From: an uncultured Bizionia sp.
GTDB lineage: Bacteria; Bacteroidota; Bacteroidia; Flavobacteriales; Flavobacteriaceae
Direction of reading: 5' to 3'
Assembly (NCBI GenBank): GCA_947496215.1
Contig: CANMCF010000001.1
Coordinates: 1 to 64,000 of the forward strand
Length of the DNA stretch: 64,000 nucleotides
The translations under genes and the position numbers were made by a program. The notes under the pieces are model-generated. The model did not search any database. It saw only the letters and a program-made list of their open reading frames with translations, and was not told the origin of the DNA. Below are positions 1 through 64,000 of this stretch, in pieces. Each line of letters starts with the position of its first letter. The first letter of the stretch is position 1.

Positions 1-242
1 TGCTGTTGTTTTCATTTTTCTATCTAAGTTAAATTAATATTCTAATTCATCTTAGACAGAGTTCAGTTTACACCCTCTTTGAGTCTCCTAAAAATCCTGC
101 CCAATTATAACTTAAAGGTGTTTTAAAAGACATAAACTCATCATAAATCCTCCAAATTAGAACTTTCTAATTTTATATATATGTTATTTCATCTTTTCTA
201 ATTATCGCTATCGGTTACTGTATTTAGCATAGCATTATTTTT

Positions 243-1271
243 TTAATCATCTACAAATTCGAAGGAATCTAAAAAGGCATTCATTGAATCATTTTCATCA
301 TTACTGGGAATAGTCATGACTTGAATTGCTATTTTCAGATTTCCTTTTAGAAACGTTCTTTGTTTAATAACCACCTGGCCATCTTTTAAACTCTCTTTTA
401 CTTCAATCCCAGTAATTCTATTTTTGGATATTTTCTTCTTGCCTATTAAAGTCGATTGCCTTCCTGCCAAGGCAGATTGAACGGAGCTAGAGTAGTAGGC
501 GTCCAAATTAAAGTCATCCCTTTTGGTAATGTCTTCGGGATATTCAAGCGTGGCAATCATATATATTAAATTGTCATCATTTTCAAGCTTTGGTTGGTAT
601 GCTTCTGCAATAACCTTTGCGTTACCGTATTCGGTAAGGGATTCCATTTCCTTTATCTCTGTTGGCTTAGGGAATTTGACATTATAAACCTTTTTCTTTT
701 TTTCGAGTTGGGATTGTTCTTCAGGTTTGGCTTCGGTATTAATCAATTCAAATGACTCAAAGAACTGGTTAATGCCAACATTGAAATTGTTTTTCCCGTT
801 GGTTTTTACAATAAGGATGTACATTCTGTTGCTAACCATATAGAGTCTAACTCTCATGAGTTCACTAGTTATATTATCCTTCCATCTGTACTCTCGTCCC
901 AAATGGCCCAGTATCTTTATATTATAGGAGCTTGTCAATTCAATGTTTTCCGAGTTTATGTTTGTCGTTTGGGTTCCATTAAATAGGGCATGAGTACTCT
1001 TGGTATTTAATGTGTCCGTAAAACTTTCTGGATATTCTAGATAGTGAACTTCATACGATAGATTGTCATCATTTTTTGGCTCCGACTTAAACGAATATGT
1101 GTTTATTTTACCATATTCAGTTTCACTAGATTGCTTTATTATCTCAGGTTTGGTGGGAAAAGATATTTTGAATTTGCCTTTTTCATCCTGAAACTTAGTT
1201 GTTTTATTTTGTGCATGTTCACACGAAAATAGTATGCAAAGGCAAATTGCCATTGTTAAAAATACTCTCAT
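243..1271 (-). CDS. putative lipoprotein with two related beta-rich halves
   Basis: ORF 342 aa; signal peptide with lipobox LFSC; FKISFPTKPE / YNVKFPKPTE internal similarity. Confidence 0.7.
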   Translation of the reverse strand: MRVFLTMAICLCILFSCEHAQNKTTKFQDEKGKFKISFPTKPEIIKQSSETEYGKINTYSFKSEPKNDDNLSYEVHYLEYPESFTDTLNTKSTHALFNGTQTTNINSENIELTSSYNIKILGHLGREYRWKDNITSELMRVRLYMVSNRMYILIVKTNGKNNFNVGINQFFESFELINTEAKPEEQSQLEKKKKVYNVKFPKPTEIKEMESLTEYGNAKVIAEAYQPKLENDDNLIYMIATLEYPEDITKRDDFNLDAYYSSSVQSALAGRQSTLIGKKKISKNRITGIEVKESLKDGQVVIKQRTFLKGNLKIAIQVMTIPSNDENDSMNAFLDSFEFVDD

Positions 1272-1374
1272 TTGTTTTTCTACTTCAATTTATTATATCT
1301 ATTGTTTATTATATGGCAAACGGGTGGTAAAGCTATAAGTCTTTAAGTTTGTGCCGAGCCAGAGCGTTATGTTT

Positions 1375-1938
1375 TTATTCATTTATTACTCTAACAATTC
1401 CTTTGTCCTCAAACATGAATGAAAAATTATTTTTATAATTCAATTCGTTAACATTAGAAATAACTTCAAGTAATAGATTTTTAGTCACTTCAATCGGTTT
1501 TTTGCTATCTACATTTATGCTTATCAGTCTTTGTTCGTTTTGTTTTGGATAATTTTCATCATTTTCGGAATTACTCAAATGCTTTTTAAGTATCATTTTT
1601 AAATCGGTAATTGGATAACTTAATTTATAGTTTACAATTATGCTATCTGGATTTATATAAATAATTTCCCTTAATTTATAATCAAATATATCTGTGCAAA
1701 ACATTAATGGTTGAATTCGATAAGTTGTATTCTTCGTTTCAATTTTAATCACTGCAATTTCTCCACCACAATTTATTTTTTCTGATATGTTCTGCAATTT
1801 TTTAAAGTTAGAAATTGTGTCAATGTCAATATCTACTAATTTCTTGCTCACCTCTCGATAAGTTAGAAATGACTGTTTGGATTTTTTGATTTCGGACGTC
1901 TTTGCTTCTTCATTTTTATTTCCACAAGAAATTAGCAA
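1375..1938 (-). CDS. hypothetical lipoprotein
   Basis: ORF 187 aa beginning at the lipobox (LLISCGNKNE); true start probably upstream or non-ATG. Confidence 0.55.
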   Translation of the reverse strand: MLISCGNKNEEAKTSEIKKSKQSFLTYREVSKKLVDIDIDTISNFKKLQNISEKINCGGEIAVIKIETKNTTYRIQPLMFCTDIFDYKLREIIYINPDSIIVNYKLSYPITDLKMILKKHLSNSENDENYPKQNEQRLISINVDSKKPIEVTKNLLLEVISNVNELNYKNNFSFMFEDKGIVRVINE

Positions 1939-2123
1939 TAAACTCCAAATTAATATTTTGATGGTTTCTTTAAAATGCTCTATACCTTTTAGTTATGAAT
2001 GGTGAGGCTCAGAAAGCCTACAGGTTTTCGTGTCGAAATATACCATAAGCTTTTATATTTTGTTTTAATTTATTTTTAAAAGCAAAAACAGGCAATTAAA
2101 TATACACGTTGAAGAAAAGATAA

Positions 2124-2429
2124 TCAGAAGAAATTAGTTTTAGTTTCGAAAATAATTCCGTCTACATCATAATTGTCCACTATACCTTTTATTTGTTTTA
2201 TCCAATGTTTAGGAAGCACTGAATCATTTTTAATTTCAATTAATTCTTCACTGTCCTTAAATACGACTAAAACTGTTTTCTCTCCAGAGTAGACTATTCT
2301 ATCAATATTTTTCTCTTTCAAAGCGATTTCAAATTTTTGAATGGAAATGGCTTTATAGGACGACTTAACACAGCTTGTCATAACAAATAGCATGGTTAAG
2401 AAAATAGACATTCGAATTATATTTTTCAT
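2124..2429 (-). CDS. hypothetical small lipoprotein
   Basis: ORF 101 aa, signal peptide and TSC lipobox. Confidence 0.6.
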   Translation of the reverse strand: MKNIIRMSIFLTMLFVMTSCVKSSYKAISIQKFEIALKEKNIDRIVYSGEKTVLVVFKDSEELIEIKNDSVLPKHWIKQIKGIVDNYDVDGIIFETKTNFF

Positions 2430-2463
2430 AAACTTTAGTTTAAATGTTTAGCACATACTACAT

Positions 2464-2553
2464 ATAGGAATAGTGCGGTTTCGTGTTCGAGGATTTTTCA
2501 CAGTGAAATCTGACGACAAACTTGCAACGACCTTTGGTTAAATCCAAAACTGA
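2464..2553. repeat. cassette-like intergenic repeat, copy A
   Basis: shares ataggaatagtgcgg, aaacttgcaacg, cctttggttaa, ccaaaa blocks in the same order with 3053-3144. Confidence 0.7.
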
Positions 2554-2587
2554 GGAGTTATTTTATACATAGATGTTTTTTTTCAAT

Positions 2588-3031
2588 TCAATTTATTGTT
2601 TTTAATCTCTTCAATGTTTTCAATGAATGGATTGTTTTTAATATTCCATAAAGCAATAAAATTAAACTAAGTAAAGTTCGAGTAATTTCATTAAAAGACA
2701 AATCCTTAATTGGATATACAGTTAAGACTATTAAAAATAATAGTGATATGGTTATTCCTATAAAAATGTTTATCAATGTGACTATTTTAATCTTGGTGAT
2801 TTCTTTTTTGTCTTCAATTCTAAAATTTTCGTCATTATGGAATTTATGTGATTTATTGTTATAAAAGCTAACTGATAAAAAAAGTAAAAATAAAAGTATA
2901 ATCAGTAAAACACTCCTATAATCAAAAATTGTAATCCCTTCATATATTTCTTTAATTGTCAAGACTATGCCAACAATAAAAAATAGTTGTAAAAAATAAG
3001 TTGCAAACTTATATACTTTGAGTATTTTCAT
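2588..3031 (-). CDS. hypothetical membrane protein (about 4 TM segments)
   Basis: ORF 147 aa, hydrophobic segments. Confidence 0.6.
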   Translation of the reverse strand: MKILKVYKFATYFLQLFFIVGIVLTIKEIYEGITIFDYRSVLLIILLFLLFLSVSFYNNKSHKFHNDENFRIEDKKEITKIKIVTLINIFIGITISLLFLIVLTVYPIKDLSFNEITRTLLSLILLLYGILKTIHSLKTLKRLKTIN

Positions 3032-3052
3032 ATTATAGATTTAAATTTTTGT

Positions 3053-3144
3053 ATAGGAATAGTGCGGGTTTAAGCGTGAGGAATTTCCGCAGGAAAAGCA
3101 GACGTAGTAAACTTGCAACGGCCTTTGGTTAAGCCCAAAATTGA
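3053..3144. repeat. cassette-like intergenic repeat, copy B
   Basis: direct repeat of 2464-2553. Confidence 0.7.
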
Positions 3145-3179
3145 AAAAATATTTTTACACATTGTTACAAAAATAGTTT

Positions 3180-3593
3180 TCATTCGACTTTTTTCATTTC
3201 GAGTGTTATTCCGCTTTCATCAAGGTGAAATATATTTTTCCCATTGATTTCTTTAATTGAAATTCCCATTATTGAATATCTGTCTTCTTCATTCCCAATT
3301 TTCACGAAATGTTTCTTTTGTTCCATTTTCCATTTAGTACCGTTGGTCATTTCTGTTATCATTCCGAACAATTCTGATTTGGAAGTAGAGGTAAGTTCAA
3401 AATTCCCATTTTGATTGAAAAAGAAAGTTGCGTTCTTAAATCCATCTATTAGAGGTTCAAATTGAGGGTTCGCAGGTTTTTCAATGATTTTTTCAACTTT
3501 CCATTTTCCATAGATCTCTTTTTCGTTTAATGATTGTCCAAAAGAAGTTGAACTTAAAGTCAGTAGAAATATTATTGTAAATATTTTTTTCAT
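3180..3593 (-). CDS. lipocalin-like hypothetical secreted protein
   Basis: signal peptide; ...IYGKWKVEKI... N-terminus. Confidence 0.55.
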   Translation of the reverse strand: MKKIFTIIFLLTLSSTSFGQSLNEKEIYGKWKVEKIIEKPANPQFEPLIDGFKNATFFFNQNGNFELTSTSKSELFGMITEMTNGTKWKMEQKKHFVKIGNEEDRYSIMGISIKEINGKNIFHLDESGITLEMKKVE

Positions 3594-3824
3594 TTTTTGT
3601 TTTTAAATTGTTTGCGGTCTCGCTTTTAATTCCGATTAATTTTCTTTTTCCCTTAAAATGAAGTCGTAGTCAGCACAGCACAAATTTTCGCTCGTTTTGA
3701 CCCCGGAACTTGCTCAAATTTCGCATATTTTTTAATTCAGATTTAAGTGAGTAATTCCAATGTTGCTTTTCAATTTCGATTACACAAGAAAGCTTAAAAG
3801 TCCTGTGTAATCTTTTATTTAAGT

Positions 3825-4064
3825 TTAAGTTAAATGAGTTTTATTAGTTGTTGACAATTTCTGTTTTCTTCCAATAATAAAATATAAAAGCGCTCCTAAA
3901 AAGTTCCCGAGTAAAACTACTAAAAGCCATACAATTTTATTGTTTCCAGAAAATTCATTTCTTACAATATCAATAAGCGCAATAATTGTTGGTATAATTC
4001 CAAGAAATACAGTGATTAATATTAGAATTATTTGCCAAGATCCAATCATTAAAAAACAGGTCAT
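3825..4064 (-). CDS. PLD nuclease N-terminal (PLDc_N)-like small membrane protein
   Basis: IALIDIVRNEF...IVWLLVVLLGNFLGALLYFIIGRK pattern. Confidence 0.7.
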   Translation of the reverse strand: MTCFLMIGSWQIILILITVFLGIIPTIIALIDIVRNEFSGNNKIVWLLVVLLGNFLGALLYFIIGRKQKLSTTNKTHLT

Positions 4065-4166
4065 AATTTTTATTTTAATTTTTATTCGTGATTTTTGTCA
4101 GCATTAAAGCTAACGGCATTGTGTGTAAAAGACGCTAACTTTTTGGATAAACACAGAGTTGAATTT

Positions 4167-4679
4167 TTATATTTTGTATTCTTTAATGATCTCTGATTCC
4201 TTTGGCGTGTATACTATGTTTTCATTCAATCTGATTCGAAATTCGTTTATTACACTTTGATATTCATTTTTATTAAAACTCAGCTTTTCAATTCCAGTAA
4301 ACCATGCTACACTTTTACCAATCTCTTCTGGTTTTTGAGCATCAGAGTCTTCAAGTCCAAATTTGTTCCAGTGAACAAAATTTTCATCAGTTTCAACTTC
4401 AACCATAATCAGAGTGCACTATAAATCAATATCCTCTGAGCACATTAAAATTGGTAATTTTGATTTTTCTCCAATGCTTGGAATTACTCTATCCCAAACT
4501 ACTTTTCTTTCTTCATTATTACTTAACCAATTTAGAAGTGTTGGTACAATCCCTCTTTTTATGTTTGGACGATTTTTCATAATTACGTCCTCCAAAGACT
4601 TTCCATCGACTTCTATTACATAGAATTTTTTATCACTAAATGTGTTCAAATATGTTTTAGTTGATATTTTATTAATCAT
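4167..4679 (-). pseudogene. hypothetical gene split by an in-frame TAG at 4419-4421
   Basis: ORFs 4419..4679 and 4167..4406 are in the same frame, separated only by TAG TGC ACT CTG ATT ATG. Confidence 0.55.
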
Positions 4680-4693
4680 TTTAGTCTATTGGC

Positions 4694-4827
4694 TATAACG
4701 GCCTCGTCTATGAATAGTTGCGTGGTTTAGCATTTAACTTTGCAAGTACGCACCAAGCTGAAAATCCGCAAGGATTTTCAGAAGTAGGCGAGAACAAGCA
4801 ACTATCTATAACCATTGTTGTGTGTAG
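4694..4827. repeat. cassette-like terminal repeat flanking the RelA/NACHT operon (TATAACGG...TTGTTGTGTGT)
   Basis: outer motifs recur inverted at 7887-7933; internal hairpins ATAGTTGC/GCAACTAT and CTGAAAATCC-GCAA-GGATTTTCAG. Confidence 0.65.
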
Positions 4828-5704
4828 TTTTTATTAATTCAGGTGTTTTTTCTAAAAGTTCCTCATTTTTAATTTCAATGACATTAAGTAAATATAATAA
4901 GTTATTAAAATTCACAGGTAATGATAAATCCAATTTAGAAATTTTCAATAAAAAAGCAGTTCTATCTACTTTTAGAATTTGTTTTCCTATCGAAGAGTCA
5001 TTATTAAGAATATCGATTAAATCACTTTTCAAATTTGATGATTGAAATTGTAATCTAAATTTATTTCTCAATAACGCCTCCCAGTTTTTACTTTTAAAAT
5101 GGCGATATGATAATTCATTGAATAGATTTTTGAGTGCAATATCATTAGTTTCTAAACTTGCATATATTCCATTTAAAAGTCTTTCACTCTCCTTGTGGTC
5201 ACTCCAATCGTCTTTACATTTATATCTTAAACTGTGGTCTATTTCATGCCACCCTTCAGACAGCATAGTTCGTAATTGAAGTTCGAAAGTATTATCTATT
5301 AAATTGAAATTTGATTTTTCGGTGACTGAATTAACTTCTTTTAAAATCTGAATCTGATTTTCATCAAATTGACAAATAATATTTGTTCTTTTCGGTTTAA
5401 AAACTGTCAATTCTAGTTCGTCAATTTCTTCGTCAATAAAATTAAATTTACTATTTAAAATCTCTTTTACAACACTAATGTCATTTTTAAAGTAGGTGAC
5501 TATTCTAACGCCAATAACGTCTTGAATTTTTTTACCGTTTTCTTGATAAGGACTACCTTCTTGAATCTTTCTCTGAATTTTTTCAGATATGGATTTCTCA
5601 TTTTTTGTTCTAACGAAAATTCTATACAATAAACCAACTTTGTTCAATTCATCAACTATTTTTTGATGAATTTGCTTCTCTATTAATTGAAGACCTGCTA
5701 TCAT
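4802..5704 (-). CDS. RelA/SpoT (p)ppGpp-synthetase-domain protein, divergent
   Basis: VRTKNEKSISEKIQRK, QDVIGVRIVTYF, FELQLRTMLSEGWHEIDHSLRYK motifs. Confidence 0.8.
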   Translation of the reverse strand: MIAGLQLIEKQIHQKIVDELNKVGLLYRIFVRTKNEKSISEKIQRKIQEGSPYQENGKKIQDVIGVRIVTYFKNDISVVKEILNSKFNFIDEEIDELELTVFKPKRTNIICQFDENQIQILKEVNSVTEKSNFNLIDNTFELQLRTMLSEGWHEIDHSLRYKCKDDWSDHKESERLLNGIYASLETNDIALKNLFNELSYRHFKSKNWEALLRNKFRLQFQSSNLKSDLIDILNNDSSIGKQILKVDRTAFLLKISKLDLSLPVNFNNLLYLLNVIEIKNEELLEKTPELIKTTHNNGYR

Positions 5705-7869
5705 TTGTTTTCATTGTGCTTAAGGTGGTAAATTGCTTCTCTAGTAATGAATCCAACATCATCTTTAAAATGCAAAAAATCTTTACTTTTTAAAGAGTCA
5801 ATTACTTTATTAATCTCTTTATCGTGATATTTGTTAAGTAATTTTTTAATATATGAGAATTTACGAGCTCTAGGTTTTATACCATCAACTTGAAAGAAAT
5901 GTCTTAAGACCATATCTTCAGAAAGAGCGATTTTTTCCTTTGCTTTATTACTTGTTGGATTTTCAAATAGATTGAGAATATTTGGAACAAAATCGTTATC
6001 TGAATTACAAGCGAATAATGCAAAATCACTATAAGGTTTGTTTGTTTGTTTATTTACAATTGAACAATTATAAAATGAGCAGTTTTGAAATGATGTGTCA
6101 AAAAATAAATTAATATCGAATACACAACTATTAAATATTATAGAAGAAAAAGCTGATGATTCAAATTTACACTTTTCATTAAATTTTAAACCTGATAACT
6201 CTCTATCTAGAACGAATAGATTTTTATAAATACGACTTGGTTGTTTTGAAAAGGTATAATCTAAATCAAAATAAAATCCAATGTCATAATCAAAATCGTC
6301 ATCATTGAAAATGGACCATAAAGTTTCTTTTTTGTTTTTACTTTGAATTTTGAATGAATCTATAGATTTTGTTGCAAAATCTTGTGGAATTATTTTTTCA
6401 TAATTTTCATAATGTTCTTGATATTTTTCTAGAATTAAATTTTCGCCAATAAGATGGCCAAAAATGAAATCATTGATAATTCCTACATCTCCGTTTGGTT
6501 TTCTATCAAGGAATACGTGATTCGAAAGAGTTTCTACTAAATCTTCAATTGATGGTTTTTCTTCAGCTATATATAGTTTTAGACTACTTTGTAATATTTT
6601 TTGATTATATTCTTTTATGAAATCTTTAATTGTTTCTTTAGATTCGGCAGTTATATTGTACTCTGTCATAAACCTAACCAATTTTCTAAAAATACTTAAT
6701 TGGTCTTCATTATCTAATTTTAGGTTTTGTCTTTGCTGCTCTCTTTTTAACAAATAGTCAAGATATTTATCTATTAAAGCACCATCATTAGTTTCATGGA
6801 CATAACTTTTAAGAAAATCTAAAGAAATGTTTCTTAAATATGATAAAAGAACTGGATTTGCTATTTGAGCGACTGGAAATTTGGCATTATTTATAACTTC
6901 AATTCTGTCATTATCTAGCCAGTTTTCAATTTTTGGTTCTTTTATTTCAAATCTCGCAAGTGAAAAGTCGTTGTTAGAATCATAAATTGAATTAAGAAAT
7001 TCATCGCTATTAAATATGGCGGTTTTTCTTGATGTAATGATGATTTTTGCATCACCTTTTAAAAGCTCTATAATAGTGGTTAGCATACTTTCAACCTCTT
7101 CTTTATTGCTTTCTTTTGAAATTAATTCATCAAAGCCATCAATAATAAGAGGAATTCTACCTTTAGATATTTGTTCAATAACAATATTTTGTTTTATTCC
7201 ATTTGGAAACTGCTCATCAATTTCATTTAATAAAATGTGCTTAAAAACTCTAGCTTCTCTGTTTCTTGAAAGTTCTGTAAAAAAAGGAAGTTGTTTACAT
7301 TCACTCGGTGAAAAGGTATTAAGTATCTCATTAGCTGTACAAGTTTTACCAAATCCTGCAGGTGCTTCAATTATTATAAAAACAGCTCCATTTATATCAC
7401 TTAATAGACCATTTATTTTGTCAATAAGGTTTGTTTCTATGTCCGAATCATAAGACTTATTCTCAATAATATTTTTTGATTCATCCTGAAGTAATAAATC
7501 AAACGAGCTATTTATATATTTATATGTACTTCCTTCTGGTAAGTTTTGAAGCTGTCTATTTACAAAATGTTTATATCTATTTTTTAATTCATTTCCTAAT
7601 GGCGTTTTTATAAAAAAGCCCTCAAATAGATATTCTTCGATTTCATCTATGTCATCAAGTATTCTAACATCTGTTGCGAAACCTAAATCTGAATATTCTT
7701 TTTTGACTTTTGAAATGTCATAACCTTTATCAAATAGTATGAATTCTGCTGCGTGATACATTCCATATCTTAAAGTGTAAACTCTAACTTTATGGTTTGA
7801 CTGATTCGCTAATTGATAATTATAAGACAAAAATAGTTTGTCTATATATTCTATTTTGTTTAATGTCAT
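5701..7869 (-). CDS. NACHT/STAND NTPase with pentapeptide-like C-terminal segment
   Basis: Walker A APAGFGKT, Walker B IPLIIDGFDEL, sensor IIITSRKTA; C-terminal FNEKCKFESSAF...CVFD..SFQNCSFYNCS. Confidence 0.85.
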   Translation of the reverse strand: MTLNKIEYIDKLFLSYNYQLANQSNHKVRVYTLRYGMYHAAEFILFDKGYDISKVKKEYSDLGFATDVRILDDIDEIEEYLFEGFFIKTPLGNELKNRYKHFVNRQLQNLPEGSTYKYINSSFDLLLQDESKNIIENKSYDSDIETNLIDKINGLLSDINGAVFIIIEAPAGFGKTCTANEILNTFSPSECKQLPFFTELSRNREARVFKHILLNEIDEQFPNGIKQNIVIEQISKGRIPLIIDGFDELISKESNKEEVESMLTTIIELLKGDAKIIITSRKTAIFNSDEFLNSIYDSNNDFSLARFEIKEPKIENWLDNDRIEVINNAKFPVAQIANPVLLSYLRNISLDFLKSYVHETNDGALIDKYLDYLLKREQQRQNLKLDNEDQLSIFRKLVRFMTEYNITAESKETIKDFIKEYNQKILQSSLKLYIAEEKPSIEDLVETLSNHVFLDRKPNGDVGIINDFIFGHLIGENLILEKYQEHYENYEKIIPQDFATKSIDSFKIQSKNKKETLWSIFNDDDFDYDIGFYFDLDYTFSKQPSRIYKNLFVLDRELSGLKFNEKCKFESSAFSSIIFNSCVFDINLFFDTSFQNCSFYNCSIVNKQTNKPYSDFALFACNSDNDFVPNILNLFENPTSNKAKEKIALSEDMVLRHFFQVDGIKPRARKFSYIKKLLNKYHDKEINKVIDSLKSKDFLHFKDDVGFITREAIYHLKHNENK

Positions 7870-7886
7870 TCTTTTTTTGTCAAATT

Positions 7887-7933
7887 ACACACAACAAGGA
7901 AATATATGTACCGGTGCACATACTTCCGTTATA
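7887..7933. repeat. inverted partner of the 4694-4827 repeat
   Basis: ACACACAACAA...CCGTTATA is the reverse complement of TATAACGG...TTGTTGTGTGT. Confidence 0.6.
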
Positions 7934-8075
7934 TTTTAATTAATTGTTAAGTTTTTTGATCTATAAAATCATTAAAGCAAACGTATGTATTGTAGGGAAG
8001 TAACGTTTACTGAAAACCATAAAAACCAAAAAATAATTTTTGGTTTCCCAAAAGTAACGAATATACAGTTCTAAA

Positions 8076-8099
8076 AAAATACGTAGCACTACGTATTTT
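8076..8099. promoter_or_regulatory. perfect palindrome AAAATACGTAG-CA-CTACGTATTTT
   Basis: 11-bp inverted repeat with 2-nt spacer in intergenic DNA. Confidence 0.45.
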
Positions 8100-8162
8100 A
8101 TAATTCTATTCTAGTGTGGTATTGTCCAGTTTATTTGCCTTTTAGGTATTGTGTTAAAAAGC

Positions 8163-8198
8163 AAAAACTGCTTGAAATATTTATTTCAAGCAGTTTTT
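8163..8198 (-). terminator. hairpin terminator downstream of rlmD
   Basis: AAAAACTGCTTGAAATA/TATTTCAAGCAGTTTTT stem. Confidence 0.8.
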
Positions 8199-8221
8199 AC
8201 AGTATGATTGTTTAAATTTCT

Positions 8222-9640
8222 CTAAGCCTCTCTTAACTCTAGCAACACAACGTTTTCGACGTGGTGCGTTTGCGGAAACATATCTACCGCCTGTGTTTTT
8301 GTTACTTTGTACATAGCATCCATCAAGGCCAAATCTCTGGCTTGCGTTGCACTGTTGCAGCTTACGTATACTACTTTTTTTGGAGCGACATTCAATATTT
8401 GTTGTACAACGTCCTTGTGCATCCCATCTCTAGGAGGATCTGTAATGATGACATCTGGTTGCCCGTTGGCTTCAATAAAATCTTGATTGAATACATTTTT
8501 CATGTCACCTACATGGAACTCTACGTTGTCAATGCCATTTAATAGTGCATTTTCTCTGGCAGCTATAATCGCATCTGGTACAGATTCCACTCCAACCACT
8601 TTTTTGGCTTGCTTGGCAACAAATTGTGCAATGGTTCCAGTTCCCGTATATAAATCGTATACCAATTCGTCACCTTTCAAACTTGCTAATTCCCTTGTTA
8701 GCTTATACAGTTCATAAGCTTGCTCGGAGTTGGTTTGATAAAAGGATTTGGCATTGATCTTAAACTTCAAACCTTCCATTGCTTCAAAAATATGATCCTG
8801 TCCTTTGTAACAAATAACATTCTGATCATAAATGGTATCATTGGCCTTTTCGTTTACGACATACTGCAAAGAGGTTATTTGCGGAAACGTTTCAGCAAGA
8901 TGGTCCAACAACAACTCACGTTTTTGCTTGTCTTCCTTGAAAAACTGAACCATGACCATGATATCTCCCGTAGAAGACGTACGAATCATCATTGTACGCA
9001 ACAACCCTGTTTGATTACGGGTATTGAAAAACTCCAATTCATTTTCAATGGCAAATGCCTTTACGGCATTTCTTATGTCATTGGAAGGATCTGCCTGTAA
9101 ATGGCATTTCCTTACGTCCAATATTTTATCCCACATGCCTGGAATATGGAATCCCAATGCATTTCTGTCTCCAAGGTCTTCATCGGATTGTACTTCTTCT
9201 ATAGTCAACCAACGAGAGTCACTAAAGGAAAACTCCATTTTGTTTCTGTAAAAATACTGTTCTGCAGCACCTAGAATGGGAGTAACCTCCGGTAATTCTA
9301 TGTGCCCGATTCGGGTTAGGTTATTCACAACCTCTTTTTCCTTGTAAAACAATTGGTGTTCGTAACCCATGTCTTGCCATTTGCAACCTCCACAGGTTCC
9401 AAAATGTTCGCAAGCCGGTTCTGTGCGTTTGTCCGACAGTTTATGAAAAGCAATGGCTTTGCCTTCATAATAAGCTTTGCGCTTTTTGAAAGTTTGAACA
9501 TCTACTACATCTCCGGGTACGGCATTGGGAAGGAAAATGACTTTTCCGTCTTCTGCTCTGGCAACAGTCTTTCCTTTGGCTCCTGCATCTATAACTTCTA
9601 CGTTGGTAAAAATTTGTTTTCTATTTTTTCTTCTTGACAT
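8222..9640 (-). CDS. rlmD: 23S rRNA (uracil-C5)-methyltransferase RlmD family
   Basis: TRAM-like N-terminus, CEHFGTCGGCKWQ Fe-S cluster motif, DPPRDGMH, YVSCNSATQARDL. Confidence 0.9.
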   Translation of the reverse strand: MSRRKNRKQIFTNVEVIDAGAKGKTVARAEDGKVIFLPNAVPGDVVDVQTFKKRKAYYEGKAIAFHKLSDKRTEPACEHFGTCGGCKWQDMGYEHQLFYKEKEVVNNLTRIGHIELPEVTPILGAAEQYFYRNKMEFSFSDSRWLTIEEVQSDEDLGDRNALGFHIPGMWDKILDVRKCHLQADPSNDIRNAVKAFAIENELEFFNTRNQTGLLRTMMIRTSSTGDIMVMVQFFKEDKQKRELLLDHLAETFPQITSLQYVVNEKANDTIYDQNVICYKGQDHIFEAMEGLKFKINAKSFYQTNSEQAYELYKLTRELASLKGDELVYDLYTGTGTIAQFVAKQAKKVVGVESVPDAIIAARENALLNGIDNVEFHVGDMKNVFNQDFIEANGQPDVIITDPPRDGMHKDVVQQILNVAPKKVVYVSCNSATQARDLALMDAMYKVTKTQAVDMFPQTHHVENVVLLELREA

Positions 9641-9766
9641 AAATGCAAAAATAATAATAGCAATAAATAAAATGGAAGTAATTTGAATTATCTTTAATAA
9701 ACTTCTTCTAAAAATGAACCTTTTTAGTTTTTTATTGTCTTTGTAGTATAAGTCAATCTTATTTTA

Positions 9767-10315
9767 ATGAATAAAAAAGATAAAATAGCTGACGGATCAT
9801 TGGTCAAACAATACCAAAACGGAAATAATGAGGCCTTACCGTTATTGGTGAAAAGGTGGCATAGGCAATTTTGCAATAAAGCCTATTGGTTGGTAAAAGA
9901 TGTCGACGTTGCCAAGGACATTGCCCAGGACAGTTGGAATACGATCATGGACAAGGTCCACAATCTCAAAGACCCAAACAGTTTTGGAGGTTGGGCAATG
10001 CGAATCGTGTACACGAAATCCCTGAATTGGATTAAGGATAATAATAGAAACAGAAAAAAACTCGAAAGCTATCGTTATGAACAATCTACTGTGGAGGAGG
10101 AAAGTGTGGGTGATGGCAACATCAATAAAAAGCTATTGAAAGCAGTGTATTCACTTCCTGAACACCAACAAACGGTAATTCGCCTGTTTTATGTACAAGA
10201 CTATTCATTAAAGGAAATAAGTGCGATTTTAGATATATCGACAGGAACAACAAAGTCTAGATTATTTCACGCTAGAGAACAATTAAAATTAATATTAAAA
10301 ACTAAGAAATCATGA
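9767..10315 (+). CDS. RNA polymerase sigma factor, ECF sigma-70 family
   Basis: sigma2 (AKDIAQDSWNTIM) and sigma4 (LPEHQQTVIRLFYVQDYSLKEISAILDIS) motifs. Confidence 0.9.
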   Translation: MNKKDKIADGSLVKQYQNGNNEALPLLVKRWHRQFCNKAYWLVKDVDVAKDIAQDSWNTIMDKVHNLKDPNSFGGWAMRIVYTKSLNWIKDNNRNRKKLESYRYEQSTVEEESVGDGNINKKLLKAVYSLPEHQQTVIRLFYVQDYSLKEISAILDISTGTTKSRLFHAREQLKLILKTKKS

Positions 10316-10698
10316 AAAATGAAATGGAAGATATCGATCAATTAATTAAAGAGACATTAACACAGGAAGAAGCAAAGTTTTACGATGGACTCGACGAACA
10401 AGGTGTATTTGCCATGGTAAAGGGATTGTTTAAAGGGAAGAACAAATGGATCATGCTCTTAATGAACATTGTGACTTTGGCTTTCTTTGCCCTATTCATA
10501 TATAGTGTTGTCCAGTTTTTTGAAGCAGACACCACTAAAGAGTTGATAAAGTGGAGTATAGGGTCCATTATGTTCTTGTTGGGAGTAAGCATGTTAAAAA
10601 TATTCGCATGGATGCAAATGGATAAGAATGCTCTATTGAGAGAAATGAAGCGTTTGGAACTGCAAGTGTCTTCGCTGGCAAATAAATTGTCTTCATAA
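10312..10698 (+). CDS. DUF6768-like membrane protein, possible partner of the sigma factor
   Basis: 4-bp overlap with sigma gene; IDQLIKETLTQEEAKFYDGLDEQGVFAMVKGLFKGK and two TM segments. Confidence 0.65.
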   Translation: MKNEMEDIDQLIKETLTQEEAKFYDGLDEQGVFAMVKGLFKGKNKWIMLLMNIVTLAFFALFIYSVVQFFEADTTKELIKWSIGSIMFLLGVSMLKIFAWMQMDKNALLREMKRLELQVSSLANKLSS

Positions 10699-10730
10699 TA
10701 TTTTAAAGCTTCCTTATAATTTAGTAATTT

Positions 10731-10836
10731 GCGAGCCCTAGGGATGATTTCTCTCCCACGCTGAATTTTCGATTCTTCGAAAGGATAAAGGTACAGAAGG
10801 AATGGTTATTTTATCCACATTTAAAATTTAATTAAA
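10731..10836 (+). promoter_or_regulatory. structured leader of rocD
   Basis: GCG/CGC and GGGA/TCCC nested pairing, then TTTCGA-TTCT-TCGAAA hairpin. Confidence 0.35.
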
Positions 10837-12081
10837 ATGGCTGTTTTAGAACAATTAACATCGCAACAAGCGATAGATTTAGAAAACAAGTACGGCGCTC
10901 ACAATTATCACCCACTTCCAGTAGTATTGAGTAAAGGGGAAGGTGTATACGTTTGGGACGTAGAAGGAAAAAAGTATTATGATTTTTTATCAGCTTATTC
11001 AGCTGTAAACCAAGGGCATTGTCATCCGAGAATTGTTGATGCAATGGTAAACCAAGCGAGACAATTGAGTTTGACTTCCAGAGCATTCTACAACGATGTT
11101 TTAGGTAAGTACGAGCAATTCGCAACCAATTTTTTTGGTTATGACAAGTTGTTACCAATGAACACGGGTGCCGAGGCTGTGGAAACAGCTTTGAAACTAT
11201 GTAGAAAATGGGCTTACGAAGTTAAGGGAATCAATGAAAATGAAGCGGAGATCATAGTTTGTGAAAACAACTTCCATGGTAGGACGACTACCATCATCTC
11301 CTTTTCAAACGATCCGATAGCACGTAAAAACTTTGGACCATACACGGCAGGATTCATTAAAATCGAGTACGATAACTTACAAGCCCTGGAAGAAGCGCTT
11401 ACCAGCAATAAAAATGTAGCAGGATTTTTGGTGGAACCTATCCAAGGAGAAGCTGGAGTTTATGTGCCATCTGAAGGATATTTGACAAAAGCTAGAGCAT
11501 TATGTGAAAAACACAATGTATTGTTTATTGCAGACGAAGTACAAACAGGAATAGCAAGAACAGGTCGTTTGTTGGCAATAGATCATGAAGAGATAAAGGC
11601 TGATATCCTAATTCTAGGAAAAGCATTGTCTGGTGGAGCTTATCCTGTATCTGCAGTGTTGGCAAACGATAACATAATGAATGTCATCAAGCCAGGAAAT
11701 CATGGTAGTACTTTTGGAGGGAATCCTATAGCTGCAGCAGTAGCGATAGCAGCCTTGGAAGTAGTCAAAGATGAAGAGCTGGCTAAAAATGCTTCCGAAC
11801 TGGGAGAGTTGTTTAGAAGTGAGATTTCCAAATTTGTAGAAACAAGCTCCATTGTGAACGCAGTAAGAGGTAAAGGGTTACTCAATGCCATCCTGATCAA
11901 TGATACAGAAGAAAGTGATACAGCATGGAACATATGTCTGGCCCTTAGAGACAATGGATTGTTGGCTAAACCAACCCACGGTAACATTATTAGATTTGCA
12001 CCACCTTTGGTTATGACCAAAGAACAATTGTTGGATTGTGTGTCCATCATTGTGAAAACCCTCAAACAGTTTGAGAAATAA
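10837..12081 (+). CDS. rocD: ornithine--oxo-acid transaminase
   Basis: class III aminotransferase; [30 protein letters not shown]...[11 protein letters not shown]. Confidence 0.93.
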
Positions 12082-12114
12082 ATGAGATAATACAGAATAT
12101 TGTAAGATCATATA

Positions 12115-12155
12115 AAAAGTGGCTTTCTTGATTATGGAGAGTCACTTTTTTTTAT
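12115..12155 (+). terminator. terminator after rocD
   Basis: imperfect AAGTGGCTTTC/GGAGAGTCACTT stem plus T-run. Confidence 0.6.
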
Positions 12156-12568
12156 GGAGCCAATATTGTAAAGGGGTAAATATCTATATTTCTCAAAATC
12201 CAATATGAGATAACTAAAATCAAAATGATTTTGGTTACCATCGATCTATGTAAAAGATTGGTATGATTCTTATTCATAAAGTGGTTTAAGCCATAGATAG
12301 TTATTTGATAGGCAATAACAATTATCAATAGAAAGATCAGTATGTTATGTTTAAGGCCTTCAATGAAATCTCCTTGTAGGATTTTATGAATGGCTCTTTG
12401 GCTTCCACATCCAGGGCAATGTAAACCAGTAGCTTGGTGAAATATGCATTTAGGAAAAAAGCTATGTTGTGAAGGGTTGTAAAAAAAATACAGTGATAGC
12501 ATTCCTAAAAACACTATCACTGATATAAAAATAAAATACTTCTTATTTTCAAGGAAAAAATTATGCAT
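12152..12568 (-). CDS. DUF2752 membrane protein
   Basis: CPGCGSQRAIHKILQGD motif, TM segments. Confidence 0.8.
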   Translation of the reverse strand: MHNFFLENKKYFIFISVIVFLGMLSLYFFYNPSQHSFFPKCIFHQATGLHCPGCGSQRAIHKILQGDFIEGLKHNILIFLLIIVIAYQITIYGLNHFMNKNHTNLLHRSMVTKIILILVISYWILRNIDIYPFTILAP

Positions 12569-12821
12569 TTGCTATCAAGGCAAAGCCAACAAAAACCATG
12601 TAAAGAATTATTCCAACTACACCGACACCTATGGAAACAAGTCCCCAAGTCTTGGCGTTTTTAGAGGACTTCTCTGCCAGTTCATAATTTCCATCTTCAT
12701 AAGCACTATTTACTTTTGTGGCATATATAATGCTTACGACACCTAAAGGCAAGCAACATATAATAGTACTAATAATGGCTAATGCCAAGTAGCTATTTGG
12801 TCTTTTGGGTTTGTTTTCCAT
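12561..12821 (-). CDS. CD225/dispanin (IFITM-like) membrane protein
   Basis: ICCLPLGVVSIIYATKVNSAYEDGNYELAEKSSKNAKTW. Confidence 0.8.
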   Translation of the reverse strand: MENKPKRPNSYLALAIISTIICCLPLGVVSIIYATKVNSAYEDGNYELAEKSSKNAKTWGLVSIGVGVVGIILYMVFVGFALIANA

Positions 12822-12860
12822 AATTCAAAATATGTTTTGTGTTAATTTAGTTGATGATTG

Positions 12861-13181
12861 TTATCCTTGCTGGGCCTTTTCCATTGCTTCTTGCCATACT
12901 CTTTGCATTTCATCCCATCCAACAGTATAAATTTGATAAATTGTATATGCTAGGTACAATACATTGATTATAACAATGATCAATGCAACTGTTTTAGCTG
13001 TATTCATAGCATTGGTGTCTCCTTCGTAATCATCAGGATTTAATTGGGCATCTTTTATCTTGTTGTTTGCGATGAAGTATGCAGGAGCAGCTAGTAATAC
13101 TCCTAAACCTCCAACACAACAGCATAGTAGCCCAAAAATAGATAATACATAAGTTAAAGTTGGATTGAGTTGTTTTTTCAT
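12861..13181 (-). CDS. CCC-motif membrane protein
   Basis: GLLCCCVGGLGVLLAAPAYFIANNKI; two TM segments. Confidence 0.7.
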   Translation of the reverse strand: MKKQLNPTLTYVLSIFGLLCCCVGGLGVLLAAPAYFIANNKIKDAQLNPDDYEGDTNAMNTAKTVALIIVIINVLYLAYTIYQIYTVGWDEMQRVWQEAMEKAQQG

Positions 13182-13195
13182 GATGAGTTTTTAAG

Positions 13196-13480
13196 TTAAT
13201 TGATTTTTTTGATGATAAAGCTAATAATAATAATTAAAACGGAAGCTATGGCTAGTCCGTTAATGATTTTGTTGCGATTGTTGAACTTATAGAAAAAGGA
13301 AACTCCAATGATCAATGCCAAAGGAAGTAATGTGTAAATCGCGGGATACATTTTAAAGGCAGCAATAAATTCTCCGTGAAGCAACAAACTTAAAGAACGT
13401 TGCAATCCACAGCCCATACATTCAAAACCAAATAATTTCTTGTTTAGGCAGGGGAGCATGTATTCTTCTTGAAATGGCAT
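13196..13480 (-). CDS. DUF2752 membrane protein
   Basis: CMGCGLQRSLSLLLHGEF motif; start revised from 13543 because the longer ORF runs through a terminator hairpin. Confidence 0.75.
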   Translation of the reverse strand: MPFQEEYMLPCLNKKLFGFECMGCGLQRSLSLLLHGEFIAAFKMYPAIYTLLPLALIIGVSFFYKFNNRNKIINGLAIASVLIIIISFIIKKIN

Positions 13481-13523
13481 TGAAATAGTAGTTTCAACAA
13501 ATGTATAAAAAATGTCATAATAA

Positions 13524-13556
13524 AAAAGTTGATGTCTTTTCAAACATCAACTTTTT
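13524..13556 (-). terminator. hairpin terminator of the 13586 gene
   Basis: AAAAAGTTGATGT/ACATCAACTTTTT stem. Confidence 0.75.
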
Positions 13557-13585
13557 ATAGGTTATATTGTTTTTGGTCACAATTG

Positions 13586-15373
13586 TTAGTTGGCCACTAT
13601 TATTTTCTTGTTTATTGTTTGTTTGTTGGCAAGTGTTACATTGACTACATATAAACCATCGCTTAAACTTTTCGTTGGGAAGTCATAACGAGTGGAAGTG
13701 TTTAAGTTTACTTCTTGCATTACTCTTTTTCCTAAAGCATCATACAATGTCACGGATTTAACATCTACGCTATTCGGGTTTTTTATGGTCAATTGAGAGA
13801 CATTGTTATTCTGTAAAATTGTAAATTCATTGGTGTCAAATTCTGTTATACCCAATACATCGCTTCCATCTTTGAATGTGATTTCAAATCTGTCAGTATA
13901 TTCTCCAGCTTCCAAATTGACTTCAAAATCAACCTCGTCCAAATCATAATATACATCTGTTTCCTTGTCGTGAAGGTAAATAGGTTGATCTTCAAAATTC
14001 TGAACGTCATGAATTTTCAAAGTCAATGGCATTGCTTCATCAAGGACAACAACCAAAGGAATCTTTAAATCCACATCGAAATTATGTGCTTGAGTGATAT
14101 ATGCCATATCTTCCAATATGAAATAGGCGTCAGCTGGGTTAGGGTTGGAGTTGTTTGATTCTAATCCATAATCAAAACCATTGGTTGCAGAACTATGGAA
14201 GTTATGTAACAATTGTCTGGTATGATGTTGATCGAAATCAATGTTCAGTCTAAATCGTTTGTATTCTGATCCAACTATTTGATAGCCATTCTCGTCATAA
14301 GTCAATTCATTTATGGTACCGGTTACTTGTTGTGTATCTGTATCATCACCAGTAGTTCTGAAAAACTCGCTATTTACACCAGACTGTTTGTAATATTCCC
14401 TATGGCTATTTCTGGTAAACGTAGTCCCAGCTCCAGTTCCTTCAATCATAAATCCTTGTCCTACAGGGATATATCTGTGAACGGCTTTACCACTGGTAGA
14501 AGTACCAGTGTCAGTTCCATTTGTACCATCTTGATTTACAGTATGAAATACAGCAGGAACGAAAGATTCTATCATACCATCTGAACTTATCGTGTAAGTC
14601 GCATATCCTCCGATATAATTATTCAGGACATGTGATAGAGCTGTTAAGTCTTGTTCCCAAAAATATAGAGTACCAGTAATCAAGCCAGAATTGGTTGCAT
14701 CGTGTATGTAATCTACCGTATCCAAAGCTGAAGGGTAAGGATTGCCAACCAATGTGAATTGAGCATTCAGTACAGAAGTACCGATGGTCCCAGTATTTGG
14801 CTTTCCTCTAAAATCGTATAATTGAGTAAGAGATCCTGTAGATCCTTTCATGGTAAAGCCATAACCAGAAGCTACATCTCCGGTTGAACCTACATAGTCC
14901 CATTCGCTGTATACAGTACCTGGGTTATATTTCCACAACCAATATTGAGCGATTTCCAATGGAGATGATGATCCATCATAACCTGTGATAAGTGAAGCAG
15001 CGTTGCTTGTGGTCAAGCCTGTTACGCCATATAAATTTGAAGTAGGCGAAAAGTTTCTATTCGTATTGTCGTTTGAGAGCACATTTCCAACTGGAGATGA
15101 CCAGTAGTTATATGCAAAATTGTGTACAGTACCTCTTTGGTAAACACTCAGTTCTCCAATTCCAGAGTTCCCGGTAGTTCCGGAACCTTGTACCAACTGA
15201 GCTTCATTTCTCAGGTAGATAGTGGCATCTGCTTCTTCCAAGTTTACATCATCCTCAACAAACACAACTTCATCATTGACAAAGATGTATGCATTGTTTC
15301 TAACACTTAGTTGAGCATAAGCAGCACTTAAAACGAAAAAAAGAATAAAAATTTGAATGTAGGTTTTTTTCAT
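13586..15373 (-). CDS. T9SS type A sorting domain-containing secreted protein
   Basis: signal peptide; C-terminal TIKNPNSVDVKSVTLYDALGKRV...LSDGLYVVNVTL...KKIIV. Confidence 0.85.
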   Translation of the reverse strand: MKKTYIQIFILFFVLSAAYAQLSVRNNAYIFVNDEVVFVEDDVNLEEADATIYLRNEAQLVQGSGTTGNSGIGELSVYQRGTVHNFAYNYWSSPVGNVLSNDNTNRNFSPTSNLYGVTGLTTSNAASLITGYDGSSSPLEIAQYWLWKYNPGTVYSEWDYVGSTGDVASGYGFTMKGSTGSLTQLYDFRGKPNTGTIGTSVLNAQFTLVGNPYPSALDTVDYIHDATNSGLITGTLYFWEQDLTALSHVLNNYIGGYATYTISSDGMIESFVPAVFHTVNQDGTNGTDTGTSTSGKAVHRYIPVGQGFMIEGTGAGTTFTRNSHREYYKQSGVNSEFFRTTGDDTDTQQVTGTINELTYDENGYQIVGSEYKRFRLNIDFDQHHTRQLLHNFHSSATNGFDYGLESNNSNPNPADAYFILEDMAYITQAHNFDVDLKIPLVVVLDEAMPLTLKIHDVQNFEDQPIYLHDKETDVYYDLDEVDFEVNLEAGEYTDRFEITFKDGSDVLGITEFDTNEFTILQNNNVSQLTIKNPNSVDVKSVTLYDALGKRVMQEVNLNTSTRYDFPTKSLSDGLYVVNVTLANKQTINKKIIVAN

Positions 15374-15660
15374 AACTCAATTTTAAAATTAATAATGGGA
15401 TAAACAAATATAGAAAAAAATACCAGATAAAAAAATTAAATGCGATTTAGTGATGTTTTAAGTTTTATCTCTTTGTTTATCAATGAGTTATTTTTGTTTA
15501 GCGAACTGCTTTTTGTAACTAACAATTATTAGTTTTGTGTTTTTTGACGATAAAATAGGTTTTTTATCGATGTTTTTTGGATTTATTTCATTCAGTTTGC
15601 ATAAGTAAATTACAATGCCTAAGTGATTTTTTATGTTTAGATTTGCAGTAATAATTCACA

Positions 15661-15876
15661 ATAAAAATTGCGAAAATCATCAAAAGTTTAAATTACATAT
15701 TAATAGTAGTTGGAGGGATAATTGCCATTTATGCAAACGCGAATGAACAACAAAACATCCTGATTTTAATTGCCGGAATCATAATGTTGATGATAGGAGT
15801 GTATAGGGTATCGAGTACCATTCCTAGTAAACGGAGCAAGGATAAGACTAATTTTATAGGAGAAGAAGAAGAGTAG
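15661..15876 (+). CDS. small two-TM membrane protein with probable non-AUG start (uncalled in the track)
   Basis: ATA AAA ATT GCG AAA ... GAG TAG: 71 codons, (M)KIAKIIKSLNYILIVVGGIIAIYANANEQQNILILIAGIIMLMIGVYRVSS...; upstream in-frame TAA at 15652; TAGATTTG box at 15638. Confidence 0.6.
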   Translation: MKIAKIIKSLNYILIVVGGIIAIYANANEQQNILILIAGIIMLMIGVYRVSSTIPSKRSKDKTNFIGEEEE

Positions 15877-15878
15877 TT

Positions 15879-16445
15879 ATGGCATTTGCAGTAGGAGATA
15901 GAATATTTGTTTTGGATGAAGACATATCTGGGATCATAACCAAAATTTCCAATTTGGTCATCACGATAGAAGACATTGATGGTTTTGAACTTGAATTTGA
16001 AGCTTCAGACTTGGTGAAACAAGAAGATTCCTCTTTTGGTAGTGATGTGTTTTCAAACAAAAGTGCCAACCAAGCCATTTCTGAAAAAGAATCGGAAAAG
16101 CGCAGAAAGACCCCAAGGGCTAAATCTAAAGAACGTTATCAACCAACAATGGAAGTTGATTTGCACATTCACCAATTGGTGAAATCGGAGCAAGGCCTAT
16201 CTAGCCATGACAAGAAAACATTGCAGCTGGATACAGCAAGGCACAAGCTAGAATTTGCAATGAAGAAAAAGATCCAGAAGATAGTATTTATACACGGTGT
16301 GGGTGAAGGTACGTTGAAACTGGAATTGGAATACCTTTTTGGACGTTATGACAACATAAAGTTCTACGATGCAGATTATAAAAAATATGGATTGGGGGCT
16401 ACCGAAGTTTACATCTATCAAAATATAAAACCAAACAACTACTAA
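15879..16445 (+). CDS. Smr/MutS2-type Smr-domain protein
   Basis: EVDLHIHQLV...KIVFIHGVGEGTLKLELEYLF...YGLGATEVYI. Confidence 0.85.
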   Translation: MAFAVGDRIFVLDEDISGIITKISNLVITIEDIDGFELEFEASDLVKQEDSSFGSDVFSNKSANQAISEKESEKRRKTPRAKSKERYQPTMEVDLHIHQLVKSEQGLSSHDKKTLQLDTARHKLEFAMKKKIQKIVFIHGVGEGTLKLELEYLFGRYDNIKFYDADYKKYGLGATEVYIYQNIKPNNY

Positions 16446-17377
16446 AAATCAGGTGTGATTTCTCGGGATTGGTTGGTCAACGTCCCCCCATTCAATACTC
16501 CAAAATCCATAGTGTCTTGGGATAAGATACCAATGTTGATGTTCGATAATTTCAATTGTACGATGAAAGATTGGGAAATAGTATGTAACCTATAGGCTGT
16601 TGCAGGAACTGTATTGGCAACTTCATCATTTAAGTAATCTGGACCAATGCTATTGTTGGTAATGTCATTTGTTGGGTTTTGATCCTCCGTATCATTTTCT
16701 TCATCACGGGTCAATACCATATCATCATCGTCGTCGTCGTCTAAATAGTCTGGTGTTCCATCAGAATCCGTATCTTGGGCATTTGTCAAACCGTCGGTAG
16801 TGGAATAGTTGGGGTTTTCGGTCGAAGTCTTTACATTGTCACCATCGTCGTCGTCGTCCAAATAGTTTGGTAACCCATCCCCATCCGTGTCATCATCATC
16901 CAAATCACCGTTGTTGTTTATATCCTCAAGTTCTGCTGGTATGCCGTCTCCATCATCTTCCGTTAAGGTAATTATGAAATTTGCAGTAACACCATTTGAG
17001 ACGTAATCTTGAGTGATGTTGAGATTTGCTGGAGGAATATCATTGCAAAATAAGTTGGAAGGGATTGCTGAGCCATAGGTTCTATAGTTAAAAGTAGTTT
17101 CAGTTCCACTAAACTCAGGGGTGCTATTCACTAAATTGACGAATAAGGGATCCGTAGCATCTATTTCCGTTTCCAAGAGACTTTCTAGCGTTGTTGCAGG
17201 GCTAGTTGTGATCTGTAAGGAAAGAGATTCGTCAGGGTCCGTTTTTGTCTTATAAACCACCAAGTCCCCACAAGACTCAAAGGTATCGTCAAATTCAAGT
17301 TGAACAGTGATTATGTCCCCGTCATCACAAGAAAGTAGAAGAAAAAAAACAACTAAAACAGAATATATCTTACGCAT
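16442..17377 (-). CDS. lipoprotein with thrombospondin-type-3-like Asp-rich Ca-binding repeats
   Basis: lipobox LLSC; DDDDTDGDGLPNYLDDDDDGD, DTDSDGTPDYLDDDDDDD. Confidence 0.75.
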   Translation of the reverse strand: MRKIYSVLVVFFLLLSCDDGDIITVQLEFDDTFESCGDLVVYKTKTDPDESLSLQITTSPATTLESLLETEIDATDPLFVNLVNSTPEFSGTETTFNYRTYGSAIPSNLFCNDIPPANLNITQDYVSNGVTANFIITLTEDDGDGIPAELEDINNNGDLDDDDTDGDGLPNYLDDDDDGDNVKTSTENPNYSTTDGLTNAQDTDSDGTPDYLDDDDDDDMVLTRDEENDTEDQNPTNDITNNSIGPDYLNDEVANTVPATAYRLHTISQSFIVQLKLSNINIGILSQDTMDFGVLNGGTLTNQSREITPDF

Positions 17378-17467
17378 AGAAAAGTGTATTGATCAGCAAA
17401 AATAATAGAATTGTCAAATTATAACGTAGCATAAGGGAATTAATTTTATTTCGGCTATTTTTGTACT

Positions 17468-18607
17468 ATGAAAACTATTTATTTCGACAGTGCGGCAACG
17501 ACGCAATTAAGAGAAGAGGTCATTGTGAAAATGACCCAAGTAATGACGGACCACTATGGGAACCCTTCATCTACACATAGTTATGGCCGCTCATCGAAAT
17601 CACTGATAGAAAATGCTAGAAAGACAATAGCCAAATACCTTAATGTAACCGCTTCAGAAATTATTTTCACCTCAGGGGGAACAGAAGCGGACAATTTGGC
17701 TTTGCGTAGCGCAATTAGAGACCTGAGTGCAAAAAGAATCATAACTTCACGAATAGAACATCATGGAGTCTTGCATACTGTGGAGCAATTGCAAGAGGAA
17801 TATGGCATTGAGGTTGACTATGTGAATTTGGACGGAGAAGGACAGGTCGATTACAATCACTTGGAAACCTTGCTGCAAACACCAGCAAAGACATTGGTAA
17901 GCTTAATGCATGTGAACAATGAAATAGGCAACCTATCGGACATTAGACGCATAGGGGAATTATGTAAGGCAAATAACGTCTTGTTTCATAGCGACATGGT
18001 ACAATCGGTAGGGCATTATGAGTTGGATTTAGAAGAAATTCCTATTGACTTCATTGCGGTGAGCGCACATAAGTTTCATGGCCCCAAGGGGATCGGTTTT
18101 GCTTTTGTGAGAAAGCAATCTGGTTTGAAACCTTTAATTTTTGGAGGTGAGCAAGAAAGAGGAGTACGGGCAGGAACAGAAGCTGTTCATAACATTGCCG
18201 GTATGGAAGAGGCTTTGAGATTGTCCTATGAAAATCTGGAATCTGAGAGCAACTACATAAAAGGAATAAAGTCCTATTTCATTGAAGAACTGATTAAGGC
18301 CTTTCCAGAAGTCCGATTCAATGGGGCATCTGCAGATTTCGATAAAAGTAGCTATACCGTTCTGAATGTTTGTTTGCCTATGGCGCCGGACAAGGCCATG
18401 TTGCTATTGTTCAACTTGGATTTGAAAGGAATAGCCTGTTCCAAGGGAAGTGCATGCCAAAGTGGTAGTTCAAGAGGATCTCATGTACTATCACAAATAT
18501 TGAGCGATGAGGATTTGCAAAAACCATCCCTACGTTTTTCATTTAGCAAGTACAATACAAGGGAAGAAGTAGATTATGTGATCCAAGAATTAAAATCGTT
18601 CATATAA
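17468..18607 (+). CDS. cysteine desulfurase family protein
   Basis: MKTIYFDSAATTQLR...FTSGGTEADNLAL...SAHKFHGPKGIGF...CSKGSACQSGSS. Confidence 0.9.
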   Translation: MKTIYFDSAATTQLREEVIVKMTQVMTDHYGNPSSTHSYGRSSKSLIENARKTIAKYLNVTASEIIFTSGGTEADNLALRSAIRDLSAKRIITSRIEHHGVLHTVEQLQEEYGIEVDYVNLDGEGQVDYNHLETLLQTPAKTLVSLMHVNNEIGNLSDIRRIGELCKANNVLFHSDMVQSVGHYELDLEEIPIDFIAVSAHKFHGPKGIGFAFVRKQSGLKPLIFGGEQERGVRAGTEAVHNIAGMEEALRLSYENLESESNYIKGIKSYFIEELIKAFPEVRFNGASADFDKSSYTVLNVCLPMAPDKAMLLLFNLDLKGIACSKGSACQSGSSRGSHVLSQILSDEDLQKPSLRFSFSKYNTREEVDYVIQELKSFI

Positions 18608-18658
18608 CAATCAAATGTCGTACTTTAGCCTACAATTAATTATCCAATACCTTACCAC

Positions 18659-19441
18659 TTGTTAAATCACAATACTTATTTACATAAAACCTCCAAACAA
18701 TGGGTGACCTTTGTACATGGTGCAGGAGGAAGCTCATCGATTTGGTTTAAGCAAATACGTAGCTTTGGTGCTGAGTTCAACATCTTGGTTTTGGATTTGC
18801 GTGGACATGGAAACAGCAAACCAGCTTTAAAGGATGCTTTTAATTCCAAATATACTTTCGATTCCATAACTAATGATATTGTCGAAGTCATAGATCATCT
18901 CAATATCGAAAAGTCACATTTCGTAGGAATTTCCTTGGGAACCATTTTAATTAGAAACCTGGCAGAAAAACACCCTAAACGTGTTGAAAGCATGATTATG
19001 GGTGGGGCAATCATGAAACTCAACTTCAGGTCTCAAGTACTTATGAAATTGGGAGTGATTTTTAAATCTGTGGTACCATATATGTTATTATACAAGTTTT
19101 TTGCTTTTATAATTATGCCAAAAAAGAATCATAGGAATTCGCGTTTGCTTTTTGTCAATGAAGCCAAGAAACTATACCAAAAGGAATTTGTAAGATGGTT
19201 TAAACTTACATCGGAGATTAATCCATTATTGAGATTCTTCAGAGCCAAAGACATTAAAATCCCGACCTTGTATGTAATGGGGGCAGAAGATCACCTGTTT
19301 TTGCCTTCCATTAGGAGTGTAGTAGACAAACACATCCTATCCTCTTTGTTCGTGGTGGAAAACTGCGGACATGTCGTTAACGTGGAACAACCCGAGGCCT
19401 TCAATGTAGAAACCATCAGATTTATAAAAGCCTTGAATTAA
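18659..19441 (+). CDS. alpha/beta hydrolase
   Basis: FVHGAGGSSSIW, LDLRGHGNS, GISLGT nucleophile elbow, catalytic H in NCGHVVNVEQPEAFN. Confidence 0.88.
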   Translation: MLNHNTYLHKTSKQWVTFVHGAGGSSSIWFKQIRSFGAEFNILVLDLRGHGNSKPALKDAFNSKYTFDSITNDIVEVIDHLNIEKSHFVGISLGTILIRNLAEKHPKRVESMIMGGAIMKLNFRSQVLMKLGVIFKSVVPYMLLYKFFAFIIMPKKNHRNSRLLFVNEAKKLYQKEFVRWFKLTSEINPLLRFFRAKDIKIPTLYVMGAEDHLFLPSIRSVVDKHILSSLFVVENCGHVVNVEQPEAFNVETIRFIKALN

Positions 19442-19449
19442 GGATGAAA

Positions 19450-20565
19450 TCAATAACTTTTTCTGAATTTTTTCTCTACTGAAAAATTAATCAGATTCAT
19501 AAAGTTCTTATGTACTCCGAGAGTCTTGTCCAATTGTAGTTGATCTATCAATTTTAAGATGAGATCCGGTTGAAATTGCAAATCTGGTATGGAAACATAT
19601 TTCTCGAAGAGGTTCCCGATACTCTTATAGTATAGTTCTTCGAAAACATTTAAGTTTTCAGGCTTCTCTTCAATGTACTCGTAGGAGCTTATGTTGAAAG
19701 ACTCCAATACATCACCAACATAATCCTTATGTAGAATTTGCTTGGGGTTTACGATGTTCAGTTCCTTTATGCTTGGATTGGAAAAGGCATATAGGACCGC
19801 CTTGGACACAAAGTCTACAGGAACAATGTTCAAACCGCTTTTTTTGTCTATCCAAATTCTGAAACTGTCTATGGATTTTTTTGCATACTTGTCCAAAAAG
19901 ATGGCCCAGGAATAAAAGACGTCAAATTTTGGCGTTTCATAGAAAGGCATGTCTATTAGTCGACCACAGATTATGCTGGGTCTCAATATTTGATAATTTA
20001 TGTTTTTCGAAAGACAAGTCTCCTTTACAAAACGCTCACTTTCGTATTTGGATTGCTCATAAGGATTTCTAAAGTTGTTGACATCATATTGCTCTATGGT
20101 ATCATGTACCTTTTTATTTTGAATTCCAAAGGAATATGCTGTACTTATGTAGATGAAACGTGTAACATATTTGGGTAAGTTATCCAAAAGTTGTTTGGTT
20201 ACCAAGTAATTTTGGGCGCGTACCTTCTTTTTGGAGTCGTTGGTATGCAATAGGCTTGTCGATCCAGCACAATGTATAATTGTATCGAAGTCGAATGCTT
20301 CTAGGGTTTCTCTACCAATGGTTGATAGATCATGAGAGATCACTGTAATTTTTCCCAAACATTCTTCTAAGGTGAAGTCATCTAAAAATGCTGGACGAGA
20401 TGTATTCTGCAATATGTCCTCTAGGCGTTGGCTTGCCGATTTTTCACCATCCCTTATAATCACGAAAAGGTGGTTCACCGTTTTTTCCACGATGGCTTTC
20501 TTTAACCATTCGAAGATAATGTGACTTCCAACAATCCCAGTTCCACCAGTCAACAGACAATTCAT
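19450..20565 (-). CDS. NAD-dependent epimerase / thioester-reductase-like SDR
   Basis: LLTGGTGIVGSHI, STAYSFG...YEQSKYESE. Confidence 0.85.
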   Translation of the reverse strand: MNCLLTGGTGIVGSHIIFEWLKKAIVEKTVNHLFVIIRDGEKSASQRLEDILQNTSRPAFLDDFTLEECLGKITVISHDLSTIGRETLEAFDFDTIIHCAGSTSLLHTNDSKKKVRAQNYLVTKQLLDNLPKYVTRFIYISTAYSFGIQNKKVHDTIEQYDVNNFRNPYEQSKYESERFVKETCLSKNINYQILRPSIICGRLIDMPFYETPKFDVFYSWAIFLDKYAKKSIDSFRIWIDKKSGLNIVPVDFVSKAVLYAFSNPSIKELNIVNPKQILHKDYVGDVLESFNISSYEYIEEKPENLNVFEELYYKSIGNLFEKYVSIPDLQFQPDLILKLIDQLQLDKTLGVHKNFMNLINFSVEKKFRKSY

Positions 20566-20683
20566 AGTTTAGGTTCTAAATTTAGAGTGCGAAGGTACTA
20601 TTATCTATATTAAATAATGATGAAATGGGCAAGATTTTAAGTGCTTTTTTGGAGGACTTCGATTTGGGTTGAAATGGATTGGT

Positions 20684-20721
20684 ATTAATGCTTGAAGATA
20701 AATTTATCTTCAAGCATTAAT
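20684..20721. terminator. 19-bp perfect palindrome, terminator-like
   Basis: ATTAATGCTTGAAGATAAA/TTTATCTTCAAGCATTAAT. Confidence 0.65.
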
Positions 20722-20737
20722 TTATAGTCTGAATATT

Positions 20738-23700
20738 TTAATTCTTAATAAAACGTGTAGTTTTAATTCTTTTTCCATCTGATAGATTAATTATGTAGAC
20801 ACCTGAGGATAAAGATGACAAATCTATCTTAGTGTTTTGCAGAACATTGTTTAATGTTTTGACTTTTCTACCTTCATAAGAGTAAATCGTTAAGTCATAA
20901 TTTATTGAAGAGTCATATTTTTCCATATATAATGTCACGACACTTCGAGACGGGTTTGGATATAATAAAAAACCATCTTGGTTTGGCTTCGACATTGTAT
21001 TTTTAACATCTGATTGTTTGGCCAATAAGCTCCATGGGTCAACTCGTTCTCCTTTGAAGCTGTTTGACCTATTGGGCTCACAGGGGTGGATGAAAGCATC
21101 GAATACACTATTGGTTGCAGAAGAAAAACCTGGCTTCAAATCAATGAAATCTCCTGCTCTATACTTAATGCTTTGAGCTGCTTGTATTGTGGCAATAGAA
21201 TGAATCTCCTGCCTAGCTTCCAAAAACACATTATTATTTGAATACAAACCAGATTCATATAATGTTAATTCTTCGGGGCATACAAAGCAACCTTCCCATA
21301 ATCCTCTTCCAAAAGTAGAAACTCGTAGTTTGTTTAAATTATAGTAACCTTTAATTCCTGATTTTACGACATTGGGTAATCCCGCTAATAATGTCCAATC
21401 ATAATTCTCAGTTTCTAAATTTTTCCCATGTAAATAAAATACACCACAATTTAAAATGACATAAATGCCTTCATTAGTTCCTTTTTCAATGAAAATGTCA
21501 TAGTCATGCAGTTTTTTTTTGCCACAACGAGGTAAATTACCGGTTATGTCGGTAAAGTTAATAGTATCATTGCTATCTATATCCAACATAGTAACCTGAT
21601 ATTTATTATCTGATGTCCCTAGGGTTGTGAGATAATAACGATCTTTTATGTAATGACTTTCTTTTACATTTCCAAATGTTATGGTATTGATGCTTTGTCC
21701 ATCGTCATAAGGCATTACAATCTCTTTCCAACTACTAATAACTGCTTGTAGGTCATTGTTATCTGCTTCATTGGAGTAAAACAAGACATAATCACTAGGG
21801 ATATCAGGGTTTGAAGTTTTATGAAATCCGTCTGTAAATATAATATTGTCTCTTTTTTGAGAAGCATTTATTCCTGTGATAAAAAAACTGTTGTTTCCAG
21901 GAATAAATTGTGTGAAATCAGAAATTTTTGTATTTGTAACCGGTATAATTCCAGGTTCCAATTTCGTACGATATACATTTCCGAATTGTATATCGCCTTC
22001 TACTCCTGGAGTATACAACACCGTATTGTTTCCTGCTGGTTCAAACCATCCATTAAAATTAGCTCCATAAGATGAATCAAAGGAAGAGTTCATATCTATT
22101 ATTGAATCTGTTGTATACGATGTTGATGCGAATTTAGCGTATCCATATTGTCCACTCGAAAAGTAAAATTGATAATCATCATCATCTATTATTGTAGATC
22201 CAATCCCATCCACATAATTAACAACATTCCAATCATGTGCCAAATTTGATTGATCATACGAGTTATATAGCCTCGTATTGCCATCATGCTCCAAAGAAAG
22301 AGAAATTTTATTGATGTCATTTTCACTATGATCAAAGGTCGTTATCTCTGCTATTCCCAAATTTAAATCTTTACTTTCCCATGTTAGTCCATTATCCAAT
22401 GATTTGGATATGCCTCCATGATGCCCCACCCACACTTCATTTGGGTTGTCTGGATGCCATATAAAGTGTTCTTTGTCATCATGCAGTCCTGTATTTGATG
22501 GAGCTCCATTTGTGTTTGCAAAACCATTATTTGTGCCTCCCAGTTTTATACCTTTAGAATAAATGATCTTTTTGCTATCAAAAGGATTCACGGCAAAGGC
22601 AAAACATTGTCCAAAATTAGAAATTTCATAAAAATCATTCTTTAAGGATTCGGTTAAATTGAATAATCTTAACCCCCAAATTTGTTTTCTATTTCCCGCT
22701 GTATAGATGCAGGAATGTATTTCTACCTTGTGTAAATCGGTATTGTCTGCCTCTAAAATGGAGGGAGAGAACTCGAAAGTAACAGACTTCATGTCGATAC
22801 CTTCAAAAACGCGTTGATGGGTTTGCCATTCATTTTTTGTAACATAAGCTCTTGATTGGATACTGTAAGAATTGTTTGTACTGTTAAATTCATTACCTCT
22901 AAAACTTGTGGCAAAGAAATTGCCATTTGGAAATAAATCACCAGAAACAACAATCTCGACATCCATACATTGTACTCCTTCAAAATTTCCCGAATCAGAT
23001 GGGCTAAAAACCAGCTTATATTTACTAGGGTCATTGGAAATGTCAATATCTGTATATTTGTATAGACCATTCGATTTTGCAATAAAAATTTCATTGGCAT
23101 TGTCGGGATTAAAAATAATTTTGTTGACCCTATCCCAAGGACTTAAAATATTTCCCGTTCCCGTAGACAATAATTCATTCCAAGTTTGACCATAATCCCT
23201 AGAAATCATAATCCTTCCCAATGGCCCAATAAGATTGCTTTTTTCTCCTCCTGAAGTTCTATCTCCCATAGCAGAAACTGCAACAATGGTACCAAGATGG
23301 GCATCCGAGAATTCTGCCCAGGAAACTCCTGTGGTCAACCAACCATCGCTAACCGATTTCCATAAATTTCCAGAATCGCTACTAAAAAACAAGCCTCCAT
23401 ATGTTGATCCAGCCAACATTTTAGTGGGATCACTTTTGTTTATACGAATAAATTCTACGGGGCCTATGCCATTTACTCCAGAAGAAAATCCACTGGATTT
23501 AACTATAGGACCAAACTCTTCCCATTCACAATCAATGGTCTTAAATTCCTTTAAAGCCTTTGCATCATCCAAAGACCGGAAATAATTATGTAGATTATAA
23601 CCATGCTTAGCTAATTTTCCTTCCCAATCTCGTATGAATTTCTGGAAGTCAACATATGGGCTTCCTTCACCAGAAATGGCTTTTACGCCAAATCGTTCTA

Positions 23701-23872
23701 TTTTTGCATTATAAAAGGCTTGCCCTTCTTTTTTAATTGTTGAAAAATTATTTTTTTTCAATTGAAAATAATATTCCTCCTTTGGGTTGTCTGTATTATT
23801 TAAATCCTGTGCCAAACAAAAAGTAAAAGACAGCATAAATAGAATAAACCATGTTTTTTTTGCTAATCCCAT
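20738..23872 (-). CDS. VPS10/BNR-repeat-like T9SS secreted protein
   Basis: signal peptide; GGLFFSSDSGNLWKS, SRDYGQTWNE repeats; C-terminal LYPNPSRSVVTLYMEK...SGVYIINLSDG. Confidence 0.85.
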   Translation of the reverse strand: MGLAKKTWFILFMLSFTFCLAQDLNNTDNPKEEYYFQLKKNNFSTIKKEGQAFYNAKIERFGVKAISGEGSPYVDFQKFIRDWEGKLAKHGYNLHNYFRSLDDAKALKEFKTIDCEWEEFGPIVKSSGFSSGVNGIGPVEFIRINKSDPTKMLAGSTYGGLFFSSDSGNLWKSVSDGWLTTGVSWAEFSDAHLGTIVAVSAMGDRTSGGEKSNLIGPLGRIMISRDYGQTWNELLSTGTGNILSPWDRVNKIIFNPDNANEIFIAKSNGLYKYTDIDISNDPSKYKLVFSPSDSGNFEGVQCMDVEIVVSGDLFPNGNFFATSFRGNEFNSTNNSYSIQSRAYVTKNEWQTHQRVFEGIDMKSVTFEFSPSILEADNTDLHKVEIHSCIYTAGNRKQIWGLRLFNLTESLKNDFYEISNFGQCFAFAVNPFDSKKIIYSKGIKLGGTNNGFANTNGAPSNTGLHDDKEHFIWHPDNPNEVWVGHHGGISKSLDNGLTWESKDLNLGIAEITTFDHSENDINKISLSLEHDGNTRLYNSYDQSNLAHDWNVVNYVDGIGSTIIDDDDYQFYFSSGQYGYAKFASTSYTTDSIIDMNSSFDSSYGANFNGWFEPAGNNTVLYTPGVEGDIQFGNVYRTKLEPGIIPVTNTKISDFTQFIPGNNSFFITGINASQKRDNIIFTDGFHKTSNPDIPSDYVLFYSNEADNNDLQAVISSWKEIVMPYDDGQSINTITFGNVKESHYIKDRYYLTTLGTSDNKYQVTMLDIDSNDTINFTDITGNLPRCGKKKLHDYDIFIEKGTNEGIYVILNCGVFYLHGKNLETENYDWTLLAGLPNVVKSGIKGYYNLNKLRVSTFGRGLWEGCFVCPEELTLYESGLYSNNNVFLEARQEIHSIATIQAAQSIKYRAGDFIDLKPGFSSATNSVFDAFIHPCEPNRSNSFKGERVDPWSLLAKQSDVKNTMSKPNQDGFLLYPNPSRSVVTLYMEKYDSSINYDLTIYSYEGRKVKTLNNVLQNTKIDLSSLSSGVYIINLSDGKRIKTTRFIKN

Positions 23873-23875
23873 ACC

Positions 23876-25084
23876 TTATTTGTTTACCTTTTTATCTAAT
23901 AATTTCTTTATGTCTTCATTCTCCTTTTTGAGTTGGATTACATATAGCGTGAGTTCCTCTATTTTTTCTAACAGTTTAGCGTCCATTTTTGCAACATCAA
24001 TTCCAAATTTAGCAACATCTTCTGCACTGGGAACATTTGGTAGGTGCCCTTTTTCTTCTATGTGTTTTTCAACGTCATTCAATGGCAATAAATTGTAATC
24101 GTCTCTAAATACATAATCTGCCCAATCTTCACTGGACCTAACCGTTATTCTTACTTTTTCCGTTAATATACCAGTTCCTACATATAATTTATAATCACCT
24201 TCAAAAGTTTCTTTGCCATTGGTATTGACAAAATTGGGGTCAAGTCCAATACTTACTTTTCCATTGTCTGCCAAAAACATGAAGTGGTTTCCAAAAGTAC
24301 TCCCTCCAGAACCGTTGCTACTACCTAATGGTTTCCAAAAATTAAGCCCGGAAACGTTTCCAGAAGCATATTCAATGCCCCATTGTCCATTTGGAGCGTT
24401 TTCATCTCCACCAAAGATCATCATCGGTCCTCCATTGGAGTTGTTTCCTGTTATTTGAATCCTGCCATCATGAACATGAAGTTTACTCTTTGGCTCTGTA
24501 ATTCCAATTCCAGTATTTCCATTTGGATTTACTGTTAAATAGCTACTAAATGTATTAGGTGTGGCTCCTTCTCTTCTAATTTGAAATAAACTCTCCAAAT
24601 TATTGTTTTGAGGGAAAGTGAATGGTGTAGTTAAACGTAATCCAGATTGTGCGAAAAAATTTGTTTCATTCATTCGAATATCCAATTTGGCATGCGGATT
24701 GGGAACTCCCACCCCCATATTTCCTGTATCGGGATTAATTATCGTGTTTTGTCCAGCAGAAGCAGCTACGGAGCCATTGGCCGAATGGACTCCATTAACA
24801 ACTAACGGGCCGTTCGTTGAGAACAATCGATTTTCATTGCCAGTAGTCTGGGATGAGTTTAACCAGAGTGAATTATTTCCTACTTTTAAAAAATCAGCCA
24901 CATATAGTTTATCATATTTTATAGAGGTGAGTTTTGTATTATTCTCTTTAATATGTGATTGTTTGCTTGTGCTTGTTGTTCCAGTTTCTACTTTCCCATT
25001 TTTTGTGGGGATATTTGTTTGGGCACTTAGTATTCCAACATAAGTTAAACAAGTTAAAAGCGGTAATTTGATTTTTGGATTCAT
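23876..25084 (-). CDS. tail-fibre/intramolecular-chaperone-like surface protein
   Basis: GVGVPNPHAKLDIR, GIGITEPKSKLHV; C-terminal EKHIEEKGHLPNVPSAEDVAKFG...coiled coil. Confidence 0.7.
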   Translation of the reverse strand: MNPKIKLPLLTCLTYVGILSAQTNIPTKNGKVETGTTSTSKQSHIKENNTKLTSIKYDKLYVADFLKVGNNSLWLNSSQTTGNENRLFSTNGPLVVNGVHSANGSVAASAGQNTIINPDTGNMGVGVPNPHAKLDIRMNETNFFAQSGLRLTTPFTFPQNNNLESLFQIRREGATPNTFSSYLTVNPNGNTGIGITEPKSKLHVHDGRIQITGNNSNGGPMMIFGGDENAPNGQWGIEYASGNVSGLNFWKPLGSSNGSGGSTFGNHFMFLADNGKVSIGLDPNFVNTNGKETFEGDYKLYVGTGILTEKVRITVRSSEDWADYVFRDDYNLLPLNDVEKHIEEKGHLPNVPSAEDVAKFGIDVAKMDAKLLEKIEELTLYVIQLKKENEDIKKLLDKKVNK

Positions 25085-25329
25085 ATAAATTAAATTTAAA
25101 TTTACTTTGTTAAGATGCATTCAGGGTAGAATGACTACTTCAAAAGTATAAGACAGTTATGGGGAGTTAGTTGCTAAAAGGGCAAATGTGACAAGTTCTA
25201 TTAAAATAGGGACGAATTATATTTGGCTATCACAATAGGGGCATTTTTTTCTGACTTCCAGATGGTGGAATTGCTACATTGGACTGTGCAGCGAGTTAAA
25301 ATATCATTGCTAGGGCTTAAACTTTCAAA

Positions 25330-25650
25330 ATGTTAAAAACGAAAAGAAGTTATACAAGCAGCCTTGAAACGGAGTGTTGTGAAGCTATCAAAAGAAAAGG
25401 TAATGTTGTAAAAGCAGTACGAGAGTTGGGCATCGAAGTATAGTAGATCCATCGTTGGAAAAAAGAACAATAAGAGCCCAACAGGGCAGTTCTCTGGTTA
25501 TTGAAAAGCGAAGCTTACCGATTAAGAGCGAGAAATCACATATTTGTAGAAAGCACAGTGTGATAAAATGGAAGCAGAGATCTTAAAAAAGGCGATGAGC
25601 ATCTTCTCCACGAACGGCAGCAAAAATTTGAGTTCATAAAACAACACAAA
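25330..25650 (+). pseudogene. IS3-family transposase orfA relic
   Basis: MLKTKRSYTSSLETECCEAIKRKGNVVKAVRELGIEV** then frame-broken RWKKEQ...EAEILKKAMSIFS. Confidence 0.6.
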
Positions 25651-25738
25651 CTAGCTGTATGATCTTAATCCTAGTGTCCATTTTTTTGTTGCATATCGAA
25701 ATGTACAAGGTTGAATGAGACATGATATGGTGTTGGCA

Positions 25739-26305
25739 TTAGTTGTTGATGCAGTCAATTTTTTCAATGAAAAAATCTTTGTAAGATATAGTGTATAAAT
25801 CTATGTAACGTTTACTGCCATATATTCTTACCATTTTTATAGGGGATGATTTTAACTTTTTTATGTCGCTTGAAGTTAGTTTTCCTATTAAGGCATAATT
25901 GGAACAGTCTTCCTCTCCAGAATGAAAGAAACTGACTTTAAGTCCATTTTTTAGTTTAAATACTACTTTTGATCCGCTATTGATGTATGGTGTAATACAA
26001 CCCATTTCCTCAACGGTACTTATTTTTAGGTATCTGCTATCTTCAGATTTCATAATTGAGATATTCAGGCTGGAATCTCTAAAAGTAGGTTCTATTAGTG
26101 AGTAATTAGATGTTGTAGTAAAGCCATCTATTTCATCTGCGACTATATGACAATCGTTACGAATAAAAGCATAATCTTCCATGAGCTTTTCCTTTCGTTT
26201 CTTTTTGAAATATTCTAAACTGGTTTCTTTTTTTTCGCTTTCTTGAGAATTAGCCGTTATTAGAAAGCATAACGCGATAACGGTTAGAAATAGTGATTTC
26301 TTCAT
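25739..26305 (-). CDS. hypothetical secreted protein
   Basis: signal peptide; ORF 188 aa. Confidence 0.6.
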   Translation of the reverse strand: MKKSLFLTVIALCFLITANSQESEKKETSLEYFKKKRKEKLMEDYAFIRNDCHIVADEIDGFTTTSNYSLIEPTFRDSSLNISIMKSEDSRYLKISTVEEMGCITPYINSGSKVVFKLKNGLKVSFFHSGEEDCSNYALIGKLTSSDIKKLKSSPIKMVRIYGSKRYIDLYTISYKDFFIEKIDCINN

Positions 26306-27119
26306 AATTATTAGCTATTTGGGAGTTATAAATATAATTTTATAAAAAAGCTGTATTACAATGTTGCTTATGGGCAAACACTTTTTTGGGATTTATATTC
26401 CTGATTCATTTTCTTTTGATTTTTACAATTAGACACAAGTAGCATATGGAAACAATCTTTTAAACTTAAAACAAGTTGTATGAAAAAGATGAGCAATAGT
26501 CAACAAATAAAATCGGAGGGAAACAATCAACACTCTATATTAGATACACTTACAACTTGATTTTAAATTAGGGGTTTGTCGTGAATTAAACAAAAATGGA
26601 TGGCAATTATCCACCTAATTTAGATTAAGTGTGAGGGTTAACCGACAAAAATGTGATAGCTATTGAAAATTGTGTCTTAAATTTAGATTAAAAATTATCT
26701 TGTTTAAAGTGTTTAAAAATAGGGTGTTGGTGTTTTTTTAAATGATTAAAAATAATAATCACCTCTTTTCGTGGAGAATTTGAGTTTATCAACTCATTAA
26801 TCTAATAGGCTCAGAGAAAACAATTGTTACTATAACAATTGGCTTTTTTGTAGAAGAGTTGTTTTTGCGTTAATTCTAATCTGACAAAATAATTTACTTA
26901 TGGTTTCTTGTAAGGGAGATATACTCTTGATTAGGGTTTCATACCTTTTGCTATCAGGTGTTTATACTTGATTTTAAAAACTGGTACTTTTACTATCCCT
27001 TATTTCATTTTTGTGTTGGATATTTATGGTTGTAATAAAACATAGATATAGAAACACTCCCATTGTTTCCATTTCATTTAGGTGAAATACTAACTAATAA
27101 AGAACGAAAAGAAAGTGTT

Positions 27120-27542
27120 ATGGGAAATCAATATACAGGCATATGGACCTACAGAAGCTTGCTTAACGATCCGGATCTATCAATCAGTTTTGATGATTTG
27201 GAGTTTGGAAGAGGCAATATCAGAATTGAAGAATCCGAACCAGGAATATTCAAAGGATTGATCTATGGCCCAGGATGGGAATTGAAGCTCAAAGGTTCCA
27301 TTCAAGAAGGGGCACCTTCAACATTGTGGTTTCAAGGATCTGGAGTGGTAAGTGGAGCCCCTTGGGTATATGACTATCTATGCTATGCAGTACCACACAT
27401 ACCAAATGGAGTAGACCAGATTCCAGCCTTGGTAGGATCTGTAACTCGTGCCATTCCACATCCAAATGGTAGTGGAGGAACTAATCCAGCTGGAGTTGTA
27501 GCTTCTTTTTATGCCGTACTTCAACCAAAATCAAAACTATAA
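27120..27542 (+). CDS. hypothetical protein, first gene of tyrosinase operon
   Basis: ATG at 27120 (MGNQYTGIWTYRSLL...) preferred over the track start; same strand, tightly spaced to next gene. Confidence 0.65.
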   Translation: MGNQYTGIWTYRSLLNDPDLSISFDDLEFGRGNIRIEESEPGIFKGLIYGPGWELKLKGSIQEGAPSTLWFQGSGVVSGAPWVYDYLCYAVPHIPNGVDQIPALVGSVTRAIPHPNGSGGTNPAGVVASFYAVLQPKSKL

Positions 27543-27546
27543 TCCC

Positions 27547-28017
27547 ATGATAAAAGAAGGCTTTACTCAATCTTGTTGTTGTTCTTCACAAGAGAATGAA
27601 GAAAACATAGTGAAAACGGCATATAAAAAGCCAAAGTCAAGAAGTAGAAGAATATTGAATTCCATCTATTCCGTTACCATAAGCCTACTCATAGGCCTAT
27701 TTCCAAAATGCCCAGTATGTTGGGCAGCATATATGAGCATATTTGGAAGTTATGGCATTTCCAAGCTTCCATACATGCCTTGGTTAATGCCTATATTGAT
27801 AGGTTTTTTGGGATTCCATCTTTTCTTGGTTTATCGAAACATCAAAAACAAGGGGATGGCTCCTTTCATAATAAGTGTAATAGGGGCTTTCATTACCATA
27901 GGAGGAAAGTTGATCTTTCCAGATAGCAATGCCATCATGGTAATAGGAATGGTATTGATACTCATGGGATCATTATGGAATAGCTTTTCGTTCCAACGTA
28001 TGCAAATAGCCAATTGA
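27547..28017 (+). CDS. MerC-like membrane protein with CCC and CPVC motifs
   Basis: MIKEGFTQSCCCSSQ..., LFPKCPVCWAAYMS, about 4 TM segments. Confidence 0.65.
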   Translation: MIKEGFTQSCCCSSQENEENIVKTAYKKPKSRSRRILNSIYSVTISLLIGLFPKCPVCWAAYMSIFGSYGISKLPYMPWLMPILIGFLGFHLFLVYRNIKNKGMAPFIISVIGAFITIGGKLIFPDSNAIMVIGMVLILMGSLWNSFSFQRMQIAN

Positions 28018-28046
28018 AAAAATAATCATCATTAAACCAATATAAA

Positions 28047-29624
28047 ATGTCATCAAACCGTAGATCAAAAGAAAGAATAAGAGTCAGAGAATCTGTTAGA
28101 GCACTTCAAGAGAAGTATGATAGAGGAGATAAGAAGCCATTGGAAGATTTAATGCGTGCTTGGAAAGGCATCAAGGAACTTCCACCAGAAGATGAGCACT
28201 CCTTTTTCAAATTGGGAGGTTTTCATGGAGAACCATTCAAAGGTGCTGGCTGGGGAAATAGTGCCTATTGGGGAGGTTGGTGCAATCACGGGAATGTATT
28301 GTTTCCAACATGGCATCGTGTCTACGTTCTTAAAATAGAAGAAGCCTTGCAAAGTATCAAGGGCTGTGAGGACGTTATGATGCCCTTTTGGGATGAAACC
28401 AGCGAAGAATCCATAAAACATGGTATTCCAAGGGCATTGACCGATGAGTTTTTCGAGCTGGATGGAAAACGCATTTCCAATCCATTGTTGTCTTTCACCT
28501 TTCCAATAAATGTGCATGACAACATTCAGAGTGATAACAACCTATATACCAAGCCAAAGGGTTACGAGACAGTACGTTACCCATTGTCGGGATTGGTTGG
28601 GACCGAGGAAGATCGTAAAGCTACGGCAGCACATAACGCAAAATTTCCAGATCACAATGAAAACGTGAAACTGCTCAATGAAAATGTGGTCAATTGGTTG
28701 AATTCCCATATCGTGGTAGACGGAAAGATAATACCGACCAACGTCACGAAAAAGTTCAAAGATTGCTTGAAGGCTCCAAATTATACGGTCTTTTCAAATA
28801 CGACTTCTGCCCAAGAATGGAATTTCAACCTTGAGGATGGTAGTAAACCAGTAGTGCCTTTGGAGTCACCACATAATAGCATTCATCTTTCTGTTGGAGG
28901 GTTTGATGTCCCTAACCAAGGAGATTATTCTCCAATACCAGGAGCAAATGGAGATATGGGAGAAAACAATACAGCAGGATTGGATCCTATATTCTTTTTC
29001 CACCATTGCAACGTAGATCGTATGTTTTGGCTATGGCAAAAACAAAACGGGCATACAGATGAATTGGGGATAATTTCCGAATATCCAGGAACGAATTCTG
29101 TAGACTCTCAAGGACCAACACCAGGGACTGTTCCTAATTCATGGTTGACCATGGAAACACCTTTGAACCCATTTGTCAAAGCAGATGGACAACCTTATGA
29201 CTCATATGATTGCATCAATATAGAAAAACAGTTGGGATTCACCTATGGGCCAGGTTCATTGGATGATTATGGAGCGGTTTTGAAAGCAGAGAAAATAGAG
29301 CCAGGCAAGATGGTTAGGGTGTCGAGCATCAATAGAGCACCAATAAGAGGTTCCTTTTTGGTTTCTGCCTTTGCAAACATAAATGGAGAGAGACATCACA
29401 TAGGTACGGAAGCCGTATTGAGTAGATGGAATACCCAATCTTGTGCCAATTGCCAAACGCATTTGGAGGTGAAGGCTCATTTTGGCCTACATGATTTCAA
29501 TGAAAAGGCAATTTCTAATGCGAGTTATGATATAGAAATAAAAGGTAGGGATGGAAATCTGAATGAAGAAGTCCAATTGAAGACTACCGGTGGCAAAAAG
29601 CTATTTCATATGGAAGTAAGGTAA
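28047..29624 (+). CDS. tyrosinase (type-3 copper) family protein, fungal-like
   Basis: FKLGGFHGEPF, CNHGNVLFPTWHRVYVLKIEEAL, SPHNSIH, GLDPIFFFHHCNVDRMFWLWQ. Confidence 0.92.
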   Translation: MSSNRRSKERIRVRESVRALQEKYDRGDKKPLEDLMRAWKGIKELPPEDEHSFFKLGGFHGEPFKGAGWGNSAYWGGWCNHGNVLFPTWHRVYVLKIEEALQSIKGCEDVMMPFWDETSEESIKHGIPRALTDEFFELDGKRISNPLLSFTFPINVHDNIQSDNNLYTKPKGYETVRYPLSGLVGTEEDRKATAAHNAKFPDHNENVKLLNENVVNWLNSHIVVDGKIIPTNVTKKFKDCLKAPNYTVFSNTTSAQEWNFNLEDGSKPVVPLESPHNSIHLSVGGFDVPNQGDYSPIPGANGDMGENNTAGLDPIFFFHHCNVDRMFWLWQKQNGHTDELGIISEYPGTNSVDSQGPTPGTVPNSWLTMETPLNPFVKADGQPYDSYDCINIEKQLGFTYGPGSLDDYGAVLKAEKIEPGKMVRVSSINRAPIRGSFLVSAFANINGERHHIGTEAVLSRWNTQSCANCQTHLEVKAHFGLHDFNEKAISNASYDIEIKGRDGNLNEEVQLKTTGGKKLFHMEVR

Positions 29625-29644
29625 ATACAACACTTAATCAATAC

Positions 29645-29690
29645 AACCAAGGCGGTTTGGGTAGATAGCCAAACCGCCTTGGTTTTTATA
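29645..29690. terminator. bidirectional terminator between tyrosinase and aminotransferase genes
   Basis: AACCAAGGCGGTTTGG/CCAAACCGCCTTGGTT perfect 16-bp stem. Confidence 0.85.
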
Positions 29691-30804
29691 GGTTAAAGCG
29701 TTCTTTCAATGCTTGCTTGACACGATCCAAGCCTTTCAATATGTAGTCCTTTCGTTCACCTATGCCAATTCTGAAATGATGATCCATTCCATAGCAATCT
29801 CCAGCAAGAATGAATACACTTTTTTCGGTTCGTAACCATTCTGCCAGCTCGGTGGAGTTAATGTCTAGGTTGTATTTGATGAAAAGCATTCCTCCACTTT
29901 TAGGAGGTACATACTCAAATAGGTCGCCATATTGATCCAACCATTCCTTTACCACAACCAAGTTTTCATTCAACATAGTCCTGTTGCGAGTCAATATTTC
30001 TTGTCGTTTTTCTGGTCTTAATGCGATTTCTCCGATGTAATGACTCATTATTCCTGCAGTAATGGATGTATAGTCGTGATAGGCCCAAGTGTCGGAAATC
30101 AAGTTTTCAGGTCCAACCAACCAGCCTAGACGTAGACCGGGTAAGGCATAGGCTTTGGACAATCCTCCATTTACCATGACCTTGTCGTACATTCCGATGA
30201 AGCTTTCTATCGTTTTTCCACTTAATTCGGCTCCTCTATATACCTCGTCGCAGTATACCCAAGCATCCACGCTTTTGGCAATGTCGACGATGTCTTGCAT
30301 TTCATCATTGGTGAGTGTGTAACCCGTTGGGTTGTTGGGATTGCAAATTGCAATCATTTTGGTTTTTTTGCTCACCAAGGATTTCAGCTCCTGCAAATCT
30401 GGTTTCCATTGATTGTCCTCACGTAAATGAAAGGCTTTGGGAATACACCCCATTTCTTCTGCTATTCCCCAAATTTGCATATAGTTTGGAACCATCATCA
30501 CGACTTCGTTCCCTTTTTCCAAAAGGGTATGACAAGCAATGAAATTGGCTTCGGAAGAACCGTTGGTAACAAGAATGTTTTCTTCATCAGAACCATTGTA
30601 CATCGCACTGATTCTCTTCCTCAAAGGTATGGAACCATTGGTTTGCCCATACCCCAAAACAGTATTGGCAAGTGTGTTTATTTGATCCTTGTCCAACAAT
30701 TCATTTAGGGTATAGGGGTGAAAACCACTTTCCGTCAAGTTGTAGTCTACGGTATTTTCAAATAGAGATTGTACTCTTTCTAATTCAAAAATTGGAATAT
30801 TCAT
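29686..30804 (-). CDS. PLP-dependent class I/II aminotransferase
   Basis: NPNNPTGYTL, YCDEVYRGAE, GGLSKAYALPGLRLGW. Confidence 0.9.
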   Translation of the reverse strand: MNIPIFELERVQSLFENTVDYNLTESGFHPYTLNELLDKDQINTLANTVLGYGQTNGSIPLRKRISAMYNGSDEENILVTNGSSEANFIACHTLLEKGNEVVMMVPNYMQIWGIAEEMGCIPKAFHLREDNQWKPDLQELKSLVSKKTKMIAICNPNNPTGYTLTNDEMQDIVDIAKSVDAWVYCDEVYRGAELSGKTIESFIGMYDKVMVNGGLSKAYALPGLRLGWLVGPENLISDTWAYHDYTSITAGIMSHYIGEIALRPEKRQEILTRNRTMLNENLVVVKEWLDQYGDLFEYVPPKSGGMLFIKYNLDINSTELAEWLRTEKSVFILAGDCYGMDHHFRIGIGERKDYILKGLDRVKQALKERFNL

Positions 30805-31757
30805 AATTGTCGTTTTTTAAAATTGTTATAAATGGTTTTCGCGATCATAATGTCTTGCACGGCAACACCAGTAAGATCTACAATGCTAATTTGTTTGTCG
30901 TTGACTCTTCTCAATTTTTGGTCTTGTATGGCTTTTCCTAGTTCAACAAGCTTGTTGGCTTCCAAAAAGTTATTTAGCCTAGCTTTGTGGATTTCACCTC
31001 TAGTTTCGCTTTGCGACAAGCTATCAGCGATTACGATGTCGGCACTTGCCAATATCTTGCTTTCCAGTTCTTGTTTTTCGGAAGTATCCGAACCCACTGC
31101 GGTTATGTGTGTGCCTGGTAAGATGTCCTTGTCAAGGAGTAGGGGAGTCGTCGAAGGTGTAGTCGTAACTATCAAATTGCAGTGTTGGGCAATTTCTGAA
31201 GGGTTTTTGACAATGGTGATGTCCAGATTCGAATTTGATTCCGATTGTATTTTCCTTGCATTGTCATCATTCCTTCCCCAAAGGAATACCGTTTTGCAAG
31301 TTGTGACCTTTTGAAGGTATTCCAGTTGCAACCTGGCTTGTATCCCTGTACCTATAATACCAATGGCCTTGACATTTTTAGGAGCGAAATACTTGGCGAC
31401 CAATGCTCCTGCGGCGGCAGTTCTTATGTCCGTAAGGTAGCCTTCATCCAATAGGAGGGAAATGGGTTGACCCGTTTTTTGGCTCAATAGAAGCATTAAC
31501 CCTTGGCTGGATGAAATTCCTAATTTGGGATTGTCATAGAAACCAGAAGCTACTTTGATGACAGAGAACTCATCATTTTTTATATATCCATATTTGATGT
31601 GAGTTTCTCCTTTTGGCTCATCAAAAAGCATTTCACCTACGGGAGGGACAATGGCATTGCCATTGCTATATTGTATGAAACCTTCTTCCATGGCAGAGAT
31701 TACGTCCACATTCTTCAATAGGGATTTGATTTCTTTCAGTCTAATAATAGCATCCAT
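30801..31757 (-). CDS. ornithine cyclodeaminase / mu-crystallin family protein
   Basis: DEGYLTDIRTAAAGALVAKYFAP, IGIIGTGIQARLQLEYL, VDLTGVAVQDIMIA; 4-bp overlap with aminotransferase. Confidence 0.9.
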   Translation of the reverse strand: MDAIIRLKEIKSLLKNVDVISAMEEGFIQYSNGNAIVPPVGEMLFDEPKGETHIKYGYIKNDEFSVIKVASGFYDNPKLGISSSQGLMLLLSQKTGQPISLLLDEGYLTDIRTAAAGALVAKYFAPKNVKAIGIIGTGIQARLQLEYLQKVTTCKTVFLWGRNDDNARKIQSESNSNLDITIVKNPSEIAQHCNLIVTTTPSTTPLLLDKDILPGTHITAVGSDTSEKQELESKILASADIVIADSLSQSETRGEIHKARLNNFLEANKLVELGKAIQDQKLRRVNDKQISIVDLTGVAVQDIMIAKTIYNNFKKRQL

Positions 31758-31783
31758 TGTCTTTCGTATTAAAATTATATCAT

Positions 31784-31839
31784 AAAAAAACCTCCGTATA
31801 CCAAATCAAGTTCAATTGATTTAAGGTATACGGAGGTTT
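31784..31839 (-). terminator. intrinsic terminator within the ocd leader
   Basis: AAACCTCCGTATACC...GGTATACGGAGGTTT 15-bp perfect stem then T-run. Confidence 0.85.
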
Positions 31840-31920
31840 CCGTAAGAAACACATTCACTTTTCCAATGATCTTCCTTAAAGTTGAAAAACGAATGCGCAG
31901 CAAATTGCTACTAGGTTTCT
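31829..31920 (-). ncRNA. candidate riboswitch/attenuator leader, copy 1 (aptamer-like 31845-31920 plus anti-terminator hairpin 31829-31844)
   Basis: three-way junction: P1 AGAAAC/GUUUCU, P2 GUAGCA/UGCUGC, P3 CAUUCGUUUUUC/GAAAAGUGAAUG; covaries with copy 2. Confidence 0.75.
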
Positions 31921-31955
31921 AAGTGTAAATATATAAAAATATTTTTATTGCATTT

Positions 31956-33806
31956 CTATTTTAAAACTGAAAACTCAATTGATGAATCATGATATACTCT
32001 ATGTGTTTGGTTTTTGTAATCCGAAGCTTTTGCCTTAAAGATGTTTGGAACAAAAGTTTGAGGATTCAAATCTATTAGAGGAAACCATGTGCTTTGCACT
32101 TGAATTTGTATTTTATGACCTTTCTTGAATGTATGGAATACGTCTTGTAGCTTTATGTTCACATCTGTTTTTTTGTTTGGCACGAACGCTTCTGGTTTGC
32201 TGAAATCGTTTCTGAACCTTCCTCTCATGACTTCACTTCTCACCATCAAGTGATAATTGGACATCTTCAAATATTTTTGAGTTTCTTCGGTATCTTCAAC
32301 TTCATCAGGGTATACATCTATGACTTTTACTATCCAATCGGCATCTGTCCCTGTTGTTGACACTTTTAATTTAGCCAGAATATCTCCTACCAATGTCACA
32401 TCCTCATTAAGTACGGAGGTTTCATAAACCATTACATCCGGTCTTCTGGCAGCAAATCGTTGGTCATCCGTCATATATTTTCTTAATGAATACTCCATTT
32501 TTATGTCTTCTGAATATGGAACGGGTTTTTTGAGGTTGCTTTCGAATTCGACAAATCCTTCAGAAGCTGTTTCTTCCAAATTTTGATTTTTTGATAGGAA
32601 AAATGATTTTTCTTGACTGTCTTTTGGTGGCCAGACATCGAATGAGTTCCATTCGTTTTTCCCGGTATCATAGATGTTTATTTCGGGCAATCCTGTGTTT
32701 TCATTGCCATTGCCTTTAAGAAAATGATTGAAAAACCTTGTTTCCACATTGCGTTGAAAGCCTAGGGAGATATCATCCCCAAAATATACGTTACCTATGG
32801 ATTGGCGTTTTTTCGAGCGCGCCCAGTCTCCGTGTCCCCAAGGACCAAAGACCATGATGTTGTAATTGTCACTGTTTTTCTCGATACTCTTGTACGTTTC
32901 GAATGGACCATACAAGTCCTCAGCATCAAAAAGGCCACCAACGGTCATTACGGCTGGCTTGACCTTTTTAAGGTGTTGTATGATGCCCCTTGTCTGCCAA
33001 AATTCGTCATAATTGGGGTGATCCTTTAGTTGTGACCAAAAGAAATTGTCCTTGTAATGCTCATCCAAATTGGTCAAGGGGCCGGCATCAAGGAAAAAAT
33101 CGTATTGATCCTTGCTTGTCAAAGTTGGGAATTGATACCAGGATTCGGTGGTATTCTTTGTCTTCTCATACCCGAAAACTGCAGTAGCTCTCCAATAGCT
33201 TAGAATATAGGCTCCATTATGATGAAAATCATCAAAGAAGAAATCTCCGATGGGAGCTTGGGGAGAGACAGCTTTTATTGCAGGGTGTGCATCCAACAAT
33301 GCACAATTGGCATAGAATCCGGGGTAGGAAATCCCCCATATTCCTACACGCCCATTGTTGTTTGGGGTGTTTTGAATGAGCCAATCCACAGTATCGTAAG
33401 TATCACTGGATTCATCTATTTGCTTGCCTTTTTTGTTTGGGATGTATGCTCTCATATTGTCGTAGTTGCCTTCACTCATCCACCGACCACGGACATCTTG
33501 ATAGACCACGATGTTTCCTTCCTTCATCAAGAACTTGTTTGGGCCAATCTTGGTTTTAAATGTATTTGCTCCATAAGGCTTGCAACTATATGGTGTGCGA
33601 TAAAGGAGAATCGGATATTCCTTCGAGGTGTCCTTTGGAGAATAGATCGTAGTATGTAATTTGATGCCATCACGCATGGTGATGGATGTCTCTGCTTTGG
33701 TGTAATGGTCTTCTGGCTTGTAGGAGTCATCGATTTCTTGACTGGTTGCAGAAATAAAGCATAAAAGGAAAAGGCCTTTCATGAGCCTAGATGTAATGGT
33801 GTTCAT
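31956..33806 (-). CDS. CocE/NonD (X-Pro dipeptidyl-peptidase-like) family hydrolase
   Basis: RDGIKLHTTIYSP, YQDVRGRWMSEG, GRVGIWGISYPGFYA. Confidence 0.88.
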   Translation of the reverse strand: MNTITSRLMKGLFLLCFISATSQEIDDSYKPEDHYTKAETSITMRDGIKLHTTIYSPKDTSKEYPILLYRTPYSCKPYGANTFKTKIGPNKFLMKEGNIVVYQDVRGRWMSEGNYDNMRAYIPNKKGKQIDESSDTYDTVDWLIQNTPNNNGRVGIWGISYPGFYANCALLDAHPAIKAVSPQAPIGDFFFDDFHHNGAYILSYWRATAVFGYEKTKNTTESWYQFPTLTSKDQYDFFLDAGPLTNLDEHYKDNFFWSQLKDHPNYDEFWQTRGIIQHLKKVKPAVMTVGGLFDAEDLYGPFETYKSIEKNSDNYNIMVFGPWGHGDWARSKKRQSIGNVYFGDDISLGFQRNVETRFFNHFLKGNGNENTGLPEINIYDTGKNEWNSFDVWPPKDSQEKSFFLSKNQNLEETASEGFVEFESNLKKPVPYSEDIKMEYSLRKYMTDDQRFAARRPDVMVYETSVLNEDVTLVGDILAKLKVSTTGTDADWIVKVIDVYPDEVEDTEETQKYLKMSNYHLMVRSEVMRGRFRNDFSKPEAFVPNKKTDVNIKLQDVFHTFKKGHKIQIQVQSTWFPLIDLNPQTFVPNIFKAKASDYKNQTHRVYHDSSIEFSVLK

Positions 33807-33874
33807 TTTTTTTTAAAGGGGATTTTATAAATTATTATTGGTTATTGCATATTCGAGGAAAAGGAATGCATTTT

Positions 33875-36800
33875 CTAATTCAATACCAACTTTTTTGTAA
33901 ACTTATGTTTGGTATTGAAGATGACTGCATGGTACATACCCGGAGAAAGATTCAATTTTACTTGATTCTCACCAGTTTTTAAAGAGGTCTGGGTTATTCT
34001 TTGACCAATTGAGTTGTATAGAATCATGGTCGCATTACCCCAATCCAAAGGCAAGAAGATGGATAATGCATTGTCTTGATTTACGGGATTTGGAAGAATG
34101 GAAGGGGTATTTGAATCATCTATTGTCTCTCCCACGGACAATATCGCATTTTCATTGGAGATTACAAACTGAGAAAAGGAATCCAAACCAAGTCCTGTCG
34201 AAAAGGTTATTTCCACATCAGTTCCAGAAACACCTGTTATGTTGTCCCCGATATCTATCTTGGTACCCCAACTATTACCGAAACCGTTGCTGCCTCTTTT
34301 GAACAAATTGTAAAAATTGGCAGGTGTAGTGCTAACATATTCAGCGTTTCCAGAGAAGGCAATGGATTCCAACGGTGTGAAACTTTGATTGAGACCATAG
34401 TTGTTCACGATGGTATATGAATTGAAATTGGACAATGCATCGGGTAATACATCAGGATTCATATTGCTTCGAGATACCCAAATGTCTCCATTGGGATAGG
34501 TCCCATTTGCAAAGGTCAAGGTTAGCCCTGTCGAGCCAAAATCTTTCAGTCCAGGAGAATTCACGTTTACTTTTTCACTAACTCCTCCAAAAACGGGAGC
34601 ATTGGATGATGCATGTGCATTCGCACTTGTGCCTTGGTATGTCAGGTAATTTGGGTTACCCGTCTTGTTTACGGAAATGTTCCCATTGGATTCGTTGAAT
34701 TGGTAATATGCAACCAAACCAGTAAATATGGGATCTGAAACATCGCTTTTCGTCAGGTGTCTCCATTGTCTTATTTCGTCGATGCTGAGAGGTCTATTCC
34801 AAATGCTTACTTCATCCATTTCCAGATTGGTATATCTGCTTGTATAACCACGACCATAGCGTCCTATGTCTATGTTGGTAAAAAGTTCGTTGGAAATGGC
34901 AGTATTGTTTATGCTCTCTTTGCCGTTGACGTAGATTCTAACATCGGTTCCATTGCTAACCAAGGCGATGTGAGACCATTCATTCGAAGGGGCTTGCAGT
35001 CCAGAAGACCACGACCAAGTAGGGTGGAAGCCCAATGTGTTGTTACCTCCCAAGAAGTTGAAGGCAAAAGCAGAATTTACGTCTTGTGTATTGAATATGG
35101 CACTATAATCCTCTTGTATTCCATTGGGTCTGATCCAACATGAAAAAGTAAATGAGTCCTTGTTCACGTTTAAATCTGTAACATTCAGGTAGTCATTGTT
35201 GGTTGCACCGGAAAGTGTAGCCAAATTCCCTGGTATGATTTCAGGTGTCGCATTACCACATTGGTTTGATACTTCGATGAAATCCGTTAGTGTCTGGGTA
35301 CTTGTACCGTAGTTGTCGGTAACCGTAAGTGTCACGTCATAAAAGCCATCTGTAGCATTTTCATAGGATACTTCGGGGTTTTCCTCGGTCGAAGTTGCTG
35401 GTGTGCCTCCTGGAAAACTCCATGACCAACTGGCACTTGCATTTCTAACGACGGAATAATCCTTGAATTGTACTTTTTCTGCAGCTGGACAAGTTATCTT
35501 TGACGAGCTTGCCGATATCAATGCATTGGTTGGGCTTATCTCATGTAAGTCATGGGAGAAAGCACCTCGAGAAGTACCTATCTTCAATTTGTTTTGATTG
35601 TAGTTGATAAACATGAACCTTATTTCGGACAATGGCAATCCCGACCCCAAAGGCGCCCAATTGGACATTGAATTGTTTCGGTAATAGATACCACTTTTGT
35701 TGCCTACGTAGACCCCTCCATTGGATCCTCTTTGAAAAACGATTTTCGTCATGGGGAAATCGGTCAAATTCGATTGCGTCAAATTACTCCAACTACTTCC
35801 ATAGTTGTTGGATTTTAGTATTTTGCAAGCAGATTGCACACCACTGTATGTAACCCATACTTCATTGGCATTCTCATCGCCAACAGCTATGTCGGATATG
35901 TTTGTTTGCCCAGAGGAAGCGGATGTGGAAGGAGTAATATCCGTCCATGTTGCCCCAGAATCGGAACTATGCCACAGCTTGTTGTTGTTCAAGCCTTCCA
36001 CCACATAGATATGGTTGGGGTTCTTCATCGAGATCTTTTCTCTGAAAACCTGATCGTTAAATGTCTTTACTATCGAAAGGCTATTTCCGTTGTCTTCAGT
36101 TTTTATCAATGAGTTCTTCCATATATTCAAATTCGGGTTTCCGGTAGGATACTGCCCAGCATGGTGTGTAATTATGGTGTAATAGTTATTGGGATGGAAT
36201 TCTATGGAATTGAAGTATGAATATATTCCTCCCAAGTCCAAATGGTTGGTTTCATTTATCAAGGTATGTGTTCCAGTTCTAAAATACCTGTAATTGCTAT
36301 ATCCTTGACTATATACATATCTGTCATCCAACGGATTCACATCCGTGTTGCCTTGGTCGGCTCCTGTACCATTGTACCAATCGAAACCGTTTCCCGATTC
36401 CTTGATCATTACTGGGCCATGATTGTTTCCTGAAGCTACCAAGTCTGTCTTGAAAGCACTACCGAACCCCCATAGCTCATGGTTGCTTATGCTATTGGTC
36501 AATGTGCTTAACGTAGTTCCATCGTCTGTAGTCAATACAGTTTCTCCATCCGATCCCACCAAGGTCGAATTGCTTATCAAATCTATGGTTCTGATATCTG
36601 AATGCGTCGTGGCCGAAGACAGGGAGAATGAATCTCCATTGTTTGTTGATACGTGTATTTTTTTATTTCCGTAGGACCCATATATAATCTTGTTTTCATT
36701 GTTTCTGTCCATACAGATGTCTCCATGATGAAGAATGGGGTCATGGTTGAAAGCATCTCCTATACCGGTAATCATATTTGTCTTAACGGATTCTTGTGCT

Positions 36801-37954
36801 CCATTAACGGCATTCAACCTATAGAGGTGAGCTGCTCGATGTCCATAGGCATTGTTGCCACTACCGACTGCAACATATATTGAATTGGCATTAGTAATAG
36901 GCAACAATAATTTTGCCCAACCGACTACTTGCCCATTTGCAGATGCATCCAAGGTCAGGGTTGCTATTTGTGAAAATGATGCTCCCGAGTCGTTGGAACG
37001 ATGGAGTCTGACTTGATTGTTGTGACTGGTACTCAAAGAATAGACAACATTAGCATTCGTGGTACTCCAATCCAACATCTCACTATGCAAGGAACTATCC
37101 CATATGCTATGATTTGCCAAATTTGTCAAGGTAGCTGACCAAGTTGCACCTCCATCCGTGGTTCTGTATAATTTATCTCCCCAACGCGCAATGACAATGT
37201 TTGGGTTGGATGTCGATACTGCAATGTCGTAGGCCTTGCCTGAGAAGTTGGAATTGGTCAAAGACGTTGCCAACCAATTCAATCCACCATCAATGGATTT
37301 TATGACGTGCGTATCACTAATTGCGTATACGATTTGTGGATTGGAAATTGCGACGTCCAAATCCAAATACGCTTCATCTGGCATGTTGGAATCTACCAAA
37401 CTCCAGTTGCTTCCTCCATTTGTTGTCATCCAAAGTCCACCCGTAACAAATGAGACGAACATCCTTTGGCTATTGGTAGGGTCAATTCTGTTCAAATAGA
37501 CATAACCCCCGTGGTTTCCACTTCCGGAATAATTTGTTGTTGCACTGTTTACGGGACCCAGCATTGTCCATGTTCCTACGGTACTTGTTGATACGTCACT
37601 AGAAGTATTCAACGGAGTATTGTAATGGGCAGCTCTGTCTATTTTTGGTTCGGCTTGTACATAACCGTTTCCGTCCAAGTAAAACAACTTGGATTTCATC
37701 CAACTTTCCCCCAACATTCGAGGTTTGCTCTTTTCCCATTTATGATTACCGAAATAAGTGTCGAATTTTTGCTTTACTTCAAAATAGTCTACACCATTTT
37801 TCATATTTGAAAACCAAGGTTGGCTCTTATGCTCGATTTCATATTTTAAATCCTCATCGCTGGAATGTTTACCATCCTGTTCATCTTTTTTTACGTCTTG
37901 CGAGTAAATAAATGTTGTTGCAAGCAACAGCATCAATAAATTTAAATGTTTCAT
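33875..37954 (-). CDS. large T9SS secreted protein with VPS10-like repeats, PKD and LamG-like domains
   Basis: start revised to MKHLNLLMLLLATTFIYSQ; SWSFPGGTPATSTEENPEVSYENATDGFYDVTLTVTDNYG; C-terminal sorting domain. Confidence 0.83.
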   Translation of the reverse strand: MKHLNLLMLLLATTFIYSQDVKKDEQDGKHSSDEDLKYEIEHKSQPWFSNMKNGVDYFEVKQKFDTYFGNHKWEKSKPRMLGESWMKSKLFYLDGNGYVQAEPKIDRAAHYNTPLNTSSDVSTSTVGTWTMLGPVNSATTNYSGSGNHGGYVYLNRIDPTNSQRMFVSFVTGGLWMTTNGGSNWSLVDSNMPDEAYLDLDVAISNPQIVYAISDTHVIKSIDGGLNWLATSLTNSNFSGKAYDIAVSTSNPNIVIARWGDKLYRTTDGGATWSATLTNLANHSIWDSSLHSEMLDWSTTNANVVYSLSTSHNNQVRLHRSNDSGASFSQIATLTLDASANGQVVGWAKLLLPITNANSIYVAVGSGNNAYGHRAAHLYRLNAVNGAQESVKTNMITGIGDAFNHDPILHHGDICMDRNNENKIIYGSYGNKKIHVSTNNGDSFSLSSATTHSDIRTIDLISNSTLVGSDGETVLTTDDGTTLSTLTNSISNHELWGFGSAFKTDLVASGNNHGPVMIKESGNGFDWYNGTGADQGNTDVNPLDDRYVYSQGYSNYRYFRTGTHTLINETNHLDLGGIYSYFNSIEFHPNNYYTIITHHAGQYPTGNPNLNIWKNSLIKTEDNGNSLSIVKTFNDQVFREKISMKNPNHIYVVEGLNNNKLWHSSDSGATWTDITPSTSASSGQTNISDIAVGDENANEVWVTYSGVQSACKILKSNNYGSSWSNLTQSNLTDFPMTKIVFQRGSNGGVYVGNKSGIYYRNNSMSNWAPLGSGLPLSEIRFMFINYNQNKLKIGTSRGAFSHDLHEISPTNALISASSSKITCPAAEKVQFKDYSVVRNASASWSWSFPGGTPATSTEENPEVSYENATDGFYDVTLTVTDNYGTSTQTLTDFIEVSNQCGNATPEIIPGNLATLSGATNNDYLNVTDLNVNKDSFTFSCWIRPNGIQEDYSAIFNTQDVNSAFAFNFLGGNNTLGFHPTWSWSSGLQAPSNEWSHIALVSNGTDVRIYVNGKESINNTAISNELFTNIDIGRYGRGYTSRYTNLEMDEVSIWNRPLSIDEIRQWRHLTKSDVSDPIFTGLVAYYQFNESNGNISVNKTGNPNYLTYQGTSANAHASSNAPVFGGVSEKVNVNSPGLKDFGSTGLTLTFANGTYPNGDIWVSRSNMNPDVLPDALSNFNSYTIVNNYGLNQSFTPLESIAFSGNAEYVSTTPANFYNLFKRGSNGFGNSWGTKIDIGDNITGVSGTDVEITFSTGLGLDSFSQFVISNENAILSVGETIDDSNTPSILPNPVNQDNALSIFLPLDWGNATMILYNSIGQRITQTSLKTGENQVKLNLSPGMYHAVIFNTKHKFTKKLVLN

Positions 37955-38153
37955 TTTTGGTCTTAATTTTAGGTTGTGGCTATCCATAAATATAATATAA
38001 AGGTAAAGAACGAATTTATAACATAGGTCATTTTGTTTCAACTTTAAATAATGGAAGAATAAAATACAACCAAGAAATGTCATTCAAAAATCTACCTTGC
38101 CCATATGATGGGGTTATTGTTAAACGGTTCTATTTAAAATTCTCAATTTGGTA

Positions 38154-39011
38154 TTAAAGACCAGTAGGGGCACTGGGTGCGCCACCGTAATGAGATCCTC
38201 CCATATCATGGTTTTCATCAGATAGTTTATTGGTTAGCGAAGCAGGTACAACCACACAATGCAAAGTCCATGTACCATCGATACCATTTTCTGAAGTAAT
38301 GTCTTTATGGTCAGCTCTAAGTCTCCACGTACCTCCATAGGAATATGCCAGGACTGATGTTCCTGCATATCTATCTGGAGTATTTGGATTTACCTGTAGT
38401 AGCGTATCAAAGGAATGTCCCACGATCATAAGGTAATATTCCGAAGAAGGTATTTTCGTGTCAAACTCATAAACCCAATCATCCAATACATTGGCCAAGT
38501 TGTAGGTGACAAAATTGAATACTGGAAAACCAGTTGCTTTTACTTCACCGCTTGGTACGGTACCCAAAAGCGTCAATTGTTCGCCAGCTGCGGCATTTGA
38601 AGAGCCTTCCAGCCATAGCTTTTGTCTTATTCTGACATCTCCATCAACATCCAAATCTCTAGTAGGAATGGTAGTTCCGACGCCTACGTTTCCAGTGTTG
38701 GCATTGTATATGTCATTTCCGCTTATAGTCCAATCGTTGTCTGCAGATCCTCCTCCTCCAAAAGGTTGCCAAGCACTACCATCGTAATAGTAAAAGCCAG
38801 CAGTATTGTTGGTTTGATAGATCAATAAACCAGTAGCAGGAGTAGTTATGGCATTTCTTTCCGTCTGTGTCAACCTAGGTATTAGGATTCCTGAATCCGT
38901 GGATTCGATTTCCAGAGCAGCACTGGCATCTGGATTTGTTGTTCCTATGCCTACTTGAGAAAAAGAATAAAAAGTGCTTGTCATTAAAATGAGGAGTAAT
39001 AAATATTTCAT
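38154..39011 (-). CDS. surface protein with GIGTTNPDASAALEI N-terminal motif
   Basis: signal peptide; QVGIGTTNPDASAALEIESTDSGILIPRLTQTER. Confidence 0.7.
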   Translation of the reverse strand: MKYLLLLILMTSTFYSFSQVGIGTTNPDASAALEIESTDSGILIPRLTQTERNAITTPATGLLIYQTNNTAGFYYYDGSAWQPFGGGGSADNDWTISGNDIYNANTGNVGVGTTIPTRDLDVDGDVRIRQKLWLEGSSNAAAGEQLTLLGTVPSGEVKATGFPVFNFVTYNLANVLDDWVYEFDTKIPSSEYYLMIVGHSFDTLLQVNPNTPDRYAGTSVLAYSYGGTWRLRADHKDITSENGIDGTWTLHCVVVPASLTNKLSDENHDMGGSHYGGAPSAPTGL

Positions 39012-39393
39012 AGTTAAGGTGTTAGTTTTGGTTATGTTTAAATATATGTTCTTCTTGATGAAGTTTATGGAGTAAATGAATATAAAACGATGAAAAGAAG
39101 GTATTTAAGGTGGAATTACGGAAGATTGAATGGTTTTCTATTGAAAACAATTTCTTTTTTGTAATTATCTGTAAATTAGATTATTGCATCCTCATTATTA
39201 TCATGCAATAGTTGTGTTTTAACATATTTGTCCTATATGTAAACAAGGGTATTTGGTTGAAAATGATGCTCAATATTGAATTCAATGGAGCCCATTGTCA
39301 ATATTTTGAAAGTTTAGTTTGTTCACTTGGTAGGAAGGATGTTTTTTGGCACCATATAAGTGAAAGTAGTCTGGGGGTTTTGTGATGCTGAAG

Positions 39394-39921
39394 TTATTTT
39401 TTCATGAATGCATCGAGGTTGTTTAATCCGTAGGCATCGGCAAAATCTCTCTCTCCAATGGTATTGGCTTCGTCAGAATCATAATCCATCAATATTTTCC
39501 ATTTGCCATTTTCCTTTGCAAGGATGACATGAAATTGTCCGTAATATATTCGTTCGTTTTGCTTGCCTTTGTTGGCAATGAGCTTGTATATGCCTCTTTC
39601 ACTTGCAATGGAATCATTGTTTATCCTTTCGAAAAAGCGAAGAGCGATGTCATTTGTATTCTTGTTTTCCTTTGCTTTTTGAAATCGGACCTTGTAGTTG
39701 TCTATGTAGTTTTTGTAATCGGTTATTCTTTTGCCTCCAGAAATACGGATCAACTTCTTAGAATGAATTTCTGCCATCAGACTATAGTCCAATGTTTCGA
39801 ATGCCTGATGGAATTTGCCCCATACCTCGTTGATTTCCTTGAGATCGTTCAGGGTTTGGGAATTACCTTGAGTCGTAAATACAAAAAGGAACAGGAGGAA
39901 GGTTATACATTTGTTGAACAT
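39394..39921 (-). CDS. NTF2-like (DUF4440-type) secreted protein
   Basis: signal peptide; NEVWGKFHQAFETLDYSLMAEIHSKKLIRIS...FHVILAKENGKWKILMDYDSDE. Confidence 0.75.
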   Translation of the reverse strand: MFNKCITFLLFLFVFTTQGNSQTLNDLKEINEVWGKFHQAFETLDYSLMAEIHSKKLIRISGGKRITDYKNYIDNYKVRFQKAKENKNTNDIALRFFERINNDSIASERGIYKLIANKGKQNERIYYGQFHVILAKENGKWKILMDYDSDEANTIGERDFADAYGLNNLDAFMKK

Positions 39922-40395
39922 GACTATAATGTTTTCGAATACATATAAATATAAGGAAATTCGATGAAAGTGACATTAGGTGGATGCGTTTGATCCTTAT
40001 TGTAGAAACTGAAAAGTAGTTCCCAATTTTGTTTTAATGTTTTTGATTGTCTCTATTGACCAAATGGATGGATAGTTGATAATTCCACCAATTCCTTCCT
40101 CACTTCCTTTAATTTTTGAGAATATATTAAACTTTTTATTCCGACTAGCAACCTGGATTGAATTTGAGAAAAACGATTGTCTGATTCTGGAGGTCATTAA
40201 AACTAATTATTCTACTTTTAAACAGTTCGGTTTTTGGGGAAGCTTACAAACTAGTTGCACTTATTTTCCTTATATCTACAATAGTGTAAAATCTATCGTA
40301 TTTCAATATAACATAAAATATATTTATGAGAATAAGAAAACAGTAGAATTATGAATATGATTCAAATAAAAACGAACAGATTCCAATTTCTTTTT

Positions 40396-41364
40396 TCATA
40401 GATGATCGTTGCCATATCTATTCAAGATACTTGTTAGCAAGCAGATATCTATTTTTTTTCCTGTAAGCACCAATACGACATTTTTGCCAGCGTATTTCTT
40501 TGAAGTTAGCAAAGGAGATATGGTTAATGCACAAGCAGGTTCTATGATGGTTTGATGGTGTTTTATTGTGAATGCCAATGCTTTTTTGATATTTTCTTCC
40601 GACACGAGTTCAAAGTGAGCAATCAATCGTTTGCAGATGTCAAAGGTGATGGCGTTGGCTTCTATGCCACCAGCTGTAGCATCTGAAATGGTTGCTGATT
40701 TGCTAGGGGGCACAATGGTTCCCCTTTGAATGGATTGATACATTTCTGCAGCGTTCATCGGTTGGCAACCAACAATCTTCACATTATTACTGTCTGCATG
40801 ATAACTGGCAATTCCAGAGATTAATCCGCCGCCGCCGATAGGTGCCAATACAACATCTGCCTCAGGTAATTGTTCTTGAATTTCATGGGCAATGGTACCT
40901 TGTCCCTTTATTATTTCAACATCGTTGTATGGATGAATTAAAACTCCTTCTATCTCTTTGGCATGTTGGGTGGCTTTGGCTTCTGTTTCCATGCTGTTCT
41001 TGCCATGGAAGATTTTTTCCAAGGGGTACTGTTTCAACGCCTCTATTTTTGCATTGTTTGTTTTTTCTGGCAAGAACAAGATGCCTTTGCATCCATTTTC
41101 TCTTATTGCATGACCAAAGGCTGCAGCATGATTTCCAGTAGATGCTGCAACAAAGGGCTTTTTGAACTCTGTGGCATTGATGGTATTGAACTTGCTCAAT
41201 ACGCCTCTTATCTTAAAAGAGCCGGTTTGTTGCAAATGTTCCATTTTCAAGTACACGTTGGCGCCTGAAATGGCACTTAATTCTGAGGAAAACACCAATG
41301 GGGTCTTATAGATGTCGTCCTTGATTCCCTCATATGCTTGTTCAATGTCGGATTTGGAAATCAT
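40396..41364 (-). CDS. threonine dehydratase-like PLP enzyme
   Basis: YLKMEHLQQTGSFKIRGVLSK, VAASTGNHAAAFGHA, PIGGGGLISGIA. Confidence 0.9.
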   Translation of the reverse strand: MISKSDIEQAYEGIKDDIYKTPLVFSSELSAISGANVYLKMEHLQQTGSFKIRGVLSKFNTINATEFKKPFVAASTGNHAAAFGHAIRENGCKGILFLPEKTNNAKIEALKQYPLEKIFHGKNSMETEAKATQHAKEIEGVLIHPYNDVEIIKGQGTIAHEIQEQLPEADVVLAPIGGGGLISGIASYHADSNNVKIVGCQPMNAAEMYQSIQRGTIVPPSKSATISDATAGGIEANAITFDICKRLIAHFELVSEENIKKALAFTIKHHQTIIEPACALTISPLLTSKKYAGKNVVLVLTGKKIDICLLTSILNRYGNDHL

Positions 41365-42836
41365 TGCTTGGAATATGGGAAATATTGATCTATTGATTCA
41401 ATGGAGGCTTTGATTAGCTTTACGACATTTATGTAAAATTCCGGATTAGTCGCTTCTGTATCATCTGTTGCTTTATGATAACCAGGGTGATCTTCTTCAC
41501 TGAATGTTATGTTGGGGATGTCCTTTTCGAAAAAAGGGGCATTGTCCGATGAATGCATCCAATAGTCTTTTGTCTTGTCATCTGGGTCGTCATGACCATA
41601 GGACACCACCAGTGAACTTTTGTTGGCTACTGCTTCGATGGCAGGCTTGAACTGTGGATATTGAAATGTCCCAACTACATATATTTCATTTTTTGGATTA
41701 CGGCTAATCATATCAAAATTGATGTTCAACACGATGTTTTCCAATGGAATGTATGGTTTGGCTACAAAGTCCTTGGAACCATGTAGTCCCAATTCTTCAG
41801 CATCGAAGGCTGCGAAGACAATGGAATGTTCAGGTTGGTTTTTGGAAAAGTAATTGGCCATATGCAACAATGCCGAGGTCCCTGAAGCGTTATCGTCTGC
41901 TCCATTGTAAATGGTGTCGTTTACAATACCCAGGTGATCGTAGTGAGCACCGATGACAATATACCTTTCTGCATATGTTTTCCCTTTGATGTATCCAACG
42001 ATGTTGGTTCCTTGTCTTTCTTTCTTGGTTTTTTCATCCATAAAGGTAAATGGTACATCATAATCATTGTCGAATTGCAACAAACCAGCGTTTTCAAAAT
42101 GGGTTTTGATTAATTCTTGGGCTTCATCGTTATTACCGGTTCCTCTCCCTTTGAATGCATCGGAAGCCAATTTTTCTTGAACATCCAAAAGTGAATCATA
42201 TAAATCGGTAGCTACATTGTATTGTTCCATCTCTTTGCTGGTCATCCAATGTATGTCATCCGCAGGAGCTGCTTCCAATGTGTACCAGTAAAAATCTAGA
42301 GGAATGTTCATTTTGGCATAGTAATTCAGGTATTTCTCGTGTTCTTTATGGTCTTTCGGATAATCCAAGGCCACACTGTCCATTCCTGCCCATGAATGGA
42401 CTCCTAGTTTTCCAGTGGAATGCACGGCTCTTTCCTTTCCAGCCAAGAACATGTCGGTTCCACCTGAGGCCACCATTCCGTTTTCTGGAATGTAGGTATT
42501 GATGTTGTGTTTTCTGATTTCCAATGAAGCAACAAGGTTGATTTCATCATCTATGGAACCAGGCACATCTTCCATTACCAAGGTGGTGATGGATGGGTTT
42601 TCTGACAGCGCTTGTTTGATGTCTTTTAATGTGTTGGAATAAATGACCCCTTTCATATAGATCGTATCCTTTTCCTGCTGATTTTCCTTATAATGGAATT
42701 CAGCGACCTGACCACCTTCCAACTTCATTAAAATTCTTTGCCCCAAAGCACTTGAGTATAAGACTTCTGGAAAGAAGAATACGATTGCAACAAGTAGGAG
42801 TATGATCATTCCGATAATAATACCTGCTTTTTTCAT
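41361..42836 (-). CDS. membrane-anchored ClpP/COG3904-like domain fused to M28 peptidase
   Basis: N-terminal TM, PGSIDDEINLVASLEIRKHNINTYIPENGMVASGGTDMFLAGKERAVHSTGKLGVHSW; C-terminal GAHYDHLG, NGADDNASGTSALLHMA, FDAEELGLHGS. Confidence 0.85.
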   Translation of the reverse strand: MKKAGIIIGMIILLLVAIVFFFPEVLYSSALGQRILMKLEGGQVAEFHYKENQQEKDTIYMKGVIYSNTLKDIKQALSENPSITTLVMEDVPGSIDDEINLVASLEIRKHNINTYIPENGMVASGGTDMFLAGKERAVHSTGKLGVHSWAGMDSVALDYPKDHKEHEKYLNYYAKMNIPLDFYWYTLEAAPADDIHWMTSKEMEQYNVATDLYDSLLDVQEKLASDAFKGRGTGNNDEAQELIKTHFENAGLLQFDNDYDVPFTFMDEKTKKERQGTNIVGYIKGKTYAERYIVIGAHYDHLGIVNDTIYNGADDNASGTSALLHMANYFSKNQPEHSIVFAAFDAEELGLHGSKDFVAKPYIPLENIVLNINFDMISRNPKNEIYVVGTFQYPQFKPAIEAVANKSSLVVSYGHDDPDDKTKDYWMHSSDNAPFFEKDIPNITFSEEDHPGYHKATDDTEATNPEFYINVVKLIKASIESIDQYFPYSKQ

Positions 42837-42866
42837 AAATAGAATTTGTTAATGATTTAAAATAGA

Positions 42867-42925
42867 AAACCCTCCATACACCAAAAATCAATTTTTATTG
42901 ATTTTTTAAGGTATACGGAGGGTTT
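42867..42925 (-). terminator. terminator-like hairpin within the M28 gene leader
   Basis: AAACCCUCCGUAUACC / GGUGUAUGGAGGGUUU pairing (two G-U wobbles), weaker T-rich tail. Confidence 0.7.
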
Positions 42926-43006
42926 CCGTAAGAAACTCATTTACTTTCCCAATTTCTTCCTTAAAGCTGGAAAATAAATGTGCAACAAACTTGTTGCTAG
43001 GTTTCT
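42914..43006 (-). ncRNA. candidate riboswitch/attenuator leader, copy 2 (aptamer-like 42931-43006 plus anti-terminator hairpin 42914-42930)
   Basis: P1 AGAAAC/GUUUCU, P2 GCAACA/UGUUGC, P3 CAUUUAUUUUCC/GGAAAGUAAAUG; same 76-nt P1-to-P1 length as copy 1. Confidence 0.75.
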
Positions 43007-43160
43007 AGTGTTGCTAATTTAAGAAAAATAAGTTAATATAATTGCTTTATGATTAATGAACTTGCTTTGGGAAATATTTCAAAAGACATTTTGCTTTCAA
43101 TGAACTGTTCCAATTCTTCATTGTCTTATGCGATTCATTCCAAATCAAAGTCAATGCATT

Positions 43161-43652
43161 TTACGCCTTGTTGGATAGCACTTTTTTGTATTCTTCAATG
43201 ATTTCGGCATTGGAACGATACCATCCCAATCGCATGGAGTCAAATTCATCTTTTCCTTCATGTCTGTATACATCAATCGCCTTCAAGGCTTCATTAATTG
43301 AATCCTCCACAAGTGTTGCGCCGGAAGGGACTTTTGGATTGTCAATCCCGTCAAAGGAGATTAAGGGGCCAATGATTCTTTCTCCATCATGCCACGCTTT
43401 GGATATTTGGACTCCTGTCCCTCCAAAATAATCAGTTTCAATATATGCACACTTTCCATTGAACGATAACTCCTTTAAAGTCTTTCTTGTCTTCTTGGTC
43501 AACTCCTCATAAGGTCCCAGTGTTGATTCTGAGTAGTTTGTTCCATGTTTGTTGTTAAATGGGATTAAATGATAATTACCAGCCAAAATCACATTTGGTA
43601 GTTCTCCATCGTATTCAAAGCTTGTTATTATTCCATTTATCGTATGCGCCAT
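43161..43652 (-). CDS. hypothetical protein
   Basis: ORF 163 aa, coherent composition, no recognised motif. Confidence 0.6.
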   Translation of the reverse strand: MAHTINGIITSFEYDGELPNVILAGNYHLIPFNNKHGTNYSESTLGPYEELTKKTRKTLKELSFNGKCAYIETDYFGGTGVQISKAWHDGERIIGPLISFDGIDNPKVPSGATLVEDSINEALKAIDVYRHEGKDEFDSMRLGWYRSNAEIIEEYKKVLSNKA

Positions 43653-43825
43653 TTCAATTTAATCTTGCGGTTTATGTATGAAGTATGATACACTTTAGGG
43701 ATTATGCGTTTTTAGTCGTTCTCTCTGTTGCCAGTTTGTTGAATGCCGTTTGTCCTATCGGTATTGTAATAAATGCAAAAATCAATTTCACGGATCTCAT
43801 TTTTCTTATTTCAAGATCTTGATCA

Positions 43826-46081
43826 TTATTCGGATTCATGAATTACGATGGCTATTTGTGCCTTTATGTTCTTGGCGGGTATGTCAATTGTATTGATTTT
43901 TTTTTCATCGTCATATCTGGATTTCACCTTTTTGCCATCAATAGTGGCAAAAGAGGCCTTTTTGCTGGCAGCCAACTCTATCGTGTAAGATCGTTTCTTA
44001 ACCTGTCCATCATAAGTCCCTTGGGTTGGATGCACGGTAATGCTATGCTTGTTTTTCTCTCGGGTATAACTCAATGTGGTAAGCGCCTTTTCGTCCTTTT
44101 CATAATCAAGGCTCATACCATCGTCTTCATACAAATCAAAAGAGGATGTCTGCCCATCCACACCAGGAAAGCATCTTATGATGAGTTCATTTAATTTCGT
44201 ACTGGACATCCGCTCCGTGTAGGGCTGCATGGGTATTGGCATCCCCCCCTTTGCAAATAGAGGAAACTCATAGATGTTGGAGGAGACGGTAACGGTCTTG
44301 TTACCTTTGTATTTGGTATTGTCGAAGAAGTCGTACCAAACACCTTCAGGTAACCATATGCTTTTCTCTACTACTTTGTCTTCCCCTGTTCCAGGTTCGG
44401 CAATGGGAGCAGCCAAAAAAGCATCTCCCCAGAAATACTGACCTTCCTGTTTATACGCTTCTTCGTCATTTGGGTACTCCAAATACATCCCTCTCAATAT
44501 GGGAAGGGTTTCCTTGTGGGCTTGCCATACAGTCGAGTATATGTATGGCATCAGTTGGGAGCGCATATGGTATGTTATTCGCATGCTCTTTTCTGCAACT
44601 TCTCCCCATAGCCAAGGTCTTCTATCTAGATTGGCATCATAAACGGAATGTATTCGCAAGGAAGTGTTCGTTAACCCGAATTGAGTCCAACGGGTATAGA
44701 GTTCCCAAGCCTTTTCCTTGGGTTCTCCAAAGAAGCCTCCAATGTCGTGTGCCCAAAAGAAACAGGCAGAGTTGCCACTGGTAACAGTAAAGGGAATCTG
44801 ATATTCGAGAGATTCCCACGTGCCGTCATAATCCCCGGAAAATTGTATTGGATAGCGATGACTTCCAAATCCTGACCATCTGCTATAATTCATCCCCCTT
44901 TTGTTGTTTTTTTGGGAATGAAGGAAATACAAATGATTCAACCATTCCAAATGCGTCAATCCATATACTCCTCTTACGTATGGGTAAAGGTAGTCCTGTT
45001 GCCAATCCAGCCACCAAAAGTCAACACCGATGTCCTCGTTTGGTTCCAAGGCGTATTTGAAAAAGGAATTCATGTATGTGGGGTCTCCAGCATCAAAAAG
45101 TGGGGTTGGTTCATTGATTGTTTTTCCCAAGCTGTGCATGAAATCCTGATAAGTGGATTCGTGATTGCGAATGCCATCGTGTGGATGATCGTTGAGGGCG
45201 ACATACACGTCTTCGTCTTTGAATTCCTTGATTAGTTTATCTGGATTTGGAATTAGGTCTTTGTTCCAAGAGTATCCGGTCCAACCTCTGTTTCCGGCAT
45301 GCCCCGTACCTTCTTTGGCATCTTTTTGAGTATGCCATCCCATATCGAAGACCATGATGTCCAGAGGGAAATCATGCGCCTTGTATTCCTTTAGGATTTG
45401 ACGATACTCATCGGCAGAATAATCCCACCATCTACAATACCAAGCTCCAAGGGCATATTTTCGAGGTAAGGGAACCTTGCCACTTATGGCGGTCAAGGAC
45501 TTCAAGGCGGCTTTGTAATCCTTGTCGTAGGCAAAGAAGTACCTATCCATGACACTTTCCTTTGGACGATTCTCTATCCAGCCATTTTTTAGAATGGGTT
45601 TGTAGTCGTCTTTTAGGATGAACCAGCCATTATGACTCAATATTCCGTTATCTACTTCTATACGGCCATTTTTTCCATCTAATGTTTGGATGGTACCTCC
45701 TAGATTCTTTTCTCTATCGTTCTTTTGATATATCATAAACCTTTTCTCCTTTTCTCCTTGCTTGTAAAAGATCCTGAAGTTGGTTTGCCCAAAGGGGAAT
45801 CCATCGTTGAAATATTCTATTCTCATACGAGAGGTGGAGATATGCGTCCAGCCCTCATCATTGGTTGTGACTTCGAATTCATCGCAACGAGAATTTCGGT
45901 TTGCCGCAAAGAGGGTAGGAGCATCTATGAATTTGCGACCCAAGGCATATTCAAGACGAACCAGTTCGGGTGTAATGATGGTAAATCTAGCATTCCCCAG
46001 AACAATTGGATTCTCTTGACTGAAGGAATCACTACCAATTAGAAAAGACAATGCGAATAGTAAAAGGATGTTCTTTTTCAT
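43826..46081 (-). CDS. glycoside hydrolase family 31
   Basis: PRKYALGAWYCRWWDYS, PLDIMVFDMGWH, DIGVDFWWLDWQQD, WAHDIGGFFG. Confidence 0.9.
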   Translation of the reverse strand: MKKNILLLFALSFLIGSDSFSQENPIVLGNARFTIITPELVRLEYALGRKFIDAPTLFAANRNSRCDEFEVTTNDEGWTHISTSRMRIEYFNDGFPFGQTNFRIFYKQGEKEKRFMIYQKNDREKNLGGTIQTLDGKNGRIEVDNGILSHNGWFILKDDYKPILKNGWIENRPKESVMDRYFFAYDKDYKAALKSLTAISGKVPLPRKYALGAWYCRWWDYSADEYRQILKEYKAHDFPLDIMVFDMGWHTQKDAKEGTGHAGNRGWTGYSWNKDLIPNPDKLIKEFKDEDVYVALNDHPHDGIRNHESTYQDFMHSLGKTINEPTPLFDAGDPTYMNSFFKYALEPNEDIGVDFWWLDWQQDYLYPYVRGVYGLTHLEWLNHLYFLHSQKNNKRGMNYSRWSGFGSHRYPIQFSGDYDGTWESLEYQIPFTVTSGNSACFFWAHDIGGFFGEPKEKAWELYTRWTQFGLTNTSLRIHSVYDANLDRRPWLWGEVAEKSMRITYHMRSQLMPYIYSTVWQAHKETLPILRGMYLEYPNDEEAYKQEGQYFWGDAFLAAPIAEPGTGEDKVVEKSIWLPEGVWYDFFDNTKYKGNKTVTVSSNIYEFPLFAKGGMPIPMQPYTERMSSTKLNELIIRCFPGVDGQTSSFDLYEDDGMSLDYEKDEKALTTLSYTREKNKHSITVHPTQGTYDGQVKKRSYTIELAASKKASFATIDGKKVKSRYDDEKKINTIDIPAKNIKAQIAIVIHESE

Positions 46082-46146
46082 CTTGATTTATTTTAATGAA
46101 TTACTTATGGTATGGATAAATTATATAGCCCTATGTTACTTTTCAT

Positions 46147-48648
46147 TCAATCTATGCGAATCTCTTTAATTGTTTGTCTGATGTCCTTTGAGGAGCTTCC
46201 TATCAAAAAGTTATACTCCCCCTTGTCGATTTGCCAATCATGTAGATTGGTGTCATAGTATTGAAAGGCATCCTTTTTTAATGTGAAGGTAACCTCTTTA
46301 GTTTCGTTGGGCTCTAAAAAGATCTTGTTGAATGACTTCAATTCTTTTTCAGGTCTGTCTACACTTGTACTTACCGGTTTTACATAAAGTTGAATCACTT
46401 CGGAACCGGATACTTGTCCTGTATTGGTTAACTCCAAAGATACTTCAAATGTGTGTTCATCCAATTTTTTCAAGCGTGGAGCATTATAACGAAAGTTAGT
46501 ATACGAAAGGCCATGGCCAAATGGAAAACGTGCTTCTAGTTTGTGCTTGTCCAAGTATCTGTATCCAACATAGATGCCTTCAGAATAGATAGATTGCAAG
46601 TTTTTGTCTTTATAATCCGAAAAGCCAGGAGAATCATCCTGTGATTTATAGAATGAAGCTGGTAGCTTCCCTGATGGATTGTGATTGCCCAAAAGAATGT
46701 CGGCTATTGCATTTCCTCCTTCTTGACCTCCAAACCATGCCTGTACTATTGCAGGGACATCATCCGCCCATGCTTCCATAATTGGGGGTGTACCCGAAAT
46801 GACGACGACTATTGTATTGGGATTGGCTTCCCTGACCTTTTCTATCAGTTGGTCTTGATTTTTTAAAACGAGAAATTCCCGATCTCGGCCTTCTCCTTCG
46901 AAATGATCGGAAAGCCCAACGCAAACTATCGCCAAATCTGAAGTTTTTGCCAAGTCTACTGCTTCTTGGATTAAATCGGTATTGGGAATAACCCAACCTA
47001 GTTTTATTTCTGAAACGTGACCGTTGTTGTAATACTCCAATTGAATATCATATGTTTCCCCTGCTTCAAGTGTGATTTTGACTTCTTCAACGTTACTTCC
47101 TTTCTTATCCTTCCATTTGTCAATAAGCAACTTGCCATCAATCTTTAATCGCACGCCATCATTGTGCATGACGTTAAATGTATATTCTCCGGACTTTGGA
47201 GCCTTTAACTTTCCTTTCCAACGAACGGAAAAATAATTTTCGTCGTCAGCTCCATGAAAATCCCAACTTGGAGCATCATAGTACCAAAGAAAGTTAACAT
47301 CTTTGTCATTACGGATGAAGTGAGCTTCTCCTTCACAATTGATGTTTCCAAAATAGTAAGCTTGCAGTCCTTTTATGCCATCTACTTCTTCGAAGTAGGT
47401 GTTTTCAATAATTTGAATATCATTGGTAATGGTGGTTCCCAATGCATAATTGATTTCAACGTCCTCACTTACTTTGCTTCTTAACCCTTCCAATGGAGAA
47501 ATGGCGTAAAATGGTGTTACCTTCGAAGACCCACCGCCTCCAACGCGGGCAAAGGAGGCATTGGGACCAATCATTGCAATCTTTTTGACGTGCTCTGTAT
47601 CTATAGGCAAGGCATTGTTTTGATTTTTTAGAAGAACAATACCATTGACTGCTGCATCATAGGCAATTTTTTTATGGGCATTGCTTTTTAAGACTTTTGT
47701 TGAAGTAGGTTCTTGTTTGGAGAACATATTCGCTTCAAAACGTACACGTAGCAACCTCCTTACTTTATCATCTATGATGTCTTCTGTTATTTCTTTGTTC
47801 TTCAAGGCAATTTTAATGAGAGAGTCATTGTAGTGATCCCCAAACGGCATTTCCAAATCCAATCCTGCATTTGCACTTTTGGCGGTACTGTGCGCTGCTC
47901 CCCAATCTGAAACGACAAATCCAGTAAAGCCCCATTTTTTCTTCAAGACTGTGTTGAGCAGGTAGTCGTTTTCTGCCGTCCAATGATCATTGACCTTATT
48001 GTATGATGTCATGACGGTCCATACGTTGGCTTCCTCGACGGAGGCTTTGAAGGCTGGTAGGTAGATCTCATGCATGGCACGTTCATCTACAATGGCATTT
48101 AGACTACTTCTTTTCCATTCTTGGTTGTTACAAGCGAAATGCTTTACACAAGCCAAGACATTTTCACTCTGTACGCCTTTTATGTATGGTATGGCTGTTT
48201 TACCAGCCAAGTATGGATCCTCTCCAAAGCTTTCAAAATTCCGTCCACCAATGGGAAAACGGTGAATGTTTACACACGGGCCAAGAAAAAAATTTCGCCC
48301 TCTGGCCTTTGCTTCCTTACCAATGAGTTGACCAACTTGATATAGGATATCCTTGTCCCATGTAGATGCCAACGAAACGGAAGCAGGTAGGGCAGTTGCT
48401 TCAGACCATCTTATGCCTACTGGTCCATCTGTCATCCGGAGAGTAGGGATATTCAAACGATCATTGTATTTGGTGTCGAAACCAACACCTGCGAGTTGTT
48501 CGATCTTTTCCTCGAGAGTCATCAAACCCAATAAGGAATCTACTTTGAATTCTGTATTGTCCTTTGAATCGTCAGATGCTTTCTTGGGAGTGCTCTCACA
48601 AGATATGAATGCCAATATGAGAAGTAGGTATTGAGGGATTTTTTTCAT
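46147..48648 (-). CDS. glycoside hydrolase family 3 beta-glucosidase-like with PA14 insertion
   Basis: VLACVKHFACNNQE, GFVVSDWGAAHST; PA14-like SVRWKGKLKAPKSGEYTFNVMHNDGVRLKIDGKLLID; lipobox FISC. Confidence 0.9.
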   Translation of the reverse strand: MKKIPQYLLLILAFISCESTPKKASDDSKDNTEFKVDSLLGLMTLEEKIEQLAGVGFDTKYNDRLNIPTLRMTDGPVGIRWSEATALPASVSLASTWDKDILYQVGQLIGKEAKARGRNFFLGPCVNIHRFPIGGRNFESFGEDPYLAGKTAIPYIKGVQSENVLACVKHFACNNQEWKRSSLNAIVDERAMHEIYLPAFKASVEEANVWTVMTSYNKVNDHWTAENDYLLNTVLKKKWGFTGFVVSDWGAAHSTAKSANAGLDLEMPFGDHYNDSLIKIALKNKEITEDIIDDKVRRLLRVRFEANMFSKQEPTSTKVLKSNAHKKIAYDAAVNGIVLLKNQNNALPIDTEHVKKIAMIGPNASFARVGGGGSSKVTPFYAISPLEGLRSKVSEDVEINYALGTTITNDIQIIENTYFEEVDGIKGLQAYYFGNINCEGEAHFIRNDKDVNFLWYYDAPSWDFHGADDENYFSVRWKGKLKAPKSGEYTFNVMHNDGVRLKIDGKLLIDKWKDKKGSNVEEVKITLEAGETYDIQLEYYNNGHVSEIKLGWVIPNTDLIQEAVDLAKTSDLAIVCVGLSDHFEGEGRDREFLVLKNQDQLIEKVREANPNTIVVVISGTPPIMEAWADDVPAIVQAWFGGQEGGNAIADILLGNHNPSGKLPASFYKSQDDSPGFSDYKDKNLQSIYSEGIYVGYRYLDKHKLEARFPFGHGLSYTNFRYNAPRLKKLDEHTFEVSLELTNTGQVSGSEVIQLYVKPVSTSVDRPEKELKSFNKIFLEPNETKEVTFTLKKDAFQYYDTNLHDWQIDKGEYNFLIGSSSKDIRQTIKEIRID

Positions 48649-48744
48649 AGGTCTATATTTGTTGCTTTTTAGTGGCAAGTATTGTTTGTTGTCAATCATT
48701 CCTATAGGGGTACTTTTTCTACATACTCGTTTCATTTGTGCTTT

Positions 48745-50763
48745 TCAATTTGAAATTCGTATGGTCTCTTTTTTTGCTCCCCAATTTTTCAAGGTAACGG
48801 ATTTCCAATGTTTTGGTAGTTGGGGCGTATTGAAAATAACACCATCATTGGTTATTTCTGCTCCACAAAACCCAAACAGCACCGTTTGAAGCATCCCACC
48901 TGCAGCGGTCATGAAATAGGGGTTGTCGTCATAAGCTCCTTCTGCCAACACACCATAGGGTTCTCGTTGATTGGGTTTGTAAGCTTTTTGAAATAATTCC
49001 CACGCCTTTTCTCTCATACCCAACTTGCTATAGATAATGGCATAGATGGAATGTGTCATGGCAGGACCAGAAACATCTACTTTTTCCTGATAGTAGTTTA
49101 GGTTTCTCAACATCGCTTCTTTATCCGTTATCAATTGCAAAGGATAGCTTAGAAGATTTACATCGGCTTGTTTGGTTTGTTCTCCTTTGTAGCCTTTGTA
49201 ATTTTTAATGGTACCATCTTTGAATTTTTCAATGACCAACTTGTTTGACAGTTCTCTCCACTCTGGATTGATGGGCTCGTTTAAAATTTCTGAAGCTTCA
49301 ATGACATGCTTCATAACAGTAATCACTGCGCCATTGGTAAAAGCATTGTTGTCTACATTTTCTGCATATTCATCGGCTCCTACGACATTTAGAATGTGAA
49401 ACTGGCCTCGTTCGTCCCTGGAGCTTCTACTCAACCAAAAATCTGCAATGTCAGTTAAAATAGAATAGGCTTCCTTTCGTAGCCAATCTTCATCTTGAGT
49501 GACGCTGTAATAATTCCATAAGGCCAAACCGACAACTGCGGTGATATGATGCTCAAAAGGACCTGTAAGTGCCCATGTGGGTGTAGATTCTTCACCGAAA
49601 TCGTCTGATTCCCAAGGAAACATGGTGCCGTTGTAACCATAGCTATTCGCTTTTTTATTAGCCGACTCGACATGTTTGATGCGGTAGTCCACCATTGGTT
49701 TGGCAAATTCAGGATTCAGCACCAACAAAGGGGGATACATCCATAATTCACTATCCCAAAAAATATGTCCATAATAGTCCAAATTGGTCAAACCCATGGG
49801 GGGAATGCTATAGCTTGTATTCTTCCTGATGGAGGAGTAGAGGTTGAATAATGCAAAACGTACATCTTTTTGACTGGAGTCATCTCCATCTATGACGATG
49901 TCGGTATTCCAAATGCTTTCCCATGCCTTTTTATGATTTTCAATCAACTTGTCCTTACCTTCGAGCATGGCAAAGATGCATTGTCGTTCTGCTTCAGTTC
50001 GAGGGTCTTGAAAATCGGTTGTCGATACGGTACTGCCTACCAACGAGAAAGTGAATTTCTCTCCCTTTTTCAATCGTATCGTAAAATACTGCTGATAATA
50101 ACCTTTCGACCATTCATTATACAATACTTGTCGAGTATTTTTACCAAAGGTGAAGCCACTGGAAGCTGCCAATGTATGTTTGCCCTTTGGAGAACTTACA
50201 GATGTTGTCAATATGGGGAGTTGCACGTGATCCTTGTTGAAAGTTCTGAACTTGCCTTCTCCCTCTTCAAGGGGAGATTTGATGAGGTGCTTGTTTATGA
50301 TTTTAACTTCAGTGTCTTTTGTCGCTTCAATTTCAATTTCAAACAGAGCAATATGGGGAAGGTGTCTTAAGGCTCTTGTGGTATGGGTTACATTCAACTC
50401 GTCATTTAGGCTGAATTGTGTTGAAAGGACAGCTTCTTTCATATTCAATTGTTGTTTCCAATTATTGATTTGATTGAAATTGGTACTTCGTGCATTGGCA
50501 GTCCTCAATTCTAAATTGGCAAAGTTTATTCCTGGTAGGATGCACTGTACGTCGTCGCTGCCAAATTTATCGAATACTCCATTGAGGATAATTTGTTGTA
50601 TTTCCATTGGTTTGGATGATACTCTAAGCCCAATCATGCCATTTGCCATGGTTGGAGCGCTGTATTTATCAATGGTATTTGCTCGAAGTACCCAGTTGGT
50701 GTCTTGCTGTGCAAGAAGTAAACAGGGAAATATTAAAAATGATAATAATAGAGGAATTTTCAT
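48745..50763 (-). CDS. glycoside hydrolase family 65-like protein
   Basis: IDKYSAPTMANGMIGLR, GHIFWDSELWMYPPLLVLNPEFAKPMVDYRIKH, GADEYAENVDNNAFTN. Confidence 0.87.
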   Translation of the reverse strand: MKIPLLLSFLIFPCLLLAQQDTNWVLRANTIDKYSAPTMANGMIGLRVSSKPMEIQQIILNGVFDKFGSDDVQCILPGINFANLELRTANARSTNFNQINNWKQQLNMKEAVLSTQFSLNDELNVTHTTRALRHLPHIALFEIEIEATKDTEVKIINKHLIKSPLEEGEGKFRTFNKDHVQLPILTTSVSSPKGKHTLAASSGFTFGKNTRQVLYNEWSKGYYQQYFTIRLKKGEKFTFSLVGSTVSTTDFQDPRTEAERQCIFAMLEGKDKLIENHKKAWESIWNTDIVIDGDDSSQKDVRFALFNLYSSIRKNTSYSIPPMGLTNLDYYGHIFWDSELWMYPPLLVLNPEFAKPMVDYRIKHVESANKKANSYGYNGTMFPWESDDFGEESTPTWALTGPFEHHITAVVGLALWNYYSVTQDEDWLRKEAYSILTDIADFWLSRSSRDERGQFHILNVVGADEYAENVDNNAFTNGAVITVMKHVIEASEILNEPINPEWRELSNKLVIEKFKDGTIKNYKGYKGEQTKQADVNLLSYPLQLITDKEAMLRNLNYYQEKVDVSGPAMTHSIYAIIYSKLGMREKAWELFQKAYKPNQREPYGVLAEGAYDDNPYFMTAAGGMLQTVLFGFCGAEITNDGVIFNTPQLPKHWKSVTLKNWGAKKETIRISN

Positions 50764-50932
50764 ATACTTGTATTTAAGGGGGTTATATGATAAGTAGAAG
50801 AGAAGGGGGGCTATGTTTTTTTGTTACATATGAATTTGTTTAATTGTTATGGTGAACTTATGATGCTTAAAGATAAGCAACCTATTTGCAACACAGTATT
50901 TTTTTAGAATTTATGTGTGTGAAATAGCAATG

Positions 50933-51829
50933 CTATCTACTTTTTCCAATGGAATCATTTAAATTGTACATTTTGCATAGTTCATGCATTTTTTTTGAAA
51001 AGGCCTTTTTATAAAAGTTTGGCATTCCAGAATCATTTTTGAAGTAGTTGAGATATCTATTTTCCAATTCTGGGTAATGTTTTTTAATTGCGTTTAGCAT
51101 CAAAGTTTTACTATCTGCTTTGCCGTTTCCAAATAAAGTGATGGTTGCTGGCAACACATAATTTACATTACTTTTTTTAAATGTGGAAAAAAGCAAGTTC
51201 AAATGTTCCGTGGTATCAGATATGAAAGGTAGCAACGGCATTAGACTAACACCGGTCAAGAAGCCTTCATCAAGCGTTTTGTTCAAGGCAATGAGTCTTT
51301 TGGATGGAGCAGTAGCTCCTTTCTCGAATATTTTGGCAACATCGTCATCCAATGTCGAAAAAGAGAAAGAGACAATTGTACCTCCATCCAAGCGATTGGT
51401 CAGATCTGTTGGGAGTATGGCTGTTTGATCTATTTGATGAAGTAAGTCGAAATCCCTTTCGATCAAATCGGATTTTGTGATGATGTGGACAGGGAACCTA
51501 TGTTTGGCTATGACTTCCAGTGCAGCCCTTGTCAATTGATATTTGCCTTCTATTTGAAGATAAGGATCCGTTGCGGAAGAGAGTACGATAATGCCATGTT
51601 GATTCTTTTTTGCCCTATTGTATAGTTGACGATCCAATATTTCAATGGCATTTGTTTTTACCGATAGACTTTCTTCGAGGTTGGTTCCATATTTGCTTCC
51701 TCTTATGTAGCAGTACAAGCAATTGAAAGAACAACTGCTGTATAGGTTGAGCGTGTAGTCGTCCAAGAACCAACTGTCCCTTTTCTTGGTTTTGTTTAAA
51801 ACAGATTTTACTTCAATTTCCCTTGGCAT
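50933..51829 (-). CDS. SPL-type radical SAM protein
   Basis: LYSSCSFNCLYCYIRGSKYG (CxxxCxxC). Confidence 0.88.
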   Translation of the reverse strand: MPREIEVKSVLNKTKKRDSWFLDDYTLNLYSSCSFNCLYCYIRGSKYGTNLEESLSVKTNAIEILDRQLYNRAKKNQHGIIVLSSATDPYLQIEGKYQLTRAALEVIAKHRFPVHIITKSDLIERDFDLLHQIDQTAILPTDLTNRLDGGTIVSFSFSTLDDDVAKIFEKGATAPSKRLIALNKTLDEGFLTGVSLMPLLPFISDTTEHLNLLFSTFKKSNVNYVLPATITLFGNGKADSKTLMLNAIKKHYPELENRYLNYFKNDSGMPNFYKKAFSKKMHELCKMYNLNDSIGKSR

Positions 51830-52535
51830 ATGTATTTCTGTTTAGACCGATCGCAATTTTCGCCCTGAACCAATTGGCTACTCGATCGGTATTTTCTATT
51901 TCAGTTTTGAAGTGCTCTATGATTTCCGGATGAAATTTGGCTGTTGTCTTGGCTGCCCAACCAATACCTTGCCTTATTTCCTTGTCTTTGGTGTTGGCCA
52001 TGGACAATAGTATCTTGAATATCGTTTTTGCGTTGTTTGCATCCAACCCTTTTTTTATGGCATAGTGAGCTCCAGCTCCCAAAGAGCGAATTACCCAATT
52101 GGTTTCATGCTTGAACAACTTTCTTATTTCTGGAATGGTAATTTGTGGTTGGAATAGCAATGAATAGCCGAATACACGTTCTCCTATGATGTCGCATACA
52201 TACCAAATGTCTGCATCGGCAACATACTCAGTTGCCTTGTCCATGGATTCTAAAAAATGGTCTTGCAATCGTTTTTGTAACATGATTCCCAAGATGACAT
52301 TGCCACCTTCGGTCCTCATAGATTGAATTTCATCACAAAAGGGAATTTGCTCCTCTTCTTGCAACCGCAAGTGAAATTGTTCTGCACAGTATTCCAAAAG
52401 TGGAAACTTGACCTTTTGGGAAAGGATGAGCGTATGTAATAGCTCTATGCAACTTGCCAAGCCTCTAGAATGATATTCTTCAATGCACTTTATTATTCGT
52501 TTATTGACTTCTGATTTTCTAGTAATTACCTTCAA
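51813..52535 (-). CDS. AlkD-like HEAT-repeat DNA alkylation repair protein
   Basis: HEAT-like architecture, NWVIRSLGAGAHYAIKKG, IRQGIGWAAKTTAKFHPE. Confidence 0.7.
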   Translation of the reverse strand: MKVITRKSEVNKRIIKCIEEYHSRGLASCIELLHTLILSQKVKFPLLEYCAEQFHLRLQEEEQIPFCDEIQSMRTEGGNVILGIMLQKRLQDHFLESMDKATEYVADADIWYVCDIIGERVFGYSLLFQPQITIPEIRKLFKHETNWVIRSLGAGAHYAIKKGLDANNAKTIFKILLSMANTKDKEIRQGIGWAAKTTAKFHPEIIEHFKTEIENTDRVANWFRAKIAIGLNRNTYAKGN

Positions 52536-52580
52536 TTTATTTCCAGTTTAAGCCTTTTGGGGCAAGTATTAAAGCTAATG

Positions 52581-53057
52581 CTATTTTTCTGATTCCAATA
52601 CCATCTTCTTGATTAAGGTGATCTGCCCCAAATGATAATAACTGTGTTCTATCATTGCCTCGATGTTTCTTAGGTAAGTTCCATATTTCTCGTCTACGAA
52701 CATTCGATCCCATTTTTCATCTGGTATGGATTCTATTGATCGAGCTAATTGCTCTGCGTTGTCCAAGAAGGTATTCAAAAGCAATTCCCAAGCTTTTTGA
52801 GATTCGATGGGAGCGAGGTCAAAACTATATTTATCCTTGATTTCCAATGGGCCACCATTGAATACATTCAATACCCCAGACATGTAATAATCGATATGGA
52901 AGGTAAGAGCAGCTATTGTATTCAAAGACCCAATTTTCATCGTAGCTTGTTCCCAAGTCAAGTTGGACAATTGATCCTTGTAATTGGTATTGGCGATCCA
53001 GAGACCATTTAAAGTGACTTCTCTGAACCGGTTGGCAATCTGTTTTGTTCGTCCCAT
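52581..53057 (-). CDS. DinB-family (DUF1572-like) protein
   Basis: ALTFHIDYYMSGVLNVF, IEAMIEHSYYHLGQITLIKKM. Confidence 0.75.
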   Translation of the reverse strand: MGRTKQIANRFREVTLNGLWIANTNYKDQLSNLTWEQATMKIGSLNTIAALTFHIDYYMSGVLNVFNGGPLEIKDKYSFDLAPIESQKAWELLLNTFLDNAEQLARSIESIPDEKWDRMFVDEKYGTYLRNIEAMIEHSYYHLGQITLIKKMVLESEK

Positions 53058-53163
53058 TGTTTGCTTTCTTAATATGGTAGGAAATTTGTAAGGGACAAGT
53101 TAACGAAAAGTAACGAATTCAAAATTTGATTACTTTGGTTTTCCAGCATTGCAAAAAACGGAT

Positions 53164-53799
53164 CTATTCATAGTCTGGTATGTTTTTTCCTAGGATGAGG
53201 TTGCGTCTTAGGGTTAAAATACCATTTTCCATTTTTGGTGTCACAATCCCCGAACCACCACGATTTTTCAATGCTTTTCTTTTATCGGCAGTCAAAAGCG
53301 GATCATCATCAAAAAAATAGGACTCTATGTAATATGGGTTTGTGTTTGGTTCTTTTACGGTGACGTGTATATGTGCAGGCTCTGTGCTATTTGGATATGC
53401 TACAGGACGAAAAGTATGAAACGCATATTTCCCATCTTTGCCCGTTTTAATCCACCCACGAGCAATCCCATGGTTTTTTGCCCAACCTTCTTCATTGCCT
53501 TTGGTTTCATAGATACCCTGTCTGTTGGTGTGGTATATGTATACGATAACGTTCTCAGCTGGTGTTTTTCCATCTTTTTTGAAAATGGTTCCGGTAATTG
53601 CCAATTTTGGGATGTTTTCCTCAAAGCCAGGGAGCGTGTCCTTGAATTCAAGCTTTTTGTTGCCATATTCAAAGATGGCTTCGCAACCTTGACAAAGATC
53701 TCCGATATTTTGTTTTGCCTTTTTGCTTTCTTGTCCAGTACAATTAAAAAGCATCAGTAGGATGAAAACTGTCGATATTTTGTTTTTTGGATGCCACAT
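53164..53799 (-). CDS. intradiol ring-cleavage dioxygenase-like lipoprotein
   Basis: LAITGTIFKKDGKTPAENVIVYIYHTNRQGIYETKG...HTFRPVAYPNSTEPAHIHVTVKEP. Confidence 0.82.
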   Translation of the reverse strand: MWHPKNKISTVFILLMLFNCTGQESKKAKQNIGDLCQGCEAIFEYGNKKLEFKDTLPGFEENIPKLAITGTIFKKDGKTPAENVIVYIYHTNRQGIYETKGNEEGWAKNHGIARGWIKTGKDGKYAFHTFRPVAYPNSTEPAHIHVTVKEPNTNPYYIESYFFDDDPLLTADKRKALKNRGGSGIVTPKMENGILTLRRNLILGKNIPDYE

Positions 53800-53802
53800 A
53801 TC

Positions 53803-54795
53803 TCATTCAATTATTATTTTTTTTGACAAAGGTCCGTCTAGGTTGGTTATCTTCAAGAAATAGATGCCAGCATTGAATTTAGATACATCGACATCACTCT
53901 TGCCATTTAAAGTTTTCCGGTAGATGTATTTTCCTGTATTGTCGATTAAGGACAAATTGAATGCTTCCTTTGTTTTGTTCTCTATTGTTAATTTGTCATT
54001 TGAAGGATTGGGATAGACAGAAAGTCGTTTTTCGAAGTTTGGTGTTTCCGGAACACTCAATACCGTGCAATCACGAACCAGGTCAAATTTGGTTTGTAAG
54101 GAATCTATGGGTTCGATCTGGGCATTTGCATGGGTTCTTACAGAAACCCTGAAGGATGGGATTCCGAAAGGATCAGTTGGTTGGGATACCTTTACAAAAG
54201 CAAAGAGTGAAGAGGTTCCGTTGGAATTGCATCTCGTATCTGCACCTACCATTTTAGCACCTTGAAGAGCAGCCATCAGTTTACAGGCGAGGTCTCCTTG
54301 CTCATTTAAAAATTGAGTTTCCATATTGTCCAATACTTCTTGGCCCAACAAGATGTTGCCTTGAATGGAATAATTAGGACCGGTTACGTGTCCCTTGTAA
54401 TTATCTGTTGATGTTCCCGTATGCGCTGCAGTAGATGGACTGTCGTTGACAATTGCTGCAATTCCATATTGTCTGATCTCTGGTTGAGATGAGACATCGT
54501 TGGCTATTAACCATTGAATGATTTGATTGGGAGTGTCTCCAGCGAGCATTCTGTTGGTTGCATTGTTTTGGTTAACTGTAGAATAGTATGCTTGGGTATT
54601 TATGGCTCCTACGTTGGAAACTAATTCTCCAAGGAAATCATCGTCTGAAAGATTGGTTTGGAACAAATCCACATATGAAGCTCTTGCACTGCCTACCTCT
54701 CCTGTTTGGCTATCTACGGCTATGATTGAAAAAGTGTCTTGACACTTGACGATTTGAATGGTGAAGACGAAACTTAGCATTAAGGGAATAATCAT
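53803..54795 (-). CDS. DUF1028 protein with T9SS sorting domain
   Basis: TFSIIAVDSQTGEVGSARAS; C-terminal VYPNPSNDKLTIENKTKEAFNLSLIDNTGK. Confidence 0.82.
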   Translation of the reverse strand: MIIPLMLSFVFTIQIVKCQDTFSIIAVDSQTGEVGSARASYVDLFQTNLSDDDFLGELVSNVGAINTQAYYSTVNQNNATNRMLAGDTPNQIIQWLIANDVSSQPEIRQYGIAAIVNDSPSTAAHTGTSTDNYKGHVTGPNYSIQGNILLGQEVLDNMETQFLNEQGDLACKLMAALQGAKMVGADTRCNSNGTSSLFAFVKVSQPTDPFGIPSFRVSVRTHANAQIEPIDSLQTKFDLVRDCTVLSVPETPNFEKRLSVYPNPSNDKLTIENKTKEAFNLSLIDNTGKYIYRKTLNGKSDVDVSKFNAGIYFLKITNLDGPLSKKIIIE

Positions 54796-54925
54796 TTTTT
54801 GACTTCATAAGTATTTGGCTTTAAGTGATTTGTTAAGTTTTTGAATCAAATTTGAGTATTTTGAAATTGAAAAACAATTTGAATGTCACATTGTAACAAC
54901 CTTTTGTAAGAATGTAGCGGAGTTT

Positions 54926-56002
54926 TTAATTTGATAATTTTCTCATTATCCATTCCAAAGGGCCTATTGTTTTATATTTCAGCCATACCTTGGCAAACAA
55001 AATGCATAACAGGCTAAATAGGAGTGCATATAGGATGGAGAATTCCAGGGTGTATTCTCCTAATTCCTTGTAACCAACAATTTCAATGATTCCCATTCCA
55101 ATGACAACGTGAGCAACATAGAAGCTCAAGGCCAATTGCCCTGTCTTTGATAAGGATCTGATGATGATGTTGTTTTTTAATTTTTTGGAAACCAAGATAG
55201 AGAGTGAAATGACAAATATGGCAATGCAACTTCCCGTAAGCATGTAAATGGGCAATGGAGGCATTGGACTGGTTCCAAAAACTAAGGAAAGTTCTGAAGC
55301 TATATCTGAATCCCCGTTGGACAAAAGGGAAATGAAACCTACGGATATGAGGTTTAGGAGGATGAAAAGAGACAGACTGATCCAAAGAGATTTTTTTATG
55401 AAGACATCGTCATTCAAATCCTGTTTCCCAAACCACAAACCAATGAGCATAAATGCAGTCCAGGGAAATACTGGATGAAATCCATTGTAGAACAAGTTGT
55501 TTAAAAAGCCACTAAAAGTCCAAAAATCGATATATTCAAAAGTTGTGAAATTCCAATTAGAGTCATAACTGAGAATGGTCATCAATAGGGGGTAGACAAG
55601 TATGAGGAGTAGTGCAGATACCAAAACTCTATTCGGATTGCTTCGAACCAATAGAAGAGTCAACAGCATATAGATACCATAAAAGTGCAAGATGTCTGCC
55701 GGCCAAATGAAAAGGTAGGACAATCCTATTATGAAAAGCAATAGAGCTCTTTTGACAATCTTGATTTGAGAGTGTCTCAGCTTTGCGTCGTCATTGTTTT
55801 CGATGGCTCTATTGGTCATAAAAGCAATGCCTACACCAGCCAATACAACAAATGTAGCTGCTGCCTTACCATCTAGGGCAGAGACAATTGTTTGCAACCA
55901 ATTCGATCCTTTTTGTCCAAACACCATCTTGAAGTTGACTATGATCATGCCAATTATGGCTATGGCCCTTGCGACATCAATTCCTATTATACGTTGATTC
56001 AT
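54926..56002 (-). CDS. DUF418 / heparan-glucosaminide acetyltransferase-like membrane protein
   Basis: RIIGIDVARAIAIIGMIIVNF, multiple TM segments. Confidence 0.8.
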   Translation of the reverse strand: MNQRIIGIDVARAIAIIGMIIVNFKMVFGQKGSNWLQTIVSALDGKAAATFVVLAGVGIAFMTNRAIENNDDAKLRHSQIKIVKRALLLFIIGLSYLFIWPADILHFYGIYMLLTLLLVRSNPNRVLVSALLLILVYPLLMTILSYDSNWNFTTFEYIDFWTFSGFLNNLFYNGFHPVFPWTAFMLIGLWFGKQDLNDDVFIKKSLWISLSLFILLNLISVGFISLLSNGDSDIASELSLVFGTSPMPPLPIYMLTGSCIAIFVISLSILVSKKLKNNIIIRSLSKTGQLALSFYVAHVVIGMGIIEIVGYKELGEYTLEFSILYALLFSLLCILFAKVWLKYKTIGPLEWIMRKLSN

Positions 56003-56099
56003 TGATTTAAATACGTTCTTCTATACTATAAAAGACATTAATTTACATCAAAAGGTTGCTTGAAGTTTGATTTTTTTTTCAAAAAATGTGTGTTTTGGG

Positions 56100-57050
56100 T
56101 TAATCATTCATTAAAATAACTTTCAAATCTGGATAATTCTGCCTTAGTTCCTTTTCCAGTCCTATCACATGGGAAGCTCCAACGATGACAATGTTTCTTT
56201 TATGATCATTCATTGAAACTTGTGTGGCAATATTCTTTGCCATTCTGGCATTGCGCTCATTCCAATAGCGTTCTCCATCGGTACAGCCTTCAGTTTTAAT
56301 GGCAACATAGGAGAAAGCACTAAGCTTGTCCAAACGTTTAAGTTTTTTTCGTTTGTTTACATGCCTACCCAATCTTCTGAAAATGGCTGGCAATATCGAA
56401 TTGTTGTAGTCACGCTTGTTCATTATGCTGTTTATTTTGTTATTGCCATTGTTGCGTCCTTCCATTGCACATTTCTTCCAAGCAAGGTGGTATTTGTCAT
56501 TGGTCTGTTGGTCGTCCATAGGTGTCAATGTCTTTATGTTCAGGGCAAGTGCCAAGGGCATTGATAAATCTCCATCTACATGGCGTGTAGGCTTTTTTTG
56601 CCCTTCAATGCCATGTGATTTTATGTATTTGTAAAAAGCATGATTGGGTTCGTTTCTTAAATAGGCAAAACAAGTGATTAGATAGTTTAAATCTGCAATG
56701 GATAGATTTTCGAAGGGTTTGCTCAGAGTGATGTTGAATTTTATGTTGTCAAAACTGAATGACCTCTGGAGTGAATCGGACAATTTGTAAAAGGTACTGT
56801 AATTCTTGGACCAGCCATTTTTTAGGTAGTTCCAACTGATCGAATCGTTGGGCATCGGGCTTTCTACGTAGATGGCCTGTGGATTATATTTTTTTGCATA
56901 TTTCAACATTGGTTTGTAACTGTGTTTTACAATTTTTGGTACAGTATGCATCGTACCTATGATGAGGACTTCTTTTTGTTTGCTGTCTTGTGCAAAAATG
57001 AATGGAATGATAGAATAAAAAGTAACGAGAAGTGCAATTGTCGATTTCAT
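56100..57050 (-). CDS. DUF5694/TraB-like secreted protein
   Basis: EVLIIGTMHTVP...RNIVIVGASHVIGLEKEL. Confidence 0.75.
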   Translation of the reverse strand: MKSTIALLVTFYSIIPFIFAQDSKQKEVLIIGTMHTVPKIVKHSYKPMLKYAKKYNPQAIYVESPMPNDSISWNYLKNGWSKNYSTFYKLSDSLQRSFSFDNIKFNITLSKPFENLSIADLNYLITCFAYLRNEPNHAFYKYIKSHGIEGQKKPTRHVDGDLSMPLALALNIKTLTPMDDQQTNDKYHLAWKKCAMEGRNNGNNKINSIMNKRDYNNSILPAIFRRLGRHVNKRKKLKRLDKLSAFSYVAIKTEGCTDGERYWNERNARMAKNIATQVSMNDHKRNIVIVGASHVIGLEKELRQNYPDLKVILMND

Positions 57051-57145
57051 GATTTATTATTTTTAGGTTAAAAATTCTAAAGCCAAAAATAATATCACAA
57101 GATGCAATAGATTAAGTTATATCTGAGGATTGGGGTGAAACATGA

Positions 57146-58087
57146 CTATGTTGTGGTGAAATCAACCATAGTTTTTACTTTTGTCAGATAGGTTTTGGAA
57201 ACAGGTATTTCAATGCTATGGGAGAGTATCAGCAAATGTTTGTTTTTTTCTGTTTTCCATTGTTGAAAATGGAAAGGATTGACCAAGTAGGAGCGATGGG
57301 TACGTAACAATTCTGGAAACAATTCTGCCACCAAGGAAAGTTTATTTCTAATTAGATTCTTTTTCAAGATATTGTTGGATATGTAAAATATTTCAATGTA
57401 ATTGTCAGATGCTTTTATGCAAATCAATTCATTTGAAAATAAGCGTAAACTTTCGTAATTACCTTCTCCTTCAATTTCTATTTTCTGTTCTTCTTGCTTT
57501 TTGCCTTTGTATTTTCCAAAGGCATACCTCCCAATGACAATAATGGGGACAATTGTTACGAGGGCAGGAAGTAGAATGTGTCTTAAATGAAACCAAAAGG
57601 TATAAGGGTTTGGCTCACCAAGGACTACGACATATAGGTAAAAGAGCCTTAGTAGCAGGATGCCTACGATACAAAACAGTGAGATAAACAATACTTCCTG
57701 ATTAATGGTCCAAACGGTATTGTTCTTTTTAAATAAATAGTACTGAAAAGGTAAAAAGGATAAATAGCATAAAGCGCCAAGAAAGGCATATAAAGGCAAG
57801 TATACCAGTTTTTCTATGTTTTCAAATTCATTTACATCCAATGGCTCTGTAAAATATAGAAATATAAAAACCCAAATGGCCAAAGCCAAAGCAATGATGA
57901 AATGGTGACTTGGAGTGGGATCAAAAGGATATTTATTCTTTAAAAACATAGTCTTTGTCAAAAAAGGAGCAAATCTAATACTTATAGCCAAAAAACGCTT
58001 CTTGATTTTTACAATTCCCCATTGAATTGTCTTTTTAGTCTCCTTACAAATCGATTGTAAGCATTTGAAAGTTTTCATTTCAATCAA
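57146..58087 (-). CDS. membrane-bound LytTR family DNA-binding regulator
   Basis: TM helices; ELICIKASDNYIEIFY...LLRTHRSYLVNP...IPVSKTYL. Confidence 0.85.
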   Translation of the reverse strand: MIEMKTFKCLQSICKETKKTIQWGIVKIKKRFLAISIRFAPFLTKTMFLKNKYPFDPTPSHHFIIALALAIWVFIFLYFTEPLDVNEFENIEKLVYLPLYAFLGALCYLSFLPFQYYLFKKNNTVWTINQEVLFISLFCIVGILLLRLFYLYVVVLGEPNPYTFWFHLRHILLPALVTIVPIIVIGRYAFGKYKGKKQEEQKIEIEGEGNYESLRLFSNELICIKASDNYIEIFYISNNILKKNLIRNKLSLVAELFPELLRTHRSYLVNPFHFQQWKTEKNKHLLILSHSIEIPVSKTYLTKVKTMVDFTTT

Positions 58088-58172
58088 AAAGTCAAAGAGA
58101 GTTAAAATGAAGAAGACATCAAAATCATTGTTTTTGATGCCCTCTTCGTAAAAAAATCAGTTGGTTAAATTG

Positions 58173-58613
58173 TTAAGAAATCCAGCCATTGGCCATTGAT
58201 CTCTTGGAGTAAAAATATAGAAATACTCCAATAACTAAAATAATTATTGGAAAAATGATTGCTATGCTTCCCATAAGCTCTACCGAATCGCTTATGAATA
58301 CGTTATGAATCATTTGAACGATAATTCCTATCAAGGAAATAAGGAACAAAGGAATGGCCAAACGCTTTTTTAATATGAGTGCGATACTTGCCAACAATCC
58401 AAAGAACACGGCAACTGCAAATGCAGACATTGCCCAAGAAGGTGTATTGATTGCCATTTCCAAAGCTTCTTCGCTCGGCATGCCGGCTTTGAAGGCATCG
58501 GTTTGATATGCTTGTTGCAAATATTGATTAACACCCATTGCATTCCAAATGATGGCAATAACGGCAATAATCCAAAATACTACGGGTACTTTTTGTGATG
58601 TGGAATCGGTCAT
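58173..58613 (-). CDS. four-TM hypothetical membrane protein
   Basis: ORF 146 aa, hydrophobic segments. Confidence 0.7.
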   Translation of the reverse strand: MTDSTSQKVPVVFWIIAVIAIIWNAMGVNQYLQQAYQTDAFKAGMPSEEALEMAINTPSWAMSAFAVAVFFGLLASIALILKKRLAIPLFLISLIGIIVQMIHNVFISDSVELMGSIAIIFPIIILVIGVFLYFYSKRSMANGWIS

Positions 58614-58676
58614 AATTTCAGTTTTGGTTGGTTTAATAGATATACAATGTATAAAATTTTTGCCAAATGTGTTTTA

Positions 58677-59486
58677 ATGAATTATTTTCGAGCCAATAAA
58701 AACTACATTTTGAAGAAGTATTTTTACGTTATCAACATCCAATATCTAGGCTATCGTTTTCACGGATGGCAAAAACAACCAAATGTGAAGACCTTGCACC
58801 TTATGGTAGACAGAACCTTGAATTACATATTGGAAGGTAAGTATTTCAAAAGTTTGGTATCTGGTAGGACCGATGCCATGGTATCCGCTGAAAATGCGGC
58901 TTTCGAATTGTTTTTAAGAGAGCCAATCATTGATTTTGATGATTTTTTAAAATTGTTCAACCATAATTTGCCTCAGGACATTCGAGCCTTGAGCATACGT
59001 GAAGTCGATGCGAAATTCAACATCATTCAGCATTCCAAGGTGAAGGAGTATCATTACATGTTTGCCTTTGGAGGTAAATTCCATCCCTTTTGTGCTCCAA
59101 TAATGACTACCATCCTTGACGATTTGGACATAGAGCTAATGAAACAAGGAGCCAAATTGTTCGAAGGGGAGCATTATTTCAAAAATTATTGCTACAAGCC
59201 AACGGACAATGGAGTATACCATCGGGAAGTATTGGGTTGCGAATTGATAGAGAACACGAAATACACTGCTAGTTTCTTTCCAGAGCAAACCTATTTGCTC
59301 AAAGTGAGAGGGAAGGGGTTTATGCGAAATCAAATACGATTGATGATGGGGACTTTGATTGACCTAGGGCAAGGAAAGCGTACGTTGGAAGACATAAAGG
59401 CGAGTTTGAAGGAAGGCTATGAAGGAGACATATATTACATCGCTCCAGCTTCGGGACTCATATTAAATAGCATTGCATTTGAATAA
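58677..59486 (+). CDS. TruA-like tRNA pseudouridine synthase, divergent
   Basis: NIQYLGYRFHGWQKQPNVKTLH, SGRTDAMVSAENAAFEL, RGKGFMRNQIRLMMGTLIDLGQG. Confidence 0.82.
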   Translation: MNYFRANKNYILKKYFYVINIQYLGYRFHGWQKQPNVKTLHLMVDRTLNYILEGKYFKSLVSGRTDAMVSAENAAFELFLREPIIDFDDFLKLFNHNLPQDIRALSIREVDAKFNIIQHSKVKEYHYMFAFGGKFHPFCAPIMTTILDDLDIELMKQGAKLFEGEHYFKNYCYKPTDNGVYHREVLGCELIENTKYTASFFPEQTYLLKVRGKGFMRNQIRLMMGTLIDLGQGKRTLEDIKASLKEGYEGDIYYIAPASGLILNSIAFE

Positions 59487-59586
59487 TGTCCAAAGCTTTT
59501 GTAATTTTAGAAAATGAGATACGAAGTTTTATGCATTCGTATGGAAAATGAATTATATTTAAAAACTACCAACCCAAAAACAAAGC

Positions 59587-60282
59587 TTGGCAATGAGTAA
59601 AACCGTACACAAGGACGTCTTCAAATTTTTCAAAAAACTGGAAAAGAACAATGATAGAGATTGGTTCAACGAGCATAAACCAGAATTCAAGGCGATAGAG
59701 GCGGAAATAAAGATTTTTTACAATGACATCTTGGAACGATTGAATGTGCATGATGAGATAGACAAACTAAAGATTTTCAGAATCTATAGAGATGTTCGTT
59801 TCTCCAAGAACAAACAACCATACAAAACCCATTTTGGAGGTTCTTTTCATAGAACCAAACCAAGGCTTAGAGGAGGCTATTACCTCCATATCCAACCCAA
59901 CGATGAAAGCTTCATAGCCACTGGCTTTTGGGAACCAGCCAAAGAAGATTTGTTGCGCATTCGCAAGGAATTTGAAATGGATGACCAAGAAATACGAGAT
60001 ATCCTCGAAAACAAGGCATTTAAGGACATATGGGGAGGTTTTGTTGGAGATGAGGTCAAAACTGCCCCAAAAGGCTTTAACAAAGAACATCCTGCAATTG
60101 ACCTGATAAAGAAGAAACAATACATCTTCACCAAGAAGTTCACGGACAAAGAGGTTTTGGATGCCAACTTCCTAAACACCATTGATGAGTCATTTAAGGC
60201 AATTAGACCATACTTCGACTATATGAGTGATGTATTGACTACAGATTTGAATGGCGTATCTTTGATTGAGGACAAATCCTAA
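59587..60282 (+). CDS. DUF2461 family protein
   Basis: FKFFKKLEKNNDRDWFNEHKPEF, RIYRDVRFSKNKQPYKTHFGG. Confidence 0.88.
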   Translation: MAMSKTVHKDVFKFFKKLEKNNDRDWFNEHKPEFKAIEAEIKIFYNDILERLNVHDEIDKLKIFRIYRDVRFSKNKQPYKTHFGGSFHRTKPRLRGGYYLHIQPNDESFIATGFWEPAKEDLLRIRKEFEMDDQEIRDILENKAFKDIWGGFVGDEVKTAPKGFNKEHPAIDLIKKKQYIFTKKFTDKEVLDANFLNTIDESFKAIRPYFDYMSDVLTTDLNGVSLIEDKS

Positions 60283-60445
60283 AAGCCACCGTTCCATTAA
60301 CTTGATGCAATAAAGTAGAAACCGATGCTCTCTTTCCACGTCAAGTAACTTACGTTGTTTTACCAATCAACCCATAAGCAAAAATTGCTACATCTTCTTA
60401 TGCAATACCATAACCCTTAACAAACAACCCTTAATAAAATCAACC

Positions 60446-61075
60446 ATGAATTACTACAAAAAAACATTTGTTTTATTACTGTCATTTATTTTTGTCAATG
60501 CTATTTTCGCTCAAGTAGGCATTGGTACCACCAATCCATCCAATCAACTCGATGTTGTCGGTTGGGTCGAATTGGGAGACGAAACCCAATCAGGAAATAG
60601 TGTGGAAGGAACGATGAGATACAATAGCGCATTAAAATGCATTCAATTTTACGATGGTACCACATGGGCCTGTGTAGGGCGCCCAAAAATACAAGATTTC
60701 GTGCTCCGAGACGCGATAGATGAAACACAGTCAGGTAATGTCAACAACATTACGGATTACAATGGAGGAAGCTATCAAGCATCTGCAAGGTTACCTTTTG
60801 TTGTAAATGATGTGCATGCAGGAGATAACATACTCTTCCTTGTCGAATTGGTGGTCGATGACAATTTGATAAAGGTGGGACTATACAACAATTCATTAAA
60901 AGTCTATGGCAATGGGGTTTTTGAGCAGAAAGACATGCCAGGTATAAATATGGAAGAGACCTACAGCACCTTCTTGTGGGCAAACGATGTGAATACCTCT
61001 GGAAATTTGACCTTTTATTTCGAAGTGAACATGGATCTGGCCGATGCAAAAATAACGACTTTGGTCTTTAGATAG
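60446..61075 (+). CDS. secreted protein with GIGTTNPSNQLDV motif
   Basis: signal peptide; AQVGIGTTNPSNQLDVVGWVELG. Confidence 0.7.
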   Translation: MNYYKKTFVLLLSFIFVNAIFAQVGIGTTNPSNQLDVVGWVELGDETQSGNSVEGTMRYNSALKCIQFYDGTTWACVGRPKIQDFVLRDAIDETQSGNVNNITDYNGGSYQASARLPFVVNDVHAGDNILFLVELVVDDNLIKVGLYNNSLKVYGNGVFEQKDMPGINMEETYSTFLWANDVNTSGNLTFYFEVNMDLADAKITTLVFR

Positions 61076-61148
61076 GAAAAACAACTAAAAGCAATTGTGT
61101 ACAATCTGAAAAAGAAGGAATCGATCTTAGATTACAATCACATAATTA

Positions 61149-61180
61149 AAATGCCTGAAAATTGATTTTCAGGCATTTTT
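61149..61180. terminator. bidirectional terminator
   Basis: AAAATGCCTGAAAAT/ATTTTCAGGCATTTTT. Confidence 0.85.
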
Positions 61181-61201
61181 TTTCATATGACAATGAGAAG
61201 G

Positions 61202-61951
61202 TTATATTTGACTCAAACCGCCATCTACTTCCAATTCCACACCATTGATGTAAGATGCATCGTCCGAGGCCAGGAACAAAGCGGTCTTGGCAACTTCCTC
61301 AGAAGTACCGAAGCGACCTAATGGAACTTGTTCTGCAAAACCTTTGCCCATTTCTTCAACAACATCTTGAGGCAAGCCCATTTTTCCATAGATTGGGGTG
61401 TCAATTGGACCAGGAGCAATTGAGTTTACCCTGATGCCACGAGATTTCACTTCTGAAGTCAATACCCTTGAGTATGCTCTTAATGCTCCTTTACTGGCAG
61501 AATATATTCCCAGTCCGTCAAAACCTTTCTGATGAACGATCGAGTTTGTGAATAATATGCTTCCACCATCATTTAGATGTGGTAAGGCTTCTTTCGTTGC
61601 CAAGATTGGACCTTTTACGTTGATGTCGAATACCTCGTTATAATGTACTTCCGTAACATCCGTAGTAGGAGAGAGAGGTGCTATGCCAGCATTCAGGAAC
61701 AATATGTCTATCTTTCCATATTTGGCAGTAGCTTCCTTTATCAATCTCACATTGTCTTCTGGTTTGGCAACATCGGCCACAACAGTGATGAAATCACCCT
61801 CAAGATCTTTTGAAGCATCTTCCAATGCCTCTTTACGACGCCCTGAGAGAACGACTTTGGCTCCCTCTTTCAAATACAATTTGGCAGTTGCCAATCCGAT
61901 ACCACTATTCGCTCCTGTAATAATGGCTACTTTGTTTTCCAGTTTATTCAT
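61202..61951 (-). CDS. SDR family oxidoreductase
   Basis: VAIITGANSGIGLATAKLYL, LFLNAGIAP, YSASKGALRAYSR; start revised to MNKLENK. Confidence 0.9.
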   Translation of the reverse strand: MNKLENKVAIITGANSGIGLATAKLYLKEGAKVVLSGRRKEALEDASKDLEGDFITVVADVAKPEDNVRLIKEATAKYGKIDILFLNAGIAPLSPTTDVTEVHYNEVFDINVKGPILATKEALPHLNDGGSILFTNSIVHQKGFDGLGIYSASKGALRAYSRVLTSEVKSRGIRVNSIAPGPIDTPIYGKMGLPQDVVEEMGKGFAEQVPLGRFGTSEEVAKTALFLASDDASYINGVELEVDGGLSQI

Positions 61952-61964
61952 TTGTTTTGTTTTT

Positions 61965-61986
61965 ATTTGAAACAATCGTTTCAAAT
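61965..61986. promoter_or_regulatory. TetR-type operator upstream of SDR gene
   Basis: palindrome ATTTGAAACAATCGTTTCAAAT; same half-sites at 62587-62607. Confidence 0.75.
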
Positions 61987-62000
61987 GTGTTAAAAAAAAA

Positions 62001-62582
62001 TTATTTTAAGTTTTGAAGTGTTGTGTCCACAATGCTTCTCAATTGTGTTTTGTCATTTATCAAAATACCTGTCATTCTAAAACCTTGCAAAGCAGAAAAC
62101 AAGTATAGAGCATAATCTTTTGATGTCTTGGTCACATTAATGTCCCCTTTTTCTTGTGCATTTTTTATCAACTCTTCCAAAAGAGCGATCATACCATCTT
62201 GATTGGTACTCAAAAAAGTTGTAATTGATGATTTTTGGTTCCCCATTTCCGCAGTACAATTGGAAATAAGGCAGCCTTTGTTTTCCTTGTCCTTGGTTAT
62301 TTCATTTAAATATAGTTCGAAAATACCCTCTATGGCATACGTAGGGCATTTGGAATCCATGATTATTTTAGAAAAAGCCTCCTGTGCTTGTGTTTGATAT
62401 AGCTTTAAACACTCGAAGAAGATATCCAATTTACTACCAAACGAGTTATAGATGCTAGAGCGATTCAAGCCTGTGGCATCCACCAAATCTTGCATGGATG
62501 AAGCATTGTAGCCTTTGTTATGAAAGACATTTGTTGCTTGATCCAATACGAGTTTCCTATTAAAAGTTTCTACTTTCGGCAT
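62001..62582 (-). CDS. TetR/AcrR family transcriptional regulator
   Basis: VLDQATNVFHNKGYNASSMQDLVDATGLNRSSIYNSFGSKLDIF; start revised to MPKVETFNRK. Confidence 0.9.
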   Translation of the reverse strand: MPKVETFNRKLVLDQATNVFHNKGYNASSMQDLVDATGLNRSSIYNSFGSKLDIFFECLKLYQTQAQEAFSKIIMDSKCPTYAIEGIFELYLNEITKDKENKGCLISNCTAEMGNQKSSITTFLSTNQDGMIALLEELIKNAQEKGDINVTKTSKDYALYLFSALQGFRMTGILINDKTQLRSIVDTTLQNLK

Positions 62583-62586
62583 TTTA

Positions 62587-62607
62587 TTTGAAATGATCGT
62601 TTCAAAA
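62587..62607. promoter_or_regulatory. TetR-type operator upstream of its own gene
   Basis: palindrome TTTGAAATGATCGTTTCAAAA. Confidence 0.75.
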
Positions 62608-62824
62608 TTAATGTTTTTTTTTGACACAGCTGTTAAAAGAGTATTAAAAATAGATTTTTACATCAAGTAACTGATCTCTTCATAGATTAAATGGAAATAA
62701 CATGTGTGATTGATGAGTGGAGTAAAAACTATCCTTAAATTTATAATTGGATTACTAATGCAAATATTCTGTAATTTCAAAAAAAAGAAAAAGTAGTAAA
62801 TCCTAATACAACGTTGCGAACGAA

Positions 62825-63883
62825 ATGAAAAAGGCACTATTGCACTTAGCAATTATTTCATTGTTGATGATTGCTCAATCCTGTGTGGATAAAAAAGAAA
62901 AAGAACTTTCTTTCTTGACCTTCAATGTCTGGCAAGAAGGTACCTCGGTACCCAATGGCTTGGAGAAAATTCGCGATGTCATAGTGGAGACTGATCCTGA
63001 TGTTGTTTGCTTTGTGGAAGTAAGAAACTACAAAAATCAAGATTGGACCACCAAAATAGTCGATGCTTTGAAGGAAACTGGGAAAAGGTACCACAAGGGA
63101 TATGTTGGTGGAGATGTATCGTTTATTAGCAAATACCCATTGGAGAATGGTATGAAAGTATTCAAGAACACCGATAAAGGGACAGTGGTGAACTACAATG
63201 TAAATGTGAATGGGAATATGATCTTAGTTTCTGGAGTTCATTTGGATTACACCTACTATGCATCCAATTTGCCAAGAGGCTATAATGGAGGAGATCCCAA
63301 TTGGAAGATGATGGATGATGGAAAAGGTAAACCGTTACCAAATATAAATTTGGATTCAATTCGTGCCTATAATCTAAAATCGACAAGGGACGAAGCCATT
63401 TCCTCATTTCTAGACTCCGTGAAATCAGAATCGAATCCAATAATCTTAATGGGGGATTTCAATGAACCTTCCTTTTTGGATTGGACAGAGAAAACAAAAG
63501 ACAGGTTTGACCATAATGGAGCAGTCGTTCCTTGGTACAATACAAAGAAACTGCATGAAGAAGGCTTTGTAGATGCCTTTAGGACATTCTATCCAAATGA
63601 AATGACCAATCCAGGAATTACATGGCCTTCTTATGCCAACGAGAAGAAATCCACGAGTTGGACCTCTTTGGCAGATGAAAGAGATAGGGTGGATTACATC
63701 TTCTTCAAAGGGAATGATATGGAAATAAAAGAAGTGTTCATTGTCGGTCCAAAATCATCCTATGTCTATGATAAATTGGAAACTTCAAGCACAAATGAAG
63801 AAAAGTTCTTGGCGAACCATTTGCCATGGCCTAGTGATCATAAGGGGGTATTGGCAAGGTTTTTATTTACATTCAAGAAATGA
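62825..63883 (+). CDS. endonuclease/exonuclease/phosphatase family lipoprotein
   Basis: lipobox QSC; LSFLTFNVWQEG, VVCFVEVRNY, ILMGDFNEPS, WPSDHKGVLARF. Confidence 0.88.
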   Translation: MKKALLHLAIISLLMIAQSCVDKKEKELSFLTFNVWQEGTSVPNGLEKIRDVIVETDPDVVCFVEVRNYKNQDWTTKIVDALKETGKRYHKGYVGGDVSFISKYPLENGMKVFKNTDKGTVVNYNVNVNGNMILVSGVHLDYTYYASNLPRGYNGGDPNWKMMDDGKGKPLPNINLDSIRAYNLKSTRDEAISSFLDSVKSESNPIILMGDFNEPSFLDWTEKTKDRFDHNGAVVPWYNTKKLHEEGFVDAFRTFYPNEMTNPGITWPSYANEKKSTSWTSLADERDRVDYIFFKGNDMEIKEVFIVGPKSSYVYDKLETSSTNEEKFLANHLPWPSDHKGVLARFLFTFKK

Positions 63884-63929
63884 ATCATAGTCAATTATTC
63901 CAATAAAAACATAAATGAAATTTTGAATT

Positions 63930-64000
63930 ATGAACATTTATTTATTTGTAGCTGGCATTCTATGTTTTCTCTTGGGGATCGTACACTCTATACTTGGAGA
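63930..64000 (+). CDS. partial membrane protein running off the window
   Basis: MNIYLFVAGILCFLLGIVHSILGE... Confidence 0.55.
   Translation, partial: MNIYLFVAGILCFLLGIVHSILG

Follow-up and report, generated by a model that had tools for sequence, protein, structure and literature searches.

A candidate riboswitch class in Bacteroidota associated with ClpP-like, peptidase and amino-acid-enzyme-like genes

A leader RNA that occurs twice in the genome of an uncultured Bizionia sp. emerges from comparative sequence analysis as a new and well-supported cis-regulatory RNA family, uncatalogued in Rfam 15. The comparison establishes its predicted helices, a pseudoknot, the mutual exclusivity by sequence of this pseudoknot and a downstream hairpin, and the association of the leader with a recurrent set of genes. 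The leader very probably switches the genes that follow it on or off, and we consider it likely to be a cis-regulatory element of an uncatalogued class, with an ON-type riboswitch as the leading candidate.

Two paralogous leaders in the Bizionia window

The window analysed here is a stretch of 64,000 nucleotides (assembly GCA_947496215.1, contig CANMCF010000001.1, positions 1–64,000 of the forward strand). Two paralogous leaders lie on its minus strand, at 43010–42864 (copy 2) and 31924–31784 (copy 1), confirming the location given in a preliminary description. Their predicted folds have energies of −56.2 kcal/mol (z −8.1 against shuffled sequences) for copy 2 and −51.1 kcal/mol (z −7.3) for copy 1. 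Sequence and model searches found no further copy in the genome, and a scan of the window for more diverged copies gave nothing convincing, the third match scoring 16.6 bits.

All features of both copies are on the minus strand. In copy 2 a putative Bacteroidota −7 promoter box, TAAATTAG (43014–43021), stands 3 nt before the conserved element, which comprises helices P1–P4, the pseudoknot and a terminator. P1 pairs AGAAAC (43001–43006) with GUUUCU (42931–42936). It is accompanied by two covarying hairpins, P2 (GCAAC/GUUGC, 42982–42997) and P3 (42938–42980), the latter with 12 pairs and a conserved 19-nt apical loop. Within this loop lie the pseudoknot 5′ strand UUAAGG (42959–42964) and a conserved block, AAGAAAUUGG (42949–42958), whose AAGA, following the pseudoknot strand, is invariant in all 54 copies collected below. 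The predicted antiterminator hairpin P4 (UACGGA/UCCGUA, 42914–42930), which covaries in relatives, is followed by the pseudoknot 3′ strand CCUUAA (42906–42911), located in the 5′ arm of an intrinsic terminator (42864–42925, −32.4 kcal/mol) with a U-rich tail. Copy 1 has the same pseudoknot strands UUAAGG (31874–31879) and CCUUAA (31821–31826), the same P4 pairing UACGGA/UCCGUA (31829–31844) and a terminator of −28.4 kcal/mol (31784–31839). A TAnnTT(T/A)G box was present in 32 of the 54 copies, nearly always ending 1–4 nt before the element, where shuffling leads one to expect four. This position of the −7 box in most copies argues that P1 lies near the 5′ end of the transcript.

Both copies measure 76 nt from P1 strand to P1 strand (AGAAAC to GUUUCU; 74 nt for GAAAC to GUUUC), and the compensatory changes listed in the preliminary description can be read in their sequences. 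P2 pair 4 is G–C in copy 1 and A–U in copy 2, P3 pair 5 is C–G and U–A, and P3 pair 11 is U–A and C–G, respectively. Two terminator pairs differ yet still pair, the changes in the 3′ arm giving G–U wobbles, and an additional C makes the P4 loop of copy 2 longer and leaves UACGGA/UCCGUA intact. The antiterminator hairpin postulated at that stage is real, corresponding to the covarying P4, but makes up only half of the antiterminated state, which also contains the pairing between the P3 loop and the terminator 5′ arm. This UUAAGG/CCUUAA pseudoknot had been missed. It had also gone unnoticed that elsewhere both downstream gene pairs belong to a single operon.

As stated earlier, copy 2 lies upstream of M28 peptidase and threonine/serine-dehydratase-like genes. 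The first (42836–41361) encodes a ClpP-like domain joined to an M28 peptidase and the second (41364–40396) a PALP enzyme resembling threonine/serine dehydratases (nearest NCBIfam model PRK06815, below cut-off). Behind copy 1 come an enzyme of the ornithine-cyclodeaminase/mu-crystallin (OCD) family (31757–30801; nearest PRK06823, below cut-off) and an enzyme with a PLP aminotransferase fold (30804–29686; nearest PRK07324, then GntC and VioD, all below cut-off). These four genes are likewise on the minus strand.

No Rfam 15 family matched the window at the gathering threshold, and at 36 related loci no match overlapped the element, the only one being to a tRNA. At permissive thresholds there were chance or sub-threshold matches only, and the sub-threshold ones were implausible. 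The scan of all Rfam 15 families included the guanidine-IV and T-box covariance models, neither of which matched the element, and no stem I or specifier architecture of the T-box kind was seen. We found no description of the leader in the open-access literature searched.

Relatives and covariation

Flavobacteriaceae, Bacteroidales and other Bacteroidota yielded another 52 copies in pattern and covariance searches, bringing the total to 54. When 201 Flavobacteriaceae genomes were searched at the DNA level, the leader turned up in four more genomes, before OCD or PALP genes in all. Scanning 85,488 species genomes with the pattern AAGGAAGA...ACGGA...TCCGTATACC returned 37 matches, 35 of which were judged real (in Aquimarina, Tenacibaculum, Bizionia, Lacinutrix, Winogradskyella, Kordia, Leptobacterium, Ancylomarina and Bacteroidales/Bacteroidia MAGs). 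The pattern itself dictates part of the loop and part of the terminator arm, so that finding these invariant among its matches is no evidence of conservation; covariance models were therefore built and run on other genomes (a sample of ∼2000, with E-values from a short calibration). Models R2 and R3 recovered diverged copies outside the reach of the pattern, and these predicted relatives constitute the decisive evidence. The distribution is patchy, with strong matches to model R1 in 8 of 400 Flavobacteriaceae genomes. In a phylum sample kept out of model building the only new match, obtained with R3, came from another family (G935). It lies 68 nt upstream of a PALP–OCD gene pair, and its P4 is altered to UGCGGA/UCCGCA. 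Three R1 matches (L059, L062 and L071) and one R2 match (L092) were discarded as false, being terminators alone, weak or intragenic.

Structure statistics were taken from the 54-copy alignment (A8), in which 92.6% of cells were paired. Pairing was kept in 79% of cells for P1, 92% for P2 (which is absent or weak in some diverged copies), 95% for P3, 97% for P4 and 98% (97.8%) for the pseudoknot. Two-sided changes were found in 31 of 34 pairs, and 11 of the 12 P3 pairs had changed on both sides somewhere. The alignment contained 311 two-sided cells, compared with 76.6±10.4 in column shuffles and 36–59 when partners were slid by 1–3 columns; such cell counts exaggerate the number of independent events, kinship being still present in the shuffle control. 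The case depends instead on the several different sequences that pseudoknot and P4 have in separate lineages.

In the pseudoknot six letters of the P3 loop pair with the strand directly after P4-UA, and 32 two-sided cells were counted here against 5.1±1.9 in shuffles. The alignment was not fitted to this pairing, because the pseudoknot was absent from the models used to align. UUAAGG/CCUUAA occurs in 34 copies, and six alternative combinations were counted as fully pairing: CUGAAG/CUUCAG (6 copies), AUAAGG/CCUUAU (3), CUAGAG/CUUUAG with one G–U (2), and CUAAGG/CCUUAG, UUAGGG/CCCUAA and UUAGAG/CUCUAA (1 each). Four copies with AUAAGG or GUAAGG opposite CCUUAA retain five of six pairs, and two with ACGAGG or UUGAGG opposite CCUCUU pair only partially.

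The covariation strongly supports selection on RNA structure, as had been suggested from the two window copies, and excludes a repeat conserved at the DNA level without pairing, the outcome that the preliminary description had set against it. It is scarcely conceivable that the leader is a mobile or repeated DNA element (REP- or MITE-like) folding by chance. An inverted repeat and a patchy distribution would fit such an element, but the genome holds only two copies, their orientation and position before specific genes are fixed, and pairing is maintained while the sequence changes. Amino-acid enzymes downstream of a terminator also bring to mind a classical leader-peptide attenuator of an amino-acid operon. 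This is very improbable: 26 of the 54 copies lack any ATG-started ORF of at least 7 codons, and the ORFs of the remainder vary in position and sequence, whereas it is the structure that is conserved. No conserved short ORF with regulatory codons was found, and the leader-peptide reading was rejected for want of a conserved start codon or peptide across the 54 copies. The leader has a conserved and covarying structure in the 5′ UTR, as riboswitches in general do.

The predicted switch

Every copy has a hairpin further downstream whose 5′ arm consists of the 3′ strands of the pseudoknot and of P4; in most cases this hairpin is a terminator followed by a U-run. P4 plus pseudoknot on the one hand and the terminator on the other are thereby predicted to be mutually exclusive, a coupling of aptamer and expression platform like that of riboswitches. 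In four copies (L085, L087, L086 and L094) the competing hairpin, as read from the sequence, extends to the start codon instead; in L094, for example, CCUAAUUAUCA pairs with UGAUAAUUAGG, which holds most of the start codon.

The terminators have predicted energies of −28 to −32 kcal/mol, compared with −6 kcal/mol for P4 and −4 kcal/mol for the pseudoknot. Because P4 and pseudoknot are so much weaker, antitermination would need kinetic help or a stabilising partner. We infer ligand sensing and an ON direction, the latter from this stability gap together with conserved letters that meet only in the antiterminated state. In the proposed mechanism the transcript would begin at or just upstream of P1, and P1, P2 and P3 would form on the nascent RNA, the P3 loop presenting UUAAGG and then the invariant AAGA...U.G block. 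Competition would begin once P4 and then UA-CCUUAA emerge. Should the loop take CCUUAA with P4 formed, the terminator 5′ arm would be consumed and polymerase would continue into the operon; should the downstream arm take the same nucleotides, transcription would end or, in a few relatives, the start codon would be masked by the competing hairpin. The antiterminated state probably requires stabilisation, most likely by a ligand at the conserved loop and pseudoknot, so that ligand would mean ON.

An OFF switch, in which the ligand would stabilise P1–P3 or block the loop and the bound state would terminate, appears rather improbable. The minimum-energy fold does hold P1–P3 and the terminator together, and the thrC, thrB and aminotransferase genes that follow certain copies might serve biosynthesis under feedback repression. 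However, the most conserved nucleotides (loop, AAGA and UA-C) meet only when the leader is antiterminated, and the genes linked to it appear mostly to serve degradation or export (peptidase, dehydratase and LysO). A modest chance exists that the same switch is operated not by a metabolite but by a protein or small RNA, which would attach to the conserved loop and either stabilise the pseudoknot or block it. The alignment cannot tell a protein-bound from a metabolite-bound loop, and the diverse downstream genes would suit a global regulator. On the other hand, genomes carry one to four copies, mostly just behind their own promoter box, no regulator gene recurrently adjoins the leader, and its self-contained pseudoknot and terminator are riboswitch-like.

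ON riboswitches with intrinsic terminators have been described (PMC7736828), but the fold, conserved sequence and gene set of the leader fit no Rfam 15 class. Guanidine-IV (GGAM-1) has a potential pseudoknot, a terminator and ON-switch logic, and its proposed binding structure includes the terminator stem (PMC7736828). The leader likewise combines pseudoknot and terminator with a presumed ON logic. In contrast to guanidine-IV, its pseudoknot and terminator exclude each other, and it accompanies different genes, with no sugE.

Genes behind the leader

Directly behind 42 of the 54 copies stands a gene of one of three kinds, encoding a secreted ClpP-like protein, a PALP dehydratase or an OCD-like protein. 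ClpP-like genes come first in 29 cases (12 of them M28-fused), OCD in 9 and PALP in 4; the other first genes encode a 160-aa protein before a putative glnS (3), TolB-like proteins (2) or others (7). Aquimarina and relatives carry one leader in front of a single ClpP/M28–PALP–OCD–aminotransferase operon, which in the window and in Bizionia sp. MAG-66 is split, each part having its own leader. Genes annotated from their sequences as thrC with thrB-II-like, or as LysO-like exporters, are added behind some copies. Genes under the leader also include TolB-like, BNR and SusC genes, and this variety therefore indicates no single pathway. By gene context, the pairing of PALP and OCD-family enzymes resembles BhcB/BhcD, EutB/EutC and SbnA/SbnB; this likeness concerns the proteins and not the RNA, and the NCBIfam equivalog scores here are all below cut-off.

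The ClpP-like domain occupies ∼210 aa at the N terminus of the M28 protein (window 42204–42836, minus strand) and is a stand-alone gene in many relatives. It has no Pfam match, contains the motifs ASGGTDMFLAG and GVHSW, and in its AlphaFold model (pLDDT 83) is similar to ClpP and to the 1510-N protease. No R2 match was found near three homologues, L098 and L099 (ESGA instead of ASGG) and L100; the leader is therefore not tied to every ClpP-like gene.

Our best guess from the gene set is an amino-acid-like ligand. On balance we lean towards a new Bacteroidota riboswitch class that would sense an unusual amino acid or a product of peptide degradation, turn on a ClpP-like/M28–PALP–OCD–aminotransferase–LysO pathway and swap transcriptional for translational platforms while re-making its pseudoknot. 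If so, the riboswitches would gain an orphan class whose structure is well supported, whose switch is defined and whose operon recurs but is unexplained, and the identity of its ligand would reveal the role of the ClpP-like/M28/PALP/OCD/aminotransferase pathway.

In Tenacibaculum (L128, L129 and L130) a diverged leader precedes the 160-aa protein directly upstream of a putative glutaminyl-tRNA synthetase. Leaders before BNR-repeat, TolB-like and SusC-like genes (L095, L096, L132, L048 and L136) suggest a wider regulon. In the window, a tyrosinase-domain protein (28047–29624, plus strand) adjoins the OCD/aminotransferase pair.
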